This document shows, one piece after another, positions 1 through 64,000 of a stretch of 64,000 bases of DNA. Each line of letters starts with the position of its first letter. Within the stretch, counting starts at the first letter, position 1. A model generated the notes under the pieces. It worked only from the letters and a program-made list of their open reading frames with translations, was not told the origin of the DNA and ran no database searches. The stretch is from positions 103,711,298-103,775,297 of the forward strand of contig OZ022498.1 in the NCBI GenBank assembly GCA_963989385.1. The letters are read 5' to 3'. The DNA comes from Ctena decussata (Eukaryota > Mollusca > Bivalvia > Lucinida > Lucinidae). A program made the position numbers and the translations under genes.

Positions 1-65
1 TATCTGGAATTTTGGGGATTGTTTGGGAAGAGAAAAATACAACTTATAGCAGAATTACACAAGAC

Positions 66-318
66 CGATTTAAATGAGACGCGACACAAGAAAACCAACA
101 AAGTGCTTGTGCGCCCAGCGCAGACTCAGATCAACCTGGGCATCCGCCCAGTCTGATCAGACTCTTCGCTAAGCACTTAAATGGTAGATAAAGGTCTAAG
201 CTAGCTTCATGCAGACAGTGAAGACTCTGATCAGACTGGGCAGATACCCAAGCAGATCTGGGTCTGTGCTGGGCGCACAATCACTATGTTGGTTTTCTCA
301 TGTCGCGGCTCAAATATT
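66..318. repeat. Palindromic dispersed element, family P1, copy 1
   Basis: The two ends are inverted repeats of roughly 45 bp. The left end reads gcgacacaagaaaaccaac and the right end is its approximate reverse complement. Inside lie short inverted phrases built on tctgatcag. Further copies lie at 568-815, 2390-2633, 3090-3274 and about 59665-59850. No coding capacity is seen. This is most likely a MITE-type non-autonomous DNA element; the superfamily is unknown. Confidence 0.75.
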
Positions 319-567
319 TGAGTTCATCCTAAAGGGGGGAAACCCTGTCTTATACCCAAACTATAATGGTACAGTACAACAAACCTGTGCAGAACTCTAG
401 AAAGTCCTTCTTAAACTGGTCAAGGATATGACCACTTGAGTAGCCAGAACCTATGTCAGAGCCAAACTGCCCACAAGTTCTGTCGTCAGTAGAAACAGTA
501 AACACCAACCACTCTTCACCAGTTTCAGCTAATCTTGATAACTGAAATTGAAAAATGCCATAAAATC
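319..567. other. Spacer without recognisable feature
   Basis: Sequence between two P1 elements. I see no exon signals, RNA gene or repeat here. Confidence 0.4.
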
Positions 568-815
568 TTAAATGAGCGCAGCATGACAAACCCAACAAAG
601 TGGCATGTGCGCACAGCGAAGACTCAAATCAGCCTGGGCAACCGCCCAGTCTGATCAGAATCTTTACTGTGTGCTTAAAGTAGCTAAGGGTTTAAGCTAG
701 CTCCATGCAGACAGCAAAGACTCTGATCAGACTAGGTGGATGCCCAGGCTGATCTGAGTCTTCGCTGGGCACACCTGCCACTTTGTTGGTTTTGTTGTGT
801 CGCTGCTCAAATATT
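568..815. repeat. Palindromic dispersed element, family P1, copy 2
   Basis: Same layout as the copy at 66-318: a left end with gacaaacccaacaaagtgg, an inner pair of tctgatcag-type phrases, and a right end with ccactttgttggttttgtt. It differs from copy 1 at many positions, so the copies are old. Confidence 0.75.
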
Positions 816-1255
816 GTGGCAGTCCTGCCAGAACAGTGTAGACTAGTGCTGCCAGGATTAATCACAGTATTTGTTTATCTATGGACGTCGGAAAGGAATT
901 GTTCAGTAGAGTAATTTGGGTTAAATAATATGTGCAATTTACAATCAGTTGAACCAGTTATTCCATGTGTCTTTATGTGTATCTGACTTTAGATATGTTT
1001 GGAATTCACCTTCTGTAAATACAACATGGTTATTTAGCCATATTTGGCATATCTGTTTGATCAAAAAATAATATGTCACCATAATACAGCAATGTTCATA
1101 TTATTCTAAGAATAAATTGTGCATATAGACTTATGACTGGTAAGTGGTTAGGATAAATCCTAAATCTATACACATTCACCGATGTAAAGGTTGTTAAGTG
1201 CACCTCAAAGTGTCCCAAAACATAGAGTTATGACCATGACTATTAAAATGACCCC
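816..1255. other. Spacer without recognisable feature
   Basis: AT-rich non-coding sequence. I see no repeat, RNA gene or convincing exon. Confidence 0.4.
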
Positions 1256-1637
1256 ATCCTCACACTGGTCTGGCATTCAACACAGGTAACGAAGACAATG
1301 TACATGAATTTGCTTGTTCCGCTCATCAGGATAAGTTTGTTTCAGAAGTATAGTCTCACGGACCATCCGACCACCGACTATTGAAATAGGAATCAAATGT
1401 TTTACTGAATTAATATGCATAGTCAAGAAATAGGCAACGAGTGTAGAAACTTATTCAAGCACTTTATTTATACTACACGGAATTTGTTCGAAAATCCTAT
1501 CTGACTAAGAGGTATAACAAACTGCCGGGTCCGTAAGAATGATAGTTTGAAATTACTCTAAGAAGTATGCGAAATCAATCAAGTTTTATAGTACGTGGCT
1601 TCGTTGCCTATGTTGAATGCCAGACCAGTGTGATCCT
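1256..1637. mobile_element. MITE with 34-bp TIRs and 5-bp target duplication
   Basis: The ends at 1261 and 1632 are near-perfect inverted repeats over 34 bp, starting CACACTGGTCTGGCATTCAA. The sequence ATCCT lies directly outside both ends (1256-1260 and 1633-1637), a clean 5-bp target site duplication. The 372-bp body has no ORF. A 5-bp duplication with CACA-starting termini recalls the Transib/RAG superfamily, but that assignment is only inferred. Confidence 0.85.
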
Positions 1638-1734
1638 AGTAAACAATATTTCAGTGATGTTGAGACATTGCCTCTGAATTTGTAGGACTTTTACCAAACC
1701 TGAGATAAATTACTCTTAGGTCCTGCTACAGCTA

Positions 1735-1956
1735 CTAGGGGAGAGTCGGGTAACTTCGGACAGGCGGGTAAATTCGGACATACCATTACAAACAGTGAAA
1801 ATCCAGATGAGACGGCTCATAATGAGCTGTCTCATCAGGATTTTCACTGTTTGGCCAGTTATTGTTTTGTTTTAGTTCCAGACAGCTGACATATAAAGGA
1901 AAAAATGTCACTGTTCGAATTTACCTGCTGTCCAAAATTACCCGACTCTCCCCTAG
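1735..1956. mobile_element. Short TIR element with inner hairpin
   Basis: Terminal inverted repeats of about 45 bp start ctaggggagagtcgggtaa and end with its complement. In the centre (about 1790-1853) is a second palindrome with arms reading caaacagtgaaaatcc, so the whole element can fold on itself. No ORF belongs to it. I could not define a target duplication. Confidence 0.75.
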
Positions 1957-2389
1957 AAGCTCTGCCACAGCGGCACCAGGCAGCACATCTAATGGGCGGA
2001 TGCCACTCTACATTAAACTTACCAAAGATCTGATTTCATATTTAAGGACAATTTTTACAGCTTTTTGAAGCTCCTGAGATTCCATCTGCCAACTTGGTTG
2101 AAAAGATCTGCAACATAAGAAAAGAAAATCATCAAATACATGTATATATAAGATTACCATATTAATCGTATTAAATGCTCCAGAGCATTGCATTTTTCAA
2201 AATAGAAGGGTGGCGGGACATTTGTTAGAGCCTGTCATTAACAAATCAGGCACTCACCAAAATGTTTCCAATAAACAGTATTAAGTAATTTTAACCATAC
2301 AAGAATAATAGCTATACTTTGTCATCATTCAAACAGAAGGCAATTGCATAAAATAATTCTATGAAATGGTGCTGTTAACACACTAACAT
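1957..2389. other. Spacer without recognisable feature
   Basis: AT-rich; nothing recognised. Confidence 0.35.
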
Positions 2390-2633
2390 ATATGAGCCAC
2401 AATACAACAAAACCAACAAAATGGCATGTGCACCCATCAAAGATTCAGATCAGCCTGGGCATCCGTCCAGTCTGATCAGAGTCTTTGCGGTGTGTTTAAA
2501 GGGTAGCTTAGGGTCTAAGACAGCCCCATGCAGACAGCAAAGACCAATCAGACCAGGTGGGTGCCCAGGTTGATTTGAACTTTCGCTCGGCAAACATGCC
2601 ACATTGTTGGTTTAATCGAGTCACGGCTCAATT
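2390..2633. repeat. Palindromic dispersed element, family P1, copy 3
   Basis: Left end has caacaaaaccaacaaaatgg; right end has cattgttggtttaatcgag followed by cacggctcaatt. The inner tctgatcag phrase is kept near 2475. Confidence 0.7.
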
Positions 2634-2835
2634 ATGTGTGTATCATATAACTTTCGGAAGAAACAGGGAGGGCATGTATTACAGCGGGGGCATTTATTAG
2701 GATTACTGCTGTAGACTGGGTAGCCAAAGTCAAGTAATGTGTAATGATTTTTTTTTATTTGAGTCTCTAGGGCATTTACAATATGGTTAAAACATACTTT
2801 TTGACTTATACTAAGAACATAACTAAAGTAAAAAT

Positions 2836-3002
2836 TCAATGGCTTGAACCCTGATGGTTCGTCAACCCTGCTTGACTAGAACTCCATTCTTGGTCCCAAG
2901 AGGTTATTTTAAATAGAAACTAACCCTGGATGGCTAGAACTACCCTTGGCTGGAACTAATTTTCATGGTCCCAAGCCTGTTTGAGCCATTGAAGTTCTAC
3001 TG
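2836..3002 (-). mobile_element. CAGTAGAAC-type MITE, diverged copy
   Basis: This is the reverse complement of most of the better-kept element at 61010-61191. It shares the phrases on 'ggtcccaag', 'aaactaaccctggatggctag' (shortened here) and the terminal gaagttctactgta. The left terminal repeat is eroded. Confidence 0.65.
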
Positions 3003-3026
3003 TATGTGCATATTACATACCAAAGG

Positions 3027-3345
3027 ACAAAAACAAGAAGATTCATCCAAGTGAATGATCAATCTATGGCCTAGTGGCTTTGTTACAGATTTCAACAAAG
3101 TGCCATGTGCACCCATCAAAGATTCAGATCAGCCTGGACATCTGCCCAGTCTGATCAGAGTCTTTGCTGTGTGCTTAAAGGGTAGCTAAGGGTCTAAGCT
3201 AGCTCCATGCCCAGGTTAATCTGTCTTTGCTGGGTGCACATGCCACCCTGTTGGCTTTGTCGTATTACCACTGGGCTAAAACAAGAAGATTCATCCAAGT
3301 GAATGATCAGTCTATGGCCTAGTGGCTTTGTTACAGATTCCAACA
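3027..3345. repeat. P1 element copy 4 between 65-bp direct repeats
   Basis: A P1 palindromic element (about 3090-3274, left end truncated) lies between two nearly identical 65-bp direct repeats (3027-3092 and 3279-3345). Both repeats contain gattcatccaagtgaatga and ctatggcctagtggctttg. The direct repeats are far longer than a transposase target duplication, so a local duplication or unequal exchange is more likely. Confidence 0.7.
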
Positions 3346-3413
3346 ACACTGTATGTTTCAATTGACGTCATCATCTAAAAAGGTATATACATAGAGAATA
3401 CCATGTTAGTGTC

Positions 3414-3523
3414 CTTTGATATCAAGTTTATTGGGCGAGACCAGAAACAGCATAGGAATGGCAAGGTTTGCCGAGCCAGTCCGACATGTTTCTGGTCGAG
3501 TCTGATAAACTTGATATCAAAAG
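3414..3523. repeat. Inverted repeat (foldback), about 35-bp arms
   Basis: Arms at 3414-3449 and 3487-3523 share ctttgatatcaagtttat and the phrase gaccagaaaca in inverted order, with a loop of about 37 bp. No gene overlaps. Confidence 0.7.
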
Positions 3524-4540
3524 AGACTTACATGATTTTCTATTTATCATGCATCATTAGAAGATTTTACGGCATAAACGAATGATAAGCAAACACAGTT
3601 TTGTTTGAACTTGCTGACATCGCGAATGTGTTATGATGCAAGTCTGTGACGTCAATTAACCAACTGAACATTGATATCATGGCCAGCGTCAGTATGTAGC
3701 CAATCATCTTCAGAGATCACTTCTAAAGGCATCGCCTGATAACATTGGCCCAAGCGCAGTTCTAAGTGACATGATATCACATCATGTTATCATACCCCAG
3801 ATATCAGGCGAATTTTGCAGCAGATGCATGATAAAACATGTATTGACAATGATTTATTAGCAGTTTCACCAAGAGTCAAGGCAAACATTTAAGCATTTGT
3901 CAGTTAAGTAAGGCCAACAACAAACACTACTCATAGGCATGTGGCGTTACAAGCACCATGAGAAAACACTGGGAATAAGACAGTTCACCGACACCACAAT
4001 CCGCAGACATAGATTTTGAAGGCATTTCTGGGCTGGAAAATTCCACTGGTCTGCTCGCCATGATGAGTGGCTATTGCTTAAGGAGGAGTGAAAGTTTTCT
4101 CTGTTCCAAGTGCAAATTACTGAAATCACCATTTCTATGGTCTTGTTGGACAAGTGACAATTTCAAGAATTTTCCAGTCCTGCATTTCACCGACAAAACT
4201 GAATACAGTTCACCAACACTTTTGAAGACAATTCACTTACAAAATTTTAAACTGTATTTATGTACATGTACATGTATATGCAGACAAAAGAAATTCATAA
4301 TTTGAAAATACAGTGATACAAATATTTTATGAATGGCAAATATAAACATCAACAACACATTTCCCTGTTCGTTATTGTCTCTGATTCTTGCATTTTGGGT
4401 CACAAGCTTCATGGTAATACCAGTATGCTTAATGAATATTGCTTATTCTTGTGCTGATATGATAGACACAGATATACATACAAGATACAGATTTTATTTG
4501 AAGTCAGATAAGGTTACGAGTAACATTAGCTATGAATAGG
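3524..4540. other. Non-coding stretch with minisatellite-like units
   Basis: No gene seen. Between about 3975 and 4240 there are scattered phrases such as agacagttcaccgacac and cacttttgaagacaattcac. They are the reverse complement of the units at 5625-5770, suggesting inverted relics of one repeat on either side of a SINE. Confidence 0.4.
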
Positions 4541-4776
4541 GGGTGGCTGGGTGGTGCAATGGTGCTGTGTGTAACTTCCAGTGCCAGGGTGTCCTGCTGA
4601 TTTGGAACATTGTAGGGCAAGGGCCCACTGTGCTTGCAGTAGGTGCAGGTGGGGTTGTTTGGACATTTTCTCTCTCGACTATCATTTCTCCTCTTTCTCC
4701 CTCTCTGGGAGATGGCCCAATATAGACTGAAATACTGTCTCAAAGGGCCATTAAACCCAAAACAATCAATCAATAA
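4541..4776 (+). mobile_element. SINE, tRNA-like head, family S1
   Basis: Begins with a tRNA-like A-box phrase (ggtggctgggtggtgcaatgg). It carries the 3' phrase agactgaaatactgtctcaa and ends in a short aatc repeat. The 3' part is shared, inverted, with about 39880-39945. The B box is poorly kept. Class is inferred from layout. Confidence 0.55.
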
Positions 4777-5620
4777 AAGCTATGAATAGTTATTAATACT
4801 TTCCCTTTCCTTGTCACGCCCGATTTTTGTTGAATTTATCGGTTGCTGCCACATGTGGATTAAGCTGAAATTCACAACGCATTACAGTACCAAAAGTAGG
4901 AACACAAAACAGGTAGGGCTTATGGGAAACATGCTTGGCACTGAGCTACTGTATTTTTTTTTTAGGGAGCTGGCAGCAAAAGTATTAAACCAACAAACAT
5001 ATCAAAATACATCGATGCAGATGTAAGAAACAAGATATGGCAAAAATATTTTATTTTCCCTTTCAAAGGCATTATTTAATCAATATTTCTAAAATAGGAC
5101 AGGTAGAAATAAACTTGCTTCCAAGGGATCTAACTTTTCAGAACTTATGAAATCACTATGAATCCAGATATCTAGATGGTGAAAATTTAAATATCTGTTT
5201 TTCTATACTTCAGGAGGTAAATAACTACTGTATCAATATCTTGAAAAAGGTTGTAACAGACCGAAACTGGTCCACCATAAAAAAATCCTGTTTAATCAGT
5301 CCCGGTTGTTTTTTTACTTCTGTCTTGGTCCTCAAGCTTTGTTTAAATTAACATATTCAGTCAGTATAAATTACATTTCATAATGAAGAAAAAAATGATT
5401 TCCCTCTTTCTTACTTTTCGTGAATCAATATCGGAAAACGTTTTTCCTGACACTACACGTATTGTCATCTGCTATAAACTGCATGCTCTGTACCAATTTT
5501 TCAGACAGACAGAAACATTCCCTTCCAATCTCATCGAAGTGTCCATCATTATTTCTAATAATAATCATTATTCCTAGCAATAATCATATAATAATATTAA
5601 GCACAAGTGATAAGTCACGA
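4777..5620. other. Spacer without recognisable gene
   Basis: AT-rich sequence with homopolymer runs. Short open frames here start and stop at random and show no protein motif. Confidence 0.4.
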
Positions 5621-5624
5621 GTAA

Positions 5625-5770
5625 AAAGTGTCAGTGAGCTGTCTTCAAAAGTGTCGGTGAACTATCTTTAAAAGTGTCAGTGAGATGTCTTCAAAAACTT
5701 GTTTGTGAACTGTCTTCAAAACTGGTATCATTGAATGCCTTGTTGGTGAACTGTCTCAATTCCAGCAACA
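5625..5770. repeat. Degenerate minisatellite, about 24-28-bp units
   Basis: Five to six imperfect units of the form gtgtcggtgaactgtcttcaaaa. Inverted relatives occur at 3975-4240. Confidence 0.6.
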
Positions 5771-5975
5771 TCAACCTATCAGATCCAATCAAGTACTGTA
5801 CTAAAAGGCCATCAAACCAAAATTTGGTTGAAACTTGACAGTACACCAATAATGGTAAATCGTTGTTAATGATCTTTGACCAAACTGATACTGCTGTCGA
5901 CCACCCTGTCTGACAACCACTCTTGCATATATGGTAACCAATTGACTCTGTCTATCTATCTACTGTCTTTACTGC

Positions 5976-6318
5976 AACTTCACAGGGTATAATCGATTCC
6001 GCTAATTTTCGCTTCCTGCAGAGACTGTACATCATATTTGGCTTCTGCCGAGACTGTCCGCGACCTCTTGCTTCCTGCCGAGACTTCTGTACATGATAAA
6101 TGGCTTCCTGCAGAGACTGTCCGCGTGATTCTGCTTCCTGCCGAGGCTCTCGGCAGGAAGCAGAATCACGCGAACAGTCTCGACAGGAAGCCATTTTACG
6201 AGGACAGTAGTCTCTGCAGGAAGCAAGAGTTCGCGGACAGTCTCGGCAGAAGCCAAATATGACGTACAGTCTCTGCAGGAAGCGAAAATTGGCGGAATCA
6301 ATTGTACCCTGTGAACTT
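5976..6318. mobile_element. 333-bp foldback element with 5-bp target duplication
   Basis: Positions 5981-6313 form one long palindrome centred near 6147 (ccgaggctctcgg), with arms of about 160 bp that differ at few positions. Each arm has internal direct repeats of gcttcctgcagagactgtcc. The termini read CACAGGGTA...TACCCTGTG, and AACTT lies directly outside both ends (5976-5980, 6314-6318). Frames that seem open on both strands are a by-product of the palindrome and the repeats. Confidence 0.85.
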
Positions 6319-7592
6319 CCCTTTGTGAGGATTTTGGGCAGGATGTCTGCTGTGGACAGCACAGGTGGGGAAATAGGCATTACGGTGCTGTACGGTAACA
6401 TTGCGCATGTAAAACCTTTGATGAATGAAACAGTTAAAAGGAAACATTACACAGATAAAGCTTACCCCTTAGATATAGTATGACCGAAAATTATTGAGAA
6501 ATGCACTTTTCATGATATGTTATGCATAATCCTAGTTGTTTCAGTAAATCATTTGCATGGTGGAATATTACGAACGGAATGTAATACATACTTTCTTGCT
6601 ATAACATTTCATTTTACTAGCATTTTCAGAAATTTATACCAGAATGCTGGACCAAGGGGTCTAAAATCGCAAAATACCATGACTTTTAGAGAGCTTTTAA
6701 GAAGTGGCAGTCTTAATCTAGACAACACTGCTTTGGGCTAACACATTCTGGTTGGTATTAGATATTATTAAACAATATCAAGTTGATCAATGTTGTTATG
6801 TGTCATAAAATATGTAGGCCTTTATGCTGGTAACTAAGTTTTTCATGCAACAGAAATTTGAGTTTGGCGCGTTAACGGTATATATAGTCTTACACATTTT
6901 GTGCTCTGGGATATTCAAGACCAAGTAAAAATGAATATCCAACAAGGGTGATCTTATTTTCTGATATCATATTTCATATAAATCATTAGTGTTTGTAATT
7001 ATATATCCATGCTTGTCTGTCATTATTACTTTCTATTAAGTGACTAAATCTTGTAGCCCACCCAGCTGAAAAGTCACCTTTTTCTTAGAATTTGGTGAAA
7101 ATTTGAAAACCTATCAGTTGTTCAGATCCTAATAATTTCTTATAAACTAAAGACGATATCACACAGAGCTGCTGATGGTACAGCAGTGTTGTTTCTGTAT
7201 CTGAAAAAGTAATGTTGAATATGCATTCTTTCTTTAGCGTTTTCTCGTACAAATCTTATTTCAAATTTCATCTTATTTCGCAATTTTGCTCAAATTTTGT
7301 AATTAATTAATTAAAGGGGAGATAATCCATGTCTTTTAGATGACTGACAAACATCAAAACCACCACATTGTAGTTCAGAGATGAATATATCAACATAATA
7401 CCAAATCAGTTTCTTTTATTTCAAATAAAGCTATAAAACCACTGGCTGAAATTTTGTAAAAATTCTCAATAATTTCTGGTCATACTGTATAAGCGTAACT
7501 GTTAACTAAATCTATTAAACATAAAAGAATCAAACAAGTCAAATTGTAGGCTCATTTTATGGCAGCTGAGCTAAAATGTAGATACCCTAGTG
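6319..7592. other. Long spacer, nothing recognised
   Basis: AT-rich; open frames are short and lack motifs. No SINE, TIR element or exon was identified. Confidence 0.4.
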
Positions 7593-7593
7593 A

Positions 7594-9853
7594 AACAAGT
7601 AGCCCAAAGGGCAACAATTGCTCACCTGAGAGACATTGTAAACCTATAGGGATATTTAAGATGCTCAAGGGCAGCTAACTCCACAGTCAGTGGTCCAATC
7701 AGGCTGAAAATTAAATTCATCAAAAACATTATGTATGCTCTCATTTAATATATGCAAGTTTAAAAAGTATCCGATCAAGAGCACAATAGACAGAGCTGTC
7801 AAGGGCAGCTAACTTCGTAGTGGTTGGCCTGATCTGGCCAAAATTTGAACTTGTTTAAGATATTATGCATTTCCTCATTACCTGCAAGTTTGAAAAGGAT
7901 CGGATCAGTAGAAACCAAGAAAAAGTGGCGACATTGATTTTTTGGATGCTCAGGGCAGGTACTCCATAGTCAGTGGTTTGGATCTAGCCGAAATGCTAAC
8001 TAATCCAAGCTTTTATGCATATCCTCATTACCTGCAAGTATGAAGAAGATCCGATGAAAAATGAAAAAGTGATGACGTTGTTTTCTCCATCATAAGACTA
8101 TGGGATTTTTTTTTAAATGCTCAAGGGCAGCTAACTCCGTAGTCTGTCCTCTAATCCGGCCAAATTTCGAACTCATCCAAGCTCTTATGAATGTCATCAT
8201 TACCTGCAAGTATGATAAGGATCTAATCAAAAACCTTGATTGCAGCACCCTGAAAGTCAAACTTGCTCGAGATATTGTCATGCCCTACATTTGTGTTGAA
8301 TTTATTTTAGAATCTGTTGAGAAATGTAGGTGCTAGAGCGATGACAAAGTTTTTCTAAAAATAGCCACAGTGACCTTGACCTTTGGCACAGCATCCTGAA
8401 AGTCGAACTCGCTTGAGATATTGTCATACCCTACATTTGTGTCAAGTTATTTCAAAATCCATGGAGAAATGAAGGTGCTAGGGCGATGACAAAGTTTTTC
8501 TAGAAATAGCCACAGTGACCTTGACCTTGGGCACAGCACCCTGAAAGTCGAACTTGCTCGAGATATTGTCATGCCCTACATTTGTGTGAATTTATTTTAA
8601 AATCCATTGAGAAATGTAGGTGCTAGAGCGCTGACAAAGTTTTTCTAAAAATAGCCACAGTGACCTTGACCTTGGGCGCAGCACCCTGGAAGTCAAACTT
8701 GTTTGAGATATTATCATGCCCTACATTTGTGTGAAGCTGATTTAAAATCCGTTGAGAAATGTAGGCGCTAGAGTGATGACCAAGTTTTTCTAAAAATAGC
8801 CACAGTGACCTTGACCTTGGGTGCAGCACCCTGAAAGTCAAACTTGCTCGAGATATTGTCATGCCCTACATTTGTGTGAAGTTATTTTAAAATCTGCTGA
8901 GAAATGTAGGTGCTAGAGCGCTGACAAAGTTTTTCTTAAAATAGCCACAGTGACCTTGACCTTGGGCGCAGCATCCTGAAAGTCAAACTTGCTCGAAATA
9001 TTGTCATGCCCTACATTTGTGTGAAGTTATTTTAAAATCTGCTGAGAAATGTAGGTGCTAGAGTGCTGACAAAGTTTTTCTAAAAATAGCCATAGTGACC
9101 TTGACCTTGGGCGCAGCATCCTGAAAGTCGAACTTGCTCGAGATATTGTCATGCCCTACATTTGTGTGAAGTTATTTTAAAATCTGTTGAGAAATGTAGG
9201 CAATAGAGCGATGACAAAGTTTTTCTAAAAATATGTGATGACGTTGTTTTCTCCATTATAACACTATGGGATTTTTTTCAAACGCTCAAGGGAAGCTAAC
9301 TCCGTAGTCTGTGCTCGAATCCGGCCAAATTTCGAACTCATCCAAGCTCTTATGTATGTCATCATTACCTGCAAGTATGATAAGGATCTAAGCAGAAACA
9401 GTTGAGAAAACGTGATGACGCCATTTTCCCCATTATAACCCTATGGGATTTTTTTCAAACGCTCAAGGGCAGCTAACTCCGTAGTCTGTGCTTGAATCCG
9501 GCCAAATTTTGAACTCATCCAAGCTCTTGTGTATGTCATCATTACCTGCAAGTATGATAAAGATCTAATCAAAAACAGTTGAGAAATCGTGATGACGCCA
9601 TTTTCCCCATTATAACCCTATTGGGGCTATCTGTTGCCATGGAAACCAGAGTTCTGAGCTGATCGGCACCAAAACCTAATGCAGCCTTTCCCCCACCCAA
9701 ATGATGCTTCAGATAAAATTTGATTGTGATCGACCCACTGGTCTCTGAGATATTAATGTTTGAAAGTGTTGACGCACGCACGCACGCACTAATGGACGAC
9801 GGCTCGACTCCCATCCTATAAGCTCACCTCTGAGCCTTCGGCTCAGGTGAGCT
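7594..9853 (+). mobile_element. Tandem-core Helitron-like non-autonomous element, family H1, copy 1
   Basis: The 5' end reads aacaagtagcccaaagggc, with GCTCACCTGAG at 7620-7630. The 3' end is a strong hairpin at 9821-9853 whose last arm, CTCAGGTGAGC (9842-9852), is the exact complement of that 5' phrase. The body has units of about 155 bp around 'gctcaagggcagctaactcc' and a block of 145-bp units. A cacgcacgcact run lies just before the hairpin. Subterminal inverted repeat, tandem core and 3' hairpin are hallmarks of Helentron-associated elements. It has no coding capacity. Confidence 0.8.
8225..9235 (+). repeat. 145-bp tandem array (core of H1)
   Basis: The phrase 'agccacagtgaccttgacct' recurs at a strict 145-bp spacing (cacag at 8366, 8511, 8656, 8801, 8946 and catag at 9091). 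That gives six units plus a partial one at the left. Antisense frames running through it are artefacts of the repeat. Confidence 0.9.
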
Positions 9854-10048
9854 AACAAGTAGCCCAAAGGGCAACAATTGCTCACCTGAGAAATATTGTA
9901 AACCTATAGGGATATTTAAGATGCTCAAGGGCAGCTAACTCCACAGTCAGTGGTCCAATCAGACTGAAAATTAAACTCATCCAAAACATTATGTATGCCC
10001 TCATTTAATATATGCAAGTTTAAAAAGTATCCGATCAAGAGCACAATA
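9854..10048 (+). mobile_element. H1 family, second head-to-tail copy, 5' part
   Basis: The first 190 bp of H1 restart directly after the hairpin of the preceding copy (aacaagtagcccaaagggc again), nearly identical to 7594-7786. The copy is interrupted at 10048 by another insertion and resumes briefly at 10471 (atagacagagctgtca). Confidence 0.8.
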
Positions 10049-10470
10049 CACATTTCCGATCCACACCCAGAATGTCACACAAAATCACATGATATCGTAT
10101 ACCTGGCCAATGCAACGACAACTTAGCACGTGACATAGTCTCACAAACAAATCGCACGTGGTCAATACCAACATAAGTCCGTGATCTTACCTTTCAGTTA
10201 ATGAAGGGATGTATACCTGTTTGAAGAAAACAAACTAACACCACTTTTAATAAATTTACCCTGCTTTGCAAGAACAGAACGCATCGAAAATGCATGATGC
10301 GCCAACTGCCATGTGTAGGCCATTCGGAGGCTGATTCTTCGCCATAGATCGCCAACATTTAGCAGGCACTTGCATTTGTCATTTGTTTTTCCGCCATCTT
10401 TGTGTAAGCTTGTGAGACGTCGTAACAGTAACTAAGCAGGCGGAGCTTAGCAGCTATTTTCGGAACTGTG
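10049..10470. mobile_element. Small TIR element nested in H1
   Basis: The H1 sequence 'gcacaatagacagagctg' (intact at about 7776-7797) is split here. The insert begins CACATTTCCGA and ends TTCGGAACTGTG, giving short inverted ends, with TA present at both junctions. It has no ORF. The exact end is ambiguous by two bases. Confidence 0.75.
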
Positions 10471-10499
10471 TATAGACAGAGCTGTCATCTTGTACTAAA

Positions 10500-10911
10500 G
10501 CCTTTCACCAGCAGCCAAATTTCATCTCACTGGACTTTCTGCAGAGGGATAACAGCATGATTCCTAATCTCTCAGGGATGTTTACTTCTAAAGGGAGTTT
10601 TATTACCCCTAACACAGTCTGTCACTCTCCCCTTTATTTACTTCCAAATCGTGGAAGTTATTATGTGTATTTGATATGTGTGCTTATCAGATTTTAACAG
10701 CTGTTTGCTGGGGAAAGTGAAGTACTGAACAAGTTCTTATCAGAACATTCCACTGCAGAGAACCTAGATAATCATCATTTAATATGTGTGTTTATGAGCA
10801 TGGATTTATGACTGTATTGAATTATGATTTTGTTGTTGCTTTCCTTGACCTAGTGCACAATTTGGAGGCTATCTTTGATCTTCCATAGCTGTTAATAGCT
10901 TCTTTTCTGAA
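10500..10911. other. Spacer without recognisable gene
   Basis: Nothing recognised apart from the short H1 remnant at its start. Confidence 0.35.
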
Positions 10912-11120
10912 ATGAGCCACTTCATGAAAAAACAGTTATTTGCATATGTGAAAACAAAGGTGCAGATCAGCTGCACGGTAATTATGTTGCTCATCAGTGA
11001 GTTTGTTTTCGCCAAACAGATAATAAAAACTATCTACTTTCTTAAGCCTCTTATCATTTTCTGTGACTGTACAGTCTGAGTTTTGAACTGGTCGGAAACC
11101 CAAAATATAGGCTAAAATAT
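10912..11120 (+). mobile_element. ATGAGCCAC-type MITE, copy 1
   Basis: Starts atgagccacttcatga, then has an imperfect palindrome around cagatcagctgcacgg and later 'ctgtacagtctgag...ctggtcggaaa'. The same order is seen at 12958-13202, 25549-25790 and about 28680-28850. Confidence 0.65.
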
Positions 11121-11688
11121 GAGTGAGACCTAAGAAAATGCAATTTGCTATTTCACAAGCATAATTTATATTTCAGATATTTCCAATTCTTGTTAGCAGT
11201 TGGTGTCGGCATATATAGCTTCCTTATCGTGTACTAGGTCACTCATAGCTACAATGAAAAAAGGCAATAAACAATGCTTATTAGATCCCCCACCCCCCCT
11301 TTGCACATTAACGGTCAATAAAGTAAATGATGTCAGAATACAAAGGCCATACAAATGACTGTGTAAGTTGACATAGCTGCCATCTTATCAATAATATTTT
11401 TGGCAACGAACTTCTTCATGCAAATGTCAAATGTGCCTTTATTGTGAAGACAAAATGTCAAATTGCTTCAACTAAAGCTAAGGTCAACCTGTGCATGCAC
11501 TATCATAGAGCAAGCATAACCCTATTAAAAACATGCAGGAAAAATTGTTTAAGTTCACACAGCTGCCCTTTTGTCAAAAATGGCGGCTCAATTTATGCTT
11601 CAATTTTTAAGTGAATTTGAAAGTTTATGCTTCAACTTTTCAAGTGAACTTGAAATTTTGTTATTTTCAGGAATTTTAGATCTAGAGA
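11121..11688. other. Spacer without recognisable gene
   Basis: Non-coding. A local near-duplication of 'tgcttcaa(c/t)ttttcaagtgaa' lies around 11597-11660. Confidence 0.35.
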
Positions 11689-11995
11689 GGCAGGGTGGCT
11701 GAGTGGTTAGAGTGGCTCGGTTATTGTGCAGAAAGTTGCTGGAAGGTCATGAGTTCGCGGCTCAGCGTCGCCATCTGACGACAGGAAAACTCTCTCTGTC
11801 CACCCAGCATTAAATGGGTATCTTTTACGAATTAGGGAAGGATAAGGCAGCGAAAGGAGAGAGATGGGCAGATAAGGCAGCAAGAGGCGAGAGATGGGCT
11901 CCGCCTTTCATCAACTGTGCCCAAGATACAGTGGGTCTCTAACCCCCACTGCCCCTACGGCTATTGGGCTATGGGAAACCTTTACCTTTACATTT
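11689..11995 (+). mobile_element. tRNA-derived SINE, family S2
   Basis: The head carries a Pol III A box (TGGCTGAGTGGTTAGAGTGG at 11697-11716) and a B-box-like GGTCATGAGTTCG at 11745-11757. About 240 bp of tRNA-unrelated body follows, then a tail of 'acctttacctttacattt'. This is the standard order of a tRNA SINE. No flanking duplication was identified. Confidence 0.75.
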
Positions 11996-11996
11996 A

Positions 11997-12250
11997 GAAA
12001 TATTGAACTGTGCTAATAAAGCTAATAGAATGCTGGGGCTAATTAAAAGAACATTCACATATATGGATAAAGATATGTTTCTTCCTCTCTTCAAAACACT
12101 CATCCGCCCCCATTTGGAGTACACGAATGTGGTTTAGCTGTCGCCACAGGCATATATTGGTATGGTCTGGCTTTTCTGCACTTCAAGAAGCAATCGTCTC
12201 TGTCACAACGGTTGCATCTTGGCAAAGAGGTTCTAACATACAGATTCTAT
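11997..12250 (+). pseudogene. LINE reverse-transcriptase C-terminal fragment
   Basis: Translation from about 12005 gives NCANKANRMLGLIKRTFTYM and then a stretch like FLPLFKTLIRPHLEY, ending in a stop near 12136. This is the region just after the RT thumb in CR1/L2-type LINE proteins. The intact LINE at 45677-48961 has the same segment (NKLLGLIKRTF). Downstream, a frame-broken remnant with SLSQRLHLGKEVL-like codons continues to about 12240. It is a short, dead, 5'-truncated piece. Confidence 0.8.
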
Positions 12251-12446
12251 GTTTTAGAACTATTTTTGCGATAACTTATAAAATGGTAATCCAGTGAAAA
12301 TATGTATATGATACCCGGGATATGATACAAGTTATAGAGGACAATATTGCCAACTTCTGAAACGAATTTCATTTTAAACAACTGTCTGAACATTGCTGCA
12401 ATTAGATGCACTTTGCGTCTTTACAACGTCTGCATCACTTTTTCTA

Positions 12447-12500
12447 TCACAAGTAGCCCAAAGGGCAACCATCACTTACCTGAGAGCCATCTAGATTAGT
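12447..12500 (+). mobile_element. H1 family, isolated 5' end
   Basis: The phrase acaagtagcccaaagggcaa followed by cacttacctgagag matches the first 40 bp of H1. No core or hairpin follows, so only the 5' end remains. Confidence 0.6.
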
Positions 12501-12957
12501 CATAGGACAAATATGGGATGAAAAGACAGACCCTGGATCAATCTCATACTTTAGACTCACATTGTCAGCCTATGCCTGGTGAGTTAAAACAATGTAGGGC
12601 TGTAAGTGGTTCAAACTTGCAAAAAAAAAGGCAATACTGATGTGCATACAAAATTTGGTTAAGTTCTGTCCATTGTTTCTCAAAATATTAAGCGGAAAAG
12701 AAATGGTAGCAGAACCACAGAATTACGGAACCGTAGAATAATGGAATTATGGAAGGACAGGGCAAATCCAGTATAGCTCCAATTTTCCAAAGTGTGGCTA
12801 TAATAAGAGGTTGTGATGTATAATCTATTGGTCCCTAATCATAACCTTTTGATCACCCTTATTAAATCCTTTGAACCTTGTGTTATTGACCGTTCCAAAA
12901 TGATACTTCTCATTTGCCTCTTTTTATTGCTTCTTTTTGCCTTCTATGTCTCTAGAT
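12501..12957. other. Spacer without recognisable gene
   Basis: Nothing recognised. A short local repeat (acggaaccgtagaataatgg) lies near 12720. Confidence 0.3.
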
Positions 12958-13202
12958 GATATGAGCCACTTCATGAGAACAACATGCTTTTTTGCATACG
13001 AGAAAATAAAGATGCAGGTCAGCTGTGCAGTTACTGCGCAGCTGATCAACACCTTTATTTTTGCTACATAGTACAATCCCATCTACTTGCTTAATAAAAA
13101 AATTCAAGCCTCTTAACCATCTTCTCTGGCTGTACAGTCTGGTTTGTGTCGGACCAGGTCGGAAATGCGGAAGACAGGTTTTGTCTTGATGTGGCTCATA
13201 AG
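12958..13202 (+). mobile_element. ATGAGCCAC-type MITE, copy 2 (best ends)
   Basis: Begins TATGAGCCACTTCATG and ends TTGATGTGGCTCATA, an inverted pair. The inner palindrome is caggtcagctgtgcag...gcgcagctgatca. Then follow ctgtacagtctggtttgtgt and accaggtcggaaatg, as in the sequence upstream of the Helentron genes at 25549-25790. Confidence 0.75.
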
Positions 13203-13256
13203 ACTAGTAAGGTTAAGGTAGGTAAGTTGCCATGATTTGGGAAAGAGCTGCTCATT

Positions 13257-13417
13257 TGTTGTTGTGTTAGGGTTTTACGTCCCACCAATAGCTTAGGTCA
13301 TACAGAAACTGAACCTCAGTTTAAAGTATCATCCAAAAGACTGGAAAAGTCCAGGATCAAACCCATAACCCCTGGTTTACAAGGCGAGTAGCTTTACCAC
13401 TACACCATGGAGGCTCC
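13257..13417 (-). mobile_element. tRNA-derived SINE, family S3
   Basis: Read on the minus strand from 13417: an A-box phrase (catggtgtagtggtaaagc), then a B box (GGGTTTGATCCTGG, complement of about 13352-13365). It ends near 13257 with 'ggtgggacgtaaaacccta', a typical 3' phrase of molluscan SINEs. Confidence 0.75.
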
Positions 13418-13474
13418 TAATGAGCTGCTCCTTTGATATATGGTATGTCATTGTCTTCTTTGTTTGTTTATTTG

Positions 13475-13676
13475 TCTGCTTTTGTTGAGGTTTAACATAC
13501 CTGTCAACAATTTTTTAGTCAGGTCGGGACAGAACCACCACTTTCTGGGTATTACCAGTACTTTCAGGGAGTAAAGTGTCTTGCCCAAGGACACAAACCC
13601 GCAGAGGTAGGTTTCAAACCCCCTACATGCTGCTTCGGTGTCCTCCGCTCTACCATTGAGCCATCATGCTCCCCAT
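13475..13676 (-). mobile_element. tRNA-derived SINE, family S3 relative
   Basis: Minus-strand head at 13676: gatggctcaatggtagagcg as A box and GGGTTTGAAACCT as B box. These are followed by 'gtccttgggcaagacacttt' and a decayed 3' part. It is a neighbour of, but different from, the SINE ending at 13417. Confidence 0.75.
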
Positions 13677-15117
13677 GTAATCTTTTTATTATGTCTATTT
13701 GTTTTAGTTAATTTCCAGTTTGATTTCCCGGGTGGGACTTTGGATCTGATTGCATCAGTTCCTGGTCATTGCTTACTGTTTAATTTTATTTGGCATTGAG
13801 GGTATTTTAACCAATGAATAGCATAAAGGGTTTTCAGCTAAAAGAAGTGTTAATTTGTTAATGTTTATTAAATACTCTTTCAATATCAAATGTATTAAAG
13901 TGAAAACAATTGCAGAAACTAAAATGCTTCTTAACAGAAAACACACATCTATACACTGAATTTCATAACAGAAACATGAATCTGAAGACACAAATTCAGA
14001 GAATCCTGAATAACAGGGTGGCTTCATTAGAAAAGAAAATGGCTTAAGGATGATCCCAATTCTGTGAACTATTATCTCCTGCAATAAAACAGTGTATGTG
14101 TTAAATGAAACACATGCATCAATTGTTAAAGTACAGTACCACTCCAAATGTCTATACCCTCAGTAGCAAAAGTTTGTAAACATATTTTTTCTTGCTTGTG
14201 TGCTTAAAATTGCTAGCTCAATATCTTTTGATAACATACAGGTTTATAACTTAATGTCAAAGTTTGTTAAACATAACATTTCAGTCGTAATGATAGGAGT
14301 TTCTCTCAGTATAGACACAAGATGCACCAATGTATTTTAGTGTTATCAAGTGTAATGCTCACCCTGTGGAATACTCTAAAGAGTCTTGAAGACAGTTTGG
14401 CCTTTATTAAAAGTCTTATGTAGTTCATCTAGACAAAAGTCAGCCATTTGTATCTTTCATGATGTATATATTGTTGAGTACTCAAAGATTAAATCGTCAC
14501 CACTTTGGCAGTAGTGTCATTCACATGACTAGAAAAAGAAATCATTAAACAATAATTCATTGATGAATTGAATGCTCCTTGCATCTGGCTTTGATGAAAA
14601 TATGAGCTTTGGAATTTGACATTGACTGTATCTGTGATGATGAAAACTCCTGTCTAAGTTGTAAGGAGAATGACACTGTGAATACTGCAAGTTCTGAGGT
14701 GTGCAGTTGTAGATCTGTCATATTGTAACAAACTGTTTCCCTTGAAGGTGCATATGGCTATGTTTCATCAAATATTCATTTGAGGTTGGCAATGTCACGT
14801 CTGTAGAACTTGTAGCTTTATGTAGAAGAATGTCATCATAAACATTTGTACCAATGATGTTGGTTAACTTTCACAGCAAATTTATATCAGCATTATAGCA
14901 ATAGCCTTGACACATATATACATGTATCAGTGTTAATAGCATTTCAGCTGAGAATTTTACCACAGAAAGGCCTTCTAACCCAAGAGAATTCTAGTGAGCA
15001 AAACACATTCTAAGTTCATGTACTAAAGGGTTTGGTACTCATCATTTTAAGATATTTGGCTTGGTACTGCAATTCAAGCATTGACTCATAATGTTAATTT
15101 ACACTCCCTTCAATTAA
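13677..15117. other. Long spacer without recognisable gene
   Basis: AT-rich sequence. A 124-codon frame on the minus strand (13773-14147) has no motif and unremarkable composition, so I do not call it a gene. No exons or repeats were recognised. Confidence 0.4.
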
Positions 15118-15290
15118 TAATGACCCTAAGTTTTTGGACAGACAGCCCTTGGCAAACAGTGCAGACCCAGATCAGACTGCTCCTAGAGGAGCTGTCTGAT
15201 CAGGGTCTACACTGTTTGTCATTCCATCTGTACCTTTTGGACAAATTTCTCCATGGATATACCTCTTTATTTGAATTTTAGGGTGATTAC
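15118..15290 (+). repeat. Palindromic element, family P2, copy 1
   Basis: Starts aatgaccctaagtttttgga and has a central palindrome: ggcaaacagtgcagaccc...gatcag / ctgatcagggtctacactg. A reversed relative lies at 62640-62862 and ends tttagggtcatta. No ORF. Confidence 0.7.
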
Positions 15291-16590
15291 AGCAAAAGTT
15301 TACTTTAATACATAATAAAATATATGTTTTTGAAAATGGATTCAACGGATGGAGTTTTTATAGCAACTTTTTTGAAAAAGCATGTGATAAAACAGATTGA
15401 GTTAGCATCTACTTTTTGAATGTGATAAAACAGATTAAGTTAATATATCCTTCAACTTTTTCATATTTAAATGTGCACTTCAACTTGATAACTTAATATC
15501 TATTTTGAAAGCAGTAGCCAAACTATGATTACACACTTTTTCATTAAATATTCACTGAACCTGAACTACAAATTGAACAATAAAACAAGAAATGAGCTGC
15601 AAGCAAGGCATATAGTGTAGTCATACAACATCATCAGTTGCTTCTAAAAGTTTACTCATATACTTAATGAAATTTGAACAAAGGCAAACATTATCGGCAA
15701 TTCTCTTTGAATTATGAGCAGTGGTTGAGCAAATGACTATGTTAAAAACTCCATTATTTTTTTTTAAAAAAGATCTGTATCAATCTTCTTCATACACATC
15801 TTCCATATATATTTCTTTAATACATATCTGCAAAGTATTGAAAGAATAAATGGACACTTGCAAAGGAATGGCTTTTAAAAACTATGCATTTCAAGCATTA
15901 TTTGAACTGTGCAGTGGTTAGAATGCATGTATACCTAACTTCAATACTCTTGTCGGTTAGTCAAACAATATTTTACAGCAACAAACTTCTTCATGCACAT
16001 TTTCAATAGACCAGTAAATAACTGCTAAGTATTGACAGCATCAAACTTCTTCAAGCACATGTTCAGTATATCTGTAACATGCCTACAAAGTATTAAAAGT
16101 ATAAACTCAAAGCTTTAAGAGGATTTGCATTTACATATATGAAATACCAGTCAATTTCAATACAAAAATACCCTTGTAAGAATTACAAAGTGGCAAAACT
16201 CCTGCTCCTACTGGCCCTTTGCTCCTCTTTTACAGCCAGATATATACAATCATATACTGCCTGAACGTGCAGGGATGTGCAAATGAAAAAGTAGGACATA
16301 AGCTATTTAAGTTATACTGCAAGAACCTTGAAATATTAATGGAATGACAGACTTGCTGAAAACAGCATACTACCCTTAAATTACACTTTATGCTTTTCAG
16401 ATGTTTCAAAATAGGACATAAGAAAGGAAAAATAGATAAAATATCATTAAATCTAAAAATAACCCATCTTCCTACCACACATGTTACAAGCAATTCTATC
16501 CCTTGACCTGTTAGATGCAAAAGTACTAAGGAGCCTCAGCACTTGAAACTACCTAGCACTATCTTAATAAGGCCCAAACAAACAATGGAG
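15291..16590. repeat. Non-coding stretch with faint 60-80-bp tandem units
   Basis: Three diverged units with '(a/t)cttcttca(t/a)(a/g)cacat...gtattgaaag' occur at about 15787-15846, 15985-16035 and 16043-16100. A 38-bp duplication around 'gtgataaaacagatt(g/a)agtta' lies at 15382-15445. The rest shows no gene. Confidence 0.45.
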
Positions 16591-16591
16591 A

Positions 16592-16795
16592 GCGCCGTGG
16601 CATAGTGGTTATGGTGTCGGACTCCTGAGCGAAAGGTGTTGTGTTGTGTCCTTGAGCAAGACACATTTACTCTCCAAAAGTACTGGTAATACCGAGGAAG
16701 CGATGGCTCCATCCCAACATGACTGAAAAATTGTTAACTGGGACGTTAAGAATCAAATCAACCAACCAACCAAACAAACAACAGAATAATGTTAA
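16592..16795 (+). mobile_element. tRNA-derived SINE, B-box region damaged
   Basis: A box CGTGGCATAGTGGTTATGG at 16596-16614. The expected B box after it is degenerate. The body contains 'gtccttgagcaagacacat' and the 3' end reads 'actgggacgttaagaatcaa' with an accaacc tail. Confidence 0.7.
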
Positions 16796-17613
16796 CAACA
16801 ATTGCATACAAGTAACAGTACAATATTTAATACTATATGTTTAACACATTTATTGAAAACAAAAACTGAAATCTAGCATATGAACATCACATGAGAAAAC
16901 AAGTTTTCAGGATTTCCTTACAGGTCAGTCCCAAACAGGTCTTCTCAGCTACAGCAGCTAGCCAAAGGTTTAAAAGTATTGGATAATTTCATTATATAGG
17001 CAGGGAAAAGCAAATAGTGCTGATTAGCCCCAGCAGTAATGCAGCTAATATGCACCTTTGTTTTTGCATATGTACAAAACAATTTACTCATGACTACATC
17101 TATACATTTTCTGAGTTTTCCTGATAAGGAAATTAAAAATCACAAAATTAGTTCAAAATTAGTTCAGCTACGTACACAGCATTCCTTATTTGTTCAAGAA
17201 AAGTCTAGCTATAATCAAGCAGATTAAGAATCTGAACTATATTATTTAAAGAGCTAATATACCAAAACTTCTTCAAGAGCTGTAATTGCAGAGTTTTCTT
17301 GCAAGTCTAGCTCTAATGCACCAGCCATTTGTATCCACTGCCCCCCACTTAGGGGGATGGGCGGGGATAGTGACTTTTCACTTTTCAGAGCCCTAGTATA
17401 AGCCCCGCCCTGTGGGGACAAGTTGATAGTAACAACCCTGTTCTTAGCCCAACCCTATAAAAAAAGAAAATCTCATCAGCTTAAGGGTCTAAATGTTAAA
17501 CCCCTAGCACTTCAGGGACAATCAAGGGGGGGGGGGGGGGTCATGGATACAAATGATGTGCATAATAGTTTGTGGACATGTGTGGTAGGGAGGGACCAAC
17601 AGGCAGACCCATA
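16796..17613. other. Spacer with a G15 run
   Basis: No gene recognised. A run of 15 G at 17526-17540 and a C-rich/G-rich stretch at 17340-17420 stand out. Confidence 0.4.
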
Positions 17614-17650
17614 CTAGCATGCTCCCCAACTTCTAAGTTGGGGGAACATG
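17614..17650 (-). other. Candidate 3' terminus of the Helentron
   Basis: On the minus strand, about 360 bp past the helicase stop, a hairpin of about 10 bp (CCCCAACTT/AAGTTGGGG, with a two-base loop) is followed by AGCATG, then CTAG, then T. A hairpin shortly before CTRR and a T flank is the classical Helitron 3' end. Helentrons are usually described without CTRR, so this is a candidate only. A second weaker hairpin (cactta...taagtg) lies at about 17683-17705. Confidence 0.5.
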
Positions 17651-17998
17651 AACATTGTGGCAACCCCCGTTAATGCATAAGCCACTTAATTTTCTAATAA
17701 GTGGGGTTGATACTTCAAAACAAATTCTGGCAATCTGCAAAACTTATTTACAACATACCACATTAAGCTTAAAAACCTGGCAGAACAAGTCTGTACCTTT
17801 AGATAAATCAAAATGGCTTTATATGTTTAAATAACCAAAAGATAGCAAAACAAGAGCAAGCTATACCTATAAGCATATGTAAACCCTTTTTCATCTACAA
17901 ATGTATACTTCTTATACTTACACAATGTGTTTCTTTTCATACTTAAAACAATTCTGTTGTCACTATATCATCTGTGAGTGCAGTTTCATAAAAGCACT

Positions 17999-20818
17999 CT
18001 AAATGTCTAAGGCACAATAAATAAGCTTATGATCAGACCAGTAAGCCTCAATCACATCACAGAATGCATCACAATTTGCAAATACCAGATCCAATAATGA
18101 TCCATGATCAGTCGTTGGTTGTCGAATGTACTGACTGCAAAAGAATAAGGTCTCCATAAAACAGACGAAAGGTGACTCAGCTTCATTTACTGGTACATTA
18201 AAATCACCCATTATGACTAGTTTTACATCATGACCTACAAGTGGCTTCAAAGCACTGATAATGTCTTTTTTCAAATCAGTCTGAGAACATTTTGGATATT
18301 TGTAGAACACTACAACTTGCAGTTGACCTTTTCTCTTACTGTGTAATTTAGCAAAAATGAATTCACAAAATTGAGAATGGTGTTTCATCACTTCCTGAAT
18401 TTCAAAATCTTCTTTTATATATAAGGCAAGTCCATGGTGTGGCCTGGTTTCATATGCTGCTTCGTCTAATCGGACAAGTCTGAACCTATTCAAGGCAAAA
18501 TGAACATCTTCATCTCTTGTACACATTCTAGATTCAGCAAACCCAATAACATCTGCAGACAACACATTTGGTTCAAACTGTACATCTATAAAATGTTTAT
18601 GTAGTGACCTTGCATTATTGAAAGCCAGTTTGATTTTGCTGGGATCAATTTTATACAAAGGTGTATAACAGAGCTCAAGAGATGCTTCTGTTCTCAACCT
18701 CTGCATTTCAACATTCACCTGTTCATCTAAACCTATAGCAGCCTCGTTTAGATTCAGAATGTATAAATTTTCTAGTTTTCTGACTCTACTAAATGCAACA
18801 TAATGAATATGGGGTACCTTCCTAACTCCTTTATGCTGAGTTAAATCAACTACAACCTCATCTTCTGTGATCCCTTGATCTTTGTGAACTGTTTTTGCTG
18901 CTGCTGGTCGCAATGGGAATTGTCTTCTCTGATACATTTTGCGATTGTACAAAAAGGTTTTTTCAGTTTCAAATATTGGAGTCCAGTCTCTTTGAATATT
19001 TGAATTATAAAAGCCCCTTTGAAAGTATTTTTCTCTTGTTGCCTTTCCAATTCGAGGATCATCAAATTTCATCCATATAATGCTTGGGCGATTACTGCCT
19101 TCAATTTTATACTCTATGAATTTCACTTTACCTGTAGCTCCATTTGCAATACCATCTTCAACATTGACATTTACCGATATGTTATATTTCATTCCGACCT
19201 TTACAGTCAACACTTTTTCCAAATTAGCTGTTGTTTCAGGATTATCAGGAATTTGGCTGCTAAGTTCCCTTGCTTTTTTTGAGGAAATGTTTGCTGAAGC
19301 AAGAGTGTCATGGCATGGTATATCAACCTCTTCTCCATCAATAGCATTCATAATATTCTCATTATGGTTATACACCCCTACTTTTTCAGCAAATAGATGC
19401 ACAGCATCTCTTGGGTATTCACCTGAATCACGGTCAACAACACGCTTCCGTAAATCATCTTTGTCCTCTTCAGTCAATTCGTTCACACGAAGTCTATTCA
19501 GTAATTGTGCAAACTTAAGGTCGTCTTTCTGTCTCATGATGTCTACTAATTCATAAATTTTGAAATGCTCTTTCCAAGAATTTGGTGCAAGTGCTTTTGC
19601 GCCCTCTTTAAGATCAAGGAATACCAATCTATCACCTACTGGCTTCAACTGATAAAAATCACCAACTGCAATAACACTTAAACCACCAAAACGTGCTCTT
19701 ATACCTGTCAGCTGCTGTAGTCGTGTGTCTATAAAGTCAAAAATCCTTTTCCCTACCATGGATATTTCATCTATAATCACAACCTTCAAGTGTTTGTACT
19801 TAATCCTGAATGTATTCAATTCATCAGCTGACATTCTTTGATCATCTTGAAAGATCTTTCTGTGAAAAGCAGAGCAAATGGTATTACCACCTATATTGAA
19901 AGCAGCAGTGCCCATCCAAGCACATAGAATAATTCTTATATCATCAGAGTTTTCTCCTTCTTTTAGATTTAACATTCTGTACAGACTTTGATAAAGTGCT
20001 CTTATCACTACTGATTTACCAACACCTGCACCGCCTGACAAGAAAGCGTAAATTGGTTCGTCTTTACATTTTATGCAATGAATAATGTGATTGAAAAATT
20101 CCCGCTGTCTTAAATTCAAACTTCGTAGCAGACTTAAGTATTCTTCATCTGGCAGCATGATATTAGTTGTTTCTACCCTTGGCACTGAACATGTGGACTG
20201 CAGCTCTATACCAATGTCATAGTGCCTATGTTCAACCACTCTGTCTGGATTAAAATATACAAAGTTTTCAGACTCTTTTACACCTTCTTCTTCTGCTTCT
20301 CTATTTTCTTGTTCTGCATTTGGTGCAATTCCATCATATTCAGCTTCCTCAGCTTCTATCATTTGCCCGGCAAGTTCAAGTTCTTCAGTGTGATGTTCAT
20401 ACTGATTTCTTTTGATTTCAAGTGACTCTTTGATGGTGTTGTAATGAGCTCCATATGTCTCAAAAGAACCAAGCAGGTCTTTTATTTCATTACGCCATGG
20501 CATAAAAAGCATGAGTTGCTCTCTGTAATAATTTTCTGGGTCCTTAGTTTGATTGTATCTAACATAGCGTATGACTTTAGGGACTTTTCGGTACTTATAT
20601 TTTGTTCCATTCTTTGCTATGTGTATCAAGTCTGATGCAGTATTCCCATTTTCAACCATCTCTTCATCCTCACTATTTTCATCACTTGAATTCTCATCAC
20701 TAATGCTGTCATCATTTCTATATTCTATTGTCTCAGGCAATTTATTTCCTTTTGGATAAATGACATCTACCTTTGAGACATAATCAGCCAAGCAAAACCT
20801 CTGAAGCTGCCTTGGTCT
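17999..20818 (-). CDS. Helentron helicase plus AP-endonuclease, C-terminal part of Rep-Hel protein
   Basis: This is the C-terminal part of the Rep/helicase protein of a Helitron2-type rolling-circle transposon. It is followed by an apurinic-endonuclease domain, the mark of Helentrons. Counting from the TTG at 20791, a Pif1-type superfamily-1 helicase shows Walker A GGAGVGKS (residues 253-260), Walker B IIDEIS (339-344), GDFYQLKP (377-384) and VAFSRVR (665-671). The endonuclease follows with NNARS (725-729), E753, GDFN (862-865) and SDH (919-921). There is no ATG near the start. The frame runs unchanged from the TAA at 20819-20821, in the same frame as the upstream Rep ORF, so this is the rest of one protein cut by a nonsense codon rather than a separate gene. 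Helicase and nuclease motifs are complete. Confidence 0.9.
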   Translation of the reverse strand, partial: RPRQLQRFCLADYVSKVDVIYPKGNKLPETIEYRNDDSISDENSSDENSEDEEMVENGNTASDLIHIAKNGTKYKYRKVPKVIRYVRYNQTKDPENYYREQLMLFMPWRNEIKDLLGSFETYGAHYNTIKESLEIKRNQYEHHTEELELAGQMIEAEEAEYDGIAPNAEQENREAEEEGVKESENFVYFNPDRVVEHRHYDIGIELQSTCSVPRVETTNIMLPDEEYLSLLRSLNLRQREFFNHIIHCIKCKDEPIYAFLSGGAGVGKSVVIRALYQSLYRMLNLKEGENSDDIRIILCAWMGTAAFNIGGNTICSAFHRKIFQDDQRMSADELNTFRIKYKHLKVVIIDEISMVGKRIFDFIDTRLQQLTGIRARFGGLSVIAVGDFYQLKPVGDRLVFLDLKEGAKALAPNSWKEHFKIYELVDIMRQKDDLKFAQLLNRLRVNELTEEDKDDLRKRVVDRDSGEYPRDAVHLFAEKVGVYNHNENIMNAIDGEEVDIPCHDTLASANISSKKARELSSQIPDNPETTANLEKVLTVKVGMKYNISVNVNVEDGIANGATGKVKFIEYKIEGSNRPSIIWMKFDDPRIGKATREKYFQRGFYNSNIQRDWTPIFETEKTFLYNRKMYQRRQFPLRPAAAKTVHKDQGITEDEVVVDLTQHKGVRKVPHIHYVAFSRVRKLENLYILNLNEAAIGLDEQVNVEMQRLRTEASLELCYTPLYKIDPSKIKLAFNNARSLHKHFIDVQFEPNVLSADVIGFAESRMCTRDEDVHFALNRFRLVRLDEAAYETRPHHGLALYIKEDFEIQEVMKHHSQFCEFIFAKLHSKRKGQLQVVVFYKYPKCSQTDLKKDIISALKPLVGHDVKLVIMGDFNVPVNEAESPFVCFMETLFFCSQYIRQPTTDHGSLLDLVFANCDAFCDVIEAYWSDHKLIYCALDI

Positions 20819-23800
20819 TTAAGAATATCTCTGAACTATATTATCTGACTCAATATTTGTGGATTCAGCAGGTAGTTCATTTAGGACTGATTTGGGTTTT
20901 AATAGAAAAACTCTTTCTCTTGAAGCACATGTATTGATATAAACAACCTCTCGAGTTCCTTTGGTCAATGGAATTTGTAGAGCAAGATAGACAGCTTCTT
21001 GAGCACCTACTTCAACACAGTTTGAAAAAACATTTCCTATATGTCTCACTTGTTTTTTTATATCAGAATTTCCTTTTCTGGCTTCCTTCGCAGCAGCTTC
21101 CAGCTGTGCACTCATACCTCTTTGTGATTTGCTTATGTATCCAACAACATATGATGCACAACCATATGGTTCAAGAACAATCTGAATGTCAAGATTAGCT
21201 TTCCAGGCAAGAAGAATTTTACCATTGAACAAATTGACTCTCATTTCATTTGGTGCACGTTTAAGGAACACTTTAGGAGCACTGAGTGAACTTCTTATAC
21301 ACTTAATGTAATCTTCAAATGTCATTTTGGCCACTGTCTCTAAGAATTCAGCAAATGAAACATCATTATCTTTGTTTTCATTCATTAGTCTTTGGAGTTC
21401 TGTAAACTTCTTTTTAAACTGGTCTACCTCTTCCTCTAGTGGATACAATAACATTGTTCGAGGCAAAGGAGGTAAAGGAAATCCAAATCTACATATTGCC
21501 TTTCCCTTTTTTCTACAGGTCCTTGAATGTTTGTGTGTTTGAAGTTCCACAAGATGTGCAGTTTCATCATCATTCACACTACAAGTGAGATACTTATCAA
21601 CAAATTCGACAATTTCTTCTTCAGAGTTCTTTTCCAATGTTGGAGCATTTTCAATCCAAACAAGCATGTGGATGTGAGGTGAACCACGTTGCTGAAACTC
21701 AACTCTATAAAAGAAATCTCTCAGTTTTCCAATGGGTTCACAGTTACTTTTAAGAATAGCATTTAGGAATTCTTGTACCCGGTGATCAAAATATCTTGAG
21801 CATGTAACTGGGTCTTTTTGAACAAGCTTTGTTTTTTCTTGCCATGTTAGTTCCTCTATATCTTTGTCTGTATAACTGACCCCTTTATTAAGTTTTGCCA
21901 ACATTTTCAAAAGATCAGTCCATCTTGTATCTGCTGCTGATAATGACATAAACCACGTTGGCAAAGAAAGCTGCCGAATCATCGCAAAGATATCCTTTTT
22001 TCTTGACTGTAAATAAGCAGGAGAATTTCTAAGTTGACGAAATATGTAATAACCTTCATCAAGTTTGACAAGTTTGTCTAAATACTCAGAATTTCTAGCT
22101 TCAGCTGCTGTAATTTTCTTTTCCTTGCCTTTACATCTTCTAACAGCCAGGTTAACTTTGTCACTTATTTGCTTCATCTGCAATTTTTTGTGTTTAAAAA
22201 ATATGTTTGGAACAGATTGTGCAGCTCTTCTATCAACACTTCTTAATTCCCATTTCACAATGTCACTATAATGAACTGGGACAGTTCTTTCTTCTTTACT
22301 AGGACGCCTCTGACCACAAAATATTGTAGGAAAACAAAGATACTCTGCATCTGCATCATGATATAAACTAAGAGGATGCTGCCCTTCTCCAGGTGCAAAA
22401 GTAATAACTTTATCATATTTGTTTTCAAGATTTTCATCATCAACTAGAGTGTCTACATTGCCAACTTGTTCATAAGTGTCTATCTCACTAAAGTGATCAG
22501 AATCATAGTCATCAGCTGTTGTGCTATCCTTTGATGATGACGGTACATTCACATCTTCCTCATTAGTTCCATTTTGTTTTTGCTTCTCCTCATTTTGCTT
22601 GTTTGACACTTGCAGAAATTCCCTGACAGTCTCCTCTGAACTTTCAGTTACTTCCTTAAACCAGTTGACATCAATTTCTATGCCAGATCTTTTATACAGT
22701 TCACTCTTATTTACCAGCCAGTGTAATGCAGTCAAAACTCTTAATGGTCTTACATTTTCTTTGAAATCCACTTTTTTATATGACAATTTCTTTTTAAGTT
22801 GTACAGCAATAGTAAAGTTTTCATCCATGGGTCTTGGAAGACAGCTCACTGTGGGTTGAATATCAACTGGCACATTAATAACATTGCCTTTCAAAGAATA
22901 CTGACCTCCACGTGGCAACTCTCGAATCTGCATAAATGGAATTCTTAGCGATATAAGTCTTTCTTCAAGCTGATGCAAGTAAAGTTCTAGTGGCTTATCT
23001 GGCCATTTCATTCCATTAGCTACTGACAGTTTTGGAACCTTTCCACCTCTTATTGCTCCCATACAAGTGTGACAAATCCACTCTTCATCATTAATTGACT
23101 TAAATTTGGTGCAGTAAAGTCTACTACTTGTTGGCAAATTGATGTTCTTCAACATGCAAACACCTTTTCTAAACCATGTTTGATGGCAGCATGTACATAC
23201 AAACAATGGTCCTACAGCTATACTTGAATGAAATTGTTTGATACATTCATTGATATCTTTAACATAGCTTTGATCAGATGTCTTCTCTACTCGTTGATCC
23301 TCAAACTTGTTCTTACGTTTTTTACGGGTCTCCTCTAAGTCTATATATTCATTCACTTCATCTATGTTTCGCTTCTTTCTCCTGTACTCCTGCTTCTTAA
23401 CTCTTTCACATTCTAATACAAATGGGTTTTTTCTGGTATTCTGTTTAGATTTGCGCTGAGCCACCAATTCTTTTGCCTTATAATCTCTATCTTGCCTTGC
23501 TTTCTGCTTAGATTTGCGCTGAGCTTCTAATTCTTTCACTTTGTAATCTCTATCTTGCCTGGCTTTATGCATGTGTTTTCGCTGAGCTACTAATTCTTTT
23601 GCTTTGTAATCTCTATCTTGCCTTGCTTTCTGCTTAGATTTGCGCTGAGCTTCTAATTCTTTTGCTTTGTAATCTCTATCTTGCCTTGCTTTCTGCTTAG
23701 ATTTGCGCTGAGCTTCTAATTCTTTCGCTTTGAAATCTCTATCTTGCCTGGCTTTATGCATGTGTTTTCGCTGAGCCACCAATTCTTTCGCTTTGTAATC

Positions 23801-24187
23801 TCTATCTTGCCTTGCTTTCTGCTTAGATTTGCGCTGAGCTTCTAATTCTTTCGCTTTGAAATCTCTATCTTGCCTGGCTTTATGCATGTGTTTTCGCTGA
23901 GCTACTAATTCTTTTGCTTTGTAATCTCTATCTTGCCTGGCTTTACGCATGTGTTTTCGCTGAGTTAATAATTCTTTTGCTTTAAAAGAGGACTTTTGCC
24001 TTGCATTTTGCTTATATATCCTGTGGTAGTCTTTCCGGTTTTTCTTTTTCTTTACATTCAGAATGGATTCTGAATTGCTTGTAATGACAGCTTTCTGTTG
24101 TTGTCGCAAATTTTGATCATCAAAGTAGGCCTCAAGAAGGTTCTCCGGCTGTTCACTTTTTCTTATAGATATAGGCAACAAATCAAA
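20819..24187 (-). CDS. Helentron Rep (HUH endonuclease) N-terminal part
   Basis: This is the replication initiator half of the transposon protein, which would nick and join single strands during rolling-circle transposition. Positions are counted from the TTG at 24181. A highly basic region holds nine to ten 20-residue repeats of the KAKEL(V/E)AQRK type (about 66-250). A Cys-rich zinc-finger-like block follows (C329, C331, C332, C342, C357, C370, C373). Next come the Helitron N-terminal region, the HUH metal site in RGSPHIHMLVW (H836, H838) and a two-tyrosine site YVVGYISK (Y1011, Y1015). It stops at TAA 20819-20821, and the same frame then continues into the helicase. Upstream, the frame also runs directly from the TAG that ends the protease ORF, with no good ATG of its own. 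The key catalytic residues are present. Confidence 0.9.
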   Translation of the reverse strand, partial: FDLLPISIRKSEQPENLLEAYFDDQNLRQQQKAVITSNSESILNVKKKKNRKDYHRIYKQNARQKSSFKAKELLTQRKHMRKARQDRDYKAKELVAQRKHMHKARQDRDFKAKELEAQRKSKQKARQDRDYKAKELVAQRKHMHKARQDRDFKAKELEAQRKSKQKARQDRDYKAKELEAQRKSKQKARQDRDYKAKELVAQRKHMHKARQDRDYKVKELEAQRKSKQKARQDRDYKAKELVAQRKSKQNTRKNPFVLECERVKKQEYRRKKRNIDEVNEYIDLEETRKKRKNKFEDQRVEKTSDQSYVKDINECIKQFHSSIAVGPLFVCTCCHQTWFRKGVCMLKNINLPTSSRLYCTKFKSINDEEWICHTCMGAIRGGKVPKLSVANGMKWPDKPLELYLHQLEERLISLRIPFMQIRELPRGGQYSLKGNVINVPVDIQPTVSCLPRPMDENFTIAVQLKKKLSYKKVDFKENVRPLRVLTALHWLVNKSELYKRSGIEIDVNWFKEVTESSEETVREFLQVSNKQNEEKQKQNGTNEEDVNVPSSSKDSTTADDYDSDHFSEIDTYEQVGNVDTLVDDENLENKYDKVITFAPGEGQHPLSLYHDADAEYLCFPTIFCGQRRPSKEERTVPVHYSDIVKWELRSVDRRAAQSVPNIFFKHKKLQMKQISDKVNLAVRRCKGKEKKITAAEARNSEYLDKLVKLDEGYYIFRQLRNSPAYLQSRKKDIFAMIRQLSLPTWFMSLSAADTRWTDLLKMLAKLNKGVSYTDKDIEELTWQEKTKLVQKDPVTCSRYFDHRVQEFLNAILKSNCEPIGKLRDFFYRVEFQQRGSPHIHMLVWIENAPTLEKNSEEEIVEFVDKYLTCSVNDDETAHLVELQTHKHSRTCRKKGKAICRFGFPLPPLPRTMLLYPLEEEVDQFKKKFTELQRLMNENKDNDVSFAEFLETVAKMTFEDYIKCIRSSLSAPKVFLKRAPNEMRVNLFNGKILLAWKANLDIQIVLEPYGCASYVVGYISKSQRGMSAQLEAAAKEARKGNSDIKKQVRHIGNVFSNCVEVGAQEAVYLALQIPLTKGTREVVYINTCASRERVFLLKPKSVLNELPAESTNIESDNIVQRYS
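23450..24000 (-). repeat. 60-bp coding tandem repeats in Rep
   Basis: Nine to ten 60-bp units encode an alternating 20-residue repeat, rich in Lys/Arg/Gln (…QRKHMHKARQDRD and QRKSKQKARQDRD types). The two unit types are mixed, suggesting expansion by unequal exchange. The repeat length is a multiple of three, so the frame is kept. A charged helical or coiled-coil linker is likely. Confidence 0.85.
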
Positions 24188-25501
24188 CTACATTGTCAAA
24201 TCTATTCTCATACTTTCATAAAATGCATACAAGTATGCAATGAGATCTTCAAGACAAGAAAATGACAATAAGATAGCTGTACCATCACTTGATGACAGGC
24301 CATTTTCTCCGTGAGAATGTGAATCAAAAAATAAGTATGAGGTATTCCTTTTACTTACAGCAGAACACACAGATCCAATTATCAAAAGAACAGATGTTGA
24401 TTTGTTAAAAGCTGTCTCTAGAGCACAATGCAGAGTTGGCAAAGCATCGTTTTCAAAAGTACTCACAAGAGCACCAAAGGCGATAGGTTGTTTTTCAACA
24501 AAATAATGCACAGATTCAAATTCCAAAGCGTCCGGAATTTCTTCTAAGCTCAGTAAAGAGTTTACAAATTTTCCTTGTGCTTTTAAACTATTAACAGTAG
24601 TATTATACAATACATCACCAGCATAAAGAATCTTATCTAGTTCTAAGCCGTTTTGTATTTCATCACATACTAACATGCATAGTGCATTACAAGTACACTG
24701 AAATCCTCTAGATTGATCCGGAAATCTATTGTCATTTTGATGAAAACTACCAAACATAATTTGACTAGCATTCCATATTAGTGGACTGGGTTGTGTTAAT
24801 GCAGGGTTGTCAGTATCCATATTTTCAAAAGGTCTTTCAGTACTAGTTTCTATAATTTCAATATCAGTATTCTGAATAATTTCCTCTTCATTCAAAGATA
24901 AGTCTTCGTAAGTTCTACAGTTTCTGTCAGCAACATCATTTGGATAAGCATCTGCAAAGGTTTCATCAAAATCACTACAAACATTCAAGCATTCATTTGG
25001 AAAGCACTTTGCAAAGTTGAAACTAGACTCCGTGTTAGTTTCTGTAACAGAAACAGCAAAATGATTGGCATCAGAATCAGTACAAAGCTTGGCAACAGAA
25101 TCAGTAAAATGCTTGGCAGGTATTGGCATACAATTTGCAGCAATTTCTGACTTTTTGGGGAAGTTTAACCCATTCTCAGACTTTTTGGGGAAGTTTAACC
25201 CATTCTCAGACTTTTTAGGGAAGTTTAACCCATTCTCAGCCTTTTTGGGGAAGTTTAACCCATTCTCAGACTTTTTGGGGAAGTTTAACCCATTCTCAGA
25301 CTTTTTAGGGAAGTTTAACCCATTCTCAGCCTTTTTGGGGAAGTTTAACCCATTCTCAGCCTTTTTAGGGAAGTTTAACCCTTTTCTATCCCTTTCAGTT
25401 AACAAGTCAGAATCATTGTTTGCTTTCCTTCTCGCTTGTCTCTTTAGCTCTTTGTTCTTCTCTCTCCTTTGTGACTTAGAATCTTTCCTCCTTCTTGGCA
25501 T
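24188..25501 (-). CDS. Helentron-associated cysteine-protease-like protein
   Basis: I chose the ATG at 25501 (MPRRRKDSKS). A basic N-terminus is followed by eight 10-residue repeats of the type ENGLNFPKK(A/S). After an acidic, low-complexity middle comes a conserved-looking domain from about residue 250 (counted from the GTG at 25516). It has GSFHQ, then GFQCTCNALC (candidate nucleophile C274 or C276) and, 120 residues later, FFDSHSHG (D398, H400). A Cys...(Asp)His layout with this spacing resembles papain-fold deubiquitinase-type proteases, such as the OTU peptidases reported in Helentrons or the tegument-protease-like (C76) fold. I cannot decide between them. The ORF ends at TAG 24188-24190, in the same frame as the Rep ORF two codons later. 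A readthrough polyprotein, or a fresh nonsense mutation, would fit. Confidence 0.75.
   Translation of the reverse strand: MPRRRKDSKSQRREKNKELKRQARRKANNDSDLLTERDRKGLNFPKKAENGLNFPKKAENGLNFPKKSENGLNFPKKSENGLNFPKKAENGLNFPKKSENGLNFPKKSENGLNFPKKSEIAANCMPIPAKHFTDSVAKLCTDSDANHFAVSVTETNTESSFNFAKCFPNECLNVCSDFDETFADAYPNDVADRNCRTYEDLSLNEEEIIQNTDIEIIETSTERPFENMDTDNPALTQPSPLIWNASQIMFGSFHQNDNRFPDQSRGFQCTCNALCMLVCDEIQNGLELDKILYAGDVLYNTTVNSLKAQGKFVNSLLSLEEIPDALEFESVHYFVEKQPIAFGALVSTFENDALPTLHCALETAFNKSTSVLLIIGSVCSAVSKRNTSYLFFDSHSHGENGLSSSDGTAILLSFSCLEDLIAYLYAFYESMRIDLTM
25135..25390 (-). repeat. 30-bp coding tandem repeats in protease ORF
   Basis: Eight 30-bp units (plus-strand core gacttttt(g/a)gggaagttta) with very few differences encode the ENGLNFPKK repeat. 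The same 30-bp unit is expanded in the decayed copy at 28128-28525. Antisense frames over this stretch are an artefact. Confidence 0.9.
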
Positions 25502-25548
25502 TGTTGTTGTTTTCACTGAACAGTCTGAAAATAGACAAAAAACAACAT

Positions 25549-25790
25549 TAAATGAGCCCGGTCATGTGAAAACTTGCTTTTCGGCTATGCAAAATACAAA
25601 GGCCCAGATCAGCTGTGCAAATGCACCAGCTGATCATTGCCTTTGTTTTTCACCTCTTCGAGATAGTATGATACCTTCAGTTTTAATGCAATTATTTGAT
25701 GTATAGCCAGCTTCTGTAGCCATGGAAGCTGGTTTGTGTCACACCTGGGTGGAAATCACTAAAACAAGATTTTTCATGACAAGGCTAAAA
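25549..25790 (-). mobile_element. ATGAGCCAC-type MITE sequence in the Helentron 5' leader
   Basis: Starts 48 bp upstream of the protease ATG. It shows the shared order: atgagcc(c/a), a palindrome cccagatcagctgtgc...cagctgatca, a pyrimidine-rich stretch, then ggtttgtgtcacacctgggtgg. The related piece at about 28680-28850 lies in the same place next to the decayed Helentron copy, so this was already part of the Helentron family's leader before that copy decayed. Confidence 0.65.
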
Positions 25791-25797
25791 TATTTAA

Positions 25798-27025
25798 AAC
25801 TAGAAGGTTGTCCAGGGACAACTGGTCGAGCCCGCTGTTTGTTATAGTGACCTACATGTATGTCAAGACTCAGTAACTGCTTCACTCTGGAAAGAAGCAA
25901 AACAACATCATGCTTAGCCAGCATATTTCTTCTTTTTTTCAAATTTTCACAAAGGAAAATAAGTAAAAGTGATGACCCAGACATGATCAATTTAAGACAA
26001 TTACAATAGCTGACCTTCAAGTGTGACCTTGACCTTGGACCTACCCAAACGTGTGACACTTCCACTCATCAAGAAGAACAATTGTGCTAAATTAAATAAC
26101 TGTAGAAGTAATGGCTCGGACAAGCTCAATTTATAACCATTTTATCATTTGACCTTCAAGTGTGACCTTGGCTTTGGATCTACTTGAACAAATATTTTAA
26201 ATGGCACTTCTACTCATCAAGGAGAACAATAGTGCCAAAATATTTTGAAATCCATTCGTAAATGTTGAAGTTATGGCTCGGACAAGCTCAAATTATGGTC
26301 ATTTTATCATTTGACCTTCAAGTGTGACCTTGACCTTGGACCTACCGGAACAAATGTTCCAAATGGCACTTCTACTCATCAAGGAGAATAATTGTGCCAA
26401 ATTATTTTGAAATCCATCCGTAAATGTAGAAGTTAAGGCTCGGACAAGCTCAATTTATCATTTGACCTTCAAGTGTGACCTTGACCTTGGACCTACCTGA
26501 AAAAATGTTCCAAATGGCACTTCTACTCATCAAGGAGAACAATTGTGCGATTTTTTTTTTTAAATCCATCCGTAATTGTCGAAGTTATGGCTCGGACAAG
26601 CTTAATTTATGGCCATTTTATCATTTGACCTTCAAGTTTGACCTTGACCTTGGACCTACCTGATCAAATGTTCCAAATGGCACTTCTACTCATCAAGGAG
26701 AACAATTGTGCCAAATTATTTTGAAATCCATACGTAAATGTAGAAGTTATGGCCCAGACAAGCTCAATTTATGGCCATTTTATCATTTGACCTTCAAGTT
26801 TGATATTGACCTAGGACCTACTTGATCAAATGTTTCAAATGGCACTTCTACTCATCAAGGAGAACAATTGTGCCTAATTATTTTGAAATCCATCCGTAAA
26901 TGTAGAAGTTACGGCCCAGACAAATCCGGACGGATGAACGCACGCACTGATGCATGCACGGACATACACCAAACTGAAGTTGTAACAACTATGTCTCGCT
27001 TACCGCAAGCGGGCTCGACAAAAAA
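25798..27025 (+). mobile_element. Tandem-core Helitron-like non-autonomous element, family H2
   Basis: GTCGAGCCCGCT at 25825-25836 is the exact complement of AGCGGGCTCGAC at 27008-27019, which forms the last arm of the terminal hairpin (about 26993-27019). Between them are about six units of roughly 162 bp built on 'gaccttcaagtgtgaccttg' and 'ggcacttctactcatcaagg'. A ggacggatgaacgcacgcact run precedes the hairpin. No coding capacity. Confidence 0.8.
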
Positions 27026-27260
27026 CAGTGACGAAAAAGGACACAGATGTTCCCCGATCATCACCTTTTCCAACCATGAAGCCAGTGATACAGTCAAATC
27101 ACTGGTTAAACATTATTTAACAACTGATTCATTCACCACATTAGTCTAGCTGTAATCTGTCTTTCATGTAATTTTTAGTAATTTCACACTTTTGTTTTGA
27201 TGGCAAGCTTTTGGCTCTGATTGTACCTGTTTCTGATCACTGAAAACTATTTCTCTAATA
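27026..27260. other. Spacer without recognisable feature
   Basis: Nothing recognised between the H2 hairpin and the decayed Helentron copy. Confidence 0.3.
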
Positions 27261-28850
27261 GCAATAAAGGAACAGCCATTGTTCACATTTTCATTCAAAG
27301 ATAATTCTAATATATTAACAATAAAGTTTAGTTAAGTACCCGCAAATGCTTCATAAAAATCACTACAAACATTAAAACAATCTGTTGAATAGAATAAAGG
27401 GATTAGATCCTTTTTAGAGCAAAGAAAATATTCATAAGAAAGGCAGAAGATGAGCCATACCTAGGTTTCAGCTATAAAAGCCTCATCAGTGACCCACCCT
27501 ATAAGATCTAGCAAAGGGAGCAAGAGGAAAACACTGTATATTGGTAAATTTAACAAGGCATTCGTCTCAAAGAATGGTAAGTCGAAAAATACCCAAATCT
27601 TTTAAATTTGTTTAGAAAATGAATCTAGACATATGACTATTTTCAAGTTCTCAGAATACATTCTTTGATCTCAAGGGACCAAAAGTAAAATATAATCTGC
27701 ACTAAAGATCAGTGCGGGGAGCACTTGGCAAACTTCAAGCTAAAATCAGAATATGTTTCTGTAGCAAAATCAGCAAAAAGCTTGGCAAAGAATCAGGCAG
27801 ATACTGGCATAAAATTATCATCTTTAGCAATTTTGATTCTTTGAGGAAGTTTAAATCATTCTCAGGCTTTTGGGGGTAGTTTAAGATATGGTTATACAGA
27901 CACAGATAAGTCCTTGTAAGTTCTTAAGTTTCCATAAGCCACATCATTTAAATAGGCATCAGCAAAGGTTTCATAAAAATCGCTACAAACATTCAAGTAT
28001 TCATTTGGAATTTAAGCACTGTGCAAAGTTTAAACAAGACTCCGTGTAAGTCTCAGTAACAGAAAAAGCAAAATGATTGGCATCAGTATCAGTACACTGC
28101 TTGGCAACAGAATCAGTAAATTTCTGAATTTTTGAGGAAGTTTAACCCATTCTCAGACTTTTTAGGGAAGTTTAACCCAATCTCAGACTTTTTGGGGAAG
28201 ATTAACCCATTCTCAGACTTTTTGGGGAAGTTTAACCCATTCTCAGACTTTTTAGGGAAGTTTAACCCATTTTCAGACTTTTTAGGGAAGTTTAACCCAA
28301 TCTCAGACTTTTTGAGGAAAACTCATTCTCAGACTTTTTGGGGAAGTTTAACCCATTCTCAGACTTTTGGGGGAAGGTTAACCCATTCTCAGACTTTTTA
28401 GGGAAGATTGACCCATTCTCAGACTTTTTGCAGAAGATTATCCCATTCTCAGACTTTCTGGGGAAGTTTAACCCATTCTCAGACTTTTTGGGAAAGTTAC
28501 GTAAACCCATTCTCAGTCTTTTTGGTGAAGTAAAACTACATGTATTTCTTTCATTTCAGTAAAATTCAGAATCATTGTTTGCTTTTTATTTTGCAATATA
28601 TTCTTTATACTCTCTTGTAATTGTGAAACTTTCTGCAATCTTGGGATTGTTCAATCTGAAAATAGACAAGAACCAACATTAACCGAGCATGGTCATGAAA
28701 AAACTGTCTTTCGTATATGCATAAAACCCAGATCAGCTATGCTAATGCACAGGGTGATCAATGCCTTTGCTCTTTACTACATACATAGTAAAATCCTTTT
28801 AGTTTTTTTCAATCCGATTTTCCCATTATTATACTGCTCTTATCTCTGGG
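27261..28850 (-). pseudogene. Decayed copy of the Helentron 5' part (protease N-terminus and leader)
   Basis: Several blocks match the protease ORF region in the same order and orientation. 27900-28100 matches 24900-25110 (for example aggtttcat(a/c)aaaatc(g/a)ctacaaacattcaag). 28128-28525 matches the 30-bp repeats, and 28640-28790 matches the leader and MITE at 25520-25690. An additional scrap at 27340-27385 repeats the same coding block. Frames are broken by indels, so it makes no protein. It lies about 3 kb upstream of the intact copy in the same direction, suggesting a head-to-tail pair of which one has decayed. Confidence 0.8.
28128..28525 (-). repeat. Expanded 30-bp repeat array in the decayed copy
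   Basis: About 13 units of the 30-bp repeat (acccattctcagactttttg type), more diverged than those at 25135-25390 and including units of altered length. The intact copy has eight. Confidence 0.9.
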
Positions 28851-29038
28851 CAAATATGTTGCGAATGGGCTAATTTACATAGTATCACGGTAATTCACTA
28901 ACAAATCGCAATGGTCGCATGGTGATTGCTATGCATTCGTTGGTATTCTTAAGCAATCATGGCCATTCACCAAGTTTTGCAAATTTTAGAAACATGTTCC
29001 TAAAATTCGCAAAAAATAGCCATCAGAGGTGATGGCAA

Positions 29039-29363
29039 ATCCCCCGACCAAAGACCCCCATGGGCCTTGGTAAAAAGGGTGCACTTCAAAACACATACAA
29101 GTAATATATTGTCATTCTTTTATGCTTCTGAATGACATTATCTGTTAACAGATGCATGATTATCTAACACTCAGACTAAAACAGTATGCTTGACTGCTAA
29201 AAACAGGTAATATCTCAAACAGCCACCATATACACAAATATATAGCATACGATACATTCAACTTTCAAAATATGTGAATAACTTCTAAAGTACAAGCCCT
29301 ACAAACCTAATTTTGAGCTCTCTAGTAAGTGAATTTGGACAAAGAATCCAAATCTTTTTTTCT

Positions 29364-29397
<34 letters not shown>

Positions 29398-30363
29398 CGA
29401 TCAGAGAGACTTCACTGATAAGATATCACAGCATGATCATCGATATTCTAAAAGGTACAAGCTGTTCAAATTCTGGAGCAGGCCAGGGTTACATGGATAT
29501 GGAGCAGAGACTCAAACAGCAGCTCAAACTACCAAAGGGAAATAACTCACAAAGTATGAAAGCAAGAGTTATCATTCATGTATGAGACAAATTGTCATGA
29601 CCAGTTCTGCATATCTGTGAAGTATCATGAAAATATTTCAGAAGGTATTCAAGCTATGGAGCAGACACCTAAAATCATCAAAGGGAAATAACTCCAAAAC
29701 TAAGAAAGCAAGAGTTGCCATTCTTGTTCGCGACACATCATCATGACATATCTGTGAAATATCATGAAAATATGCCATAAGCTATTCAAGTTATAGAGCG
29801 GACACGAAATCACACCTAAAACCATCAAGGGGAAATAACTCAAAAAGTAAGAAAGCAGGAGTTGTCATTCTTGTTCGCGACACATTGTCATGACCTGTTC
29901 TACATATCTGTGAAGTATCATGAAAATATTTCAAAGGGTATTCAAGTTATAGAGCGGACACGAATCTGCCAAAAAATCACACCTAAAACTATCAAGGGGA
30001 AATAACTCAAAAAGTAAGAAAGCAAGAGTTGTCATTCTTGTTCGCGACACATCGTCATGACCTGTTCTACATTTCTGTGAAGTATCATGAAAATATTCCA
30101 AAGGGTTTTCAAGTTATAGAGCGGACACCAAATCACACCTAAAATGATCACCAAAGGGGAGATAACTCAAAAAGTACAATCGCAAGAGTTACCATTCTTG
30201 TACGCGACACATCGTCATGGCCTGTTCTACATAACTGTGAAGTATCATGAAAATATTCCAAAGGGTATTCAAGTCATAGAGCAGACAAGAAAATGTTTAC
30301 GGACGGACGGACGAATGCCAGGCTCATCGCTATTTCCCCCGAACCTTTCGGTCGGGGGATAAA
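29039..30363 (+). mobile_element. Tandem-core Helitron-like non-autonomous element, family H3
   Basis: ATCCCCCGACC at 29039-29049 is the exact complement of GGTCGGGGGAT at 30350-30360, the last arm of a strong terminal hairpin (30333-30363). About five units of about 160 bp (phrase gtgaagtatcatgaaaatat, with 'aagggaaataactc') fill 29580-30290. A cggacggacggacga run (about 30300-30313) precedes the hairpin. A 32-base G run is embedded at 29366-29397. Confidence 0.8.
29366..29397 (+). repeat. Poly-G tract, 32 bases
   Basis: Uninterrupted run of 32 G. Shorter runs lie at 17526-17540 (15), 37611-37627 (17) and 55092-55112 (21). Run length is prone to sequencing error. Confidence 0.9.
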
Positions 30364-30855
30364 AAGAACATAATATTTGCAATATTTGCAACATATTCGG
30401 AAGCAGTCACAAGCCATTCTTATCATTGGCAACGCATTTGTCGTGATTGTAAGACGTTTGTAAAGATTCGCTAGCATTTGTATTGACATTCTCGTAGTAT
30501 AATGAACAAATGCAGACAATGAGTAACAATATGATGGAGAATAAGCTAATTGGGCACAGCCTAGCAAATAAAAGACAAACAGAAACAATGTGTATATGCA
30601 AATAAAGTATGCGTGTGTCGTGTTGTTGTTTCTTTTGCAACACATTCGTAAGATTCGCAAAACAGCATTCGTAAGCATTCTTAAGAATCGTAAAACAGAT
30701 TTGCAAGGATCTTACAACATTCTGAAGCATTCATAAGGTTTCATTTTTTTCTTGGCCAATCATATCATTTTCGGTGATTTTAGCGCAAAATTCAAATGTT
30801 CATTAATTCTTCATATTCGTAAGGATATTCGCCCAGGTGTAAAAGCAGCATTAGT

Positions 30856-33800
30856 AGATGGAATTCTGTTTTTGACACTCAAGGGAAACTAACTCTGTTG
30901 TCTTCAATTCAGTCTTGAGGTAATTCAAACACCTAAAAGTTTTTTATGCATATCCTGGTTACATGCAAGGACCAAATACATGCAATTTATAGCAACTGAG
31001 AAAAGTGGAAACAAGCCAGCATGTAAAGTCATTCAAAATTTGAATTGTTTTGAAATAAGAGAGCATTTTTTCAGGGCTTATTTCAGTGTCACTGAAGAGG
31101 ATTGATTATCCGTAACAGATCTGTCTGGCCCAGTCTCTTTCTTTTGAATGTTTCCACTGCTCTTAAATGATCTCATAATTATATTTTTATGAGTAACTCA
31201 GCCGTCTCAATGTGTCAGAAATCAGAGTGACAGACCTCTTGTAGCTTTTAAACATGTCCTTTTTAACTAGGAACAAACTAGCATGGATACATTACTTTTC
31301 CATCTTAACTCTTTGGAACATTTTTCAAACAATCAAGAGTGGCTTATTCCTCAGGAAGTGTTTGGATCTGGCCCGAAATTGGAACCTGTCCAAGATTTTA
31401 TGCATGCCTTTATAACTTGCAAGTTTAAAGAGGATCAGATCAATAGCAACCGAGAAGAAGCTGTGACATCAATTTTTTAGATGCTCAAGGGCAGCTAACT
31501 CAATTGTCAGTGGTCCCATTTTGCCAAACTTTGAGCTCATGCAAGACATTATGCATGTTTATGTTACCTCCAACTTGAAAAAGATTGGATCAATAGTTAC
31601 CAAGAAAACATGGAGACATTGATGTTTTAGATGCTCAGGGTAGCTAACACTAGTCAGTAGTCTGATCTGGCGGAAATTCAGACTCATCCGAGCTTTCATG
31701 AATACTCTTGTATCAGGGAAGTATCTAAAGGATCCAATCAAAAACAACAAAGTAAAAGTGGAGACACTATTTTACCCATTTAAAGTCTATGGGGTATTTC
31801 TTAGATGCTCAAGGGCAGCTAACTTCGTAGCTGTAGCCTTTGGTCGATCTGGCCAAAATTTGAACTCTACGAATAATATCATGCATGCCCTTGTTACCTG
31901 CGAGTTTGAAAAGGATCAGATCAATGGATTACTTGGTGACATCAGGTTTTAGAAGCTCAAGGGCAGATAACTCCATAGTCAGAGTTGGGTTCTTAAAATC
32001 TATGGAGAAATGTAGGCGCTAGAGCGATGACAAAGTTTTTAAAAAAAATGGCCACAGGGACCTTGACTTTGAGCCCAGCACCCTGAAAGTTGAACTTGCT
32101 CGAGATATTGTCATACCCTACATTTGTGTGAAGTTATTTTAAAATCCATGGAGAAATGTAGGTGCTAAAGCCATGATAAAGTTTTTCTAAAAATAGCCGT
32201 AGTGACCTTGACCTTCGGCGCAGCATCCTGAAAGTCGAACTTGCTCGAAATATTGTCATGCTCTACATTTGTATAAAGTAATTTTAAAATCCATTGAGAA
32301 ATGTAGGTGCTAGAGCGCTGACAAAGTTTTTCTAAAAATAGCCACAGTGACATTGACCTTGGGCGCAGCACCCTGAAAGCCAAACTTGTTCAAAATATTG
32401 TTATGCCCTACATTTGTGTGAAGTTGATTTAAAATCTGTTGACAAATGTAGGCGCTAGAGGGATGACGAAGTTTTTCTAAAAATAGCCACAATGACCTTG
32501 ACCTTGGGTGCAGCACCCTGAGAGCCAAACTTGCTCAAGATATTGTCATGCCCTACATTTGTGTGAAGTTATTTCAAAATCCATGGAGAACTGTAGGTGC
32601 TAGAGCGATGACAAAGTTTTTTTTTAAAAAGCCACAGTGACCTTGACCTTGGGGCAGCATGCTGAAAGTCGAACTTGCTCGAGATATTGTCATACCCTAC
32701 ATTTGTGTGAAGTTATTTCAAAATCCATTGAGAAATGTAGGTGCTAGAGCCATGACAAAGTTTTTCTAAAATTAGCCACAGTGACCTTGACCTTGGGTAC
32801 AGCACCTGCTCAAGATATTGTCATGCCCTACATTTGTGTGAAGTTACTTTAAAATCCATTGAGAAATGTAGGTGCTAGAGCACTGACTAAATTTTTCTAA
32901 AAATAGCCACAGTGACCTTGACCTTGGGCGCAGCACCCTGAAAGTCAAACTTGTTCGAGATATTGTCATGCCCTACATTTGTGTGAAGTTGATTTAAAAT
33001 CGGTTGAGAAATGTAGGCGCTAGAGTGATGACAAAGTTTTTCTAAAAATAGCCACAGTGACCTTGACCTTGGGCGCAGCACCCTGAAAGTCGAACTTGTT
33101 CGAGATATTGTCATGCCCTACATTTGCGTGAAGTTATTTTAAAATCCATGGAGAAATGTAGGTGCTAGAGCGATGACAAAGATTTTCTAAAAATAGCCAC
33201 AGTGACCTTGACCTTGAGCGCAGAACCCTGAAAGTCAAACTTGCTCAAGATATTGTGATGCCCTACATTTGTGTGAAGTTATTTTAAAATCCATTGAGAA
33301 ATGTAGGTGCTAGAGCGCTGACAAAGTTTTTCTAAAAATAGCCATAGTGACCTTGACCTTGGGCGCAGCATCCTGAAAGCCGAACTTGCTCGAGATATTG
33401 TCATGCCCTACATTTGTGTGAAGTTATTTTAAAATCCATTGAGAAATGTAGGCGCTAGAGCGATGACAAAGTTTTTCTAAAAAAAAAAGTGATGACGTTT
33501 TCTCCATTATAACACTATGGGATTTTTTTCAAACGCTCAAGGGCAGCTAACTCCGTAGTCTGTGCTCGAATCCGGCCAAATTTCGAACTCATCCAAGCTC
33601 TTATGTATGTCACCATTACCTGCAAGTATGATAAGGATCTAATCAAAAACAGTCGAGAAAAGGTGATGACGCCGTTTTCCCCATTATAACCCTATGGGGG
33701 CTATCTGTTGCCATGGAAACCAAAGTTCTGAGCTGATCTGCACCAAAACCTAATGCAGCCTTTCCCCCACCCCAATGATGCTTCAGATAAAATTTGATTG

Positions 33801-33939
33801 CAATCAGCCCACTGGTTTCTGAGATATTCATGTTTGAAAGTGTTGACGCACGCACGGATGCACGGACGGACGCACGGACGGACGACAGCTCGACTCCCAT
33901 CCTATAAGCTCACCTCTGAGCCTTCGGCTCAGGTGAGCT
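30856..33939 (+). mobile_element. Tandem-core element, family H1, copy with decayed 5' part
   Basis: The region carries diverged H1 units ('atgctcaagggcagctaact', about 31480-31980), then a long 145-bp array, then two well-kept units. It ends in the same hairpin as 9821-9853 (33907-33939), preceded by cacggacggacgcacggacg. The canonical 5' end with GCTCACCTGAG was not found, so the left boundary is uncertain. Confidence 0.75.
31990..33485 (+). repeat. 145-bp tandem array, ten units
   Basis: The phrase 'gccacagtgaccttgacctt' recurs at 145-bp spacing (for example 32053, 32198, 32343, 32488, 32633), with single exceptions of 144 and 131 bp. It is the same unit as at 8225-9235, expanded to about ten copies. 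Confidence 0.9.
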
Positions 33940-34826
33940 AAAAAGCTGACAAATTTTGGCGCCTAGCATTGCAAAGGCCTATGAGAATCACATGCTATTA
34001 TCCCTTTGCACCTAGATAAACCTTTAAAAAATAAAGATCAACAGCAAGAAACGAGTTTTAATAAGTCTATGGTTATTTGCTTTTGAGAAAAGACAATTAT
34101 AGAGTGATTCATTTTCCCAGCCAGAATATGATGTCAATGTGGGCACGTTCATCTGCAAACAGTGTAAAATGCAATAATTTCAACAAAATAAATGCAAAAC
34201 AATGCATACCATATTCAACCTAATTAGTGCACATGTCCCTGTAAGTGCACATCATGGTAATTTTTTAGTCAAGTCATCAAATGACTCTAAGCACACATAT
34301 TTTATTTGATTATCCCTTTGTTTGCTAGTTTACAAGAGCTGAAAAACGCTACAGAATCTTTCATTTTACGTTTGTAAAACTTCTCAATCCTTTTATGACC
34401 ATATAGACAGCTTTTCTCCTGTAGTAACCTAAAAATTTGTTTCCTTCAATATATATTAAAATACTGAAATATGCTCTTATAAGAAAGAATATTTACTGCA
34501 AGTATTTGTCCCAATTTTGAAAGTTTAGCGCATTGGGCACTTAAAGGGTTGATTACGGTACATGTTATGTCTGCTAGATCATCTGGGATTCTCCTGGAAA
34601 TGAAACCCATTTCCCGCACTCCCCCAAAGTCTACAATGCCTCAAGATTTCAGGCTCAGAAACATTGCAAATTTTTGCATTGTGATCAATATCACATTGTA
34701 ACTTTGTTTATTTCAGTGCCAAGAGAAAGGTCTTGAAGGGGTCACTCAAAAGTAAACTAAACAAACTATACTACAGTTCATGTTTTATTTTAGAATTAAA
34801 AAAAAATTACAGTAAAGTACGTGAAA
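33940..34826. other. Spacer without recognisable gene
   Basis: AT-rich; nothing recognised. Confidence 0.35.
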
Positions 34827-35013
34827 CTACGCGTCAAAGTTGCTGCCAAAAAGTCTTCCTGATGGAGAACTCAATCTCCCTGAAATGAAATCCAAATCTC
34901 CCACATGGAGCTCATCACTTGTACGAATCTTCTTTGCTAAACCAGGAGACCTTAAGACATGGCCAAACCACCTTAGTTTCCATTTCTTGACCAGGGTCAG
35001 GAGTTCATCATAT

Positions 35014-35180
35014 TGTAGTGAATGGGTATAAATACCTCTACTAGCGCCTTGCTGTAGAAGCATGCTTTTATGGCGACGTGGTTAGAGTGGTGGACTGTTG
35101 TTGCTAGTTAAGCAACGTTTGGCTCGGTTAGTGCCTGGATGGGTGACCCAGGTGATTTGGGTGGTTCCAGGTGTCCTGCA
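35014..35180 (+). repeat. Left LTR of the TRIM, containing a 5S-rRNA-derived segment
   Basis: Positions about 35105-35176 match the 3' half of metazoan 5S rRNA, including its internal Pol III promoter. An A-box-like AGTTAAGCAACGTTTGG is followed by a short intermediate element and GGTTAGTGCCTGGATGGGTG, corresponding to the 5S phrase around the C box, then a closing gtggttccaggtg. A TATAAATA lies near the LTR start (35027-35034). The stretch gacgtggttagagtggtgga (35075-35094) is instead reminiscent of a tRNA A box. Confidence 0.85.
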
Positions 35181-35181
35181 A

Positions 35182-35195
35182 TGGTGTCAGAAGTG
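35182..35195 (+). promoter_or_regulatory. Primer-binding site, tRNA-Leu type
   Basis: TGGTGTCAGAAGTG begins one base after the LTR's CA. It is complementary to the 3' terminus of a tRNA-Leu including CCA, as recalled from known tRNA-Leu sequences. Confidence 0.8.
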
Positions 35196-35252
35196 TAGGT
35201 ACGAGCACACAGAACACTACTTTCATCCGATTGAGATAGCCATCCGGTATTC

Positions 35253-35268
35253 AAGAAAAAGGAGGGAG
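35253..35268 (+). promoter_or_regulatory. Polypurine tract of the TRIM
   Basis: Sixteen purines in a row ending three bases before the right LTR, where plus-strand DNA synthesis would be primed. Confidence 0.85.
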
Positions 35269-35271
35269 TAG

Positions 35272-35438
35272 TGTAGTGAATGGGTATAAATACCTCTACT
35301 AGCGCCTTGCTGTAGAAGCATGCTTTTATGGCGACGTGGTTAGAGTGGTGGACTGTTGTTGCTAGTTAAGCAACGTTTGGCTCGGTTAGTGCCTGGATGG
35401 GTGACCCAGGTGATTTGGGTGGTTCCAGGTGTCCTGCA
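35272..35438 (+). repeat. Right LTR of the TRIM
   Basis: Identical to the left LTR over all 167 bases, including TATAAATA at 35285-35292 and the 5S-like promoter boxes. Ends CA directly before the ATAT duplication. Confidence 0.9.
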
Positions 35439-35750
35439 ATATTCTCCAATGGCCGCTTGGATCTTTCTGGGAAGCTCCTCATTGGTTATATGGTCCTTGT
35501 ACAAAATGTTCGGTAACCTTCGGTAGAATCTCATCTAAAATGCATGATTTTTCTCTAACTCTGGTGTCAAGGTCCACAATTCAAATACTTACAGAACTAT
35601 GGAAATGACGAGGGAGCACATTAGTTTAGCTTCTGCCCTTTTACCTTGATCTCCCTCTGGATGCCACTGGTGCTGTTTGTCATCAGTTTGGTCTTCTCAG
35701 CACTGATCTCCATCTTATACTTGTGCATCTCTTCCTCAAGATAAAAAAAA

Positions 35751-36104
35751 TTAAAAAAAGGCTGGGGAACGACTTAAGAAAAGTCGCGAAAACACATAAC
35801 AATGGCTATAAGTTGCATTAAAACATTAATTGCCAACCGGGATAAGTTTCTGATAAATTGAGGACAACTTAGTCAGTTTGTTTGCTTAATGTAGATTCTA
35901 TATTGTCACCCGATGTAACTATTTTTAAGCCTTTACGTTTTTACCTTATTATTTTTTAAAATCAGGGGTGGCTGGACGCTTATCGCAATCCGCCAAGCGA
36001 TATGATTATGATATTGCCCGCAACGGAATTAAATGGACTCACCGCAATCATTACGGAATTGCCCGGTCCTACTAAAGACAGAAAAGGACTTCAATCGGCA
36101 AAAG
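35751..36104. other. Spacer without recognisable gene
   Basis: Nothing recognised. Confidence 0.3.
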
Positions 36105-36410
36105 TAAGGAGGAAATTCTCAGGAACTGACATAATTCAAACAGACCCAACCCAAGACACCATACGGGAAAGAGACAACACAAAACTAGTCATCACCAAAG
36201 GCAACACCAGGGGCAGCCATGTGAACAGCTATTTCCCATGTAGGTGGTCAACGGGCTTGCCTGAACATCACAAACAATTTATCAATAACAGACATAGCAA
36301 CTAACAACACATAACACAACCAAGAAGAACCAAAACAGAACTGCCACCTTTGGAGGGCCAGTAATGAAATCACTGGGGTGGGGTGGGGGTGCTTAACCGG
36401 TTTGTGGTCC
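36105..36410 (+). repeat. Dispersed repeat family R, copy 1
   Basis: Shares with 37335-37665 the phrases tctcaggaactgacataatt, aacaagaa/aaccaagaagaacc and ggggtgcttaaccggt, in the same order. A third, shorter relative lies at about 41860-41925. Open frames in it are not conserved between copies. Type unknown. Confidence 0.65.
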
Positions 36411-36594
36411 GTATATACCGAGCAAGCTTGCTGTGGTTCTTTCTCTGGGTACTCCGGTTCTTCTTCCACATTAGATACATATCAATCTTTATACTGGCAT
36501 GAAAGTTCGTCGCCGGTGTGTGGTCAGAAACTCACATTCAACCCCACAAGTTTATTGGGAGTTTTTTTGACCACATACCGGTCTCGCAGTGTCT

Positions 36595-36800
36595 CGTGTC
36601 CAGTCATGGTAAATTCTCTCCTCTTGCCAAGTGGCATGTAGGAGGTGAGCCTCTATATAGGCTGGAATTCCTGAGATACAAGATACAAGATGGCGCTGTA
36701 ACTCCTGAGACTGGTAGAGAGTTCCAGAAGCGAATGATTGAGGGGAAGAAGGAGCCATTGTAAATGTACGCATTCACAGAGCAGTAGGGCACCAAGAATT
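36595..36800 (-). pseudogene. LINE C-terminal remnant
   Basis: On the minus strand the codons give YIYNGSFFPSIIRFWNSLP, the 'SFFPR(T/S)I..WN.LP' signature found near the C-terminus of many LINE reverse-transcriptase proteins. Nothing upstream of it is coding. It is a short 5'-truncated relic. Confidence 0.65.
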
Positions 36801-37334
36801 TGTTCTCATGACTTCGTGTTGACGTGTGCTGGAATGGATCAGGTACTTCTCAGGTGGATCAGGCTGGGATTTCGATGAGATTGTTAATGATCCTGTACAA
36901 CATTGCTCTGAATCAAGGGTATTAAAAGGTTGTGCCACTATTTACACTAATATGCACTAAAGATATACTCAGAGGCATTAGAAAGTATACACTTTTTGAA
37001 TGCCCATAATTACTTATTATTCACTGCCCAGGTCTGAAATTCTGCTTGATTTACTTTTATTCAAGATGGAAATTGCTGATTGCATCGCTTGACTAGCGGT
37101 ACAGTACGTACATGCCTGGTTTGCACGTTTTTTTCCACGTGCAGCAAAATGGACAATACGATTTTGCTGTTAATCTGCATTTGGAATTTCGGTTGTTGTT
37201 CTAAGCGCTCGCGGTTCATGTGCACGATGGAAAGGCTGTCTGCGGCAAGCAGAAATTATACATTCAGAATATACATACACATTATATTTATAATCTAGAT
37301 ATCAAAATCAGTCTTTATATGAGAGCTTAAAAAG
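36801..37334. other. Spacer without recognisable gene
   Basis: Nothing recognised. Confidence 0.3.
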
Positions 37335-37670
37335 TAAATAGGAAAAGTCTCAGGAACTGACACAATTCAGTCCCAGATCCCACCCAAGTCAGACAACACA
37401 AAATTAGTCACCACCAAAGACGTCATCAGCGGCAGACATGTGAACAGCCATTTCCCATGAGAATTTTCCTATTTATTTTTTATTTATTTTTGGTCACAAA
37501 CAGTATATCAATAGCAGACATAGCAACAAACAACACATAAAACAACCAAGAAGAACCAAAACAGAAGTGCCGCCTTGGGACGGCTAATAAAAACATTACT
37601 CTGTGTGTGTGGGGGGGGGGGGGGGGGAGCGGGGGTGATGAGGGGTGGGGGGGCTTAACCGGTATGCGAT
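37335..37670 (+). repeat. Dispersed repeat family R, copy 2, with G17 run
   Basis: Homologous to 36105-36410 with an added T-rich insert near 37465-37490 and a G run at 37611-37627. It ends gggcttaaccggtatgcgat. Confidence 0.65.
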
Positions 37671-38285
37671 GGCGACCAACCTTGGTTCTTGTTTCTGCTT
37701 TGGTTAATCAGTCACTTAGTTGTTCAGGTTGCGTGGAAGATTTCTAGTTCATCAGTGTAATATCTCAGAAACAAAGAAATCAAAATAAAAACTGAAATTA
37801 AACAAGCATGAAGACTCACAGAAATAACCACATTAAAATTCCGGAGCAGAAGAAACCTACCAGTTAAACCACGGTGGGCCCGACCCAAGACGTCCCAGCA
37901 TGGGTGTCAGGCGCCAACAGTCTGTGTTACTATTTAGTTAGGTTAAGATTGGTGCCTTAATATAGTCCGAGGCCAGACCCGCCGTTGTGCAATCGAAGAA
38001 GTGATAAGAGCCGCCAACCCCAACTGGGTTAGCCACTAAGCATGCAGTTTGTCGCAAAAAATCTATATTATAACCAATCTTTTTATATCGAACTATTATC
38101 TTCTTAAAATGATAAGAAAACTTATGTTTTGCCCACTTATTTTTCTGAATTTATGCACCAAGTCGCCATAAAATTCAGGTTCCGACAGGCTTTGCAGAAG
38201 AAGTGTTTTCAATCCGACATTATATTTACTTTAGACACTAAGTCTTAAGTCTACCTTTAAGTCTACTTTAAATAGTTAGTTGTCT
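37671..38285. other. Spacer without recognisable gene
   Basis: Nothing recognised. Confidence 0.3.
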
Positions 38286-39600
38286 GCTGCCCCGTAAGGG
38301 TCCGTCTCTGGAATGGTCTGTCTGCCAAAGTCATATCAGCGCCAATTTTGGTTTAAACGATATTTCATACGTCAAATATTGAGTACAAGGTAGAGAAAAA
38401 ATATGGACCAAGATCTTATCGAAAGCCCAAGGCTTATGAGGACCATCTCCAACTTTGGATGACTTCAAGCTCCTAGTCTTTATGAGTACATGAAGATTTA
38501 TGAGTACAAGAGGTCAAGGTTATTCTTTGACCTTCGGCACGGGACTCTCATATTTTGACAGTTTCAAACATCTCCTCAGAAGCCACAATGCGACCAAATT
38601 TCATATAGGGCCGCCAGAGGCTGAGGGAATAATAATTTGTTAAAGCGGTCCAGGTAACATGACCAGCATGGCCGAACCTTAAAAATCTTCTCCTCCATAA
38701 CAAATTGACTTATGGCCTTGAAACTTGGTATGTAGCATTTGGTACTCAAGTACTACCAAGATTTTTAAATGATAGCCTTGGGTTGACCTTGGCCTTTTTA
38801 TGGCAGTCAGATATGGGAAAATACTAGAACATACGATTTCATGGAAAACTTGGAAGATTTTGGCCTAAACATTACCATAAGTAGTCGTCTTTATGAGTAC
38901 ATGAAGATTTATAATTACAAAAGGCCAAGGTTATTTTTTTACCTTTACCCAGGACTCTCATATTCCAGGCTAACATCTCCTCAAAACCCACAGGGCAAAT
39001 GGTGACCAAATTTCATATAGGGCCACCAGGGGCTGAGGGAATGAAAATTTGTTGAATCGGTCCAGGTCACATGACCAACATGGCCGTCATGCCCATATAT
39101 GGTAAAATCCTTAGATAACCATCATCTCTAGAACAAACTGACTAATGGCCATTAAACTTGGTAAGTCGCATTGAGTACTCAAGTACTACGAAGATTGTTC
39201 AAATGGTGACTTGGGCAGACCTTGACGGCAAGGTCATATCTTGGAAAATGCTGGGTTATAAGATTTCATGGAAAGTTTTCAAGATTTTGGCCCAATATTG
39301 TTCAAATGATGAACTTGTGTTGACCTTGACATTTTTAGGGCAATGTTGAATTAGCTTTCTGGTGCTTTTGTATGGAAAAATGCTTAAATATAAGAGTTCA
39401 TGGAACTTGTATGAGATTTTGTTGCAAAAGTTTATAAATACAGTCAAATAAATGAGTACATTGACATTTTTAGCAACAGAGGTCGAGGTCATTCTTTGGC
39501 CTTTAACAAATGTTTCTCGTATTTTGACAGTTTCAAACTATCAGGTTTGTAAAATGATGACCCTAGTTTGATATTTGACCATTTTACTCAAGTAAGCAAT
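38286..39600. repeat. Degenerate tandem repeat of about 410-bp units
   Basis: The set 'gagtacatgaagattta...aggtcaaggttattctttgacctt...ccaaatttcatatagggcc(g/a)ccag' occurs at about 38485-38640 and about 38895-39040. A third, more diverged set starts near 39455. It resembles a worn tandem-core element; a gtccgtctctgg...ctgtctgcc phrase near 38305 could be the edge of its terminal region. Boundaries are uncertain. Confidence 0.55.
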
Positions 39601-39879
39601 TTATGGCCTCATGACCCTCTTGTTTTGAAAATCTCACGGGGGAGAAAGCATAAAAATGACCATTTTCAACAACTTTTAAGCAAAGCTTCGTGCACTTTAA
39701 AAGTCATGACAATTTCCATGGGGTAGATTTTTGGAAAATTTACACAATTTAAAGGAAAAATAATAAAATTCAACCAAAAAATATGAAGATGCCTTTAAAA
39801 AGGGAGATCGACCATTTTTGGCAATATAGGAAGGGAGAGTGAGAGTGCCTCCCAAAATAGGGAGGCTCACTATTTATCA

Positions 39880-39933
39880 GGGTGAGTGAGGCTTTTTTGA
39901 GACAGTATTTTAGTTTATATCGAGCCGTATCCC

Positions 39934-39964
<31 letters not shown>

Positions 39965-39992
39965 ACAAGACAAGACAAGATTTATTTTTGAG
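39880..39992 (-). mobile_element. S1-type SINE 3' part, (GA)n run and LINE-tail-like repeat
   Basis: The minus strand reads ctctctgggatacggctcga...actaaaatactgtctcaa, matching the 3' part of the SINE at 4541-4776. A (GA)14 run (39932-39960) and a caaga repeat (39963-39981) adjoin. The latter looks like the microsatellite tail of a minus-strand LINE. Confidence 0.55.
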
Positions 39993-40104
39993 TCGGCAAG
40001 ACCAGTGACCTGTAAATACAGTGACTCGCGTCTTCACCTTTCTGTCCAAAGAGGCGTGTCGCATATGCGACTGCAGCGCCTCCTACCGGAGCGCCATTTT
40101 AATA

Positions 40105-40975
40105 CAAGCTGAAAAAGCTTGAATTTCTGTCAAAAGCTAACGGCGTGCAGCGCCCATTTTATCGGTGTTTTCATAGTGAAATTATTATGCAACGATAAGG
40201 TAAGCTTTGAATTTTATAATGACGTATTAGAATATAAGTTTTATGATGATTTTGCTTGGTTTGGAGTTCATTTTTTATCGATGTAAATTGAGAAACTTTG
40301 GTCACTCGAAAGAAAATGGCGACGACGCCGTAAAAAACATCACTTCTTTTATGATGTACTCTGTCGTTAATAAGGTTTGAGGTAATATTTTAGCACTGAA
40401 AGGGGAAGGACCAAAATGTTCCAAAATGTTGTTTAATATCATTTTCATGACAATCATTTACTATTTTGATGGTCTTATGACAGTATAGAAATAGTCTTAT
40501 TTAGGAAAGTAGCGAAAACCGGCAAATCAGGATGTTCAAAACCCCACTCCCCCGCTTTTGAATAAGGCTCCGATAATAACTAACTTTGAGCCTCGCAATG
40601 ATATTTTTCATAAAGTTGAATGCCTTTTAAATTGTTTGAGTGTTATTTTATGCAATTTCGTGCCGATGCAATGGGTCAAAATAATCTTAAAATAAAACTT
40701 GTTTTTCACAGTTTTCGCCATAAAACAATGAGTTCAGAGGGTTGGTTAGTTATGCATTGAAAAATTTGTCAGGGACCAAAGTTTCTTATTTCACATCAAT
40801 AAAAATTAACCCCGAAATCAAGCAAAATAATCACAAAACTAACTATTCTAATACATCGTCATAAAATTCAAAGCTTACCTTAACGTTGAATAATAATTTG
40901 ATTACGTAAACATTAATGAAATGGGCGATTCACGTCGATAACTTCTGATAGAAATTCCGTCCCACTGAGCTTAAT
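40105..40975. mobile_element. TIR element with terminal repeats of about 200 bp
   Basis: 40115-40325 and 40770-40965 are inverted copies of each other with moderate divergence; both contain aaggtaagctttgaatttta and ttttgcttg(g/a)ttt(g/c)gg. The centre has no ORF. I could not define the exact ends or a target duplication. Long TIRs of this kind are seen in foldback or MULE-type elements. Confidence 0.7.
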
Positions 40976-41730
40976 TAAAACCTATGTCACTGACTTACTT
41001 CAATTTTCAATGCATGCATATTCTCCTAAGTAAGAGAGAGCCAAGATCAAAATCCTCATCCAAATGCATAATAAAAATGTTTCCCGTATTTACATTGAAA
41101 AGCCCCCCAGCCCGTTTTTCGTGTTTTTTCAACTACCTGTATAAAAAGTTGGCAAGTTTGGTATCAAAATTTCGGAAATTAAGTACACAATTTAACGCAA
41201 ACGTTTGTAAGAACACATTATTTATACAGATAAAATAAAACAATGATATTATTAAAATATTTCTAGATGCGAAATAAGCGGTCGATAGAATTATCGAATT
41301 TTTCAGCCACTCGCCTATCCAGCGGCGCGACAAGCGTCTATTGGGAAATACCCAATATTGGGAGATGCGAGTCACTCTATATATAGGTCACTGACAAGAC
41401 GTACTACATGTAACATAAGCTCTGAAGAGCTTTAGATCCGACTGTTGACAAACAAATTATATAACATTAATAAATATAGAACAGCTACAAATAAATAAGT
41501 ATGGGTATTATCAGATCATAAATTTAGAACCAGTTATAAACATAATAGAGCCCTATCCCAGCCATAGCAAATCAGTTATTGCAGCAAAATATAAAAATAT
41601 CAACTACAAGTACACCTAAAAGATAAACACAAAGTAAATGAAACATGTATACAGTGCAAGCAAAATCATAATACAAAGTTGTTATGTCTGGATAGAGCTG
41701 ACTTCATAATTTGGGTCCCTCAAACATTGC

Positions 41731-41781
<51 letters not shown>

Positions 41782-42017
41782 ATAGGATGGTTCAGACTAA
41801 AATCTAGAGGACCATTGGTCCTGAAGCTCACATGAGTCCACTTATCCTCACCCCTGGAGCGGTCAGTAATAAATTACTTGGAGGGGTGGGGGAGGCCTTA
41901 AATCGATTTTACACGCATATAACCCTCGTCATTGATTCTTGTGTGGTTCATTAACATACAAGTTATTCAATCAGTGTGAAGGACGTCTATTATCATCCCT
42001 TTTGGGGTAACCCATGG
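40976..42017. other. Non-coding stretch with (GA)n
   Basis: A (GA)n run lies at 41737-41777. The phrase 'ggtcagtaataaattacttgg...ggggtggggg' at about 41867-41900 belongs to repeat family R. No gene. Confidence 0.4.
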
Positions 42018-43297
42018 GTACTCGGACAAAACGGACCAGACGAAACGGACCACGGATAGGACAAAATGGCCCACGGTTAGGACAAAACGGACGGACTACG
42101 GCGTTTGAAGACAAAACGGACCACATTTCAGGACAAAACGGACCGCTCTTTTAATCAAAAATAGTTACCTAGTTAATGCTTATCCTTTCATCTTAATAAT
42201 AATGAAGAGTTGTGTTCGGATAATTATCACTTTAAAGCATGTCATCTGTGTAACAACAAACAAGCAAGCAAACAAATTTTATTCAGCCAAATAACACATT
42301 CAAACAGTACAAAATAGTAGGAAAATATAGATATATTCTGGATTTAATACACTGATAAAGATGTAAGATTTTATCTTATACCCATGCAAATTGCTTTGCA
42401 AGTATTGCAACTAAAATGAAACATGCTTTCTCAAGGTAAGAGAAGATCGTCACTCTATTTTTAATTCAAATGTGTTCATGTATAAGATGGCCAGGTATGT
42501 CTAAAACATGGTCAAGTCAAGTCAAGTCAAGTAAATTTTATTTCAAGTCAGTACATTTGTACAACATAAATAACACAAGCTCCAAGGAGCTTTTTCAACC
42601 GACGAACATGCTAAAAACATCACAGGTTTATTTTAAACGGACCACGTTTAAGATCCGTTTTGTCCTTAAAGACAAATATTCTCTACTATACAGAACTCAC
42701 CCTCAGTCTTTAATGGTTTTATGACCCTGTTATGTGAGATGGGATATTTCCTTTGATGAAATAGCAGTGTCACAGGACTGTTACATGATAGGATTAGGAG
42801 ATCCAATAAACAAGATTATTATATGACCAAGATGTAACACGCAATTTCATTGGCTGTTTTGACGTCACATGCCGGTCAATATTTCGTGATATTCACCGGC
42901 CTGTCAGTGAATATTACTTTTACGGTGACGTCATTGTATTTTCGTGACGTAACGTCTGATTTACGTTAATGTTAATGGTGTAACGTCGCGAGATAATACC
43001 GTGTAGTACCATCATAAATAACTAAGGAAACTGAATTTAGAATTATCATATAATAAAACAATTGTTGACCTTTATTTCGGTGAATATGCAGTTTTATTGA
43101 CCTGCAAACATAACATATTGACCTCCGCTTCGCGTCGGTCAATATGATGTTTGCAGGTCAATAAAACTGCATATCCACCTCAACAAAGGTCAATATTCGT
43201 TTAATATTTGTCTTTAAACGTGGTCCGTTTCGTCCTGAACGAGGTCCGTTTTGTCCTGACTATGGTCCGTTTTGTTCGTGGTCCGTTATGTCCCTAA
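42018..43297. mobile_element. Element with inverted terminal arrays of GGACAAAACGGACCAC
   Basis: The left end (42023-42155) has about five copies of ggacaaaacggaccac-type units. The right end (43218-43297) has four in inverted orientation (gtggtccgttttgtcc), and one pair sits in the middle (42637-42668). The body also holds two LINE-tail-like pieces (acaagcaagcaaacaaattt near 42259; the caagt repeat at 42511-42533 with 'aagctccaaggagctt') and the palindrome at 43063-43192. No transposase is seen. Confidence 0.6.
43063..43192. repeat. Palindrome with about 60-bp arms
   Basis: Arms 'ttgacctttatttcggtgaa...gcaaacat(a/)aacatattgacc' and its complement are separated by tccgcttcgcgtc. A smaller gtcaatatttc...gaatatt palindrome precedes it at about 42875-42915. 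Confidence 0.75.
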
Positions 43298-44478
43298 TTT
43301 CAGCCATGCGGTCAGTAAGTCGATAATTGGGTCATTAATTCAACGATTCGGTCAGTTAGGTTTCCTAGTGCATTAAACGCTTACACCAAGCCCTATACCT
43401 TAATAAGCGTCTGCTAGAATCATAAAGTGACAACATGGCGAATCAACCCCAAGTTAATCAAACTGCAAGAACTTGGAATCCTAGCTTTTCACATGCCGAA
43501 CGTGAACGGTTTGTTTATCTTAACAATAGCCCATGTACTAATGCCTTCATTTTTAGCCGTTTTAAGGAGATTTGAATATCTGAATGGTCAAATTTCGTGT
43601 TCACACGCTATTTTTTTTGACAGATTGTCACATGCTAGTTTTCGCCGTATGGTAAGATAAAAACGCCGTTGAAATAGGTAAGATAACACAGGCTAAATGT
43701 CACATAGCCGGTTCCCTTACAAGTTAAATCCTGGGAAAGGCTAACCAAGAAAGAGTTTGTATTGTAGACAATAATACCTGGGTGACAATCAGACTTCCGG
43801 TTCCTGTTTCGTGCGAGAAGGCGGCTTTTTTTGAGAGCCAAAAATATTTTATGAAATCCGTGAAATCAACAGTTTAGAGAACGCATCCAGGATCGAGATA
43901 TTGTTTTTCTGAAAGACTAGAAACCTGTTTCTGAAATGGATGAGATGAATTTGTGTTAAAACATTGCTTTACAGGATAAAAACTCATCATCCCCAAACAC
44001 AACTCCCGCTCGAATTCGTGAACAAAACCCAGAGTGTTTCAGCCAACTCCCCACATTATATATTGATTTATGTAACTAATATTTAATATGAAAATAGGCA
44101 CTGCCTATTGGCGAGCATCGATGGGCCGTATATTCTATTCTGTTCTATGTCGATGCAGGATTTTTTTTACGGTAACCCGTCAACGTCGCAGCAATCGGAC
44201 ATCCTCGCCTATGGAATTGACCGAAGTGTTACGATTGCATCACAGCTTATTTTTCAACTTCCGGTCGAACGTTAAAATTATTTACATACACATATCAGGT
44301 TTTGTGAATAAGAATGTGTTTATCTTTGTGTCTACGGAGCATAGCAACCATGAAATCGATCAAACTTCCTGTTTATTCATAATGGCAGCCCCCATATGGA
44401 GGTAAATTCCGGTCGAGAAATCGAACGATGGTTTTCTGAAGCAACATATGCAACATCATCTACATTTTCTTTTGACTA
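43298..44478. other. Region upstream of the LINE ORFs
   Basis: No gene recognised. Part of it is probably the LINE 5' UTR, but I cannot place the 5' end. The phrase 'ggctaaccaagaaagagtt' at about 43739 recurs at about 49165. Likewise 'ttttttgacag(a/g)ttgtca(c/t)atgctag' at 43613 recurs at 49524, so the LINE lies between two sets of short repeats. Confidence 0.4.
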
Positions 44479-45510
44479 ATGTCCTACCATAAGAGCTCGC
44501 CCTTCGGGCTAGCGGGCCCTTCGGGCCCGCTTGCGATGCTCGCTATGAATATGCCCAAAGAAGAGGTAATGCCCAGAAAAGGAAAAAAATCTGTGAGAGG
44601 AAAAGTTTCACAAGAGCACAGCTATAGTCAGTCTCAGAGAACAATTGGTCGGCAGAAAAGCATTCCAGTAGAATCCTCAGAATCTGAAGAACTTGACTCA
44701 TATGACTGTTGTGACTGTAAAAAGAAAATCTACACAAATGATCCTCCTGTTGAATGTGATTTTTGTAACAATGTTTTCTGCTATAAGTGTTCCGACATCA
44801 GCTCAAAAGCACAGTATAATAAACTTAGTTCAGCAAAAGAGGATGAAGGCATGATGTGGTTCTGTGTACATTGCCAAATTAGCAATCCGGGGGTAAAGAA
44901 AATGCTAGTCAAAGTAACTAAGATTGAGGAAACACAATCTAGCGTTCTTAATAGACTTGATAGTTTAGAACAAAAAAATGAAGGGCTAGATGATAAGATA
45001 AGAAATGCCGTAATCAAACAGAGAGAAGTAGACATACGCAGGCTTAATATCATGTGCTTTGGAATTAAAGAAAGTACAGCTGAGAACGCTGCTCTCAGAA
45101 ATGAGGCTGAAAAGGCTAGTTTAAGTCATATAATCTATGATCTCCTAGAGTTAACTGAAGATGAGTTCTCGTTTGATGGAAAAATCGTTAGAATTGGTGC
45201 ATACGATGAAACTAAAATCAGACCTCTTAGGATAAAGGCAACTTGTTTTGAAAGCAAAAAAAAGCTGTTGGAGACAGCAAGAAATAAATTGAAGAATTCT
45301 GATAACCCTGAGCTGAAAGATATATTTTTCAAACCAGATTTGACAAAAAAGCAAAGGGCAGAGGCATTTGCTAGGAGAGAAAATAGAAGGAAAGAAAGAG
45401 CAAAAGAGAGGCGTCGATCAACAGATCCTGTAGGAGAGGGGGAAGGGGAGCCCTCAAGAGTACCTGCAGAGGCGACGGGAGGAGAACCTTTTCGGGGTTC
45501 TCAAAAGTAA
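44479..45510 (+). CDS. LINE ORF1 protein with PHD-like zinc finger
   Basis: Nucleic-acid-binding protein encoded by the first ORF of a CR1/L2-type LINE. From the ATG at 44479 it spans 343 residues; the ATG at 44545 (MNMPKEEVMP) is an alternative start after a GC-rich stretch. A PHD-type zinc finger occupies about residues 75-135 (YDCCDC, CDFCNNVFCYKC, WFCVHC). A coiled coil follows (about 145-180), then an RRM-like region beginning RRLNIMCFGIKES. The tail is very basic, with KQRAEAFARRENRRKERAKE. Such proteins trimerise and chaperone the LINE RNA. The stop TAA is at 45508-45510, and the ORF2 frame is already open across this point. Confidence 0.85.
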   Translation: MSYHKSSPFGLAGPSGPLAMLAMNMPKEEVMPRKGKKSVRGKVSQEHSYSQSQRTIGRQKSIPVESSESEELDSYDCCDCKKKIYTNDPPVECDFCNNVFCYKCSDISSKAQYNKLSSAKEDEGMMWFCVHCQISNPGVKKMLVKVTKIEETQSSVLNRLDSLEQKNEGLDDKIRNAVIKQREVDIRRLNIMCFGIKESTAENAALRNEAEKASLSHIIYDLLELTEDEFSFDGKIVRIGAYDETKIRPLRIKATCFESKKKLLETARNKLKNSDNPELKDIFFKPDLTKKQRAEAFARRENRRKERAKERRRSTDPVGEGEGEPSRVPAEATGGEPFRGSQK

Positions 45511-45676
45511 TGTAACCCCAAACTTATATGAACATGTACATACGTTAAAAAGTTATTGTTATTCTTTTGAAAGTTCAGTTACACAAGACAGTTCTAGTTC
45601 TGAGTTCAGTTGTTCAAAAGCATTTCCAGTAAAACAAATTGAAGCACAAATCAGAAAAGATTCTGATCGGAAATAT

Positions 45677-48600
45677 TTGCTTAGTAGTAGTATACGCCAT
45701 CATGAGGGTGATAATAGAGACACTGACAGTGAATTATGCTATGATACAGACATTGAATCAAGACATTTTTCTGCTAGTGATGTTTCATCTAATTATAGTG
45801 ACTCTTCAGCCTCATCTATTTGTGACAGTCCTGTGATGAATAGTTTAGAGCCAGTATCTGCGTTGAGCGATGATACATTTATTTATAATATCAGTTCAAA
45901 TGAACAAAGTATAGAGAATTCCCATTTAAGTATAGAGAACACATTTGATACTGATAGTACAGAGACTTATTCACAAAATAGTAATGTCACAGATGGATTT
46001 GACTCAAGCTCAAACCTAAACTCAGATGCAACATATTTATATGATTCATCCCCAGAAAATTCACAGACAATAAATAGTGTCAAAGTAGAATATTTTAATA
46101 ATACTGACAATGAAAAAGGAAAGATAAGTATATACTACACTAATTGTGACAGTGTTTTGAATAAAAGAGATGAGTTGGAACTCGAAATCGAACATTGTGA
46201 CCCAGAAGTTATTGTATTAACAGAAATATTTCCGAAAACTAGTAATTCAACCGAAATATTAACTCAAGAGTTGAAGATAGATGGATATAATTTAATACTT
46301 GGAAAGGTTACTGAGAAATGTAGAGGAGTTTGTATATATGTTAAAAACAATTTGTCATTTTGTGAATGCCAGACTTTGAATGATTTTTCATTCGCTGAAT
46401 CTTGTTGGTGCATTTTACGATTAGAGACTAATAAACAATTATTGATTGGAGGAATCTATAGAAGCCCTAGTAGTACTGCTGTTAATTCCAGACATTTGAA
46501 TGACTTGATTAATATGGCTGTTAGCCTAAAGTTTGACTATACTGTTCTAGTTGGAGATTTTAATTATCCTCATATTTCATGGGAAGATTGGACAACACCA
46601 AATAATCCTAATAATCCAGACTTTCTATTTATAGAATGTTTAAGAGACAATTATTTAGATCAGTGTATAAGTCAACCGACGAGATACCGAGAGGGACAGA
46701 GAGCAAATATACTGGACTTGTTTATTGTGGATAAGAATGAAATTGTAACAAAAATTGTTTATAGCTCAAACTTGGGAGCAAGTGACCATGTTTGTTTTAT
46801 GGCAGAGCTGAACTGTAATGTTATTATGAAAGACTCAGAAACAATAAAAAGAAATTATTACAAAGGAAAATATGAAGATATTAGAGAAGAATTAAGCTCT
46901 GTGAATTGGGAAATAATGAATAGTATGAATGTAGAGGATAGCTGGAATTTCTTTCTAAGTAAATTGAATGACAGTGTAGAAAGAAATGTCCCATTGAAAA
47001 GAAGTTATCAAAGAAAGAAACAGAAATGGGTTGACACAACTTGCTTAACAAGTATAAAACTGAAGAAAAAATTATGGAACAGATATATTCATACAAAGGA
47101 TAGAACTGACTACTTTAGGTACTGTCGTGCGAGAAACCAATGTACAAAGGTAACAAGAACAGCAAAAAAGAAATTTGAACAAAGTGTGATTAAAAATGTG
47201 AAGACTGATCCAAAGGGATTTTGGGGATATGTACGAGAGAAAACGAAATCAAAGACTACTGTTTCAGACCTGAAAGACTTAAATGGTAAAATGGTTAGTG
47301 AGGACACAGAAAAAGCTGATTTATTGAATACATTTTTCGCGTCAGTATTTGTGAATGAGCCAACGGGGGAATTGCCTATTTTTGACATTCGTTATCACGG
47401 CACACCGGTAACAGACTTACAAACTAACTTACAAGATCTAACTAAACGTTTGAAATCATTAAATGCTTGTAAATCCATGGGACCAGATAATTGTCATCCT
47501 AGAGTATTACGGGAAACTGCAGACATAGTGAATATACCATTACAAACAATATTTGATAAGACATTCAGGGAAGGTAGAATACCTAGTATTTGGAAAGATG
47601 CCAATGTAAGTGCATTATACAAAAATAAAGGTGACAAAAGCGAAACAACAAACTATAGGCCTGTTAGTTTAACCTGTCTGCCTAGCAGAATTTGTGAAAA
47701 AACAGTTAGAGATACTATAATGAACCATATGTATACAAATAAACTTTTTACTGAATGTCAGTATGGGTTTCGACATAAAAGAAGTTGCATTCTTCAACTG
47801 TTGGATGTTTTGGACGATTGGAGTAGGTTTTATGATGAAAGTAAACAAATTGACGCTGCATACTTAGATATAAAAAAAGCTTTTGATACCATTCCCCATC
47901 AAAGACTTCTTTTGAAAATGAAAAAGTATGGTTTTGGGGGAAATTTGTTGAAATGGGTTGAGGACTTTTTAAGTGAAAGAAGGCAAAGAGTTGTTTTTAA
48001 TGGTAAATGCTCCACTTGGAAGACTGTCACATCTGGTGTGCCCCAAGGCTCTGTTCTTGGGCCGGTTCTTTTTATCATCTACGTTAACGATATGCCAGAC
48101 AGTCTAGAAAGTTTCTGCAAAATTTTTGCAGATGACACCAAAGTTTACACAGCAGTAGGTGAAAAATCGGATCAAGAGAGACTTCAAAGAGACCTTATAA
48201 AGTTAAGCAAATGGAGTAAACAATGGCTACTAGAATTCTCAGTTCAAAAGTGCAAAGTGATTGAATATGGCAATGTAAGATTTCAGTTTGATTATAAACT
48301 GATAGACAAAGATGGAATTCTAACATCATTACCAAAAGACACTACTGAGAAAGATCTAGGCATATGGTTTCAGAACAATATGAAATTTGAAAACCACATT
48401 ATATATGTGGTTAATAGATGTAATAAACTTCTAGGCCTTATTAAAAGAACATTTAAGTCTCTAGATAAAGAATCATTCTTAACTCTGTATAAGAGTTTGG
48501 TTAGATCAATTATTGACTATGGAGGCAGTGTTTACTTTCCAACGACCAAAAAGAACATACAATTAGTAGAAAACATTCAGAAACGAGCTACTAAAATACT

Positions 48601-48961
48601 ACCTGAGTTAAAAGACTTAACATATTCAGAACGTCTCAAAAGATTAAATCTTCCTACTCTACATTATAGAAGAAAGCGCTATGACTTGATACAGCTATAT
48701 AGGATAGTTCATGGCTTTGATGAAATTGAACCAGGAAAGTTTGTTGACTTTAATGACAACATTACGAGAGGCCACTTATTTAAGATACAGAAACCGAGTT
48801 GTAAAAAGAAATTGAGAATGGATTCTTTTCCAATAAGATGTATCAATATGTGGAACTCCCTTAGTGAAGAGATAGTTTCGAGCGACACAGTGCTGAAATT
48901 CAAATCAAGACTCGACAAATACCTCATGCCAGATAGATATAATCTGGCAGAAATCTACTGA
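45677..48961 (+). CDS. LINE ORF2: AP endonuclease and reverse transcriptase
   Basis: This is the enzyme of a CR1/L2-type non-LTR retrotransposon, which nicks target DNA and primes reverse transcription there. Residues are counted from the TTG at 45677. The endonuclease has YYTNCDSVLNKRDEL (N156), TEIF (E183), VGDFNYPHISW (GDFN 293-296) and ASDHVCF (SDH 369-371). The RT has NYRPVSLTCLPSRICEK, AYLDIKKAFDTIPH, GVPQGSVLGPVLF and the catalytic FADD at about 816-819. The thumb and C-terminus are complete up to the stop. There is no ATG before residue 53 (45833). The frame is open from at least 45500, overlapping the end of ORF1 in another frame. The first 140 residues are Ser/Asn/Asp-rich and look like a linker. 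No stop or frameshift is seen, so the copy may be young. Confidence 0.92.
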   Translation: MLSSSIRHHEGDNRDTDSELCYDTDIESRHFSASDVSSNYSDSSASSICDSPVMNSLEPVSALSDDTFIYNISSNEQSIENSHLSIENTFDTDSTETYSQNSNVTDGFDSSSNLNSDATYLYDSSPENSQTINSVKVEYFNNTDNEKGKISIYYTNCDSVLNKRDELELEIEHCDPEVIVLTEIFPKTSNSTEILTQELKIDGYNLILGKVTEKCRGVCIYVKNNLSFCECQTLNDFSFAESCWCILRLETNKQLLIGGIYRSPSSTAVNSRHLNDLINMAVSLKFDYTVLVGDFNYPHISWEDWTTPNNPNNPDFLFIECLRDNYLDQCISQPTRYREGQRANILDLFIVDKNEIVTKIVYSSNLGASDHVCFMAELNCNVIMKDSETIKRNYYKGKYEDIREELSSVNWEIMNSMNVEDSWNFFLSKLNDSVERNVPLKRSYQRKKQKWVDTTCLTSIKLKKKLWNRYIHTKDRTDYFRYCRARNQCTKVTRTAKKKFEQSVIKNVKTDPKGFWGYVREKTKSKTTVSDLKDLNGKMVSEDTEKADLLNTFFASVFVNEPTGELPIFDIRYHGTPVTDLQTNLQDLTKRLKSLNACKSMGPDNCHPRVLRETADIVNIPLQTIFDKTFREGRIPSIWKDANVSALYKNKGDKSETTNYRPVSLTCLPSRICEKTVRDTIMNHMYTNKLFTECQYGFRHKRSCILQLLDVLDDWSRFYDESKQIDAAYLDIKKAFDTIPHQRLLLKMKKYGFGGNLLKWVEDFLSERRQRVVFNGKCSTWKTVTSGVPQGSVLGPVLFIIYVNDMPDSLESFCKIFADDTKVYTAVGEKSDQERLQRDLIKLSKWSKQWLLEFSVQKCKVIEYGNVRFQFDYKLIDKDGILTSLPKDTTEKDLGIWFQNNMKFENHIIYVVNRCNKLLGLIKRTFKSLDKESFLTLYKSLVRSIIDYGGSVYFPTTKKNIQLVENIQKRATKILPELKDLTYSERLKRLNLPTLHYRRKRYDLIQLYRIVHGFDEIEPGKFVDFNDNITRGHLFKIQKPSCKKKLRMDSFPIRCINMWNSLSEEIVSSDTVLKFKSRLDKYLMPDRYNLAEIY

Positions 48962-49090
48962 AAGGACTATCTACAATCTAAACACAGGAACCGGAAACGC
49001 GAATTAGTTAAGAGAAAAGTTTAGAGAGAGTATTACAAGCTCCAACGAGCTTTCGTGACTCTTAAACATCAAGAATCAAGAATCAAGGGG
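48962..49090 (+). other. LINE 3' UTR and tail repeat
   Basis: Short 3' UTR with a hairpin-like 'acaagctccaacgagctttc' at 49037-49056 and a tail of atcaagaatcaagaatcaag (49069-49087). The CR1/L2 group ends in short tandem repeats rather than poly(A), so the element's 3' end is placed here. Confidence 0.7.
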
Positions 49091-51639
49091 GTTACACAAG
49101 TCAACTAGACTTTCAACCCTACGAGGATAAATGTAAAATGTAGCTGCTATCTGATCTTGGTCTCGGCTAACCAAGAAAGAGTTGTGGTATAGCTGCACCA
49201 GCTGGTCTAAGGTTTAACTCGTGCACAGCTAACCAATTTTAATAAGTAGAACTCCTGGGAACGGCTATATTAACGTGATCGTATAGTGGTTTATTTTCGT
49301 AATAAACAACAATAATAGTTTATTGTTCTAGTTTTATTATTTATTGTGTCCAAAAGTAATTTCCTTAAATATCTACTATGTTTGTACTTCACGTAAATTC
49401 CATAAAACTATGTCCAAATGTTATAATTTAGTATTGTTACCAACAGTCAAAAAATGATTGTACTTCCTCATTTACTAGGTTAAATATTAGTCCAAAAGTT
49501 GTTGATAACAGCTGCATACTCTCTTTTTTTGACAGGTTGTCATATGCTAGTTTTCGGCACACAACACAAACCCAACAGTGTTCCCATTCACGTAGAATTG
49601 TGCGTGAATCACGCGGAAATAATTCTAATCACGCATAAATTTTGGGGCAAGAACGTGCATTCACGTGCATGTGTTTCTCTCAAAAATATAAAAAATCATT
49701 TTTCTTCATTCTATTGCGAGTCTGCCAGGCCAGATGATTTTTGTAGCCGAGAAGAGAGTCAGAAGTCGCTGTTTTGATCTGAAATGCGGGCCGTAGTAAG
49801 ATACCATGCTTTCATTCACGTCCGTCACATCCGTTCTACGGCCAATCAAATTCATTATTGGAAAACACTACCACTAATCGGCTGCATGAATATTAATGAC
49901 ATGTGCGGTCATGTTGCGCACTAGAACTGTCATAATGGCCGACAGAATTTGTCTGTATTTTTGCGTTTATTTTCGCTGTTTCTGTTTGGAAACGGCACTT
50001 TCTATTTTTCATTTGGAAAGGATTCCATCAAATGATTAATATTGGATAAAACGAGGACTGGAAAAAGGCATGACAGCCGTTTTCTTCGTTTTTTCAGGCT
50101 TCAATTGGAAACACATCGGCACTTTAGTGTTTGCAAAAGAAGCGGACCAAGGATTCCGGGTCATTTCAGCCCATGTCCATTTCGGCCCATAACTTTTTCG
50201 AGATAAAAAGTCATACCCGTAAATTTTACTTCATACCCGCAAATTTTATAGATATGGGGTATAAAAACCCTCAGTTTAAAATTTGAGTGGGAACACTGCC
50301 CAAAAGTCAACGCCCAAACAGCAACTTGCTGTAGGGACAAACCAACAAGACATCTTCACCTTATGAACCGAAGTTACAGATTGAATTAAACATGGAAATC
50401 TTAATGATTTCACCCAAATTATTCGGCTGCCGTAACCGAATATACTAGATCTGACAATAGAGCACAAGGTTACGCTCTGTGTCATCAGAAACTGACCCAG
50501 TATATTACATATCCAAGTATTGTTTACAAATGCAAATCAGCGGCTTGTTTCTAACTAAGAATAGTAACATTCTGAGACTTCCCGTCTCCAAAGTATGTGA
50601 AGCCAATTCTCTACAGCCACTTTAGATAGAGAATAAATCCTAGTCTGCTAGTCATCAATTGAAAGCATCGCAAGGATTTCCAATCACGGAAACAAGACAT
50701 AAAATGACCAGCTTCTTCAGACCCTGATCAACAGTTTGACTCCCAAACCCAAAGGCGCGCATGCCTACTTTGTTACACTATTGCTGTATCCCAGCCAAAG
50801 AAAATGACGTCTAATATTAAGGAATCTATCAAGGAATCAAAACTTACACTGCAGGGTTCAATCTAGGCTGGGTTTTTGTGCCAGTGGCGCACTTTGAAAG
50901 TCTTTGGCTCATTTTTTAACAGGGCTCAGCCTAGAAGGTGATTTGGGAGAAATAGTCTCCTTAAACTGGCTGACTTCTCCCTATTTTGAGCTGAGGGAGA
51001 AGTTTAAATGTAAAGAACATAAAAGGGAAATACAAAATTTGGACCAAAACTTCTCCCTAAAGTCCAGAACCTGTTGCTATCTATCTCTCGATACTGAGAC
51101 GATCATTTTCTGATCATTACCTCAGGTGTGGTGGGTTGCTAAATTTAAAATTGAGCTCAAAGGGAAAACAAACTCTCGGGGTGGGCCATTAAAACTATTT
51201 ACAAGAAGCAGATCAGAGGCATGCTTAAACATTGCAAAATGTCTCCCTGTCTGAAACTGTTTGAAAATCAAGTGCCCCATATTGGCCCGAAATCCAATGC
51301 ATTGGTGCGTTTCCAATTTCGTTGTGCCCTAACGTAACTTTTTTTTAGCAGTATAGCTATTATCGTGTCAGTATTAGAAGACACTTTTTCTGCGGTACCG
51401 AAATTTGAGTGCAAAGCGTCACAACGACTTGGAGAGTGTGACTAGGAACCGGATATCAATTTATTTAAGATGCATTTATGAATGCGGGGGAAACCAGCTA
51501 TTCTCAGAACATGTTGGCAATGCAAACACAGAAACAAATTGGTGAATTTCATTTCTGTTGGCCGAAATTCCACCAAGCAAGCACGAACAAAATCAGAAAA
51601 CACCAGTGATGAAAACAATCAAATGAGAATAAAAAATTG
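49091..51639. other. Long spacer without recognisable gene
   Basis: No exon, SINE or TIR element recognised. Short frames (for example 49499-49777) have no motif. Confidence 0.4.
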
Positions 51640-51644
51640 GGAAA

Positions 51645-51825
51645 TCCTGTGATAGATAGATGGATGTCCTGCGACTTTACGTCCTTTTTAACAGTACTTC
51701 AGTCATATCAGGAGGATGAGATTCTGATAATGAAAGGCTGTGTGCAATGGAACCCCGTTTATGATAGGAAAGATTCTTGCCTCAAGCGGGGCTCGAACTC
51801 AGGTCAGCTAGATCAGGAAATCCTG
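51645..51825 (-). mobile_element. tRNA-derived SINE, family S4
   Basis: On the minus strand a B box lies in CCTGAGTTCGAGCCCCGC (complement of 51785-51802). The 3' part then reads 'ccattgcacacagcctttca', 'tatgactgaagtactgttaa' and 'aggacgtaaagtcgc'. Relatives lie at 59895-60045 (minus), 60668-60880 (plus) and 55375-55530 (plus). Confidence 0.7.
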
Positions 51826-52349
51826 TGCAAAAAGAAAGAAAAAAATAAAATTCAAAATGAGTGGCTCCAAAAATCTTCGTTTTCCTGGCGTCGTTACGAT
51901 GATGCCAATAAAATGATGACTTGCAGAATCATGTATACAGCAAAACAAAAATACCACTATTTCATACCTGTCAACTCTCTCACATAAATCATGAGTCCCC
52001 TGATTTTTGGATATTTTCCCGATCTCCAGATTGTATTTTAAAAATATCCTTATTCTCCCGCTTTTTAGACTACCGTTGGATTTCTATTTTCAGCGCTAAA
52101 TAATAAAATCAAAGCGATTTTTATCATTTGTTTCTTCACGTGTTTATAGTTTTTCAAGGTGAAGGTCGGCCTCACTTCTGTTCAGCTTGGACTTGCGAGT
52201 TTCCAACTGGTTCCAGTAGTTTTCACCAGTTGTAAGCGGTCATTAGACAAGGTAGTCCTACAGAGGCTGGATTGCAGAAAGAAGAATCGGTAAATTCCGT
52301 GACTGGTCACGCGCAACAATGAAAAATAGATTATTATACTTGGTTCTCG
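51826..52349. other. Spacer without recognisable gene
   Basis: Nothing recognised. Confidence 0.3.
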
Positions 52350-53644
52350 GTTTTCATCAAGGTTGGGCGGTCGAAACCACCCCTGGTTTTAACCAGTGGT
52401 TTTAACCGGTTATAACCGCCCTGGTCAATACTCCCCAAAGTGGTCAATACTGGTCAATACTAGTCAGAATGGTCGATTGGAAATTTTAAGTGGTTCTTTG
52501 TGTTTTAATGGTGGACTGATATATTTGGTCCGGTTTTAATATGTTCTATATATTGAAAAAAGAAAAAAAATGAACTGTTTTGTCCCTGCCAAGGGTACTC
52601 ATCATGTGTGATTTCAGGATCAAGACCTTAGCACTGACTTCTGCATTACAGTCCAGGCACTTTTTCATCATCAAGGGCAGAATAGAAGTTCCATATAGAG
52701 TCTTTGGGCTTCATTTTGACACTATTATGACACTTTGATTAACTTTAATTAACAACTTCACTGATAACAGCAGATAACAGAATGGCCACTCTTTCACACA
52801 TCTAAATAAACACAGGTGTCACAAAATTACCCTGTGCATTTTAAGCCCAGTGATTGGATAATTCTTGTAAACTGGACACACCTTCTTCAGTTTGAGAGAC
52901 AGGCCCAGTATTTTGACAGTTTTGTTTGTTCTGGGGGCAGTTAAAGTTAGAATTACACCTAGTGTTTTCATTACAATTTTCACACTTTTGTCTTCTTATG
53001 TAAGAAGCCAGACCTATTTGCATTTTAGCTAATAGAGCCTCACTAATTTGAACAAGATGATCTCTTTGAAGTAAATGTTTCATTTTTTATTGTACTTTCA
53101 TTCAGTTAACTGCTTGAGTTAAATTAGTTACAGAGCTAAATATTTTTAATGAATATGAAAAAGCTACTTTTAAAATTTATTAATTTTTATTACTTGCATT
53201 TGCTTTCCTTTTTATTTTTTATTAGTGTTTACAGAAAATAAGTTAGAGGTCTCTAGTCTGAACTGAAAGTTGGGTGGTAATGATTCAGTGTGATTGAGAC
53301 TGAAGATCTGAAACTATTAACTTTCAGATTTTGTATGTTTTACAGCCTCTTAAATACAGTTCTAGGCAACAACAACTCATAAAACACATTTTCAATTAAG
53401 CCTGTATTATCTTGTATTGAAACTATTTTAACTCTGTTTATAGACTCCAGTAAAAACGGGAAACTCTGTTTATAGACTCCAGTAAAAACAGGATAACAAA
53501 TGCTAAGTATCTTCAACTGACCATGGTTATTTCAATCAACCAATCGACCACCAATCGACCAGTAATAACCGGTTATAACCAGTAATGACCACCGGTCTGG
53601 TCAATACTCATATTGACCGGTCATTTGCCAACCTTGGTTTTCAT
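52350..53644. mobile_element. Non-autonomous hAT element with 8-bp target duplication
   Basis: The termini CAAGGTTGG (52358) and CCAACCTTG (to 53636) are inverted. Directly outside both lies GTTTTCAT (52350-52357, 53637-53644), an exact 8-bp target duplication. Eight bases plus CA-starting short TIRs indicate the hAT superfamily. Subterminal regions are full of 'ggtcaatac', 'accagt' and 'taaccggttataacc' motifs in both orientations, typical of transposase-binding sites. The 1.28-kb body has no transposase. An 80-codon minus-strand frame at 52841-53083, rich in Cys and Asn, has no known motif. Confidence 0.88.
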
Positions 53645-53732
53645 ATGGATTACATATTATGAGTCAGTGAAATCGGAAAACCAGAATTTGTTTATTTCCT
53701 GCCTAAAAAACACCAGAAAAAGGCAATTATTT

Positions 53733-54040
53733 ATAAAATTAAACGAGACTTACCTGTAAGGTGAAGTTTGATTATAATTCTGTTGGAACCGATCCACTGA
53801 GAGTCATAGGAGTGAACACGTGACCAACGCGTCCCCAGAACTTCAGACTTCAGAGGGAAATATTCAGGATCATGGAAACCGAAACACAAAAGGGAGGGCC
53901 CAAAAAAGGGAGGGCCTATGACTCTCAGTGGATCGGTTCCAACAGAATTATAATCAAACTTCACCTTACAGGTAAGAATCGTTTAATTTTATAATTCTAT
54001 TGGAACCGATCCACCAATGAGAGTCCTAGGAGTTTTTAGA
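53733..54040. repeat. Inverted repeat with 78-bp arms plus a third partial copy
   Basis: Arms at 53733-53810 and 53915-53993 are near-perfect complements; both contain acttcaccttacaggtaag in one or the other direction. The spacer is 104 bp. A third direct copy, shortened, follows at 53994-54035 (ttggaaccgatccacc). This may be a terminal region of a DIRS-type element, but no coding part adjoins it. Confidence 0.75.
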
Positions 54041-55091
54041 GACCATGATCCAGAATATTGCTTTAAAAACGCATATGTATAGAACAACAATAGATATTAA
54101 CTACTTAAGAGAGGCTGACTGTAAACATCGAGCATTGGCCCATGATAACGTGGAAAGTCGAAAATTACGGATTTGGCTCAAATTTTGGGAAATTAATATA
54201 TACCATGCTTGTTTCTTTTTCATAAGTTTTTAGAGGTCAACGTTCGGCCGTTTCCATGGTAACCAGGAATCCATTTTGAAAATATCAATATTGAGACATG
54301 TATGTAATATTTCCTCGATAAAAATCAAACAACAAATATTTTCCCATTCCTATTTGCTTGTATAGTTTGAAAATACATACGTATGTAATGAGATAACATG
54401 ATATGAATGTTTTCTGTCCCTTATTATCAATGGGAGCGCTTTTACTGGAAAAAATCGACCCAATTTGGAGTGAAAAATTGGTGTTTTATTCGCCTGATAA
54501 CTAAAAATGGCAGTCGCATTTGACAATAAGGCAATATATGCATGATAGAGTAAGGTTTGAAGTTAAAGAAAGTCAAAAAATTAGGCGTAAACTCGCAAAA
54601 CTTTAAAAGTTATCCATCTTTGAAATGTGTCAATACTGTAAAATAGTAGGAAGGGAGATAACTCAAACTGGCATTATCTACCTCCCGTGGCGATTACAAA
54701 TCTGCGAACACTACAGATAGTATCCATGATCTTTAATAATAAAAGATAGTATCTTTGAAAGAATAAGATTACTGTCAACAATGCTCACCATTAACTTTTT
54801 TCTATCTATGAAATAGGTCCATTTACCAAGACTGCAGTTGCAGTTGTATTCGATACATTTGATGACAAGAGTTGTCCCGAGCAAAACGTCTGCAGAAATC
54901 ACGGAATAGAAGAACGGAGTAAAACCGTTTTATTTGCAGCAATATTTTTGCCTTAACTTTATTTTATGTTGAAATAAATAAATTTACTAATGTTTTTTTT
55001 AATTAATTGCTTCTGTGAAGCAGGTAATACTCAAGAAGAGGCATTTTTCAGGACAGAAAGTGGTGTAGACTAAGGCCTACAGCGCCTCCGA
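54041..55091. other. Spacer without recognisable gene
   Basis: AT-rich; nothing recognised. Confidence 0.35.
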
Positions 55092-55260
55092 GGGGGGGGG
55101 GGGGGGGGGGGGAAGGGGGGAAGGGATGAGTATGGAAAGCTGTGCAGTGGAGCCAAATTTGCGGTTGGAAACATTAATGCATCAAGCAGATCTCGAACTC
55201 CGAACCACTTGATCAGCAGGCCAGGCCTTAACCTACTGTACTACCCGGGGCTTTTAGAGT
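55092..55260 (-). mobile_element. G21 run next to a decayed tRNA-like SINE
   Basis: The G run at 55092-55112 precedes a minus-strand tRNA-like unit: ccccgggtagtacagtaggt as A-box region, GGTTCGGAGTTCGAGAT as B box. Related to the S4 family head. Confidence 0.6.
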
Positions 55261-55374
55261 AGCCAAGAAAGTCGTGTAATTTAGGTAATCCTGATAGGGG
55301 TGCCATCTTAAGTATACGAGTACTCATGAGTGATTTATTCATCCCATCTAATTTCATCGACTTTTCTGTAGTTT

Positions 55375-55530
55375 AGCGAGGGAAGCGCCTGCGTGCTAAG
55401 CTAGCAGTCCTTGCTCGAATCTCTTTTTTTCAATCACGGGGTGCCATTGCACACAGTCTTTAAAAATCACCCATGTCTTGTTGCATGACATAAGTACTGT
55501 TGAAAGGGCCATAAAACTACAAACCTATCA
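55375..55530 (+). mobile_element. tRNA-derived SINE, S4-like, degenerate
   Basis: B-box-like 'ccttgctcgaatctc', then the S4 3' phrases gccattgcacacagtcttta, 'gttgcatgacataagtactg' and aagggccataaaact. Confidence 0.6.
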
Positions 55531-57052
55531 TTAACTCTCTTCGTTTTCCAGTCTGCCATTTAAATGTTAATTTGTGGTGCCATAAAAATGTTTGAAATGT
55601 CCATTTTGTTATGAAATTATTATTGGTTGAGCGTGTGATTTTTCGGCTTGGTTCTTACAATTAGCTTTTCTTAACTCGATCCGGCTTCGCCGTCGAGATA
55701 TAAACTACGATTCGCGCTCAACACCATGTATACATCAGCGACAATTCACTGGTAAGAAAAAAAATTGTTCTTAATCGTGTAGTTCTATATCACGTATTTT
55801 TTCACATTTGTACACACTTTCTCTTCACAAAACGGTGATATTGCTATTGCATATACAGTGGGTGGGGTATCTAAGCAGCAACTTTAAATCTGTTTATTAG
55901 AAAAAAATGAAAACCATTAGAGATACGGACACCAAGTACTGAACTACATTAAAACCGTATCGATTCTACTGCAAATTAAGAGTTGTACATTAGTTACATG
56001 GGTTTAGGGTCGTTTTGAACTGATGTAACACATTTTTATGCATCGTAACCATAGAAACAATATCAAACACTACATTTCTACGCCGTTATTAGCAAAGATC
56101 GGATGAAAATGCGACTCTTTATTTGTTTAATAAGCAAATTCAAACTGAAAGTGTGGAAATTGGGTAAAGAAATCTAAAAAACTGTTGTTTCTGTAAAATT
56201 GAAAATGCGACAGGGACACCCTTTGCACGTGCATTTATTCTGTAGTCAGTGAAAGTTTACAACTAATTGCTTTTGCTATGTACCGTACTAATGTTGCTGT
56301 TTGAAGACATGTTAATGATATATTTAGGTCAGGCTGCCATTTTCAATAACCTCGATTTGAAACAGAGCTATTTTTACAAATTTTATTTTTTCTCCAACTA
56401 TATGTACTTCCAGTTGCCATGGTTTCAACAACGTGCAGTAGCCAGTGCTCTGAAGGTGCAGAGACTGACAATTACATTTAGTCCTTAACACCATACCAGT
56501 TAACTGTTTGATACTTGCTTCAGGACAGACACGATTTCCCTTTGAAATTCATGAAAATATGTAAAATTTGAGCGGCCTAAAAATGGTTGCCATGGCAACA
56601 GTAATTGCTTAGATATCTCGAGAACCGTTTGACATATTTCACTAATTTTTTCACTAATCTTCATCTTTCGTCGAGAGCTTTAAACCATGACATTTTTAGC
56701 AAAATACAAAATTTTGAGTTTCCATCCAATGCTCGGTCCTTACAGTCAGCTTCTCTTAAATTGTTGTATTCAGATATCTGAACTAATACTGAACTACTGA
56801 ATAAATCTCACATGTAAACATCATGAATATTCAATCATACTCATGTGAGAAAACACCAGCCAGATTCAAATACAATATTCTCAAAGAACCTATTTCAAAT
56901 TTTAAATCCTTTAACCAAACAAATGTTTTAAGCCATGCAAAGATCCTGAAGAAATACTTCATTCATACGCATGTCTTAAAACATTCATACTATGGTTAAA
57001 TCTAAACTGGAAATAGTTCAGAGTCCTAAAACGTGTCTCTAAAGGACTAGAT
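55531..57052. other. Spacer, perhaps including the DIRS 3' flank
   Basis: No gene recognised. The part next to 57052 may be the untranslated 3' end of the DIRS-type element, but I could not identify its terminal or internal complementary repeats. Confidence 0.4.
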
Positions 57053-58138
57053 CTATTGATCTAGAATAGCATGACTAAAACTTGAGTCATTAGAAATTGG
57101 TCTATTGTAAAACTTTCTAAAAGTACAGTCACGGGACCATCCCGCTGTCTTAATGACATTATCTATAGGAACTTTTGTAATTGCAGCACTTGTTGCCGCA
57201 CTTCTAGTACTGTGCGGTGTGAACACTGATAAATCTATTCCTGCTAATTTCAAACACAACTTAATCCATTTGGCTATAGTACTCTTTGATGCAAGATTAT
57301 AAGGTTTTTGTGAAATAATAAACAATTCTGACCCAGCTCTCAACATTTTGGTCTTGTTTAAATAGTGCTTGAGCATCCTCACTACACAAATATTCTTATT
57401 TTTAGGAAAAGACTCTAAATAGAGTTCCGCAATATGTTTTCCTGGCTTTGACTGTTTTAAAAGAGTCCCAACTCTAATTTTGATGTAGTTTTCAGATATC
57501 TCCATATTGTCAATTCTCAAAGCAAACAATGTTTGGCATCTCTGACCAGTTACAAGAATTAAAAGAGTTGCCAACGTCATGGACAACAATTTTAAAGTTA
57601 AACTTGCAGTGTCAAGACCACTTAAAAAATCCAACACAATTTTAACATCCCAAGTAAATAACGTTTTAGGCACTGAAGGCTTTAAATGAAATATGCCTTT
57701 CATAAACCGTTGAATTAATGGCTCAACCCCAATATTGTGTTTGTGAATAATAGAAAAAATAGATGACAGCATGCTTTTAGCAGTATTAATAGCACTATAT
57801 CCTAAACCGGACTCATGCAGTTCTGTGAGAAACGCTAGAATATCCCCTAAAGATGGATTAATTTTATCCACTTGTCGTTGTGAACAAAATTGCATCCATC
57901 TTTTGAGATACGACCCATACTGCTTGTAAGTCGTTGCTCTCCAGGACTGCATGATAATGGAAGTAGCTTGTTCTGATAGGCCTGCACTGATGAGGCATTT
58001 CCCGACAATTTGAAGGCTCCCATCCTCATTTTTGTCAATCTGTGTTGTATGTCCTTTGTTGGATGGTACAGCAGATTGTTTATTTTTGGGAGAATGTAGC
58101 TCTGACCACTGATCTGCTGCATCAGTTGAGGGAACCAT
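57053..58138 (-). CDS. DIRS-type tyrosine recombinase
   Basis: Recombinase that would integrate the circular cDNA of a DIRS-like retrotransposon; the active site is a tyrosine-recombinase set. It starts at ATG 58136-58138 and spans 361 residues. An N-terminal SAM-like core-binding region lies at about 50-135 (TYKQYGSYLKRWMQFC). The catalytic domain has R200 in VTGQRCQTLFALR, a candidate Lys around 231-234 (KPGK), H309 and R312 in TPHSTRSAATS, W334 in the last His/Trp position, and Y344 in FRKFYNRP. All are in place and no stop interrupts. It overlaps the end of the RT-RNase H frame (57847-58138) in a different frame, as is normal for DIRS elements. Confidence 0.88.
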   Translation of the reverse strand: MVPSTDAADQWSELHSPKNKQSAVPSNKGHTTQIDKNEDGSLQIVGKCLISAGLSEQATSIIMQSWRATTYKQYGSYLKRWMQFCSQRQVDKINPSLGDILAFLTELHESGLGYSAINTAKSMLSSIFSIIHKHNIGVEPLIQRFMKGIFHLKPSVPKTLFTWDVKIVLDFLSGLDTASLTLKLLSMTLATLLILVTGQRCQTLFALRIDNMEISENYIKIRVGTLLKQSKPGKHIAELYLESFPKNKNICVVRMLKHYLNKTKMLRAGSELFIISQKPYNLASKSTIAKWIKLCLKLAGIDLSVFTPHSTRSAATSAAITKVPIDNVIKTAGWSRDCTFRKFYNRPISNDSSFSHAILDQ

Positions 58139-58562
58139 GGCTGTGAAGGGAAAATGGGCGCCACCAGAATTATATTTGCTGCGTCTTCTCTCATCTTTTG
58201 TAACAGGTGTCCAATTACACTGAAAGGAGGAAATGCATACATTTGTAAACCATTATTCCAAGATAATGAAAATGCATTAACTGCGTAAGCACGAGTGTCT
58301 GGGACGTATGACACATGTTGTTCCAACTTAAAGTTTTTGGACGACGCAAACAGATCAATATGACATGTTCCCATTTTTTCCTGTATGATGTCAAATATCC
58401 GTGTATTCAGGGCCCATTCCATGTCATCATTAAGCTTTTTCCCCGCTCTAGATAATGCGTCTGCCCTTATATTTAAACTACCAGCAATTAGGAAAAAAAA
58501 CAGCCAAATGTTTCTTTCCTCACACCAGCACCATATATCTCTGGCCAATGAATTTAGGTTTT
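57847..58562 (-). CDS. DIRS-type RT-RNase H protein, C-terminal part (5'-truncated)
   Basis: This is the end of the polymerase protein of the same DIRS element. It starts inside RNase H and shows AGSLNIRADALSR, the RNase H end signature of this group. It continues with MEWALN, HIDLFASSKNFKLEQHVSY and PIFPSQPWFPQLMQ, and ends KMRMGAFKLSG plus a tail. The reverse transcriptase and the start of RNase H are missing. The frame runs without a stop into the adjoining hairpin of element H4 up to 58593, but those last codons come from H4, so I end the feature at the junction. The missing part does not reappear beyond H4. Confidence 0.82.
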
Positions 58563-59360
58563 TATGCCCCCGCCATTTAAAATGGGGGGGCATATAGTAT
58601 CACCCCTGTCCGTACGTACGTAGCGTACGTACGTAGCGTAGCGTACGTAGCGTACGTACGAAAAATGGTTTCCGTTCAATATCTTTTGAAAGCATTGGTG
58701 TATTGAATTCATATTTCATACACAGCTATATAATCATAAAATACAGGTCAAGTTCGATGTTGGGTAAAATCCGGCTATTATTGTGGGAGTTTTGGCCCTT
58801 TTTCGACTTCTGTTTCTATGAAAAAATGGTTTCCGTTCAATATCTTTTGAAAGCATCGGTATATTGAATTCATATTTTACACACAGCTATATAATCATAA
58901 AATACAGGTTAAGTTCGATGTTGGGTAAAATCCGTCAATTATTGTTGGAGTTATGGCCCTTTTTCGACTTCTGTTTCTATGAAGAAATGGTTTCCGTTCG
59001 ATATCTTCTGAAAGCATTGTTGTATTGAATTCATATTTTATACACAGGTATATAATCATAAAATACAGGTCAAGTTTGATGTTGGGCAAAATCCGTCAAT
59101 TATTGTGGGAGTTATGGCCCTTTTTCGACTTTATTTTGTATGAAAAAATGGTTTCCGTTCGATATCTTTTAAAAGCATTGGTGTATTGAATTCATATTTT
59201 ATACACAGGTATATAATCATGAAATACAGGTCAAGTTCGATGTTGGGCAAAATCCGTCAATTATTGTGGGAGTTATGACCCTTTTTCGACTTCATTTTGT
59301 ATGAAAAACTGGTTTCCGTTCATTATCTTTTGAAAGCATTGGTATATTGAATTCATAAGC
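58563..59360 (-). mobile_element. Tandem-core Helitron-like element, family H4, minus orientation
   Basis: It starts (on plus) with a hairpin tatgccccc...gggggggcata (58563-58593), followed by a cgtacgtacgtagcgtacg run (58610-58660). Between four and five units of about 162 bp follow ('atggtttccgttcaatatct', 'atacaggtcaagttcgatgt'). Hairpin plus run plus tandem core is the 3'-end arrangement of families H1-H3, read on the minus strand. The expected 5' end is not seen near 59360, so that end is truncated. Confidence 0.75.
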
Positions 59361-59664
59361 CAAGGAGCAGGGGCATGGGAAGGGTCATATATTTTGTTAG
59401 GCATCTGGGGGAGCAGGGAGGGGGTCATTTATTTTGTTCGGCATATGGGGGGGTGGGGGGCAGACGAATACTTCCAACAGTCCAACAGTGTCTTCATTTC
59501 AAAAACAAAAGTTAGTCTCTTGCCCCCTCACCACTGAATGTATTCAGAACAATTACAAAAAGAAAAAAACACATCTTTGCCCGCTTCATATCCAGAAAAA
59601 ATAGTCATCATAAAATTGTCTATAAAATCATTTCTATCTGTAAATTTAATGCCTGCATTTGTGG
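59361..59664. other. Spacer with local G-rich duplication
   Basis: 'gtcatatattttgttaggcat' and 'gtcatttattttgttcggca' repeat about 50 bp apart, each next to a G-rich stretch. No gene. Confidence 0.4.
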
Positions 59665-59850
59665 CATCAGTCATCGGAAACTGCTCGTGCATCCGCCCAG
59701 TCTTGTAAGAGTCTGAGCTAGCTTAGATTCTTAGATACCCTGTAAGCGCACAGCAAAGACTCTGATCGGACTGAGTGGCTGCCCAGGTTGATCTGAGCTT
59801 TTGTTGTGCACAAGTGCCACTTCGTTGGTTTTGTAGTGTCTTGTGTTTCT
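59665..59850. repeat. Palindromic dispersed element, family P1, copy 5
   Basis: Contains the P1 phrases 'gcatccgcccagtct', 'agctagct', 'cagcaaagactctgatcgga' and the right end cacttcgttggttttgtag. The left end is decayed. Confidence 0.6.
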
Positions 59851-59894
59851 AAGGTTTGACTGAGGTCAGTGTGACATAAAGTAGGAAATAAAGC

Positions 59895-60045
59895 CATTGT
59901 CGCGAGTGGATGGCTGGATGTCTTGCGATTGCCATTTTACGTCTTTTTTTTAACCGTATTTCAGTCATATCGGAACATTTCCGCCTTCAGCGGGGCTCGA
60001 ACCCAGGACCGCTAGATCAGAAGGTCATTATCGCGAGTGTGAAGC
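59895..60045 (-). mobile_element. tRNA-derived SINE, family S4
   Basis: B box CCTGGGTTCGAGCCCCGC (complement of 59989-60006). 3' phrases 'cgatatgactgaaatacggt' and 'aaagacgtaaaatgg', as at 51645-51825. Confidence 0.7.
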
Positions 60046-60667
60046 ATTTAAATCGTGGGAGGTTTTGTTTAATCATATTTTATTGCCTCAGAAACAAGCA
60101 ATGGGGTCGGGCTTCAAGTTCTCACAACATTAGTTACAGCCCTTCTGTTTAGCCTGGGAGGGAGGAGTGGGGTCATAGACTTTTTTTAACCTACTGGGGA
60201 GGGGAAGGGGGTGTCAGAAACAAACCTGGTTAGAGTGGGAGGGTCGCAAAAAATGTAAATCATATAAAATCTACCCGCCCCTCACACGCAGTCCCCCCTC
60301 CCCCCTCCACACACACCTGATAAAAATGACCACCCTTAAAATAATAATAATAAAAACGTGCAAGCATTAAACGATCAAACAAGATACTCATTTGCCCAAA
60401 CTGCCAAACTTTTCATTTTAAAGAGACTCAGTCTGCCAACAGCGGAGATTCGGACCGGCTACAAATCTACGCAGTCTGATCTGAGTCTTCTCTATTCGTG
60501 CATGCCACAAGGTAGGTTTTCATGTGACACAACTCGATGTTAACGAACTCTCGTAAAGAATAATAAATATGCTGATGTGCTTAATAAATACCAACTCAGC
60601 AAGGGTCTAATGAGGGCCCACACATCGTTTCTGTTGAAAAATATGACAAACCATCAGCTCTGTCACT
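60046..60667. other. Spacer without recognisable gene
   Basis: C-rich and A-rich low-complexity at 60270-60360; otherwise nothing recognised. Part of 60440-60540 faintly resembles a P1 right half. Confidence 0.3.
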
Positions 60668-60885
60668 CTATGTGGTAGCTTAGAGGTCATAATCTCGAGG
60701 TTGCAAGCTCAGCAGGAGCCCAGTAGCTCATCCCGGGCTCATGCCCCACTCCAAGCTGAAATCTTTCCCACCGTAAATGGTCCATTGCACACAGCCTTTC
60801 ATTTTCACAGATCAATCGTCCTGATATGACTGAAATACCGTTGAAAAGGACGTAAAATCGTAAGTCATCCATCCTGTTGTAAGTT
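60668..60885 (+). mobile_element. tRNA-derived SINE, family S4
   Basis: Head tatgtggtagcttagaggtc with a weak B box (cgaggttgcaagctc). The body then has 'ccattgcacacagcctttca' and the 3' phrases 'atatgactgaaataccgttg' and 'aaaggacgtaaaatcg'. Confidence 0.7.
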
Positions 60886-61009
60886 CAGCCCAGTTTGTGA
60901 TACTTGCGATGTTTTACCTCATTAACATAAGCACTTCCTCCAGCTTCCCAATAAACCGGGTCAGAGGTATATTTTTTACAAATACATGACTATAAAGCAT
61001 TATATAATG
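60886..61009. other. Spacer without recognisable feature
   Basis: Nothing recognised. Confidence 0.3.
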
Positions 61010-61191
61010 TACAGTAGAACTTCATTGGCTCGAACAGGCATGGGACCAGGAAAATTAGTTCCAGCCAAAGGGTAGTTCTAGCCATCCAGGGTTAGTTTCC
61101 ATATAAAGTGACCTCTAGGGACCAAGAAAAGAGTTCTAGCCAGGCAGGGTGAACGAGCCATCAGGGTTCGAGCCATGGAAGTTCTACTGTA
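61010..61191. mobile_element. CAGTAGAAC-type MITE with 26-bp TIRs
   Basis: Begins TACAGTAGAACTTCATTGGC and ends in the complement (gccatggaagttctactgta), with one or two mismatches over 26 bp. If the element starts at CAGTAG, TA flanks both sides, which fits the Tc1/mariner rule. A diverged, reversed copy lies at 2836-3002. Confidence 0.8.
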
Positions 61192-61315
61192 TTTTACAGT
61201 AAACAGCAAAATCCACATAAATCATTTTACCTGATAAACGCTACATCCGGTCTGCGACTCCATTCTCTATACATGTTCTGTCAAGGTTGCAGCGGTTGCT
61301 ATTCGGTGTGTAAGT

Positions 61316-61463
61316 CGGATATCGACCTTGTCCGAGGTGTTCATCCAGTGGAAAGACCTGCACGTGCGAATCGAAACACCTCCCGCGCTTCGCGCGGTCG
61401 GTGTCTCGATCCGCACGTGCAGGTCTTCCCACTGGATGAACACCTCGGACAAGGTTGATGTCC
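61316..61463. repeat. Long palindrome with GC-rich tip
   Basis: Arms of about 65 bp, each with cttgtccgaggtgttcatcc and cagtgg/ccactg, 'acctgcacgtgcg', nearly perfect. The tip is cccgcgcttcgcgcggt. Frames that appear open on both strands are a by-product. Confidence 0.85.
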
Positions 61464-61820
61464 TATACATATATTAAGTGCATTCAGAATTAACCTGTTG
61501 GCAACTGCAGTGTGTATACATAGTAGCAACCAGCCATCAGCGATACCTTTGGCAGCCAGTGTTGACGATTGCGAGGAGAAAATTCTTGATAGACTCAGCA
61601 GCCAGCGGTATTATTTCTAACTACTCGGCCCATTGGCTGCTGCTTTTCCATCATAACTTATGTGCACATTAACTTTTTGCTGACATTTGACAACTCAAGT
61701 TGTACTATTTTTACAACGAGAATGACCAATTCAAAACCGGGCAGCTAAATTGTGGAGGCAAAGCCGTATGTTTTATGAATGTACATAGCTCCCAATCAGG
61801 TGGGGTTTTGAGGATAATTC

Positions 61821-61952
61821 TATGATAATTTTCTTATTTCTCAACAAAACTATTCACTTTGTGACCTCTTATTAGAACTGTCTCAGTGAGAGGGTTCTAA
61901 TTAAGGGTCACAACATAAGTTTTTATTGAGAATTATGGAAAATTATCACAAA
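61821..61952. repeat. Palindrome A upstream of the SRP19 exon
   Basis: Arms begin gataattttcttatttctca and end tgagaattatggaaaattatc, meeting at a tgtctcagtgaga tip. Arms are about 55 bp with some mismatches. Confidence 0.75.
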
Positions 61953-61967
61953 CTTATCCATGTAAAA

Positions 61968-62355
61968 CATTGAATTAAATGACTTAGAATAATTATGTGT
62001 TTGAGAAAATCTAAAGTTACTATTGAAAGAATTTCAGTATGTAATAATTGTCATTGAAAAAGTTTGCCATGCTCTGATATAAATGACGTCATAAATCTGT
62101 TATCATAGCAACTAGAAGTCTGTATTTACGTCATAGTGACATCGTCAAGACAGCATTCTGCCAAGGCACTATGCACAGCAGTCAGTCATTCCATAGTTGC
62201 TATGGTAACATATTTATGACATCACTGGTATAGGAGCATGGCAAACAATATTTGCTATACTCCGCCAATTTTTCAATGACATTACATACTGAAATTCTTA
62301 AAATAGAACTTTCAGATTTTCTCAAACAAATAATCGTTCTAAAGTCATTTAATTC
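61968..62355. mobile_element. Palindrome B / MITE directly upstream of the SRP19 exon
   Basis: Left arm 61972-62130 (attaaatgactt, gtttgagaaaatct, aatttcagtatgtaat, catggcaaac-type phrases) and right arm 62180-62352 are inverted copies. Shared pieces include 'tttgccatgctc' / 'gagcatggcaaa' and 'agcaac' / 'gttgct'. It ends 37 bp before the exon. No ORF. Confidence 0.75.
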
Positions 62356-62392
62356 TCTTATCTGTAGCACTGAATGTATTTCTATTTAACAG

Positions 62393-62468
62393 GTGGATCT
62401 GTGTCTACCCAGCTTATATCAACAGCAAGAAAACTGTCAAAGAAGGTCGCAGAATCCCAAAAGATAAG
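62393..62468 (+). CDS. SRP19: SRP19 internal exon (signal recognition particle 19 kDa subunit)
   Basis: Host gene exon. The 76-bp open stretch lies between a 3' splice site (ttctatttaacag, AG at 62391-62392) and a 5' splice site (aag|gtaacc, GT at 62469-62470). It begins with one base completing a split codon and then encodes WICVYPAYINSKKTVKEGRR followed by IPKDK. This is the conserved N-terminal block of SRP19, a protein that binds the tips of SRP RNA helices 6 and 8 and helps assemble the particle. Vertebrate SRP19 has the same order (ICIYPAYLN, then KKT, then EGRRIP). The intron before is phase 2, the one after phase 0. I found neither the preceding short first exon nor the following exons, which presumably lie upstream and beyond 64000. 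Expression cannot be judged. Confidence 0.88.
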
Positions 62469-62639
62469 GTAACCACCAAAGATGCTCTGCCTTGTTCTCA
62501 GTCCACATGACACACATTTTTTCTTTGCTCAACTGTCAGTTTAAGTCCCACCATCAATAAAAGACAAACATTTTACGGAAATGATAGTTTTCTGCTACAT
62601 TGACATTTTTAAATATAGTTTGTGCTGATGATCAATTAC
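62469..62639 (+). other. Start of SRP19 intron
   Basis: Non-coding sequence after the 5' splice site; nothing recognised. Confidence 0.4.
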
Positions 62640-62862
62640 AATCAAAATACTACAGTATGGGCCTAAAAGTTTGGACACACGAAAGTTGGACAATCATTGT
62701 TCCAGAATTCTTAGAAAGTAGATTTTACATATGTTGCTTAGTTAATGGCAAACATTGTAGACCCTGTTTAAACTGCTCCTTGAGGAGCAGCTTGATCTGG
62801 GTCTACAATGTTTGCTTGGATCTGTCTGTCTGAATATTTAGGGTCATTACGGTACTTAAGAT
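62640..62862 (-). repeat. Palindromic element, family P2, copy 2
   Basis: Central palindrome ggcaaacattgtagaccct / gggtctacaatgtttgc with tip aactgctccttgaggagca. Right end tgtctgaatatttagggtca, which matches the left end of the copy at 15118 in reverse. It lies in the SRP19 intron. Confidence 0.7.
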
Positions 62863-62875
62863 TCTTCTCTTTTTT

Positions 62876-64000
62876 AGCTCACCCTCAGGGTGAGCTATTG
62901 TGTCACCCAGTGTCCGTCGTGTGTCGTGCATCTTCTTTTCCAGAACTGCTTGGCTCAGATGCTTGAAATTTGGTATGTAGCATTGCCTAGTGGTCCTCTA
63001 CCAAGTTTGTTCAAATGGTGGCCCCAGGGTCCAAAATGGCCCCAGGGCAGGGAGTCCCAGGTTTGAACCATAGAAATACATGGAAATATTCAAAAATCTT
63101 CTCTTCAGAACTGCTTAGCTCAGATGCTTGAAATTAGGTATGTAGCATTGCCTAGTAGTCCTTTGTTTGTTCAAATGATGGCCCCAGGATCCAAAATGGC
63201 CCTGCCCCAGGAGGTCCTGAGTTTGAACCACAGAAATACATAGAAAAATATTAAAGAATCTTCCTCTTCAGAACCGCAATGATCAGATGCTTGAAATTTG
63301 GTATGTAGCATTGCCTTATAGTCCTTTACCAAGTTTGATCAAATGGTGGTCCCAGGGTCCAAAATGGCCCTGGGGCAGGGAGTCCCAGGTTTGAACCATA
63401 GAAATACATTGTAAAATATTCAAAAATCTTCTTCTTCGGAACTGTATGGCTCAGAGGCTTGGAATTTTGTATGTAGCATCGCCTAGTGGTCCTTTACCAA
63501 GTTTGTTCAAATGATGGCCCCAGGATCCAAAATGGCCCTGCCCCAGGGGGTCCTGAGTTTGAACCACAGAAATACATAGAAAAATATTAAAGAATCTTCC
63601 TCTTCAGAACAGCAATGCTCAGATGCTTGAAATTTGGTATGTAACATTGCCAAATAGTCCTTTACCAAGTTTATTCAAATGGTGGCCCCAGGGTTCAAAA
63701 TGGCCCCTTGGCATGGAGTCCAAAGTTTGAACCATAGAAATGAAATTTTTTTTTTTCAAAAACCTTCTTCAGAACCGCAAGGCTTAGATGCTTGAACTTT
63801 GGTATGATGCATTTCCTAATGATCCTTTACCAAGTTTGTTCAAATGGTGGCCCCAGGGTTAAAAAGTGCCTTGTGGCAGGGAGTCCTAGGTTTGAACCAC
63901 AGAAATTATATAGAAAAATAATCAAAAACTTCTTCATCAGAACCACTTGGCTCAGATGCTTGAAATTTGGTATTTGGCATTGCCTAGTAGTCTTTTACCA
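62876..64000 (-). mobile_element. Tandem-core Helitron-like element, family H5, minus orientation, runs off window
   Basis: Begins with the hairpin AGCTCACCCTCAGGGTGAGCT (62878-62898) and then cagtgtccgtcgtgtgtcgt. At least six units of about 165 bp follow ('cagatgcttgaaatttggta', 'accaagtttgttcaaatggt'), with two unit types alternating. The hairpin resembles that of H1 but the core is unrelated. The 5' end lies beyond the window. Confidence 0.78.

Follow-up and report, generated by a model that had tools for sequence, protein, structure and literature searches.

A TRIM with 5S rRNA promoter segments in its LTRs in the genome of the bivalve Ctena decussata

The analysed stretch of the Ctena decussata genome, referred to as the window, comprises 64,000 nucleotides. 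By inspection of the sequence a TRIM of 425 bp was located at 35014-35438, consisting of a 167-bp LTR, a 91-bp interior and a second 167-bp LTR. Left and right LTR are identical in 167/167 positions and are bounded by TG...CA. Structure and coordinates given in the initial annotation, namely the identical LTRs, the interior, the primer site, the polypurine tract and the ATAT duplication, were all reproduced (Table 1). The primer binding site TGGTGTCAGAAGTG is presumably of the tRNA-Leu type. The insertion lies in a minus-strand reading frame that we take to be sequence of the LINE C-terminal type. After omission of the insert and one ATAT, this frame is continuous as ...KIQAAIGEYDELLTLVKKWKLRWFGHV..., which agrees with the earlier proposal that the element interrupts a LINE remnant; the LINE itself was identified by eye. 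Further frames of the window were also assigned by eye: a Helitron-like frame with helicase and Rep-like parts (17999-25561, minus strand), a LINE reverse transcriptase (45434-48961, plus strand) and a tyrosine-recombinase element (57053-58599, minus strand). Relatives of the window's LINE frame carry a Pfam reverse-transcriptase domain.

Table 1. Features of the element and of its insertion site, in positions of the window.
Feature	Position	Strand	Remark
Target duplication ATAT, left copy	35010..35013	+	exact 4-bp duplication
Left LTR, 167 bp, TGTAG...CTGCA	35014..35180	+	identical to right LTR; many copies genome-wide
TATAAATA with TATAAA	35027..35034	+	TATAAA starts 79 nt ahead of the 5S A box
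Predicted 10-bp RNA hairpin, loop CAUG	35051..35074	+	surrounds the putative start and stop sites; -8.3 kcal/mol
Putative R region, LTR 44 to end of TTTT (LTR 53-56)	35057..35069	+	from 5S alignment (+1) and TTTT position
Stretch resembling a tRNA D arm, perhaps box A of a tRNA-type promoter	35071..35096	+	20/22 to a D-arm consensus
5S-derived promoter core: A box, intermediate element, C box	35106..35148	+	alignment to own 5S genes
Primer binding site TGGTGTCAGAAGTG	35182..35195	+	one base (A) after left LTR
Polypurine tract AAGAAAAAGGAGGGAG, 16 nt	35253..35268	+	followed by TAG, then right LTR
Right LTR, 167 bp	35272..35438	+	identical to left LTR
Target duplication ATAT, right copy	35439..35442	+	exact 4-bp duplication
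Translated stretch around the insertion, in part a LINE remnant that the element interrupts	34800..35800	-	frame continuity; LINE named by eye

The host's own 5S rRNA genes were located in the same genome by means of the Rfam model. An alignment of the LTR to these genes, which the initial annotation had suggested, yielded an ungapped match of LTR 93-135 to 5S positions 50-92 with 37/43 identical positions. For a second LTR type of the family (type B, see below; the window type is called type A) the identity amounts to 38/43, and the examined copy of a third type (type C) aligns with small indels. For each of the three LTRs, none of 2000 dinucleotide shuffles reached the observed score. The proposed 5S internal-promoter half of the LTR, originally read from the sequence without any search, is thereby substantiated. 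The local alignment is confined to 5S positions 50-92 in types A and B and to 48-92 in type C, and in types A and B the spacing of A box, intermediate element and C box is kept. Since the similarity stops at these three promoter elements, the LTR possesses the 5S promoter and not the 5S RNA. With up to three mismatches, a 20-mer of the C box occurs at two places in the window, both of them in the LTRs; two matches were obtained in 0/100 shuffles. The LTR was not picked up by the Rfam 5S model, as may be expected because the matching piece is only 43 nt long. Genome-wide, the C-box pattern is found at 1412 places with up to two mismatches, a figure that is no count of elements, since genuine 5S genes themselves deviate from the pattern at two positions. 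The own 5S genes are organized in arrays, at C1:39689995-39798102 with a period of mostly about 4.15 kb and at C2:25509091-25645017 with a period of about 4.35 to 4.85 kb.

To characterize the family, the host genome (1.66 Gb, 245 contigs) was searched with the LTR as the initial annotation had proposed, and full elements, solo LTRs and tandem arrays were all found. Of 757 candidates 40 were scored, giving 53 matches, and 40 loci were fetched from the best matches, the window copy included. All 40 show the order LTR-interior-LTR, some with a cut LTR, and seven of them are arrays of 3 to 5 LTRs. For the analysis of target duplications nine of the 40 loci were dropped due to a cut outer LTR, which left 31 for measurement, again including the window copy. 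An exact 4-bp duplication flanks 26 of these 31 elements with both outer ends (the misses are L014, L020, L023, L028 and L044), and a 5-bp duplication flanks none of them (0/31). When flanks were paired across different loci as a control for chance, 9/930 pairs matched. The mean difference between loci is 3.3%. Identical LTR pairs are present in 7 of the 30 loci with two near-complete LTRs, counting the window copy; some copies are thus young, so that elements of this family may still move, which could be assayed.

Allowing up to two mismatches, the genome contains the initial 23 nt of the LTR at 374 places, a number that pools LTRs of related types, and the reversed control gave no hit. Among 38 further loci, seven hold a single full-length LTR alone. 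Five of these solo LTRs (L068, L071, L073, L092, L098) are flanked by a 4-bp duplication, and two (L085, L088) are without one. Among the interiors, the 14-mer of the primer site is present in 45/50 and the polypurine core AAAGGAGGG in 47/50, while an 18-nt form of the primer site is found in 0/50. At L034 (C4:1673500-1676000) the 3' part of the LTR is repeated in tandem together with flanking DNA, with a period of 312 bp. Exact-pattern scans of viral and prokaryote contigs returned no match, which says nothing on animals.

At least three LTR subfamilies can be distinguished, and they differ mainly in the 3' part of the LTR. Type A ends in CTGCA. In type B, positions 1-140 are common to type A and the LTR ends in ...TTTACTACA; it is followed by TGGTGGCAGCGGTGGGAT, presumably a second tRNA-Leu type. 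Type C has LTR 1-136 in common, ends in ...CACATCA and contains an interior of 152 bp with TGGTATCAGAAGTG. For this type 40 of 738 candidates were scored and ten elements were chosen for an analysis of the flanks; exact 4-bp duplications were observed in 10/10 and 5-bp duplications in 0/10. The locus L065 is a mosaic with type A LTRs, a type C-like interior of 152 nt and the 4-bp duplication TTAC. A more distant D type was encountered at two loci, L142 and L150, among 12 fetched C-box places. It exhibits the same order as the LTR, i.e. a T run, a tRNA-like stretch and the 5S core, and both loci carry GCCGGC in place of GCATGC ahead of the T run. In L150 an LTR-like end is followed by the Leu-type primer site TGGTGGCAGCAGTGGGAT.

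With these copies at hand, the signs that would have spoken against a TRIM could be looked for: the spacing and the TG/CA ends recur, and 4-bp duplications are found in most elements (26/31 and 10/10). A competing view of the architecture, a tandem dimer of a SINE3 instead of an LTR element, could draw on the presence of a 5S promoter and on the existence of tandem copies. It does not account for the fixed LTR-interior-LTR order, which in two subfamilies is flanked on the outside by 4-bp duplications, nor for solo LTRs, primer site and polypurine tract. Due to the recurring spacing, the TG/CA ends and the mostly 4-bp duplications, the element is not a SINE3 dimer; LTR structure and the duplications of other copies rule this candidate out, and we assign it practically no probability. 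The element is supported as an LTR-type, gene-less TRIM that carries a 5S internal promoter in its LTRs, and the window copy is a real, young member of a family with multiple subfamilies.

TATAAA lies at -28 of the own 5S genes in 7/7 loci checked, and its distance to the A box is 79 nt in the LTR compared to 77 nt in these seven loci. When LTR 1-92 was shuffled by single bases, 45 of 20000 sequences had a TATAWA within 2 nt of the same place. Aligned to the 5S genes, LTR position 44 corresponds to +1. On the plus strand of the unit, TTTT is present only at positions 53-56 of each LTR, where it is intact in 142 of 150 LTR copies retrieved in a mismatch-limited search. No further TTTT lies between these two sites in 4/4 units of types A, B and C. 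As a proof of Pol III use this depletion is not significant, since 1626 to 2363 of 3000 shuffles per unit are free of TTTT as well.

The putative start and stop positions lie within a predicted hairpin at LTR 38-61 (z -2.42; 4/200 shuffles as good). As a conserved structure the hairpin was rejected: covariation was not seen, and 61 of 95 one-sided stem changes break the pairing. By hand tally, 34 of 49 transitions in the stem keep the pairing compared to 13 of 20 possible ones, which is about as expected. Downstream, LTR 58-83 agrees with a tRNA D-arm consensus in 20/22 positions, a value reached by 0/3000 single-base shuffles. Scores of the short box A and box B consensus in the LTR are not above chance (2298/3000 and 1467/3000 shuffles, respectively), and ARAGORN reported no tRNA in the window. 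A GGTTC is found at LTR 150-154 of type A and is absent from the type B and C LTRs examined. Taken by itself, the D-arm likeness may hint at a tRNA origin of LTR 58-83, for which it is suggestive only.

From this arrangement we infer that the element probably uses Pol III. The A box and C box of the 5S segment, possibly together with the TATA at about -30, would recruit the polymerase, which would start near position 44 of the left LTR. It would then read through the primer site, the interior and the polypurine tract and stop at the first TTTT met at some distance, which is the one at 53-56 of the right LTR. The resulting RNA of about 270 nt would have the order R-U5-primer site-interior-polypurine tract-U3-R. 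With the same 6-13 nt (R) at both of its ends, such an RNA could serve as a complete template. Copying would be primed by a tRNA-Leu. The proteins for copying and for integration would come from an autonomous LTR retrotransposon that resides in the same genome and generates duplications of 4 bp. Overall, a TRIM with 5S-promoter LTRs whose Pol III RNA is a complete template copied by helper proteins is probably the best explanation of the data. Against the model, the TTTT of the left LTR, 10-13 nt past the putative start, could cause an early stop of Pol III.

Pol II could equally make use of the TATA at about -30. A TRIM run by Pol II from this LTR TATA, with the 5S segment as a passenger or merely enhancer-like, was weighed against Pol III use. 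TATAAATA is placed as in a Pol II LTR promoter, and among family members the 5S segment is kept no better than the rest of the LTR, its conservation being 0.985 compared to 0.978 to 0.992 for other segments. On the other hand, AATAAA and ATTAAA are absent from the plus strand of the 425 bp. Further, the spacing of A box, intermediate element and C box is retained (with small indels in type C) and the 5S likeness ends at the promoter core. The distance from TATA to A box also lies within 2 nt of that in the host 5S genes; yet the exact TATAAATA occurs in only 44/83 LTRs, with CATATATA in 27/83, and no segment of the LTR is less conserved than that of the TATA (0.910). We consider transcription by Pol II unlikely and retain the Pol III model as the preferred one.

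In search of the helper postulated by this model, an 18-nt Leu-type primer site was located at 686 places of the genome, with no hit for the reversed control. Some of these sites lie inside the present TRIM family (L059; C1:52414100, the latter within a type C match). Of 20 fetched loci, 18 show by eye ACA or GCA shortly ahead of the site, as expected of an LTR end, the exceptions being the overlapping L105 and L106. Gag-like frames were seen by eye in some of the 20 loci; in the one frame that was searched, that of L115, Pfam reported no family. L110/L120 (C1:13988409-13996900) is a complete, recent LTR retrotransposon with identical LTRs of about 1446 bp and a single long frame in which the integrase precedes the reverse transcriptase. 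Its duplication, TTGGC by eye, comprises 5 bp, and the element was for this reason rejected as the 4-bp partner. At L119 no LTR repeat was found next to the primer site. Among the Leu-primed stretches examined (L110/L120 and L119), none was identified as an autonomous partner with 4-bp duplications. At L105/L106 (C1:9518510-9518587) the 18-nt Leu primer sequence is repeated, also as its own inverted repeat.

A 5S promoter in the LTRs of a TRIM, together with tandem arrays, is shared with Cassandra of plants, for which tandem LTR-interior arrays are described (PMC7215508, PMC10853983). According to the same sources, the LTRs of Cassandra hold 5S RNA sequences with promoters and terminators; its length is given as 565-860 bp in PMC10886601. 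Compared with the pattern in PMC7215508, the gap between A box and C box is likewise 18 nt in the Ctena LTR, the C box agrees in 12/13 positions (reached by 12/3000 shuffles) and the A box in 9/11 scored positions (835/3000). Cassandra is described from plant hosts with the primer site TGGTATCAGAGC, whereas the Ctena element has TGGTGTCAGAAGTG and an animal host (PMC7215508, PMC10853983). The COI of the genome reads with the invertebrate mitochondrial code. On the mitochondrial contig (C245) COI matches PF00115, and cox1-nad4L-cox3 were seen on one strand within 3.3 kb. We take this order to be bivalve-like, and the 5S sequence likewise seems to fit a mollusc. A search for molluscan haemocyanin, run with no positive control, gave no hit.

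TRIMs with Pol III promoters have been named TRIMp3 (PMC10886601), and the small-RNA-gene promoter that marks them is present in the Ctena LTR in the form of the 5S core. The initial annotation knew of no animal example of such an element. This has to be corrected: Ajax, described from two nemerteans as TRIMs with a partial 5S in the LTR, agrees with the Ctena element in design, length class and tRNA-Leu primer (Kojima 2024, PMC10886601). As reported there, Ajax-1_NGe and Ajax-1_LiLo measure 421/434 bp and have a tRNA-Leu primer and 5-bp duplications; one nemertean genome was screened and one more was searched for Ajax. Similar to the Ctena element, Ajax bears only A box, intermediate element and C box in its LTR. 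The words TATA and TTTT are absent from the main text of that paper (PMC10886601), so that the comparison with Ajax covers promoter boxes, primer, length and duplications. Besides Ajax, no other animal or molluscan 5S-TRIM was found among open-licence PMC papers.

The partial 5S promoter, the tRNA-Leu primer and the length of 425 bp compared to 421/434 bp would fit a true Ajax, i.e. kinship with the nemertean family by descent or horizontal transfer and a changed duplication length (PMC10886601). Against this stands the integration signature, since the duplications of Ajax are 5 bp long, and duplications of this length were found here in 0/31 and 0/10 elements, with Ajax compared by its description only (PMC10886601). 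We regard a true Ajax as possible but doubtful. Due to the 4-bp duplications of the Ctena element and the 5-bp duplications reported for Ajax, an origin independent of Ajax and of Cassandra is plausible. The Ctena family, not the first in animals, apparently represents one more lineage that differs in its integration signature, as far as the description of Ajax allows the comparison.

Among the known systems, Helenus likewise combines a Pol III-type promoter in a TRIM LTR with 4-bp duplications; it comprises animal families, including bivalves, whose LTRs contain boxes A and B of tRNA origin, and makes 4-bp duplications in animals (PMC10886601). The boxes of the Ctena LTR are those of 5S, and its likeness to a tRNA is limited to, at most, a box A stretch. 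Box B of the Ctena LTR scores at chance and the box A-like stretch stands out only against the D-arm consensus, so that tRNA-derived boxes A and B as in Helenus are not found. From bivalves, biv-TRIM has been reported with repeats of 202-218 bp, an interior of 77-80 bp and no clear primer site (PMC6934838). Like the present element it is a small bivalve TRIM that also occurs as solo repeats and in arrays; the Ctena LTR has a 5S core, whereas the term "5S rRNA" does not occur in PMC6934838.

5S promoters in LTRs are therewith present in plants (Cassandra), nemerteans (Ajax) and now this animal. As Ajax and the Ctena element differ in duplication length, their helper elements probably differ as well, which favours repeated recruitment of the 43-bp promoter module. 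The anatomy of the element also offers a concrete, testable answer to the question of how an LTR element driven by Pol III might produce an RNA with terminal repeats. As a tentative picture, to which we attach rather low confidence, the family might form a lineage of 5S-TRIMs distinct from both Ajax and Cassandra. The LTR of this lineage would be a composite Pol III promoter of TATA at about -30, tRNA-like box A stretch and 5S A box, intermediate element and C box. The polymerase would pass over the T run of the left LTR and terminate at that of the right one, which would set an R of 6-13 nt, so that one Pol III transcript would be a complete template independent of a poly(A) signal. Such a lineage would comprise at least four LTR subfamilies (A, B, C and the two D loci), between which LTR 3' ends and interiors would have been exchanged and which would use at least two types of tRNA-Leu primer. 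It would stand beside another repeat that has only the 43-nt module.

This different repeat was observed at L145 (C3:43394933-43395195), L148 (C5:41678021-41678283) and L151 (C8:56598148-56598410). It has only the 43-nt 5S module in common with the LTR (84-86%) and carries T runs downstream; possibly it represents a SINE3-like source or another capture of 5S sequence.
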